Source of the DNA: a virus
Virus record (IMG/VR): IMGVR_UViG_3300020474_000128
Coordinates: 1-22,874 of that record
Strand: one strand, 5' to 3'
DNA: 22,874 bases
Shown: piece after piece, positions 1 through 22,874 of the stretch
Layout of the letters: the number at the start of each line of letters is the position of its first letter
How positions within the stretch are numbered: position 1 is the first letter of the stretch
Notes under the pieces: generated by a model
Seen by the model: the letters and a program-made list of their open reading frames with translations, nothing else
Databases searched by the model: none
Told to the model about the DNA's origin: nothing
Made by a program: the position numbers and the translations under genes

Positions 1-186
1 ATGGTATCGTGGGTTTATAATTTAGGTGGTGGAAACCTAAGCGCAAGTACTCTTTTGAAAGTACTAAACGCAGGAGACTACGACGGCGTGCCTGCTCAGA
101 TGATGAGATGGAATAAAGCAGGCGGCAAAGTGTTAGAAGGATTAACAAGGCGTAGACAAGCAGAGGCAGATTTGTTTGTAGCATGA
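1..186 (+). CDS. Endolysin, GH24 lysozyme family, C-terminal part
   Basis: The gene begins before the window; only its last 61 codons are present. The residues NLGGGNLSASTLLKVLNAGD, followed by MMRWNKAGGKVLEGLTRRR and the ending EADLF, match the C-terminal half of T4/P21-type phage lysozymes, which cleave the glycan strands of peptidoglycan. In that family this part carries the conserved S-T-L-x-K-x-L-N, R-W and GL-x-x-RR-x-x-E patterns. The catalytic Glu lies in the missing N-terminal part and cannot be checked, nor can any signal-arrest-release segment. The stop overlaps the next start (ATGA), and spanin genes follow, so this is the peptidoglycan-degrading member of the lysis cassette. The in-frame ATG at position 1 is internal, not the true start. 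Confidence 0.8.
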   Translation: MVSWVYNLGGGNLSASTLLKVLNAGDYDGVPAQMMRWNKAGGKVLEGLTRRRQAEADLFVA

Positions 187-467
187 AAGCCTTCTTCCAA
201 AAACTTAATTACTACCTTGCTAAGGTATATATGCCGATATGGAAAGTAATATTTTGGCTTTATGAGTATATTAAGTATGCATTGTTTCCTAGATATAAAC
301 TACTCGTTAGTTATAATCAGACATGGGGCGATGCAGATGACCAAGAGTTCTTAGTAAAGAAGTTTCACAAGAAACAAGAAAAATTTTTACAGTTCACAAC
401 TGATGATGATGAATTAGTAGAAATACGAGGGGCTGATGGTCTCAATTATAGGATAGAACAGTTATGA
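183..467 (+). CDS. Small membrane-associated protein in lysis cassette
   Basis: A 94-residue protein translationally coupled to the endolysin by an ATGA overlap and to the inner spanin by another. Residues about 10-36 are strongly hydrophobic and aromatic (AKVYMPIWKVIFWLYEYIKY) and could be one membrane helix or an amphipathic helix. The rest is charged and soluble, with an acidic TTDDDELVEIRG stretch. I do not recognise a family. Its place between endolysin and spanin would suit a lysis accessory protein or a single-segment holin, but only position supports that. Confidence 0.6.
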   Translation: MKAFFQKLNYYLAKVYMPIWKVIFWLYEYIKYALFPRYKLLVSYNQTWGDADDQEFLVKKFHKKQEKFLQFTTDDDELVEIRGADGLNYRIEQL

Positions 468-859
468 ATCAATTACTAATAGGAATAATTTTAGTACTTG
501 GCTTAGGAGGATATTGGTTATACAATGAAAATGTTACTCTTAAAGCCAATAACTTAGCACTAGAAGGTGCGGTTGCAACGCAGGAAGCAGCGATAAAAAA
601 TATGCAAACAGATTTTGCCTTACAGACAACCCAACTGAATGACCTGCAAAAGAAGTCTCAAGAAGCACAGAAAGAAATGAATCGATATCTCGATATCTTC
701 AAGAGACATAATTTAACTAAACTAGCGGCTGCAAAGCCTGGGTTGCTAGAACCAAGAATCAACAATGGAACGAAAGATGTATTTGACTCAATCGAAGAAA
801 TTAGTAGGACTATTGACTCTCTCGATAATGGCGTCGAGTTGCAGTCTAATCCCGACTAA
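464..859 (+). CDS. Inner-membrane spanin (Rz-like)
   Basis: This 131-residue protein has an N-terminal membrane helix (residues 4-21, LLIGIILVLGLGGYWLY) and then a long charged, heptad-rich region (about 25-85) likely to form a periplasmic coiled coil. That is the architecture of i-spanins, which pair with an outer-membrane lipoprotein to fuse the two membranes in the last step of lysis of Gram-negative hosts. The C-terminal part contains HNLTKLAAAKPGLLEPRINN, which I recall as common in marine T4-like phage proteins of this type. The gene follows the endolysin unit, and the candidate lipoprotein partner starts inside its 3' end in another frame, the classic Rz/Rz1 overlap. Its identity rests on architecture and position. 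Confidence 0.75.
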   Translation: MNQLLIGIILVLGLGGYWLYNENVTLKANNLALEGAVATQEAAIKNMQTDFALQTTQLNDLQKKSQEAQKEMNRYLDIFKRHNLTKLAAAKPGLLEPRINNGTKDVFDSIEEISRTIDSLDNGVELQSNPD

Positions 860-1166
860 ACAAATAGAAGTAACAGCAAAGCCAATGGATAGGATTATCA
901 CACAACCTGTGATGCCCCGCGAAATTGACTTGAAAGAACCTCTATGGTATGTAGTGAGTGATAAAAACATTGATGAATTCCATGACAGGTTGACGAAGGA
1001 ACATGGCCAGATAGTATTTGTAGCCATGTCAATCCCTGATTATGAGTTGATGAGTTATAATATGCAAGAATTAAAGCGATATATAACGGAACTCAAAGAG
1101 GTCGTGGTTTACTATGAAAAAGTAACAGACCCAGACGCTTTGAAAGATGAAACAGATACCAATTAA
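765..1166 (+). CDS. Outer-membrane spanin lipoprotein (Rz1-like)
   Basis: A 133-residue protein that starts inside the inner-spanin gene, in the +1 frame relative to it, and runs about 300 bases beyond its stop. The N-terminus has a basic patch (QSKKL), a hydrophobic core (VGLLTLSIM) and a lipobox-like A-S-S-C with Cys26, the pattern of a signal peptidase II substrate. The start may be ATG 765 or ATG 777; both keep the signal peptide. The mature part includes a proline-containing stretch and a C-terminal helical region. It is longer than classical Rz1 proteins (about 60 residues). Together with the upstream coiled-coil membrane protein it makes a convincing two-component spanin. Confidence 0.7.
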   Translation: MERKMYLTQSKKLVGLLTLSIMASSCSLIPTKQIEVTAKPMDRIITQPVMPREIDLKEPLWYVVSDKNIDEFHDRLTKEHGQIVFVAMSIPDYELMSYNMQELKRYITELKEVVVYYEKVTDPDALKDETDTN

Positions 1167-1800
1167 AAATATAAAATTATTGAGAAAACTCGATAGTTTT
1201 GCAACAAATTTATATAAATTACCTCACACATTTGAGGCTTTACCAAAACCAGATTTAACATTTGCCACACTCAAGACCTTGATGGCAGATGAGAAGTTTG
1301 TAGGATACCCTAAACAACATAATTACCAATCTTATGAGGGAGAAGTAGTACCAGTACAAGCTGGTATGAATAAGAAAAGACTAAGAACAGAGAAGTACTT
1401 TTTCTTAAAACTCTTTCAATATGGTATGGGAGAACACTTCCAGCAACACCCTAATTGGTATTATGATACATTGACAGTTATGCCCCCACGCTGGGGACAT
1501 ACAGGGTGGCACAACTCTAAAAATAAAGGCAGACATTACATCAGATTTATTCATAACACAGGTAGTGGTTATTCAATATCAGTAAAAGATAAAAAGTCTA
1601 CTACTGTTAATGACCAATGGAGAGGCAATGTAGGTGCAGGAAACTGGACTTGCGTTAGTGGAACAATGGGCAAAAACGGAAAGACATGGTTTGCTGACCA
1701 CAACACAGGTGGTTGGCCTAGAGTAGTAATAGATGTAAGCATACCAGAAAAGTACACCTCTGAGTTGGAGGGTGCTATTAAATTTATAACCACGTACTGA
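1147..1800 (+). CDS. Putative double-stranded beta-helix protein, 2OG-oxygenase-like
   Basis: A 217-residue protein overlapping the end of the spanin gene by 20 bases. The middle shows GHTGWHNSKNKGRHYIRF, then GSGYS, then W(F)ADHNTGG and PRVVIDVSI. This order of a GWH-N motif, a G-R-x-Y-I strand and a late H...R-V-V strand resembles phage 2OG/Fe(II) proteins with GWHTNS-type sites. A normal H-x-D iron pair is not evident: H-N-S takes its place, so the protein may be a divergent or non-catalytic double-stranded beta-helix. Three clear oxygenases lie just downstream, which makes the reading more attractive. An unrelated unknown family remains possible. Confidence 0.4.
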   Translation: MKQIPIKNIKLLRKLDSFATNLYKLPHTFEALPKPDLTFATLKTLMADEKFVGYPKQHNYQSYEGEVVPVQAGMNKKRLRTEKYFFLKLFQYGMGEHFQQHPNWYYDTLTVMPPRWGHTGWHNSKNKGRHYIRFIHNTGSGYSISVKDKKSTTVNDQWRGNVGAGNWTCVSGTMGKNGKTWFADHNTGGWPRVVIDVSIPEKYTSELEGAIKFITTY

Positions 1801-1803
1801 TGA

Positions 1804-2355
1804 ATGAACTTTTATCCTTTTTATGACCTAAGCAAACAAGCTTTACGCTACATGAACCCAGAGAACGATTGGAGGTTTATCCATGCCGACTCTTATGGTT
1901 TATACAATCTTTTACCCAACTTCATATACACTTCTAGTTTCCCGCCCTGGGAGTTCTATAAAGACCGACTTTTTACTGAAATAAGAAATCATATAGGTTT
2001 ATCTACCGCAATTATATCCAACTTGACTTTAGTTAGAGCAACAGAACATACCATATGCCATGAAATGAAAAAACATACAGGCATAATTATGGTAAGCGGA
2101 GAAGCTTACGCAGCAATTTATAGTGGAGACTATGATGGTAGTGTAAAACTTGCTAAAAGAGCAATTGGAATGCATGCTCCTCACTTAAATCATTGGCATA
2201 ATTATGATGCTTTTGGTTTCAATGTAGACCCAGACAAAGTATTATTTCCAGGCGCAAGACCTCTCAACTTCTATCCAAAGCCAGGTGCTGTATTTTATTA
2301 TTTCAAGATAGATGATAAGTGGCTAGAACAACAAGGGATAAAAGATGACAAGTAA
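1804..2355 (+). CDS. Conserved-looking protein of unknown function
   Basis: A 183-residue soluble protein that I do not recognise. It is rich in aromatic residues and histidines, with MHAPHLNHWHNYDAFGF near residues 120-140 and FPGARPLNFYPKPGAVFYYF near the C-terminus. The clustered His and Tyr residues could bind metal or ligand, but no named motif is visible. No signal peptide or membrane segment is seen. The start is the ATG at 1804, three bases past the preceding stop; an out-of-frame ATG at 1800 is ignored. It overlaps the glycosyltransferase gene downstream by 11 bases, so the two are probably co-translated. Confidence 0.6.
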   Translation: MNFYPFYDLSKQALRYMNPENDWRFIHADSYGLYNLLPNFIYTSSFPPWEFYKDRLFTEIRNHIGLSTAIISNLTLVRATEHTICHEMKKHTGIIMVSGEAYAAIYSGDYDGSVKLAKRAIGMHAPHLNHWHNYDAFGFNVDPDKVLFPGARPLNFYPKPGAVFYYFKIDDKWLEQQGIKDDK

Positions 2356-3169
2356 AAAACAAATAGAAAAAGCACAAGTTAATGATACTCCTACAAGAGA
2401 AGAGCCGATCAGAATATTTGTAGGAACTTCTGAATGGGAAGATAGGTGGATAGAGAGAATATTAGTATATACTTTATTACAAAATACCGATAGAAAACTA
2501 GAGATTACAATGATGCGACCAAGTATGTTTCCAGATTGGAACAAGAATGGTTGGGGAACGCCATTCACATGTTTTAGGTATGCTATCCCCTCGCTATGTA
2601 ATTGGCAAGGTCGAGCAATCTATATGGACTGCGACCAAATGAACTTCAGAGATATTGGAGAACTATATGATGTAGACTTAGGCGACTGTGCTTTTGGTAT
2701 GGTTTGGGACACATTAAATATGAATCCAAAAGAGTTTGAAGGTACAGAGTACGAAAGAGGTTGGTTTAGTGATAGTGTAATTGTGATGGATTGTAAAAAA
2801 GCAGCCCAATACATAGACCCAATTGAAAATATAGCAAACTGTGATTGGGGTTATAAAAATGTATTCAGTAAAAAGATTGGAAGCCCTTACAGAGATAAGG
2901 TAGAAGATAAGATAATAAAAAGATTAGACGCAAGATGGAACTCTTTTGATGGCTATGTTACAGACGGAGAATCTCCAGATAGACAACAGCAACAACAGTA
3001 TGATATGGACGATATTTATCATCTACATTTTACTTCGTTGAGTTCACAAATTTGGCACCCCAAGTACTCTCCTCATGGAAAAGCTTCTTATAAGAGGAAA
3101 GACATAGCAACGAATCTATGGAAGACAGCGTTTAAAGTACAAGAACTAAAAGAAATATTTACTGACTGA
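2345..3169 (+). CDS. Glycosyltransferase, GT-A fold, GT8-like
   Basis: A 274-residue protein with the order expected of a GT8-type enzyme that moves a sugar from a nucleotide-sugar donor. It has an N-terminal IRIFVGTSEWEDR strand, a T-x-F-T-C-F-R-Y-A-I-P segment (about 74-82), then AIYMDCDQMN with D95-x-D97 as the likely metal-binding DxD motif, and a late HLHFTSLSSQIWHP region that may supply the C-terminal metal-binding His. A glutamine run (Q5) near residue 217 is a small low-complexity patch. Its neighbours are oxygenases, so it may act in a modification pathway for a protein, glycan or DNA base. The acceptor cannot be told from sequence. Confidence 0.7.
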   Translation: MTSKKQIEKAQVNDTPTREEPIRIFVGTSEWEDRWIERILVYTLLQNTDRKLEITMMRPSMFPDWNKNGWGTPFTCFRYAIPSLCNWQGRAIYMDCDQMNFRDIGELYDVDLGDCAFGMVWDTLNMNPKEFEGTEYERGWFSDSVIVMDCKKAAQYIDPIENIANCDWGYKNVFSKKIGSPYRDKVEDKIIKRLDARWNSFDGYVTDGESPDRQQQQQYDMDDIYHLHFTSLSSQIWHPKYSPHGKASYKRKDIATNLWKTAFKVQELKEIFTD

Positions 3170-3708
3170 TGATACAAGAGTACGACAGATTACCAGAAGA
3201 ATTACTAGATATATGTAAAAATACATTTAAGACACATTTAGGTATAGAAGGACACACAGGAAAAGGATTAGACCACAGTTTTAGAAAGACTGAGTGCAGA
3301 TACATACAAAGAGCAAAACGAGTAGGTGCTCCACAGCCAAGAGGCATACAGTTAATGGAAGAGTGGATAAACGAACAAGGGTACGAATATACTCCAGAGA
3401 TACTACAAATAGCCCGATATCACGAAGGGCATTTTTATAAGTGGCATACTGACGGAGATGGTAGAGGATATAGAAAATTATCTTTATCTTGCTTACTCAA
3501 TGACCCTAGCGAATTTGATGGTGGAGAGATGGAATTTAAAATGCCAAACAGAGCCCACCCAGGCGGTTTAATTATGCAAGGACAAAAAACAAGTATGAAA
3601 ATGAAAGAGGGTTGTCCTATAGTATTTATGCCTAATTTAGAACACCAAGTATTACCAGTACTAAGAGGACAAAGAGATAGTTTAGTAGTCTGGTTTTTAG
3701 AGAAGTGA
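3169..3708 (+). CDS. 2OG/Fe(II) oxygenase, prolyl 4-hydroxylase type
   Basis: A 179-residue enzyme with a complete iron and cofactor site: H93-T-D95 in YKWHTDGDG, the distal H159 in NLEHQVLPV, and R169 positioned to bind the far carboxylate of 2-oxoglutarate. The stretch LSLSCLLNDPSEFDGGEMEF is the typical core strand between them. Such enzymes hydroxylate prolyl or other residues, or small molecules, using O2 and 2-oxoglutarate. The start ATG at 3169 overlaps the glycosyltransferase stop by one base, and the stop overlaps the next oxygenase gene (GTGA), so the set is translationally coupled. The substrate is unknown. Confidence 0.88.
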   Translation: MIQEYDRLPEELLDICKNTFKTHLGIEGHTGKGLDHSFRKTECRYIQRAKRVGAPQPRGIQLMEEWINEQGYEYTPEILQIARYHEGHFYKWHTDGDGRGYRKLSLSCLLNDPSEFDGGEMEFKMPNRAHPGGLIMQGQKTSMKMKEGCPIVFMPNLEHQVLPVLRGQRDSLVVWFLEK

Positions 3709-4244
3709 AAGGATTTAAGTTATATAAAAATTTTATTACTGATGAAGAATGTGAAGCAGTAATAAATTCATGTAATAGAAAAGAAACAGACCACCTACAA
3801 AATAGATATGAGATACAAGAGTTTGATGTACCACAATCAGTACTAGATAAATCTCAGGAAATACTAGGTGAGGAAAAGATTATAGCAACTAGGGTACAAT
3901 GCTACGAAGTAGGGCAAAGTTTTGCTCCACATAGAGATGCAGTATGGTATTCGCGAGATGGACAAGAAACAAAAGGACATCATGTTGTGAAACGAAATAG
4001 AAACTTAAGTATATCTATTTTACTAAATGATGACTTTGAAGGTGGTAGACTGATGATTGAAGGAGAGGACTGCAAGTTAGAGAAAGGCGATGCAGTATTA
4101 TTCTCAGCAATGGCTCTACATTGGGTAGAAGGAATATGGGAAGGAATTAGATACGCAGTTGCTGTATGGAGTGGCGACTGGGGATTTAATGAAATTTCAA
4201 AGCGAGAAGAACGAAGACAAAGCGAATTACAAGACAAGTTATGA
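3705..4244 (+). CDS. 2OG/Fe(II) oxygenase, second tandem copy
   Basis: A 179-residue oxygenase starting at GTG 3705, which overlaps the previous stop as GTGA. The site is complete: H76-R-D78 in FAPHRDAVWY, H139 in MALHWVEG and R149 in GIRYAVAVW. The core strand is LSISILLNDDFEGG. It has the same length as its upstream neighbour but differs greatly in sequence, so it is not a recent duplicate. The C-terminus ends in a charged helix (SKREERRQSELQDKL). It resembles the 2OG-Fe(II) enzymes common in marine phages; no substrate is predicted. Confidence 0.87.
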   Translation: MKGFKLYKNFITDEECEAVINSCNRKETDHLQNRYEIQEFDVPQSVLDKSQEILGEEKIIATRVQCYEVGQSFAPHRDAVWYSRDGQETKGHHVVKRNRNLSISILLNDDFEGGRLMIEGEDCKLEKGDAVLFSAMALHWVEGIWEGIRYAVAVWSGDWGFNEISKREERRQSELQDKL

Positions 4245-4969
4245 AACTACATGAATTATTAAAAATGCCATTCGAAGATTTTCTTGAAAAGCGAAAAGAA
4301 AAAGTATGGTTTGTAGTAAAGGGCATGGGTGAAAAAAGATTCCATGACTATTTTAGCTGGGAAGAAGCCGACCAGTATTTAAACTCCTATGGCTTATCTG
4401 GGCATAATCGTATGCCACAACTACAGATAATAGACAAGAACACAGGCAGAAAATACTGCCACAAAAAAGAAAGATACAAATTACAAAAGAGAGAAATCTT
4501 TACAAAATGGTGGGAAGGTAGTAGTTTCGTACTAACCCTTGCAGAGTTTTTGAACAAACAACTCTGGAAACAATGTGAAGATTTTGAAGAGTACTTCGGA
4601 AGAGGTCAGTCGAATATTTATATGTCTAGTCAGAAAAAGGCTAGATGTTTTCCTGTTCATGCTGATACTACGGAGAACTTTCTGTTCCATGTTAGGGGAA
4701 CAGTTCGGTGGTATATTTATAATGAAACCGAACATGATTGTAAACCTGACGAGGCAACAGTAGACAAAGTGATAGATTTAGAAGAGGGAGACCTTTTGTA
4801 TCTACCACCGAAACTTTATCATAGGGTAGAGACCCTAGGCCCAAGAATATCAATCTCTTTCCACTTTCACCCACCTAAGTGTGACTGGTGTGGTGTAGAC
4901 CACGAAGAGCACCCTGGTAAGGTATGGAGAGAAGAATGGTTGGATTGGATTGGAGATATAAATGGCTGA
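4241..4969 (+). CDS. JmjC/cupin-like 2OG oxygenase (Cupin_4/Cupin_8 type)
   Basis: A 242-residue protein coupled to the oxygenase upstream by an ATGA overlap. The C-terminal half shows a JmjC-like site: FPVHADTTENFLFHVRG with H140-x-D142, and LEEGDLLYLPPKLYHRVE with H194. The segment FHVRGTVRWYIYN matches the L-x-G-x-K/R-x-W strand of ribosomal-oxygenase-like cupins. A late C-x-x-C (CDWC, followed by H and H) could be a structural metal site. Family members hydroxylate protein side chains such as His or Arg in ribosomal proteins. It is the third consecutive oxygenase, from a different subfamily than the two before it. Confidence 0.78.
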   Translation: MKLHELLKMPFEDFLEKRKEKVWFVVKGMGEKRFHDYFSWEEADQYLNSYGLSGHNRMPQLQIIDKNTGRKYCHKKERYKLQKREIFTKWWEGSSFVLTLAEFLNKQLWKQCEDFEEYFGRGQSNIYMSSQKKARCFPVHADTTENFLFHVRGTVRWYIYNETEHDCKPDEATVDKVIDLEEGDLLYLPPKLYHRVETLGPRISISFHFHPPKCDWCGVDHEEHPGKVWREEWLDWIGDING

Positions 4970-5333
4970 CGAAAGATTTAGCGGTGATATGTCACGAAAC
5001 GAAGTTGAAATAGACTTAAATAAGTTCATGGAACTCGTTACTGAAAATAGCAATCTTAAAGCTAAGATTGTAGAAATGGAAGCAAACAAGGAGCCAGATA
5101 ATCCATGGCAACGTTGGATATTCTTGTCTAACATGATTGACGCATGGAGAATCTTCCCAAGAGCTTTCCTTTCAATTTATATATTCTTACTTTACTATTC
5201 CACAATGTGGTTTATGAATTTGCCAGACCCAACACTTGAGCAATCAGGTTTAATCAGTATCATTGTTGGTGCAGGTGCTGCATGGTTTGGCTTATACGCT
5301 GGAACAGCGAAAGATAAGATAAACAGTAAGTAG
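4962..5333 (+). CDS. Holin-like membrane protein
   Basis: A 123-residue protein with an N-terminal charged coiled-coil region (about 14-42) and two membrane segments: about 64-86 (IFPRAFLSIYIFLLYYSTMWF) and about 96-113 (GLISIIVGAGAAWFGLY). The GAGAAWFGLY motif after a short P-D-P-T-x-E-Q turn is one I associate with small two-segment phage proteins annotated as holins. Lysis genes lie upstream, with the oxygenase cluster between. It overlaps the JmjC gene by 8 bases and ends the operon, just before the promoter at 5349. Holin function is inferred. Confidence 0.6.
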   Translation: MADERFSGDMSRNEVEIDLNKFMELVTENSNLKAKIVEMEANKEPDNPWQRWIFLSNMIDAWRIFPRAFLSIYIFLLYYSTMWFMNLPDPTLEQSGLISIIVGAGAAWFGLYAGTAKDKINSK

Positions 5334-5348
5334 TTATTAAACGAACTT

Positions 5349-5388
5349 AAAAATAGTTCTTGACACGACTTCAAATTTTATGTATAAT
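5349..5388 (+). promoter_or_regulatory. Sigma70-type promoter P1
   Basis: An A tract (5349-5353) and TAGTTC lead into TTGACA at 5360-5365. A 17-bp spacer follows, then TATAAT at 5383-5388 within TATAATATACA. Both hexamers are perfect consensus. The predicted transcription start is near 5395, about 220 bases ahead of the first good start codon, so the transcript has a long leader. Confidence 0.9.
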
Positions 5389-5406
5389 ATACATAATAAA
5401 AAAATA

Positions 5407-5428
5407 AAACTATAAATAAATATAGTTT
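5407..5428 (+). repeat. 8-bp inverted repeat at the 5' end of the P1 transcript
   Basis: AAACTATA (5407-5414) and TATAGTTT (5421-5428) are perfect reverse complements around a 6-base AATAAA loop. The hairpin lies 10-15 bases from the predicted RNA 5' end and could shield the transcript from 5' decay or form the first domain of the structured leader. All but one of its pairs are A-U, so it is weak alone. Confidence 0.5.
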
Positions 5429-5437
5429 GAGCAGTTT

Positions 5438-5604
5438 GGATACTCTCCTCAGGAAAAGTAAACAGAGGCTTTGCAGGGCAACCTTAATTCTAGCATAAGC
5501 GTGTGAACGCTATATAAGTAAATAACACAGCAAAGAGATAAAAAAGGTTAATGGCGAAGATTATGTATAACCCTACGGGGATTGAGGGGAGTATCCTTCT
5601 TTTT
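5438..5604 (+). ncRNA. Structured leader RNA or small RNA of unknown class
   Basis: GGATACTCTCCTC (5438-5450) pairs with GAGGGGAGTATCC (5584-5596) over 13 continuous pairs with one G-U, enclosing 133 bases. Inside are AGCGT-GUGA-ACGCT (5498-5511), a 5-bp stem closed by a GNRA loop, and CCC-UACG-GGG (5571-5580), closed by a UNCG loop. Further candidate pairings are CTTTGC/GCAAAG (5469-5474 with 5530-5535) and AACCTT/AAGGTT (5480-5485 with 5544-5549); together these two would make a pseudoknot. The closing helix is followed by TTCTTTTT (5597-5604), as in an intrinsic terminator. It may be a small RNA of about 200 bases from P1 or a regulated leader of the gene at 5615. I do not recognise it as tmRNA, RNase P, 6S RNA or a known riboswitch. 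Confidence 0.65.
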
Positions 5605-5614
5605 AGGAGCGATT

Positions 5615-5854
5615 ATGGCAGACGAAGTCATAAGACAAAATATAGTAGAAGATAGCGGACTAAGAACATACGAGATAGATGGTATGCGAGTTACTATGCC
5701 CAGCGATTGGGACGACGATAAGAAACAAGCATGGTTAGAAAAAGCTCGTGTGGATATGCATCTTCGCAGAAACTTAAAGATGATTAGAAAAGATGGCAGT
5801 CAAGCAGTGCTTGGCAGAGCTTTCCGTCAGCACGGAGATGACAATGACAGTTGA
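5615..5854 (+). CDS. Small acidic/basic protein of unknown function
   Basis: A 79-residue protein starting at ATG 5615, preceded by AGGAG (5605-5609) at a good spacing. An upstream in-frame TTG at 5582 lies inside the closing helix of the leader RNA and has no ribosome site, so it is rejected. The sequence begins MADEVIRQNIVEDSGLRTYE, with an S-D-W-D-D-D-K-K motif mid-protein and a basic stretch HLRRNLKMIRK. No domain is recognised. It is the first gene after P1 and is the one the structured leader would control. Confidence 0.65.
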   Translation: MADEVIRQNIVEDSGLRTYEIDGMRVTMPSDWDDDKKQAWLEKARVDMHLRRNLKMIRKDGSQAVLGRAFRQHGDDNDS

Positions 5855-6062
5855 AGTGGCGATGGAAAATATTATCGGAGTATTAGACGACACAATGGAC
5901 ACAATGCACAAAAGCGAAGTGTTGAGGAACAATCTTGTACAGCAACAGATAGAAATTGAGAAACAGATATCGTTGCTTGAAGGACAACTTCAACGCCAAA
6001 AAGAGTACCTTGCCAAAATAGAAGGCGGGTTAGATGTATTAGATGAACTAGCCAAGAAATGA
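5844..6062 (+). CDS. Small coiled-coil protein
   Basis: A 72-residue protein read from ATG 5844, which sits six bases after GGAG (5834-5837). A farther upstream ATG at 5793 is less likely because it lies deep in the previous gene without a ribosome site. It overlaps the previous gene by 11 bases. The segment from about residue 25 to the end (VLRNNLVQQQIEIEKQISLLEG onward, given here in part) is a continuous heptad-like helix rich in Q, E, K and L. It probably oligomerises or binds a partner; the function is unknown. Confidence 0.6.
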   Translation: MTVEVAMENIIGVLDDTMDTMHKSEVLRNNLVQQQIEIEKQISLLEGQLQRQKEYLAKIEGGLDVLDELAKK

Positions 6063-6706
6063 TTTGGGTAGTAGATGACTTCTATCCTAATCCTGATGAG
6101 ATTCGAAAGAAAGCACTCAGGTTAGATTTTTGGAGAGGCACATCTAAGAAACAAAAAGCAAAGATATTTCACCCAGGCCACAGAGCTATTCCAAATAGAC
6201 AATGGTGGTGGGAAAATAGAATTTACTTACGCAATCGTTGGAAGGACATAGCAAATGTTCAAGTGCATGATTTTGAAAGTATGAAATCGAGTTGTGCGTT
6301 TAACTTAGGATTTAAAGAAAAACAAAATAGATTTAACTGGCTTCACTCTGATGCTCAGTTTGAACCTAATACTTGTATGTATGCTTGTGTTATATATTTA
6401 ACACCAAATCCACCTCCGAATACAGGAACTCTGTTATTAGAAAGTCCAACAGGAAGTATCTATGATGAGAAGAAGTCAGGTAAATGGAAGAAGCCAGATA
6501 CCGTTTTTCAAGGAAACTTCTTTGACTACCCAGTTAGTGAACGATATAAAGTACACACTAAAGTAGAAAATAGATACAATCGTTTAATTATGTATGATGC
6601 TCGTATGCTACACGCTCCAGAAGATGCTGGCTTTGGCGATACCAAAGAAACTGCTAGATTAACACAAATAGGATTTTGGTATGGAGAAGATAGACTACAA
6701 ATTTAA
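6059..6706 (+). CDS. 2OG-oxygenase-like protein, DUF6445 type
   Basis: A 215-residue protein starting at an ATGA overlap. The N-terminus IWVVDDFYPNPDEIRKKAL is the hallmark of the DUF6445 group of oxygenase-like proteins. A complete-looking site follows: H96-S-D98 in WLHSDAQF, H185 in MLHAPEDAGFG and R200 in ETARLTQIGFW. The central YACVIYLTPNPPPNTGT matches the strand and turn seen in this group. It is the fourth clear oxygenase-fold protein in the window, separated from the earlier three by the structured-leader promoter. The substrate is unknown. Confidence 0.72.
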   Translation: MIWVVDDFYPNPDEIRKKALRLDFWRGTSKKQKAKIFHPGHRAIPNRQWWWENRIYLRNRWKDIANVQVHDFESMKSSCAFNLGFKEKQNRFNWLHSDAQFEPNTCMYACVIYLTPNPPPNTGTLLLESPTGSIYDEKKSGKWKKPDTVFQGNFFDYPVSERYKVHTKVENRYNRLIMYDARMLHAPEDAGFGDTKETARLTQIGFWYGEDRLQI

Positions 6707-6977
6707 TGAGGATACTGCACTAGAAGTTGTAAAGTCATATATAGATAAAACTTATGAACAACATTATGCAAAGGGTAAAATTCAGTCAACTGAGTTTGTA
6801 TTCGATGCAGAGCATGGAGAAGGGTTTTGTATTGGCAATATAATAAAGTATGCTCAGCGATATGGGAAGAAACAGGGACATAACCCTGTCGACTTAATGA
6901 AGATTATTCACTACGCAGTTATGCTCTATGGCATGAAACATACCAAAGTAGTAGACGGAGAAGAATATGGCGCTTAG
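6681..6977 (+). CDS. DUF3310-like small phage protein
   Basis: A 98-residue protein overlapping the previous gene by 26 bases. The motif FCIGNIIKYAQRYGKKQGHN followed by DLMKIIHYAVML matches the G-N-x-x-K-Y-x-x-R...D-L-x-K-x-x-x-Y pattern of the DUF3310/SaV-like family found in many phages, sometimes annotated as nucleotide-kinase-like without proof. The N-terminal 30 residues are helical and charged. Its biochemical role is not known. Confidence 0.6.
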   Translation: MEKIDYKFNEDTALEVVKSYIDKTYEQHYAKGKIQSTEFVFDAEHGEGFCIGNIIKYAQRYGKKQGHNPVDLMKIIHYAVMLYGMKHTKVVDGEEYGA

Positions 6978-7683
6978 GCAAAAATCCCATGAAAAATTAG
7001 ATGGAGCTAATGTACAACGAGTAATTGATGCCCTCGGCGGTGACGAACCAATCACCAAGAAAGAGGCTTGCGAAATGCTGAATATCAGGTATAACACGAC
7101 CAGACTTCAGAGAATCATAGATGAACATACTGAGGTATGGGCGTATAAAGAAAAACGCAAAAGCCAAAACAAAGGTAAAGGTGCAACCCGAGACGAGATA
7201 AAAACAGTTATTGAGTACTATTTAGACGGAGATAATATTTCTGAGATAGCAACTCGAACTTATCGTTCGAACGCATTTGTCAAAGCAGTCATAGGTAGAG
7301 TTGGAGTTCCAGAGAAAGTATCAAATGAAGCACACTCTAAATGTTATAAACACACATGGCAAATGTTACCAGACGAATGTATTGCAGAAGAGTTTGAAGA
7401 GGGCGAAAAAGTATGGTCTGTAAAAGACAATGCTATCGCTTTAATTAAACGAGAGCAAACAGTAGAATATATGAATTCTATGCCTGGGTACATAAAACCT
7501 GTAGTGAATTACGAAGAAAAGTACGGAGCAAAAGGATATTCAATATATGTTCTTACTCCATGCGATCTTAGTAATAGTTTATTTCCGTGGCTAGATGGAA
7601 GTAAAGTCGGATATCACTCCTTTGCAATGGCTTACGATTTAGGTAGCCTTAAGCATTTGGAGCAATATGGAGTCACAATATAG
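6967..7683 (+). CDS. Helix-turn-helix domain protein, probably DNA-binding
   Basis: A 238-residue protein overlapping the previous gene by 11 bases. Two HTH-like segments are visible: residues about 28-53 (PITKKEACEMLNIRYNTTRL) and about 76-114 (DGDNISEIATRTYRSNAFVK), joined by a basic linker (KEKRKSQNKGKG). The C-terminal half has Y-G-A-K-G-Y-S-I-Y-V-L and a late YDLGSLKHLEQYG, suggesting a second folded domain I cannot name. A regulator or DNA-organising role is inferred from the HTH segments only. Confidence 0.6.
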   Translation: MALRQKSHEKLDGANVQRVIDALGGDEPITKKEACEMLNIRYNTTRLQRIIDEHTEVWAYKEKRKSQNKGKGATRDEIKTVIEYYLDGDNISEIATRTYRSNAFVKAVIGRVGVPEKVSNEAHSKCYKHTWQMLPDECIAEEFEEGEKVWSVKDNAIALIKREQTVEYMNSMPGYIKPVVNYEEKYGAKGYSIYVLTPCDLSNSLFPWLDGSKVGYHSFAMAYDLGSLKHLEQYGVTI

Positions 7684-7936
7684 TTTAGTATTATTAGCAA
7701 TGTGGGGAACTACATGGGCAATGGTACAATGGAGAGTATTTATACCTAGTTTTGTAATACTAGGAAAAATGGATTCGACTAACCCGTCTTATAGATGGTG
7801 GCCGTTTGCGTGGATAATATTTGCGATTGGAAGTTTTATAACAGTTCCAATCATGTTATTACCATGCTTGAATGACAGGTATAGGGATATCTTTGTCAAA
7901 GGCTATGTAAATAGCTTAATGAAAATAGAATTATGA
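7667..7936 (+). CDS. Two-helix membrane protein of unknown function
   Basis: An 89-residue protein overlapping the HTH gene by 17 bases. It has two hydrophobic segments, about residues 5-31 (rich in W and L) and about 43-66 (WWPFAWIIFAIGSFITVPIM). A short loop joins them and the C-terminal tail is charged. It sits far from the lysis genes and no family is recognised. An inner-membrane location is inferred. Confidence 0.6.
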   Translation: MESQYSLVLLAMWGTTWAMVQWRVFIPSFVILGKMDSTNPSYRWWPFAWIIFAIGSFITVPIMLLPCLNDRYRDIFVKGYVNSLMKIEL

Positions 7937-8136
7937 GAAGAATAATAATAGAAGCCCTTATGGCTAAATACAAGGGAGTAATCGCGGAGACAAGTGCTAA
8001 TGTAGAAATATACCTGCGAAACCCAAATGGAATTGGTGAACACCCAGAAATACTGGAATCAATAGATACTCAGCTAGAGAAGCTGACAGCGGCACAAGAA
8101 AAACTTGAAGCCCTAGAAAAATTTATAAATCAATGA
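7933..8136 (+). CDS. Small coiled-coil protein
   Basis: A 67-residue protein starting at ATG 7933 in an ATGA overlap; ATG 7960 (MAKYKG) is an alternative. The second half (ESIDTQLEKLTAAQEKLEAL) has clear heptad spacing. No known domain is seen. It ends in another ATGA junction with the next small gene, which also looks helical, so the pair may encode interacting peptides. Confidence 0.55.
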   Translation: MRRIIIEALMAKYKGVIAETSANVEIYLRNPNGIGEHPEILESIDTQLEKLTAAQEKLEALEKFINQ

Positions 8137-8309
8137 AAGAAAAACCACAGCATACAGTAGAACAATGTAATAAAAAGTTAGCGGCACTTATAGATAAACT
8201 GCAAAGTATAGATACAAGAGACCCACTACTTAGAGTTCATGTTGATGATGCTAAAATGTTGGCACAAGAGTTAAGTCATGAATCAGACTTCCTTAGTAGA
8301 GATAGATAG
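8133..8309 (+). CDS. Small helical protein, 58 residues
   Basis: A short reading frame starting at ATG 8133, in an ATGA overlap with the gene before it, and stopping at TAG 8307. The protein is MKEKPQHTVEQCNKKLAALI followed by a D-K-L-Q-S helix and a L-A-Q-E-L-S-H-E-S end. It is charged, helical and without recognisable domains. The tight coupling upstream and the 32-base overlap with the gene downstream support a real gene. Without it there would be an unusual 141-base gap in a compact operon. Confidence 0.55.
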   Translation: MKEKPQHTVEQCNKKLAALIDKLQSIDTRDPLLRVHVDDAKMLAQELSHESDFLSRDR

Positions 8310-8637
8310 CTTTAAAGTAGGAATTATTCGAAATCCTTACGAAAGGATAATAACTGAATACAAAGAAAGCTGGGACTGGATTGGCTTAGAAAAGTGGCTA
8401 GAGAAAGTAGCATTACAACCACAATGCGAGCTTTTTAGAGATTGCGATGCAGTCGTATGTCTTGAAAATTGGGAAGCGGACTTTCGTATGTTAGACCTAA
8501 CCCCTAGCGAAAATAGTATGAATAAGCTATCTAAAAATTATTCAGAGGACTATAGACGTTGGTATAGTGAAGAAATGAAATCTTTGGTAGACCAAATTGT
8601 ACGTCCAGACCTTGATACCTATGGGTATAGGTTTTAA
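8278..8637 (+). CDS. Minimal sulfotransferase-like protein
   Basis: A 119-residue protein resembling the C-terminal part of Sulfotransfer_2-type enzymes. VGIIRNPYERIITEY matches the 3'-phosphate-binding R-x-P-x-x-R...Y motif, and it continues with C-x-A-V-V-C-L-E-N-W-x-x-D, N-x-S, D-Y-R-R-W-Y and the ending V-R-P-D-L-D-T-Y-G-Y-R-F. The N-terminal P-loop that binds the 5'-phosphosulfate of PAPS is absent, so activity is doubtful. It might act as a reduced enzyme, a binding protein or a degenerate relic. The start is ATG 8278; the stop lies in the A tract of the next promoter. Confidence 0.55.
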   Translation: MNQTSLVEIDSFKVGIIRNPYERIITEYKESWDWIGLEKWLEKVALQPQCELFRDCDAVVCLENWEADFRMLDLTPSENSMNKLSKNYSEDYRRWYSEEMKSLVDQIVRPDLDTYGYRF

Positions 8638-8676
8638 AAAATAGTTCTTGACGTCGCGTTCTTTTCCATATATAAT
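8636..8676 (+). promoter_or_regulatory. Sigma70-type promoter P2
   Basis: An A tract (8636-8641) plus TAGTTC, then TTGACG at 8648-8653, a 17-bp spacer and TATAAT at 8671-8676 within TATAATATA. The predicted start is near 8683, giving a leader of about 21 bases with AGGAAAAGGA ahead of ATG 8704. The A tract overlaps the stop of the preceding gene. Confidence 0.88.
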
Positions 8677-8703
8677 ATAAGAATAAATAGGAAAAGGATT
8701 GGC

Positions 8704-9150
8704 ATGAGCGACAGATTTTATCAGCAGATGAGAGACGCAACGGGGTGGTGCCCTGGTATGCCAGAACATTTAAAAAATAAACGGAGAAGAAGAATGGCTT
8801 GGACAGATGAAGCTAAAGCTCAAGCAGTAGAGATGTATACTGCCGAAGACCCAACTCCAGAAAATAGTATGGAAGTTGTCAAAGAAATTGCTGCCGAATT
8901 AGGTGAGAGCCCAAATGGTGTCAGAATGATTTTGACAAGAGCTGGTGTCTATGTTAAGAAAACTCCTGCAACTAAAGCTACTTCAGGTGGTGGCGGTGGA
9001 GGCGGCAGAGTATCTGTTGCAGACGCTCAACAGTCAGTTATCGATGCTATATCTGATGCTGGTATGGAAGCCGATCAGGCGATTATCAGTAAACTTACAG
9101 GTAAAGCAGCTAACTACTTTGCAGAGATTATTAACAAACTAAACGGTTAA
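8704..9150 (+). CDS. HTH protein with glycine linker, paralogue of the repeat protein at 17119
   Basis: A 148-residue protein with three parts: a basic N-terminus ending in KNKRRRR (about 24-30), an HTH-like domain (about 32-86) containing VVKEIAAELGESPNGVRMIL and a TRAGVYVKK end, and, after a seven-glycine linker (95-101), a C-terminal helical domain (LTGKAANYFAEIINKL). The HTH part resembles repeats in the protein at 17119, which has IADEIGKTVRGVKTMLTRRG. An internal ATG at 8794 with a good GGAG gives a 118-residue form that begins like that paralogue (MAWTDE versus MALPKWTDE). I keep ATG 8704 because the KNKRRRR region recalls related marine phage proteins; two forms could be made. A role in transcription or DNA binding is inferred. 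It is transcribed from P2 and followed by a terminator. Confidence 0.65.
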   Translation: MSDRFYQQMRDATGWCPGMPEHLKNKRRRRMAWTDEAKAQAVEMYTAEDPTPENSMEVVKEIAAELGESPNGVRMILTRAGVYVKKTPATKATSGGGGGGGRVSVADAQQSVIDAISDAGMEADQAIISKLTGKAANYFAEIINKLNG

Positions 9151-9161
9151 CTACCCCAAAC

Positions 9162-9193
9162 ACGCTGAGTGCTTAGGTGCTCAGCGTATTTTT
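9162..9193 (+). terminator. Rho-independent terminator
   Basis: ACGCTGAGTGC (9162-9172) pairs with GTGCTCAGCGT (9177-9187), an 11-bp stem with two inner G-U pairs and a TTAG loop, followed by ATTTTT (9188-9193). It ends the one-gene P2 unit. The interval to 9268 shows no further gene, only a poor promoter match. Confidence 0.88.
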
Positions 9194-9268
9194 GTGCCTT
9201 TAGAAACAACCTTGCAAATTTAACCATTGGGTTCTTGGTAGAATACAATTTAAACCAAAAAGGAACTC

Positions 9269-9541
9269 ATGAAGAAAGATGACTTTATTAAGCAGGTCGA
9301 CAAGTGCGGCGATGCCATAATAACATATAGAAGTCAAAACAGTCGTAGACTAAAGTATAACGTCTGTACCCTTGACTTCGACAACAAATATATACAGTCC
9401 AAGAGAAATAGAGCAAAACCAAACGCTAATCAAGTGTTATTGTTTTGTTGGGATACAGATTCATATAGGCTATTAACGCCTGCAAACGTTACTTCTATAG
9501 TTCCTTTGTCAGCGATACTAAAGAATGATAGAATTACATGA
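9269..9541 (+). CDS. Conserved phage protein of unknown function
   Basis: A 90-residue protein starting at ATG 9269, with AGGA at 9260-9263. Features are GDAIITYRSQNSRRLKYNVC early and VLLFCWDTDSYRLLTP later, both patterns I recall from proteins in marine T4-like phages, where no function is assigned. The strand-rich pattern suggests a small beta domain. The gene follows a terminator, so it needs its own promoter; none of the standard P1-type promoters precedes it. Confidence 0.6.
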   Translation: MKKDDFIKQVDKCGDAIITYRSQNSRRLKYNVCTLDFDNKYIQSKRNRAKPNANQVLLFCWDTDSYRLLTPANVTSIVPLSAILKNDRIT

Positions 9542-9827
9542 AGCCCCAGCACTCTATGAGAAGTTAATACACTACAACGAAGCTAAACACGAAAAGATTT
9601 ATCTTACTGTGAATACCTTCCGAGAAGTGGAATACTTGTCGTTGAGAAAATATTTTCAAGATTTTGACGAAGAATGGAAACCTAGCAAGGAAGGGGTAAC
9701 TATGCCCTTAGATTTTACAAACAGCAAAGAATTATTTGCTGGATTAGTAGAAATTATATCTTTGGCAGAAGCCAAAGGAGTACTAGAAGAACATTTCGGA
9801 GAAATACTTAATGAGATTTACCAATAA
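9525..9827 (+). CDS. PC4-like single-stranded-DNA-binding candidate
   Basis: A 100-residue protein overlapping the previous gene by 17 bases. Residues about 27-62 read LTVNTFREVEYLSLRKYFQD, then F-D-E-E-W-K-P-S-K-E-G-V-T-M-P-L. This matches the PC4/SUB1 pattern of a strand with R-x-Y, then a D-x-x-G/E-x-x-K-P-x-x-K-G-I/V turn, then an amphipathic C-terminal helix (here FTNSKELFAGLVEIISLA). PC4 proteins bind single-stranded DNA as dimers; a homologue has been reported in phage T5. The acidic D-E-E turn differs from the usual D-G-E. The assignment rests on motif resemblance. Confidence 0.5.
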   Translation: MIELHEAPALYEKLIHYNEAKHEKIYLTVNTFREVEYLSLRKYFQDFDEEWKPSKEGVTMPLDFTNSKELFAGLVEIISLAEAKGVLEEHFGEILNEIYQ

Positions 9828-10572
9828 TCGACCCGTACATATCTATGGAGATAGCCATACTGCAGGGTACGAAATTGACCATGATGAAATATTAGGCAGA
9901 GACTGCTTTAAAGAAAAGAAAGATTTAATAGTTCAGTTTGGATTACACCAAGCAATATACTATTGGAATCAAAAAATGGGTAGAGCCACAAATATGTCTG
10001 TATTTGAATTTGCCCATAGACAATTACCAAATGCTTGGGCACCTCTGTTTGACCCCAATGCTAGAATAGTTACTTGGCCTGCCATGAGTAATGATTATTT
10101 ACATTTACAAATAAAGTTTGATTATTATAAAAATAAGTTAAAATCTTATGAACATGTGTATCTACCTATACTCAGGCCCACGCGAACATTTAAACTCGAC
10201 AATCACGGCAGATATGATTTTAGTAATGAAGATTTAGATGGCAACTCAGGAGCATGCTCAGACTGTCATTACGCTACTCTTTGGGCAATAGAAATAAGTG
10301 CAGTCATGGACTTTTTAGACCAAAAGAAAATATCTTATAGCTTTATACAAAACTTTGATATATTTGATGAAACAGCAAGTGAAGACATTCATGTTATTTC
10401 TTTAAACTCTACAATGAAGTATCATGACTTCTTTTATGAAATACACAATAAAGTATTAGACTTAGCTCCTTCTTGGAGTTTAGCAAACTTTGGAAAGCTA
10501 AATGGTTTTTGGCACAACAACGCAGAAGGACATAAACAATTTGCAGCATACCTTAAAAAACACTTGACATAA
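9811..10572 (+). CDS. SGNH/GDSL-type hydrolase
   Basis: A 253-residue protein overlapping the previous gene by 17 bases. The N-terminal VHIYGDSHTAGYE carries the GDS block I with S15 as likely nucleophile. The C-terminal GFWHNNAEGHKQFAAYL matches block V, with H235 or H241 as the catalytic His. Members remove acyl groups from lipids or glycans, or act as acetylxylan-type esterases. No signal peptide is seen, so it probably acts in the cytoplasm or in the virion. It is paired in this window with a second, dissimilar SGNH protein at 15204. Its stop codon lies inside promoter P3. Confidence 0.72.
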   Translation: MRFTNNRPVHIYGDSHTAGYEIDHDEILGRDCFKEKKDLIVQFGLHQAIYYWNQKMGRATNMSVFEFAHRQLPNAWAPLFDPNARIVTWPAMSNDYLHLQIKFDYYKNKLKSYEHVYLPILRPTRTFKLDNHGRYDFSNEDLDGNSGACSDCHYATLWAIEISAVMDFLDQKKISYSFIQNFDIFDETASEDIHVISLNSTMKYHDFFYEIHNKVLDLAPSWSLANFGKLNGFWHNNAEGHKQFAAYLKKHLT

Positions 10573-10592
10573 CCTCACATTTTTAGTATAAT
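10555..10592 (+). promoter_or_regulatory. Sigma70-type promoter P3, leaderless
   Basis: An A tract (10555-10560), CAC, TTGACA at 10564-10569, a 17-bp spacer and TATAAT at 10587-10592 within TATAATATACA. The A of the next ATG (10599) lies seven bases past the -10, exactly where transcription should start, and no ribosome site can exist in the RNA. The upstream gene's TAA (10570-10572) is inside the spacer. Confidence 0.88.
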
Positions 10593-10598
10593 ATACAT

Positions 10599-11168
10599 AT
10601 GAATATTTTTATACTTGACGAAGATTTAGATAAATGTGCGGAGTATCATGTCGATAAACATATCGTCAAGATGCCGCTTGAGGCAGGACAAATGCTATGC
10701 ACAGTACATTGGACACAAAAATATGCAGGATACGTACCGCACAGAAAACTCACATCAGAAGAATGGGCATCAGTTTCCATTCAAAAAAAGAATGACCCGA
10801 GGGATTTCCCTTATCTCCCTACTATGTATAACCACCCTTGTACCATCTGGGCTAGGAGTTCCAAGTCAAACTATGACTGGCTCTACTGCTATGCCCTTGC
10901 CTTGGGAGAGGAATATACCTATCGATATGGCAAGGTGCATAAATCTGTCGAGATGGTATTGGGATTACCACCTATCGACCTCCCAGATATTGGACTTACA
11001 CCATTTGCCCAAGCAATGCCAGATGATTGCAAACGCGACGACGCTATTGAAGCCTACCGAGAGTTCTACCACAAAGACAAAGCCGTCTTTGCTGATTGGA
11101 AGTTTAGGGACAAGCCAGAGTGGTGGGACGAGCAATCAGCAGATTATGAAAACAGGATAAGCAGATAA
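10599..11168 (+). CDS. Conserved phage protein, possible pyrimidine-dimer-glycosylase relative
   Basis: A 189-residue protein opening with FILDEDLDKCAEYHVDKHIV and KMPLEAGQML, then NHPCTIWAR, NYDWLYCYALALGEEYTYRYGKVHKS (listed here as a pattern), LTPFAQAMPDD and a late W-K-x-R-D-K-P-E-W-W. This conserved pattern recurs in many phage and bacterial proteins. I have a weak memory of it being grouped with pyrimidine-dimer DNA glycosylases, but the T4 endonuclease V N-terminal motif is not visible, so function stays open. Abundant H, Y and W residues suggest a compact enzyme. ATG 10599 coincides with the predicted RNA start of P3, so translation is probably leaderless. Confidence 0.6.
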   Translation: MNIFILDEDLDKCAEYHVDKHIVKMPLEAGQMLCTVHWTQKYAGYVPHRKLTSEEWASVSIQKKNDPRDFPYLPTMYNHPCTIWARSSKSNYDWLYCYALALGEEYTYRYGKVHKSVEMVLGLPPIDLPDIGLTPFAQAMPDDCKRDDAIEAYREFYHKDKAVFADWKFRDKPEWWDEQSADYENRISR

Positions 11169-11207
11169 AAAATAGTTCTTGACATCGCCTTAAATATTTA
11201 GTATAAT
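11167..11207 (+). promoter_or_regulatory. Sigma70-type promoter P4, leaderless
   Basis: An A tract (11167-11172), TAGTTC, TTGACA at 11179-11184, a 17-bp spacer and TATAAT at 11202-11207 within TATAATATACA. The ligase ATG at 11214 again falls seven bases after the -10, so the mRNA should start at the AUG. The A tract overlaps the stop of the gene upstream. Confidence 0.9.
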
Positions 11208-11213
11208 ATACAA

Positions 11214-12170
11214 ATGAATAAAGATATAAGAGCATTTCTTAGCAAGTGTCGCGAGGCATATTTCAATGGTCGCCCTACCATACCTGATGAAGTGTATGAT
11301 AGGCTTGTTGAAAATGTTAATACAGATGAAGTGGGCTCAGCTACAGACAGTCGTTTTAAGCACCCCTTCCAAATGTTCTCACTACAAAAAGTCTTTGCAA
11401 ACGAAGATAAAGCACCTGACTGGGGCAAAGAAGTTGCAGTCACAACTACTAAGTTAGATGGTGCTGCCGTATCAATTACATATGTTGATGGTATCTTCCA
11501 CCAAGCCCTTACAAGAGGAGATGGTATTGCAGGACTAGACATTTCAGATAAAATCAAACACATAGTTCCAAAAGTATTAGAAACAGGACAAACAGGATAT
11601 GCTCTGTTCTCTGGCGTTCGTCAGATTACAGGCGAAGTAGTAGCTCCTAAAACTATCAAAAACAGTAGGAATTATGCAGCTGGTGCTCTTAATCTAAAAG
11701 ATGTAGACGAGTTCAAATCTCGTGATTTGACCTTTGTTGCATACGGAATTCAACCATACATTGGAGAAAGATGGCTAGAAGATATGAAACTTCTTGACAA
11801 CTGGTTTAATGTAATATCAATGGGAGACTGGAATGAGTTCCCAAACGATGGTATTGTATTCCGAGTTGATTCATACAGAGCATTTGATAAGTTAGGACAC
11901 ACGTCACACCACCCTAGAGGAGCATATGCATATAAAACCAGAGAGGCAGGCGTAGTAACAAAACTATTAGATGTTGAATGGAACACAGGAAAGAGTGGAG
12001 TTGTTGCTCCTATCGGAATCCTAGAGCCAATAGAAATCGGTGGTGCAACTATATCAAGAGCAACATTACATAATATTGCTTTTATAGATGAACTAGGATT
12101 AGAAATTGGTTGCAATGTAGAAGTAATTAGAAGTGGAGAAATTATCCCTAAAGTAGTGAGGCGTGTATGA
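11214..12170 (+). CDS. ligA: NAD-dependent DNA ligase, adenylation and OB domains (split gene, N half)
   Basis: A 318-residue N-terminal half of a LigA-type ligase, which seals nicks using NAD+. A shortened domain Ia retains PTIPDEVYDRL. The adenylation domain has K80-L-D-G (AMP-accepting lysine), R101-G-D-G, T-G-E141, S-R-N-Y-A-A-G-A-L (151-159), D212-G-I-V-F and K241 in AYAYKTRE. The OB domain has VVAPIGILEPIEIGGATISR, ATLHN and the ending G-E-I-I-P-K-V-V. It stops cleanly where a normal LigA of about 670 residues would continue into the zinc finger, and the missing zinc finger, HhH and BRCT domains are encoded at 16361-17116. No intein-like sequence is visible at its end. Expression is from P4, probably leaderless. 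Confidence 0.92.
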   Translation: MNKDIRAFLSKCREAYFNGRPTIPDEVYDRLVENVNTDEVGSATDSRFKHPFQMFSLQKVFANEDKAPDWGKEVAVTTTKLDGAAVSITYVDGIFHQALTRGDGIAGLDISDKIKHIVPKVLETGQTGYALFSGVRQITGEVVAPKTIKNSRNYAAGALNLKDVDEFKSRDLTFVAYGIQPYIGERWLEDMKLLDNWFNVISMGDWNEFPNDGIVFRVDSYRAFDKLGHTSHHPRGAYAYKTREAGVVTKLLDVEWNTGKSGVVAPIGILEPIEIGGATISRATLHNIAFIDELGLEIGCNVEVIRSGEIIPKVVRRV

Positions 12171-12358
12171 TATTATATTTAGAATGGCAATTAGAAAGAG
12201 CATATAGGGTATATTGCACAAAAATACCTTTTGGTAGTCCAACTCCTGATATCGAGTTCTTTAGAACAATGATTGAAGAAATGGAAGACCCAGACTACTT
12301 TGAACAATTATTAGATGAATGGGAGGGGTTAAATGACGCTCAAAGAGAAACTCATTAA
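12167..12358 (+). CDS. Small acidic protein of unknown function
   Basis: A 63-residue protein coupled to the ligase half by an ATGA overlap. It contains YLEWQLERAYRVY, G-S-P-T-P-D-I-E-F-F-R-T-M-I-E-E and an acidic helical C-terminus. I recall similar small E-W-Q-L-E-x-A-Y proteins from marine phages without assigned function. No motif points to activity. Confidence 0.6.
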   Translation: MILYLEWQLERAYRVYCTKIPFGSPTPDIEFFRTMIEEMEDPDYFEQLLDEWEGLNDAQRETH

Positions 12359-12659
12359 AAAGCAAGAACTGCCTAGTAAGGCGGAGATAGCAGGCTCAAA
12401 GCGTTGGTATAAAAGTGCCACCCCGAAACTCACTCTTGACTGGTGGATAAAGTGGACTGCTTCTTTGACTTTGTTGAGTGCTATGATACTACGCGGTGCA
12501 CAAGTAATGCCTTTTGTAGATTTATGCCTATCCTTCGCAGGTTGCGCAGGCTGGGTTGTAGTATCTATTATGTGGAAAGATAGAGCATTGATTATGTTGA
12601 ATACAGCTGCTTGTATCATTCTGGGTATGGGGATTCTTCGTGTTGTTGCAGGAGGTTAG
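12333..12659 (+). CDS. Small membrane protein, possibly DUF6552-like
   Basis: A 108-residue protein with three hydrophobic segments at about 37-58, 61-80 and 84-106 and a basic N-terminal tail. The ATG at 12333 follows GGGAGGGG by a few bases. The pattern K-W-T-A-S...V-D-L-C-L-S-F-A-G-C-A-G-W and W-K-D-R-A-L-I-M-L-N recalls the small DUF6552-type phage membrane proteins; this match is from memory and loose. An inner-membrane location is likely, the role unknown. Confidence 0.6.
   Translation: MTLKEKLIKKQELPSKAEIAGSKRWYKSATPKLTLDWWIKWTASLTLLSAMILRGAQVMPFVDLCLSFAGCAGWVVVSIMWKDRALIMLNTAACIILGMGILRVVAGG
12651..12655 (+). promoter_or_regulatory. Ribosome site GGAGG fixing a TTG start
   Basis: A perfect GGAGG, eight bases before TTG 12664. 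It favours TTG 12664 over an in-frame GTG at 12640 lying upstream of this site. Confidence 0.7.
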
Positions 12660-12663
12660 TCTC

Positions 12664-13035
12664 TTGGCATCAGTAGGAAAATACAACGAAACTTACTTTA
12701 AGAACCACCCCGAAGAAGCACAGAAAGAAGGAGTGCTATATGGGGTTGTCTTAGTAAATAAAAAGACACACGAAAGAGAAATAATCAAAGTGGGCATCGC
12801 AGCTGGTAAAGACTGGCGTCATGTTATTAAGAGAGCAAGAGGCTTTCAGGGTTATGATTTAAGAATTCAGCGAACATGGACTTCTACATTAGAAGAAGTG
12901 TTTAATATGGAGCAAATGCTTCATGCTAAGTTTTTAAATGATAAACTTGAACCGTCTCATAAGTTTGGAGGACATACAGAGTGTTTCAAACCTACGAGCA
13001 AGATTTTAGAGGAGTTTCCAAAGAAATGGACATGA
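12664..13035 (+). CDS. GIY-YIG-like nuclease domain protein (T5orf172/MUG113 type)
   Basis: A 123-residue protein read from TTG 12664 after a perfect GGAGG. The order fits the GIY-YIG fold as found in T5orf172/MUG113 proteins: V24-L-Y26-G-V-V-L in place of GIY, I-K-V-G44-I-A in place of YIG, a basic R-x-x-x-K-R-A-R-G-F helix (52-61), N-M-E83-Q-M-L-H87 with the catalytic-type Glu, and H-T-E106-C-F at the end. Such domains cut DNA in homing, repair or restriction. It is free-standing and sits between the two halves of the split ligase, where a homing role would make sense. Whether it is active or mobile cannot be shown here. Confidence 0.62.
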   Translation: MASVGKYNETYFKNHPEEAQKEGVLYGVVLVNKKTHEREIIKVGIAAGKDWRHVIKRARGFQGYDLRIQRTWTSTLEEVFNMEQMLHAKFLNDKLEPSHKFGGHTECFKPTSKILEEFPKKWT

Positions 13036-13166
13036 ATAAAACAGACAAACGCAAGTACGTGGAAAGTAGCAAACCACTAGACCAACATAAGTATAAAGGT
13101 TGGTATTGGCATTATGAAACTAAAAAGTTCTATAGATGGGACGATTTGCCGAATGAAAGTACATAG
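13026..13166 (+). CDS. Very small basic/aromatic protein
   Basis: A 46-residue frame from ATG 13026 (ATG 13032 is an equal alternative), with sequence MDMNKTDKRKYVESSKPLDQ followed by H-K-Y-K-G-W-Y-W-H-Y-E-T-K-K-F-Y-R-W-D-D-L. It overlaps the genes on both sides by 10-14 bases, as is usual in this operon. The dense W/Y pattern looks like a small beta domain rather than random translation. The ribosome site is poor, so confidence is moderate. Confidence 0.45.
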   Translation: MDMNKTDKRKYVESSKPLDQHKYKGWYWHYETKKFYRWDDLPNEST

Positions 13167-13707
13167 AGTAGGATATACATATTTTTCAATAGTAGAAAAC
13201 ATACTGCGTCCAGAACAATGTGACGCGCTTATAGAAACAGTAGCTGAATGGAAACAAACTAACGTCCCAGCGGGTTCTTATGAAGGTTGGAAAACAGGTG
13301 TATTAAATAGACAAGTTGGAAATCCAACTTCGGAGTACTTGCATTTATTTGACGAACACTTGCAAACATTTAATTGGTCAACTTATAGATTTAATTTACT
13401 TATGGAACAAAAGACTCATTTCTGTAATAGATATGAGGTAGGACATGAGTTAGGTTGGCACAGAGACGAAGATGAATCAATAGAAGATTTATTTAGAAGG
13501 ACGCCAGCAAAAAGAATATCGGTAAGTATATTTCTAAACGATAACTTTAAGGGAGGCGAGTTTATAATTGATGGAGTTGACGCTTGGAGGGCAAAGAAAG
13601 GTATGGCTATCTTCTTTCCCTCAGGAAAGCTTCACAGGGCTGCTCCAGTAACAGAAGGAGTTAAATATAATTATACTATAATGCAGAAAGGAGAACGAGG
13701 TGCATAG
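13153..13707 (+). CDS. 2OG/Fe(II) oxygenase
   Basis: A 184-residue enzyme starting at ATG 13153; an in-frame ATG at 13114 lies inside the previous gene and is less likely. The iron site is H103-R-D105 in LGWHRDEDES and H161 in GKLHRAAPV. The core strand is ISVSIFLNDNFKGGEF. At the usual Arg position for 2-oxoglutarate there is K171 (T-E-G-V-K-Y-N-Y), which some family members use. N-terminal IVENILRPEQCDALIE is typical of the family's opening helix. It is the fifth clear oxygenase of the window and lies just ahead of the carbamoyltransferase. Confidence 0.8.
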   Translation: MKVHRVGYTYFSIVENILRPEQCDALIETVAEWKQTNVPAGSYEGWKTGVLNRQVGNPTSEYLHLFDEHLQTFNWSTYRFNLLMEQKTHFCNRYEVGHELGWHRDEDESIEDLFRRTPAKRISVSIFLNDNFKGGEFIIDGVDAWRAKKGMAIFFPSGKLHRAAPVTEGVKYNYTIMQKGERGA

Positions 13708-13858
13708 ACTATGGAGACTATGGGCTCAATCATTAGGAGAAAAAGTAGGTGAAACAGATGAAGAAGCCAATGTGGTCGCAACTATGCGATCTATTATTGT
13801 TTTGGTTAATTTCTTTACCTGTTTTATTATTATTGCGGGAGTTGTTCATCATTGGTAA
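13700..13858 (+). CDS. Small single-pass membrane protein, 52 residues
   Basis: A short gene starting at GTG 13700, overlapping the oxygenase end, and stopping at TAA 13856. It encodes MHRLWRLWAQSLGEKVGETD, then an acidic turn and a hydrophobic helix (IIVLVNFFTCFIIIAGVV, about 32-49). The W-x-x-W-A-x-x-L-G-E-K-V-G-E motif ahead of a single helix recalls small membrane proteins of marine phages. Without it the interval would be an unexplained 144-base gap. Confidence 0.65.
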   Translation: MHRLWRLWAQSLGEKVGETDEEANVVATMRSIIVLVNFFTCFIIIAGVVHHW

Positions 13859-15207
13859 TTAAAGGTATTTCAGAGGGGTTTCATGACGCCTCAGTCGCAT
13901 TAGTAGAAGATAACAAGATATTGTGGGCTAAACACGCAGAGAGATTGACAAGAAAAAAGAATGATTCAGTCAACCCACTCCATCTAAGAAATGCAGACGC
14001 AGATATATCGGTTTTTTACGAAAATGTACCGCTAAAGAACGAAAGACGTATAGCACATTCACAAGTCCCTGTTTCAACAAAAATTTTTGATGATTGTGAT
14101 TATTACTGTAATCATCACGAAAGCCACGCAACAGGAGCGTATTATACTTCGCCTTTTACCGAGGACGCGGTTTGTCTCGTGATAGACGCGATAGGAGAAT
14201 GGACAACCAGCAGTATTTGGCAAGTAAAAGATAAAAAATTCAAGAAAGTTTTTGAAAAAATATATCCACAAAGTATTGGCCTGTTCTACTCAGCAATTAC
14301 CAAACGTATCGGTTTGAAACCCAATGAAGATGAATACATAACTATGGGAATGGCGGCATACGGTAATGTTAGTGTAGATATGACATGGTGCTTTAATGAG
14401 TGGGCAAACTGGCACAAAGGTTTCAGTTTAGAAGATTTCAAGGGAGAACACCCATACGATATAGCCGCAAGTGCCCAGGCACACGCAGAGTTAGAAATCG
14501 AAAAGTTAGTAGGATTAGCCGCTAACTGGGGGACAAATTTATGCTACGCAGGTGGAGTCGCACTCAACTGTGTAGCCAATAGTAAAATACTACACCACTA
14601 TTTTAAGAATGTTTGGATTTACCCAAATCCAGGCGACGCTGGTAGTAGTTTAGGTGCGGCACTATGGAAAAGCAAGAAGCATGTAGAGTACAGTCCTTAT
14701 CTAGGAACCGATATTCAACATCATGTTAATCCTAAAATAGTAGTAACACAATTATTAAAACATCAAGTAGTAGGAGTAGCAAATGGGAAAGCGGAGTTTG
14801 GGCCCCGAGCATTGGGCAATCGTAGTTTACTTGGCGATGTGCGTGTTGATATTAAGCGCAGAGTCAATAAGATTAAAAAACGCCAACAATTTAGACCCTT
14901 TGCACCTGCAATACTATCAGAGTTTGCAGATGAATATTTTGAGGGAATAACAAATCCTTATATGCAGTATGTATCTAAAGCAAAACATGATTACAAATCT
15001 GTAGTTCATGTTGACGGAACAAGTAGAGTACAGACTGTAGAGCCCGATTGCCCCAGCATACTACGACAGATATTAGAAGAATATTACGAACGAACAGGAG
15101 TTCCAATGCTATTGAATACAAGTCTGAATATAAAAGGACAACCAATAGTAGATAATTGGGCAGACGCTGTTGCGTTTGAAAAGAAGTATGGAGTACAAGT
15201 ATTTTGA
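13852..15207 (+). CDS. Carbamoyltransferase, NodU/CmcH/TobZ family
   Basis: A 451-residue enzyme that moves a carbamoyl group from carbamoyl phosphate, with ATP, to a hydroxyl. Kae1-like N-terminal motifs are IKGISEGFHDASVAL, NHHESHATGAYY (H88, H89 and H92 for metal), D-A-I-G-E-W (112-117), YAGGVALNCVAN and NPGDAGSSLGAA. The C-terminal domain has FGPRALGNRSLLGD, FRPFAPA and LLNTSLNIKGQPI. It is shorter than usual (about 550-600 residues) and ends a little after the last motif, but every hallmark is present. The TTG start at 13852 follows GGGAG and overlaps the previous stop by 7 bases. Possible acceptors are a sugar, or 5-hydroxymethylcytosine in DNA, since phage members of this family have been shown to make 5-carbamoyloxymethylcytosine. 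No hydroxymethylase is visible here. Confidence 0.88.
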   Translation: MVIKGISEGFHDASVALVEDNKILWAKHAERLTRKKNDSVNPLHLRNADADISVFYENVPLKNERRIAHSQVPVSTKIFDDCDYYCNHHESHATGAYYTSPFTEDAVCLVIDAIGEWTTSSIWQVKDKKFKKVFEKIYPQSIGLFYSAITKRIGLKPNEDEYITMGMAAYGNVSVDMTWCFNEWANWHKGFSLEDFKGEHPYDIAASAQAHAELEIEKLVGLAANWGTNLCYAGGVALNCVANSKILHHYFKNVWIYPNPGDAGSSLGAALWKSKKHVEYSPYLGTDIQHHVNPKIVVTQLLKHQVVGVANGKAEFGPRALGNRSLLGDVRVDIKRRVNKIKKRQQFRPFAPAILSEFADEYFEGITNPYMQYVSKAKHDYKSVVHVDGTSRVQTVEPDCPSILRQILEEYYERTGVPMLLNTSLNIKGQPIVDNWADAVAFEKKYGVQVF

Positions 15208-16166
15208 CGATTTTATTCGCTGGTTGTAGTTTCACCAATGGAATGGAACTAGAAAACAAAAAAGTAGACAGGTTTAGTAACATTGTCTCACGTGAACTCG
15301 GAGTCCTAGAATGGAACGAGGGAAAAGTAGGTGCTGGAAACGATTATATCCAGAGAGTAGTACAAAATGCAGTAATCGGACATAAACGATACTGGAGTAC
15401 AGAATTGCAAAGTATAAAAAAAGTAAGACATACAGGTACAGTTACAGATAAAGCAAACATTGATAAGAGAGATAGAAACAATCTTACAGAAGCTTTAGAT
15501 CCTTATGCACTATTTCCTGCAGAAAAGGTAGGGCATGTACATTACGGACAACAGTTTCAAAAAAGTAGAGAGTATGAAAAAGAAGGCTGGCCCGAGTTAG
15601 TAGTATGTATGTGGTCAGGTATAAATCGACTAGAAAATTTAAGATTATCAAATTTGACAGGAGATTGGAGTTGGTGTGTAAGTGCATGGAATAGATTTGC
15701 TTTAGAGCCCAAAACTTATAAAGCAAAAAGAACAAGTACAGTTTACATAGACCAACAGTACGAGCCTGGCGAAGATAACTTCATGCGAGGCTACATGATG
15801 CGTATTAGAAACGCACACTATAATTTACGTTTGACTCTAGGTAATATGATGGCGGTAAAATATATGCTGAAGGCAAAAGGCATACCGCAACTACATTATC
15901 TTTATTCAGGCGGACAGTATAAACCTCTACTATTCTTATTAGATGAGCCTGTTTATGAGAATACAAATAATTGGTGGGATTCACTTGATATAGACCGAAA
16001 GACAGCCGTAGCAGAATTGCCATGGCTAGAGTCCGAAGGCTTCTATGACCAAGCATTGAGACTAAAACAAGCAATTGGACCAAGAGACCACCCACTAGAA
16101 GAGGCTCATGCCAGTATGGCAGAAAGAATATTAGGAGATATTAAGAAAAATGGATTACTTAAATAA
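15204..16166 (+). CDS. SGNH hydrolase-like protein, second
   Basis: A 320-residue protein starting at TTG 15204, in a TTGA overlap with the carbamoyltransferase stop. Block I is ILFAGCSFTNGME with S9, block II is VGAGNDYIQRV, block III may be VVCMWSGINRLEN, and block V is RDHPLEEAHASMAERI with D295 and H296. This is the SGNH order, though block III has S-G-I-N-R for G-x-N-D. Coupling to the carbamoyltransferase suggests both enzymes act on the same substrate. It is not similar to the SGNH protein at 9811 beyond the motifs. Confidence 0.62.
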   Translation: MTILFAGCSFTNGMELENKKVDRFSNIVSRELGVLEWNEGKVGAGNDYIQRVVQNAVIGHKRYWSTELQSIKKVRHTGTVTDKANIDKRDRNNLTEALDPYALFPAEKVGHVHYGQQFQKSREYEKEGWPELVVCMWSGINRLENLRLSNLTGDWSWCVSAWNRFALEPKTYKAKRTSTVYIDQQYEPGEDNFMRGYMMRIRNAHYNLRLTLGNMMAVKYMLKAKGIPQLHYLYSGGQYKPLLFLLDEPVYENTNNWWDSLDIDRKTAVAELPWLESEGFYDQALRLKQAIGPRDHPLEEAHASMAERILGDIKKNGLLK

Positions 16167-16302
16167 ATTCATAAAACGAATTAAAACATGGTGGTTTGAG
16201 TGGCAGTTGAGATTACACTACCGCCCTGACACCTATGTATATGAAGATGAAGAAAATTTCGAACCTATCGAAGAAAGTCAGGATTCAAAAAATAGTTCTT
16301 GA
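16150..16302 (+). CDS. Small protein, 50 residues
   Basis: A short frame from ATG 16150, overlapping the SGNH gene by 17 bases and stopping at TGA 16300-16302, which is inside the -35 box of P5. The sequence MDYLNKFIKRIKTWWFEWQL is amphipathic and aromatic, followed by R-L-H-Y-R-P-D-T-Y-V-Y and an acidic tail. The helix could sit on a membrane surface. Coding potential is suggested by the coupling and by the otherwise empty interval. Confidence 0.5.
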   Translation: MDYLNKFIKRIKTWWFEWQLRLHYRPDTYVYEDEENFEPIEESQDSKNSS

Positions 16303-16327
16303 CAAATGGTGAAATTTCATCTATAAT
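16287..16327 (+). promoter_or_regulatory. Sigma70-type promoter P5
   Basis: An A tract (16287-16292), TAGTTC, TTGACA at 16299-16304, a 17-bp spacer and TATAAT at 16322-16327 within TATAATATACA. The predicted start is near 16334, leaving a 27-base leader with AGAGAGAG before TTG 16361. It serves the C-terminal ligase half and probably the HTH gene behind it. Confidence 0.9.
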
Positions 16328-16360
16328 ATACAATATAAATAAAAAAGAGAGAGAATCGAA

Positions 16361-17116
16361 TTGAGCCAAATTTTACCACCCACTAACTGTCCTTCTTGTG
16401 ATGCGACATTAGAGTTTGTTAATGACTTACTTTATTGTTTCAACAAGATGTGCCCAGCTCAGTGGAGTAAAAAACTAGAGCATTTCGGTAAGTCTCTCAA
16501 AATCAAAGGTCTCGGCCCAGCTACTTTACAGAAGTTGGAACTCGATGACTACCCAGAGCTGTATGAGCTTACTGTACAGGATATATCCAGCAGACTAGGC
16601 TCGGAGAAGATGGCAGACAAGTTAGTTACTGAAATTGAGAAGTCAAAATCAGTTGATTTACAAACCTTGTTGCCAGCTTTCTCCATTCCACTTTTCGGTC
16701 GGTCAGCTTCTCAAAAATTATGCGAGAAAATTTCGAAACTCGAAGAAATTTCAGAGAAAAGTTGTACTGAAGCGGGTATTGGCCCAAAAGCCACAGCAAA
16801 CCTTCTAACTTGGTTAGATGAAGAATTTTACCCAAACGAATACGATTCAAACCTACCCTTTACTTTTTCGGCAACGAAAACAGTACAAAGGGAAATTCTA
16901 GGGACAGTCTGTATTTCAGGTAGACTCAATTCATATCCAACAAAGGCTCGTGCTGCAGAGGCTCTGGAAACTCACGGCTATGCCGTGAAGAATAGTCTGA
17001 CAAAGGATTGTACTCATTTAATCAATGAGTCAGGAATTGAGTCAGCCAAAACGCAGACTGCTCGGGAACGAGGAGTCATTATTATAACAGATATAGCTAA
17101 TTTAATTGGAGAATAA
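16361..17116 (+). CDS. ligA: NAD-dependent DNA ligase, zinc finger, HhH and BRCT domains (split gene, C half)
   Basis: A 251-residue protein that begins exactly where a LigA zinc finger begins. It has C10-x2-C13-x12-C26-x4-C31, then helix-hairpin-helix domains (KIKGLGPATLQKL at 47-59, further HhH-like parts to about 155), and a BRCT domain at about 178-251 (LGTVCISGRLNSYPTKARAA, with late T-H-L-I and A-R-E-R-G-V-I-I-I-T). There is no adenylation domain. In ordinary LigA these domains hold the DNA and complete the clamp, so this protein is expected to associate with the product of 11214-12170. TTG 16361 is the start; translation depends on a purine-rich leader from P5. No intein or intron remnant is visible. 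Confidence 0.9.
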   Translation: MSQILPPTNCPSCDATLEFVNDLLYCFNKMCPAQWSKKLEHFGKSLKIKGLGPATLQKLELDDYPELYELTVQDISSRLGSEKMADKLVTEIEKSKSVDLQTLLPAFSIPLFGRSASQKLCEKISKLEEISEKSCTEAGIGPKATANLLTWLDEEFYPNEYDSNLPFTFSATKTVQREILGTVCISGRLNSYPTKARAAEALETHGYAVKNSLTKDCTHLINESGIESAKTQTARERGVIIITDIANLIGE

Positions 17117-17118
17117 AA

Positions 17119-17838
17119 ATGGCATTACCTAAATGGACAGATGAGAGAACATCATCTCTCGAGAACTTTGTAGGTTCTGAAAGCCCTGTTTCCCAAGCTA
17201 CTGTTGCTAACGCAGCAGAAGAACTTGAAACTTCAGTAAGAAGTGTAAGTTCTAAACTTAGGAAAATGGGTTATGATGTAGAGCTAGCTTCTAGCTCAAA
17301 CACAAAATCTTTCTCAGACGAGCAAGAAGCTACTTTAAGTAACTTCGTAACTGACAATTCAGGTCAGTACACTTATGCTGAGATCGCATCTAACTTTGAA
17401 GGCGGAGCATTTAGTGCTAAGTCAATTCAAGGAAAAATCCTTTCAATGCAACTAACAGAGCATGTTAAACCTGCTCCTAAAGTTGAGTCTGTAAAAACTT
17501 ACAGCGAAGACGAAGAAGCAACATTTATCGGAATGGTAAATGACGGTTCTTTCATTGAAGAGATTGCTGAATCTCTTGGTAAGAGTGTAAACTCTATCAG
17601 AGGTAAAGCTCTTTCATTACTTAGAGCTGGCGAAATAAACGCTATACCTAAGCAGAAAGAAACTAAAGGTTCAGGCAAAGCAGATCCTTTAGCTGACTTA
17701 GAGATTGACGACATGACTGTTGAATCAATCGCTGATGAAATCGGTAAAACTGTAAGGGGTGTAAAAACCATGCTTACAAGACGTGGTTTAGTTTGCGCTG
17801 ACTACGACGGTTCAGCTAGAAAAGAAAGAGTTCAATAA
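17119..17838 (+). CDS. Tandem helix-turn-helix repeat protein, probably DNA-binding
   Basis: A 239-residue protein with GGAGA six bases before ATG 17119. It contains about four diverged copies of a SANT/HTH-like unit: residues 5-53 (KWTDERTSSLENFV ... SVRSVSSKLRKMGY), 64-113 (SFSDEQEATLSNFV ... SAKSIQGKILSM), 126-172 (TYSEDEEATFIGMV ... IAESLGKSVNSIRGKAL) and 193-226 (IADEIGKTVRGVKTML, with the opening strand reduced). Each has an E/D-rich opening helix and a later S/T-V-x-x-[IV]-[RK] recognition-like helix. The last unit resembles the HTH of the protein at 8704. A terminator follows. A regulator or DNA-coating role is inferred. Confidence 0.65.
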   Translation: MALPKWTDERTSSLENFVGSESPVSQATVANAAEELETSVRSVSSKLRKMGYDVELASSSNTKSFSDEQEATLSNFVTDNSGQYTYAEIASNFEGGAFSAKSIQGKILSMQLTEHVKPAPKVESVKTYSEDEEATFIGMVNDGSFIEEIAESLGKSVNSIRGKALSLLRAGEINAIPKQKETKGSGKADPLADLEIDDMTVESIADEIGKTVRGVKTMLTRRGLVCADYDGSARKERVQ

Positions 17839-17860
17839 GAACGTTCTATTTGTCAAGATG

Positions 17861-17887
17861 GTAGGGGTGGAAACGCCCCTACTTTTT
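17861..17887 (+). terminator. Rho-independent terminator
   Basis: GTAGGGGTG (17861-17869) pairs with CGCCCCTAC (17874-17882), a 9-bp GC-rich stem with one G-U and a GAAA tetraloop, followed directly by TTTTT. It closes the P5 unit. The helicase ribosome site (GGGAGAG) begins four bases later, so some read-through must reach the helicase unless another promoter exists; none of the P1 type is seen. Confidence 0.9.
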
Positions 17888-17900
17888 CTTGGGAGAGACA

Positions 17901-19262
17901 ATGACAGTAGAAAGCGCTTTATTAAAACAACTTTTATCGCAAGGAGATTTCGAGACTTGGAATCGCCTACAGGTGCATTATTTACCTGACGGCGAATATC
18001 AAAAGATTTGGAAGGTCGTGGATAAACACGTCCATAAGTTTCATGCATTACCCTCTTTTGAGGATTTAAAGTATGAGATTAGGTCAAGAGAACTTCAAGA
18101 GAAAATTTTTGCGATAGAAGCTGTAGAGACAGATGTCCCAGCGTATGAACTACTAGAATATCTCAAAGATTCATTCACTCAGAATGAAATCTTATCCAAA
18201 ATAGAAACATATATTGACGAAACAATCTCCATTGCAGATGCAAAGGAGAATATCGACTATTTGCAAGAAATGGTCGTACAAGTTCAGGATAGAGTTAACA
18301 CAGCCGACGATGCCGATACAATGGACATGGTTGAGTTATTCGATTCTGAAGAAGATTTAGCTAAGTATCTTCCTCTTGGGTTAAACCAAGACTATGATAT
18401 AAGCTATCAATTCTCTCCCAAAGACTTGGTCATTGTGGGGGCGCAACGAGGTCACGGAAAGTCCTTTACTTGCTGTAATATGGCAGTTAATGCCCAGCAA
18501 ATGGGACGTTCCGTGCTTTATTTCACAATCGAGATGGATCAGCGACCCATTCTGCAAAGAATGTGTGCTATGTCCACAGGAGTTCCACTAGGTAGACTAA
18601 TTAAACGAAACCTCTATGAAAAAGAGTGGAATCGTATTGGTGACTGGTGGGCAGACCGCTTTGAAGGTGGTCACGATATCCTCACACAACATAATGTGAG
18701 TGAGGATTTCGATAAGTTCCATTATGAACTCTCTCGTAAATGTGAATTAAAGAAGGAGGCTCAATTGGACGTATTTTACGACCCTAGCTTGACTCTTGCT
18801 AAGATTATTAGTACAGTTAGGCAAAAGAAAGTAGAATATCCCGATTTGGGTATGGTAATCGTAGATTATCTGAACCAAGTACGTCGTCACAATGCACCTA
18901 GTCGCTCAGGTCAGTATGAATGGACAGAACAAATCGAAATATCTAAAGGTTTGAAGGCACTAGCCCAAGACCAGCATGTTATGGTTATATCTGCCTTCCA
19001 AACAAACCCAAAAGGAGAGGTAAGATTCTCAAAAGGTATCGAAGATGCAGTAGATGCCTCATATACACTAGAACATTGGGGTAAAGAAGAAAATGCAATC
19101 AAGTTCAAGTGTAATAAAATGCGTTCAGGTGAGATGAAGTCGTTTATTTCAGAGATTGACTGGGAAACCTTGAAGATTGGACCACAATCTGCAATGGATC
19201 CTGATGAAAAAGCTGATTTAAAAGAACAAATGAACACAGGAGAAGATTACAATGATTTATGA
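17901..19262 (+). CDS. dnaB: Replicative DNA helicase, DnaB family
   Basis: A 453-residue hexameric helicase of the RecA/DnaB fold that unwinds DNA at the fork and normally partners the primase. The C-terminal motor has Walker A GAQRGHGKS (180-188), Walker B-like LGMVIVDYLNQ (316-326), I-S-A-F-Q-T-N-P (363-370, sensor-like) and K-C-N-K-M-R-S-G-E (403-411, arginine-finger region). The N-terminal domain (1-150) is helical and diverged from bacterial DnaB and from T4 gp41 as I remember it. I choose ATG 17901, just after GGGAGAG; an in-frame TTG at 17889 is less likely because it precedes that site. The gene lies directly after a terminator. Confidence 0.88.
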   Translation: MTVESALLKQLLSQGDFETWNRLQVHYLPDGEYQKIWKVVDKHVHKFHALPSFEDLKYEIRSRELQEKIFAIEAVETDVPAYELLEYLKDSFTQNEILSKIETYIDETISIADAKENIDYLQEMVVQVQDRVNTADDADTMDMVELFDSEEDLAKYLPLGLNQDYDISYQFSPKDLVIVGAQRGHGKSFTCCNMAVNAQQMGRSVLYFTIEMDQRPILQRMCAMSTGVPLGRLIKRNLYEKEWNRIGDWWADRFEGGHDILTQHNVSEDFDKFHYELSRKCELKKEAQLDVFYDPSLTLAKIISTVRQKKVEYPDLGMVIVDYLNQVRRHNAPSRSGQYEWTEQIEISKGLKALAQDQHVMVISAFQTNPKGEVRFSKGIEDAVDASYTLEHWGKEENAIKFKCNKMRSGEMKSFISEIDWETLKIGPQSAMDPDEKADLKEQMNTGEDYNDL

Positions 19263-19974
19263 CCAAGATTATAAAGCATTTCAATGGACAACGTTTGCTT
19301 GTGATATAGATGACAAGTTTTACTCCTACTTTTCGGAAGGAGTCGCAGACGGGGGCGGCGCCGAAGGCTGGCTTAGACATAATGCTAAAAGAATTTACTT
19401 ACGCGCATATGTCTTTTGTGATTCAGTTCTAACACGACACAATAGTGGGCACATGGGGTTTAAAGACCCAGTAATAATATGGTCAGATTGGCATCAAAAA
19501 AGATTTTCTATACACCCTGGCAAAAACAGAGTAGTATTAAAAATGTTATTACCAGAAGTAAGAATGGTTGGTTGGATTATGGACAACTCTGCTATTCTTA
19601 GTCGTAATAAGTATAATAATATTTTTAATAATGTTCAACCTCTAGCAAGAGGAGCAGACAATAATAGGCAGGTGAAGTGGCAAACTCAACATAGAACTGT
19701 AAAAGGCGAAGACCAATATCATATGGCATTACTCAATGATACTTATTTAGGAAGTCATGAACATGACACCCCTAAAAGACGAGACCAGTGGGCTAAGTTA
19801 TGTGAGACTAGAGGTTTTGGCTGTTATGTTGATAACCGCTTCTTTTATAATATAGGTAATCCCCAAGCTAATTATCGTTTTGATAATGTAGCAGGGATAT
19901 ACCAAGTGTTCTTGCATCATTTCTTTGATTTCCCTTTCAGTAAGTGGGAAACACACCATTTTCAGGAGATATAA
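19252..19974 (+). CDS. Protein of unknown function after helicase
   Basis: A 240-residue soluble protein overlapping the helicase end by 11 bases. I recognise no family. Notable stretches are FSIHPGKNRVVLKMLLPEVR (about 85-104), W-Q-T-Q-H-R-T-V and a C-terminal aromatic/His cluster (VFLHHFFDFPFSKWETHHF). The codons for G-G-G-A-E near residue 35 form a small GC-rich patch (19348-19372) unlike the AT-rich surroundings. Coupling to the helicase could point to replication or to later steps; nothing in the sequence decides. Confidence 0.55.
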   Translation: MIYDQDYKAFQWTTFACDIDDKFYSYFSEGVADGGGAEGWLRHNAKRIYLRAYVFCDSVLTRHNSGHMGFKDPVIIWSDWHQKRFSIHPGKNRVVLKMLLPEVRMVGWIMDNSAILSRNKYNNIFNNVQPLARGADNNRQVKWQTQHRTVKGEDQYHMALLNDTYLGSHEHDTPKRRDQWAKLCETRGFGCYVDNRFFYNIGNPQANYRFDNVAGIYQVFLHHFFDFPFSKWETHHFQEI

Positions 19975-20256
19975 ATGGACTACAATACACATTTACTAAT
20001 TATTGCAATGGAAGAAGCTGGAGAGTTTATTCAAGCTTGTTCTAAAGTATACCGACATAATGGAGGCGACCACGAAGTAAGGTGCTTATCAGAAGAAGTT
20101 GGAGATGTACAAGCACTAATAAATTTATTAACAGAAAAAGGTTTAATAGATTTAAATGTAGCTAACACCAAACGAATAGCAAGAGAACAAAAATTAAGAG
20201 GAGCGACAATAGATTTACCTAATCACTCCTTAGGAGAAGAAAATGAAGGCTGGTAA
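19975..20256 (+). CDS. MazG-like NTP pyrophosphohydrolase
   Basis: A 93-residue all-helical protein starting at ATG 19975, with AGGAG at 19963-19967. Metal-binding residues follow the MazG pattern: E13-E14-A-G-E17 in MEEAGEFIQ and E40-E41-V-G-D44 in SEEVGDVQALINLL. Such enzymes cleave nucleoside triphosphates to monophosphates and pyrophosphate; in phages they may adjust nucleotide pools or lower host alarmone (ppGpp) levels. It is a single-domain version, shorter than bacterial MazG. It overlaps the cupin gene by 14 bases. Confidence 0.75.
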   Translation: MDYNTHLLIIAMEEAGEFIQACSKVYRHNGGDHEVRCLSEEVGDVQALINLLTEKGLIDLNVANTKRIAREQKLRGATIDLPNHSLGEENEGW

Positions 20257-20593
20257 AATATGGGGACAGACAGAACTAATACATGCAAATGGAGTTCTAG
20301 AGTTCCACAGAATAGAATATAAAGCTGGAAAGCAATGCTCGGAACATCTACACGAGTTTAAATGGAATGGGTTTTATGTAGAAAGTGGCAAGATGATGAT
20401 ACGAGTCTGGCAGAACGACTACGACCTAGTAGATGAAACAATACTAGGCCCAGGCGACTTTACACAAGTAAAGCCAGGAGTTATGCATCAATTTGTTGGT
20501 CTGGAGGCAGGCGTTGCATTTGAACTCTATTGGGCAGAATTTAATCACAATGACATAAAAAGGAGAAGTGTCGGTGGGAACATCAAACCCTAA
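20243..20593 (+). CDS. Cupin-domain protein
   Basis: A 116-residue protein with both cupin motifs: motif 1 in AGKQCSEHLHEFKWNGFYVE with H35 and H37 and then E47-x-G49, and motif 2 in GPGDFTQVKPGVMHQF with P78, G79 and H82. Metal ligands are therefore H35, H37 and H82, with a Glu in the usual place. It looks like the small sugar-isomerase-type cupins (mannose-6-phosphate isomerase C-terminal domain). A catalytic or ligand-binding role is possible; the ligand is unknown. Confidence 0.75.
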   Translation: MKAGKIWGQTELIHANGVLEFHRIEYKAGKQCSEHLHEFKWNGFYVESGKMMIRVWQNDYDLVDETILGPGDFTQVKPGVMHQFVGLEAGVAFELYWAEFNHNDIKRRSVGGNIKP

Positions 20594-20894
20594 TGTAATG
20601 TATGTAGATTACAAAATGTGGTACAACAAAGAAACAGGAGTAATAACACTAGATGAAGAAATGAATTTAGATATACCAAACGGTAAAAAGTTTGAGTTCA
20701 AAAATAATCAGTTTACTCCTATTGAAGATGACTGGGACGAAAAACGTATGGATATCATTGGTCAGAATGGAAATAATGGAGAACATTATAAGTGGACATA
20801 TAACACTTATACTGATGCGTATGAAACTGACTATACGATAAAAAATACTGAGTCCAGTTTAATGGGAATTTTATATGAAAATAAAGAAGATTAG
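20574..20894 (+). CDS. Small acidic protein of unknown function
   Basis: A 106-residue protein read from GTG 20574, eight bases after GGAG (20562-20565). GTG 20568, two codons upstream and in frame, is nearer that site and less likely. The sequence is rich in Y, D, E and N with MYVDYKMWYNKETGVITLDE near the start, suggesting a beta-rich fold. No family is recognised. It overlaps the cupin gene and the next gene by about 20 bases each. Confidence 0.5.
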   Translation: MGTSNPNVMYVDYKMWYNKETGVITLDEEMNLDIPNGKKFEFKNNQFTPIEDDWDEKRMDIIGQNGNNGEHYKWTYNTYTDAYETDYTIKNTESSLMGILYENKED

Positions 20895-21150
20895 TAAAGT
20901 TAACCCGGTAGCTAAATACTCCCGTAATAAATCAGGAGCGGGCTACCACAAAGACAAAACTAAATATAACAGGAAAAATAAAATGTGCGGTGGATTTACA
21001 GGAGAGCATGAAGAAACAGTTGCTCAAAAATTAGATAGATTAGTCTTATTAGAAAAAATGCAAGAAAATTGTAATAGTCCTTCTCTTTGGTTTTCGTATG
21101 AAGAAGAAATCATACAAATCAAGGAGGATTTACAAGATGTTGATTTTTGA
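20875..21150 (+). CDS. Small protein with basic N-terminus
   Basis: A 91-residue protein overlapping the previous gene by 20 bases. The N-terminus KVNPVAKYSRNKSGAGYHKD, with a following K-x-K-Y-N-R-K, resembles the N-x-V-A-K...h-x-D-K-K-x-x-x-R-K pattern of short phage proteins of unknown role. The C-terminal part is a helical acidic region. The basic tail may bind nucleic acid. ATG 20984 (MCGGFTG) is a possible internal start. Confidence 0.5.
   Translation: MKIKKISKVNPVAKYSRNKSGAGYHKDKTKYNRKNKMCGGFTGEHEETVAQKLDRLVLLEKMQENCNSPSLWFSYEEEIIQIKEDLQDVDF
21121..21127 (+). promoter_or_regulatory. Ribosome site AAGGAGG for peptide deformylase
   Basis: A near-perfect anti-16S match, nine bases before ATG 21137. 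It fixes the start at 21137 rather than the in-frame ATG at 21098. Confidence 0.75.
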
Positions 21151-21577
21151 CAAAAAGATATTAAGAAAGAAGTCTTTGCCATGGAAAGGCACAGACGAAG
21201 AACTAGAAAAGTTAGTGGACGACATGGGTGAAACTATGGAAGAAAACAAAGGCATAGGTATATCTGCAATACAGATAGGAGTACCTGTACGAGTGTTTCT
21301 TGCAGAGTATAAGCTTTTTGTAAATCCACAAATAGTAAGTAGAAGTCCTTACGTGAAGAAGCATTGGGAATCTTGTTTAAGTTGTCCAGGCGTTACTGTA
21401 AGAACTAAAAGACACCACAAGGTCACTCTTAGGTATGACACGGTCGAAGAGGGCAAGTGGGTAAACAAAGAAGAAACATTTAAAGATTGGAGTGCAGTCG
21501 TAGTTCAACACGAATTTGACCACTTAAATGGATTTTTAATAGAAGATAGAGGTAAAGCGTATCATGCGAACAATTAG
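21137..21577 (+). CDS. def: Peptide deformylase
   Basis: A 146-residue enzyme that removes the N-terminal formyl group from new proteins. All three motifs are present: GIGISAIQIG (39-48, the G-x-G-L-A-A-x-Q position), E-S-C80-L-S (motif II) and Q124-H125-E-F-D-H129 (motif III), giving the Cys, His, His metal site and catalytic Glu126. It is slightly shorter than bacterial enzymes (about 165-190 residues) and lacks the usual long C-terminal helix, as do known phage deformylases. It starts at ATG 21137 after AAGGAGG, inside the previous gene by 14 bases, and overlaps the next gene by 14 bases. Confidence 0.93.
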   Translation: MLIFDKKILRKKSLPWKGTDEELEKLVDDMGETMEENKGIGISAIQIGVPVRVFLAEYKLFVNPQIVSRSPYVKKHWESCLSCPGVTVRTKRHHKVTLRYDTVEEGKWVNKEETFKDWSAVVVQHEFDHLNGFLIEDRGKAYHANN

Positions 21578-21941
21578 AAAATTTATAATGTGGGTAGTAA
21601 ACTGTTGGAGATTAGTTATGGACAACAGATATAACCCATTAAAGTATATACCTGACCCAAGTTTACAAATGTATTTCACATTAGTATTATTTACTATGTG
21701 GAGTTTTTACTTTGGGTTTGTAGCAACATACTATATGGGTTGGTTAGGATATAACACATTAACTAGCCTCATAGTACATTTTGCAGTAATTATACCTGTT
21801 GCATTTACAAATGCAGTATTTATAGACGCAGAAAGAGATGGTGCAAACTGGCTAAAGAGTTGGAAAGAGGACGTAAGAAAAAGTAAACTTTTTCCAAGAA
21901 AGAAAAATGCAGTAAAATGGGATTTAGATAGGGAGGCATAA
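21564..21941 (+). CDS. Two-helix membrane protein of unknown function
   Basis: A 125-residue protein overlapping the deformylase gene. It has a basic N-terminus (RTIRKFIMWVVNCWR) and two membrane segments at about 36-60 (MYFTLVLFTMWSFYFGFVAT) and about 66-86 (LTSLIVHFAVIIPVAFTN). The tail is basic (R-K-S-K-L-F-P-R-K-K-N). The basic ends suggest both face the cytoplasm. No family is recognised, and position alone does not suggest a role. Confidence 0.6.
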   Translation: MRTIRKFIMWVVNCWRLVMDNRYNPLKYIPDPSLQMYFTLVLFTMWSFYFGFVATYYMGWLGYNTLTSLIVHFAVIIPVAFTNAVFIDAERDGANWLKSWKEDVRKSKLFPRKKNAVKWDLDREA

Positions 21942-22498
21942 TGGCAGCAGATAGAATCAGTAGAGGTACTGCGGAGCTGATACCATTGCCTCCGCATACC
22001 TGGTATGTGAGAAGCATAGAACAGTTGTTAAATCAACCAAAAGTAAAAGAAAACATACATAAAGTTCCTTTGAATGAGCCCCTAATGGAGTCATTGAGGG
22101 AGCATGGTATGGCAGCTCCTATATTAGTAATGCCTAATTGGTACCCAATTGCAGGTAGTCAAAGATTGAGAGCATTACACGAGATAGTAAATAACACATC
22201 AGCTACAGATAGAGATTGGGCAATCGGACAGCAGGAAGTAAGAGTTTGCCGAATAAAGAAAGAGTACTGGCTATTGTGGTATTTATGGGGAGACAAAGAG
22301 TTTAGAGATAAGGCAGTCGCAGTCTACTTTCAAATGCTAGAATTAGTATGGAAGTCACGATATTACGAAGATGAGGTAGACCCAAGCGGTGTTCCAATGA
22401 CTGATTTTGAAAAGTTAGGAGACGAACTAGACTGGAAACACAAAAGTACTCTTGGAATTGAAAGAATTAAATCAATGGAAGAAAAAAATAATACTTGA
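21941..22498 (+). CDS. ParB-like nuclease-fold protein
   Basis: A 185-residue protein starting at ATG 21941 (TAATG overlap) after GGGAGG. Residues about 44-80 contain N-E-P-L-M-E-S-L-R-E-H-G-M-A-A-P-I-L-V, then WYPIAGSQRLRALHEI. This is the ParB/sulfiredoxin-like domain pattern of P-x-x-S-I-x-x-x-G and P-I-x-V...I-x-G-x-x-R-x-x-A. Here G72-S-Q-R75 replaces the usual G-x-x-R-x-x-A. Such proteins act in partition, or as small nucleases and modification-linked enzymes in phages. The remaining 100 residues are unassigned. The stop TGA (22496-22498) is inside the -35 of P6. Confidence 0.65.
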   Translation: MAADRISRGTAELIPLPPHTWYVRSIEQLLNQPKVKENIHKVPLNEPLMESLREHGMAAPILVMPNWYPIAGSQRLRALHEIVNNTSATDRDWAIGQQEVRVCRIKKEYWLLWYLWGDKEFRDKAVAVYFQMLELVWKSRYYEDEVDPSGVPMTDFEKLGDELDWKHKSTLGIERIKSMEEKNNT

Positions 22499-22523
22499 CA
22501 CAAGGTTAAAATTCCTGTATAAT
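22482..22523 (+). promoter_or_regulatory. Sigma70-type promoter P6
   Basis: An A tract (22482-22488), TTGACA at 22495-22500, a 17-bp spacer and TATAAT at 22518-22523. A second TATAAT follows at 22525-22530 but is 24 bp from the -35. The predicted start is near 22530, about 9 bases before the primase ATG, too short for a normal ribosome site. Confidence 0.88.
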
Positions 22524-22538
22524 ATATAATATAGAAAA

Positions 22539-22874
22539 ATGATAGCAATAGATTTATTAAAAGAAAAGGGATTACCATTTACTGTCAAAGGACAGGACGC
22601 TATCATATCATGCCTAAATCCTGAGCATGATGACACGAACCCAAGCCTTAGAGTAGACAAAGTAACAGGCATGATGCATTGCTTTTCATGTGGGTTCAAA
22701 GGTAACTTATTTACACACTTCGGTGCACCAGAGAGTCCACTAGAAGTCAGATTACACAGAATTAAAGACAAGATTGCAAAGACGAGAAGTCAAACCATAG
22801 GTATTCAACTCCCAGAAGACCGTATCGAATGGAAAGGTGGTCCGTACAGAAATATCAGCGAGGAAACCCTCAAG
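22539..22874 (+). CDS. DNA primase, CHC2 zinc-finger type (N-terminal part)
   Basis: The first 112 residues of a primase, starting at ATG 22539 and running off the window end with no stop. The zinc finger is C25-x4-H30 in CLNPEHDDTNPSLRVD and C48-x2-C51 in MHCFSCGFKGNLF, the CHC2 motif that reads template DNA when RNA primers are begun. The N-D-x-N-P-S-L-R pattern and the F-K-G-N-L-F-T-H-F-G end are standard for the family and resemble marine phage primases. The catalytic TOPRIM domain lies beyond the window. With the helicase upstream it forms a replication pair. The transcript from P6 has almost no leader. Confidence 0.88.
   Translation, partial: MIAIDLLKEKGLPFTVKGQDAIISCLNPEHDDTNPSLRVDKVTGMMHCFSCGFKGNLFTHFGAPESPLEVRLHRIKDKIAKTRSQTIGIQLPEDRIEWKGGPYRNISEETLK

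Follow-up and report, generated by a model that had tools for sequence, protein, structure and literature searches.

The window (the whole stretch of 22,874 nucleotides analysed here) carries two genes that are almost certainly the ligA and ligB of a T5-type heterodimeric NAD-dependent DNA ligase, located in the replication module of a marine phage related to the Demerecviridae. The phage is a metagenomic member of an uncultured marine lineage related to that family. The two genes, the domains and conserved residues of their products, the recurrence of the split in relatives and the single group formed by split ligases in the tree were all observed directly. That this pair assembles and seals nicks is most likely, by analogy with the ligases of the phages PR1 and T5.

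Two genes encode the halves of a NAD-dependent DNA ligase

The ligA gene (positions 11214 to 12170, plus strand) starts with ATG and encodes subunit A, a protein of 318 aa with a short domain Ia, an adenylation domain and an OB domain. The frame is open and intact over its whole length. Pfam recognizes the adenylation domain (E 6.6e-27) and the OB domain (E 2.1e-23). Residues 4-318 align to positions 3-323 of the 325 in the PHROGs family phrog_3359, 'NAD-dependent DNA ligase' (E 2.8e-96), and a separate adenylation and OB gene of this family is expected of a T5-type heterodimeric ligase. The KxDG of motif I with its catalytic lysine is present, and most of the other catalytic and motif residues checked are also kept. 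In the alignment with E. coli LigA, R208 is replaced by N and K290 by R, and the R277 region is deleted. We take these to be important positions of the E. coli enzyme. A nearly identical pattern of changes is found in T5 and PR1.

The ligB gene (16361 to 17116, plus strand) starts with TTG and encodes subunit B, 251 aa with a four-cysteine zinc finger, an HhH domain and a BRCT domain. This frame is also open and intact. Pfam reports the BRCT domain, and none of the four zinc-finger cysteines is missing. The separate zinc finger-HhH-BRCT gene of a T5-type ligase is represented by the match to phrog_3498, also named 'NAD-dependent DNA ligase' (E 3.4e-60, residues 3-243 against positions 2-245 of 256). 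Modelled as a single chain by AlphaFold, each subunit gives a confident structure (mean pLDDT 86.5 for LigA and 87.8 for LigB). LigA is matched by 1188 phage records and LigB by 931, the latter mostly T5-like. The top matches are annotated as subunit A of T5-like phages and as subunit B, respectively, with 42-44% identity for A and B together.

E. coli LigA (PDB 2OWO) is a single chain of 671 aa with the domain order Ia-adenylation-OB-zinc finger-HhH-BRCT. The phage halves combined have the same order, although domain Ia and the adenylation domain are each missing parts in the A half. PHROGs keeps the halves as two separate families; each also matches a segment of the full-length family phrog_3869, and the two segments are consecutive. 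Aligned to the E. coli protein, subunit A stops at residue 391 and subunit B starts at residue 399, so the break lies within the linker that joins the OB domain to the zinc finger. The original prediction of a ligase split into an adenylation and OB half followed by a zinc finger, HhH and BRCT half is borne out by Pfam, PHROGs and this alignment. It also held that the break is at a domain border and that the C half begins with the zinc finger. The first part stands, with subunit A finishing at the last OB strand; the second needs correction, as the zinc finger starts about 9 residues into subunit B and not at its first residue.

Relationship to the ligases of T5 and PR1

In T5 (AY543070) ligA (T5.116) and ligB (T5.117) are also separate genes, each with an annotated promoter before it, and the break is at the same domain border as in the window. 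Identity to the T5 proteins is 42-43% for A and 36% for B. The order after ligB in T5 is D5, D6 helicase, primase and polymerase. In the window a D5-like transcriptional regulator (17119 to 17838) adjoins ligB, as it does in T5, and is followed by a D6-like DnaB-type replicative helicase (17889 to 19262) and later by a DNA primase (22539 to 22874), of which only the start is present before the gene runs off the window. All are on the plus strand. This placement in a replication module of ligA, ligB, D5, D6 helicase and primase, with the gene order of T5, is again that of a T5-type heterodimeric ligase. The two arrangements differ in the ligA-ligB gap, which is about 0.2 kb in T5 and 4.2 kb with nine ORFs in the window. 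GCGC sites, which correspond to T5-like nick sites, number 11 in the window against about 28 expected from composition, a count that has no bearing either way on a nicked genome.

The nearest solved structures for both halves are PDB 9HU3 and 9I5I (released January and February 2026), which contain two chains on nicked DNA. The PR1 heterodimer is known here from the title of these entries, 'PR1 phage heterodimeric DNA ligase in complex with 21-mer nicked DNA'. Their aligned chain A is 100% identical to the protein of the T5-like Providencia phage vB_PreS_PR1, and the window ligase shares about 37-40% identity with the PR1 enzyme. In PR1 about 0.2 kb separates ligA from ligB, and the pair is followed by a gene in the D5 position, a helicase and a primase. 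T5 ligA and ligB, the T5-like phage genome papers that name subunits A and B of the ligase (PMC4319617, PMC5519627) and the PR1 structures refute the idea that a phage ligase made from two genes may not have been described.

Assembly in trans without splicing, as originally proposed, is very probable on the model of the PR1 heterodimer. Subunit A, with its NAD-binding, adenylation and OB parts, would take up AMP from NAD+. Subunit B would grip the DNA through its zinc finger, HhH and BRCT domains. The two would assemble around a nick without covalent joining and then seal it. Sealing would serve replication and perhaps also act on nicks in the injected DNA, as has been proposed for T5-like phages.

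Promoters and an implied leaderless ligA message

Each ligase gene is preceded by a sigma-70-type promoter that matches TTGACA-N17-TATAAT at 12 of 12 positions, at 11179 to 11207 for ligA and at 16299 to 16327 for ligB (both plus strand). After the -10 box come 6 nt and then the ATG of ligA; for ligB the interval to the start codon is 33 nt. In the marine loci described below the distance from the start of a perfect or near-perfect promoter to the gene is 35-36 nt for ligA and 53-65 nt for ligB; four deep-branching copies of ligA are exceptions to the fixed distance. The claim that each half has a strong promoter of its own is upheld by the 12/12 matches and by their conservation in relatives at a nearly fixed distance.

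Because the -10 box ends only 6 nt before the ligA ATG, and the frame has no possible start further upstream, a transcript from this promoter would be leaderless. The leader of T5 ligA, in contrast, is about 25-30 nt. A leaderless ligA message that is conserved in the marine relatives is implied by the sequence, and it is possibly a new observation. The marine loci contain 155 distinct perfect promoters, which include close relatives and hence are not independent events. In 36 of them an ORF starts exactly 6 nt past the -10 box, where about 0.2 would be expected at random positions. The distances from -10 box to ORF have a second mode at 20-36 nt. One further case in the window is the ORF at 10599: in the region 10564-10601 the -10 box of a perfect sigma-70-type promoter ends exactly 6 nt before the ATG, and a leaderless message is again implied.

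The marine lineage might have uncoupled the two subunits, with a leaderless ligA and a leadered ligB placed kilobases apart, such that their amounts or timing differ and one of them serves a separate function; we regard this as unlikely. Another reading would make subunit A a minimal ligase or adenylation factor that works alone and subunit B a nick-binding accessory, the two being expressed independently and in a ratio other than 1:1. The separate conserved promoters, the different 5' leaders and the distance between the genes are consistent with such a parting of functions, but both halves are retained together and conserved at similar levels, and the related PR1 subunits are a heterodimer on nicked DNA. 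This reading is very improbable, and a heterodimeric ligase remains the preferred reading.

Recurrence of the split and phylogeny

Two scans of IMG/VR yielded 114 loci with 54-95% identity, many of which hold one half only, with the contig ending. In all marine viral loci with both halves the genes are separate and on the same strand, with ligA upstream of ligB. A search for recurrence of the split and its spacing had been proposed with the original prediction; every relative with both halves has the split, and the gap is mostly 1.4-6 kb. Full-length copies among these relatives measure 311-324 aa for subunit A and 249-260 aa for subunit B. No second ligase was seen in nine long relatives (two of 103-105 kb), each of which has a single OB-domain match.

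The wide spacing on a single metagenomic fragment could in principle reflect decay or an artefact, either a full-length ligA broken by insertion of the cargo or a misjoining of contigs. Against this, dozens of marine contigs assembled independently of one another (54-95% identity) show the same arrangement, as do cultured T5-like phages, a check that speaks against an assembly join. The intact frames, the clean domain borders and the catalytic and zinc-binding residues, which are invariant or nearly so, likewise argue against it, and we give this explanation next to no credence. As the original prediction argued, the halves are not decayed: the frames are intact, the catalytic and zinc residues are kept and the split recurs in relatives.

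Split inteins are known from fractured phage genes. Joining of the halves by protein trans-splicing is nevertheless extremely improbable, since the end of A and the start of B leave no room for an intein fragment, lengths are constant among relatives and the related PR1 enzyme was deposited as a two-chain heterodimer. Neither an intein nor a fused ligase copy was found in the window, a 22.9 kb fragment of its genome. Neither half carries additional sequence at its ends, which confirms the expectation of no intein at the break.

In a concatenated tree all 29 split ligases sampled cluster together (98/98; 97% of bootstrap trees), separate from the 11 full-length ligases, a small number of rows, and the data do not give the root. 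The window ligase falls within this cluster alongside T5, PR1 and the rest, and away from the full-length enzymes. The marine lineage is placed beside the cultured Demerecviridae. The simplest reading is one ancient fission in the common ancestor of the split ligases.

A scan of genome contigs found one split pair, two N-half matches and full-length ligases. The split pair (L137) is on a contig of 3158 bases assigned to the Alphaproteobacteria MAG SI073_bin67, where ligA and ligB are 91 nt apart and a D5-like gene adjoins them. It is probably a phage contig, and is a weak hint at hosts. One N-half match (L138, a contig of an Aureispira MAG, 6001-6942) is a T5-type N-half ligase with 49% identity that ends like subunit A; subunit B was not found in roughly 1 kb downstream of it. 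The other (L139) has no B in its stretch, which is cut by the contig end. Two further candidates for split ligases were set aside. Serratia phage 2050HW has three annotated ligase pieces that resemble a full-length gene with a broken frame or a faulty annotation, not a T5-type split, and two jumbo-phage papers both report full-length ligases.

Cargo between the ligase genes

The predicted 4.2 kb between the halves contains nine plausible ORFs, confirming the number proposed. These lie at 12167 to 16302 on the plus strand and start at 12167, 12333, 12640, 12981, 13114, 13700, 13852, 15204 and 16150. Four have an assignment, all on the plus strand: DUF6552 (12333), a T5orf172 domain (12640-13035), a 2OG-Fe(II) oxygenase (13114) and a carbamoyltransferase (13852-15207) with the N and C domains of Carbam_trans and a match to the phrog 'Nol-like carbamoyltransferase'. 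The oxygenase and carbamoyltransferase genes are near each other.

The order of the cargo genes is kept in outline among relatives. The T5orf172 gene is found in all marine viral relatives checked that have a complete gap, including L073 and L111 with their short gaps, both of which are missing the carbamoyltransferase. The T5orf172 gene could be a mobile element behind the insertion site. The ligA-ligB gap is 1.4-5.9 kb in the marine loci, and about 6.1 kb, as inferred, in one 103-kb contig if it is circular. In the other split phages examined it is 0.1-1.2 kb. Given the short spacers elsewhere, such as the 91 nt of L137, the marine gap is an expanded spacer or an insertion site within one. 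What sets the marine lineage apart is no more than this wider spacing and the cargo. A single fission in the ancestor of T5-like phages would have parted the genes, with cargo accumulating later in the gap of the marine lineage.

Implications

The promoters that imply leaderless messages, a side observation here, may be worth more than the ligase finding. The ligase finding itself extends the T5-type heterodimeric enzyme from cultured phages of enterobacteria, Vibrio, Aeromonas and similar hosts to a marine lineage that is uncultured and has many metagenomic members. A further suggestion is that the fission predates the separation of this lineage from the known Demerecviridae. The two subunits have stayed together even where cargo has pushed their genes as much as about 6 kb from each other.
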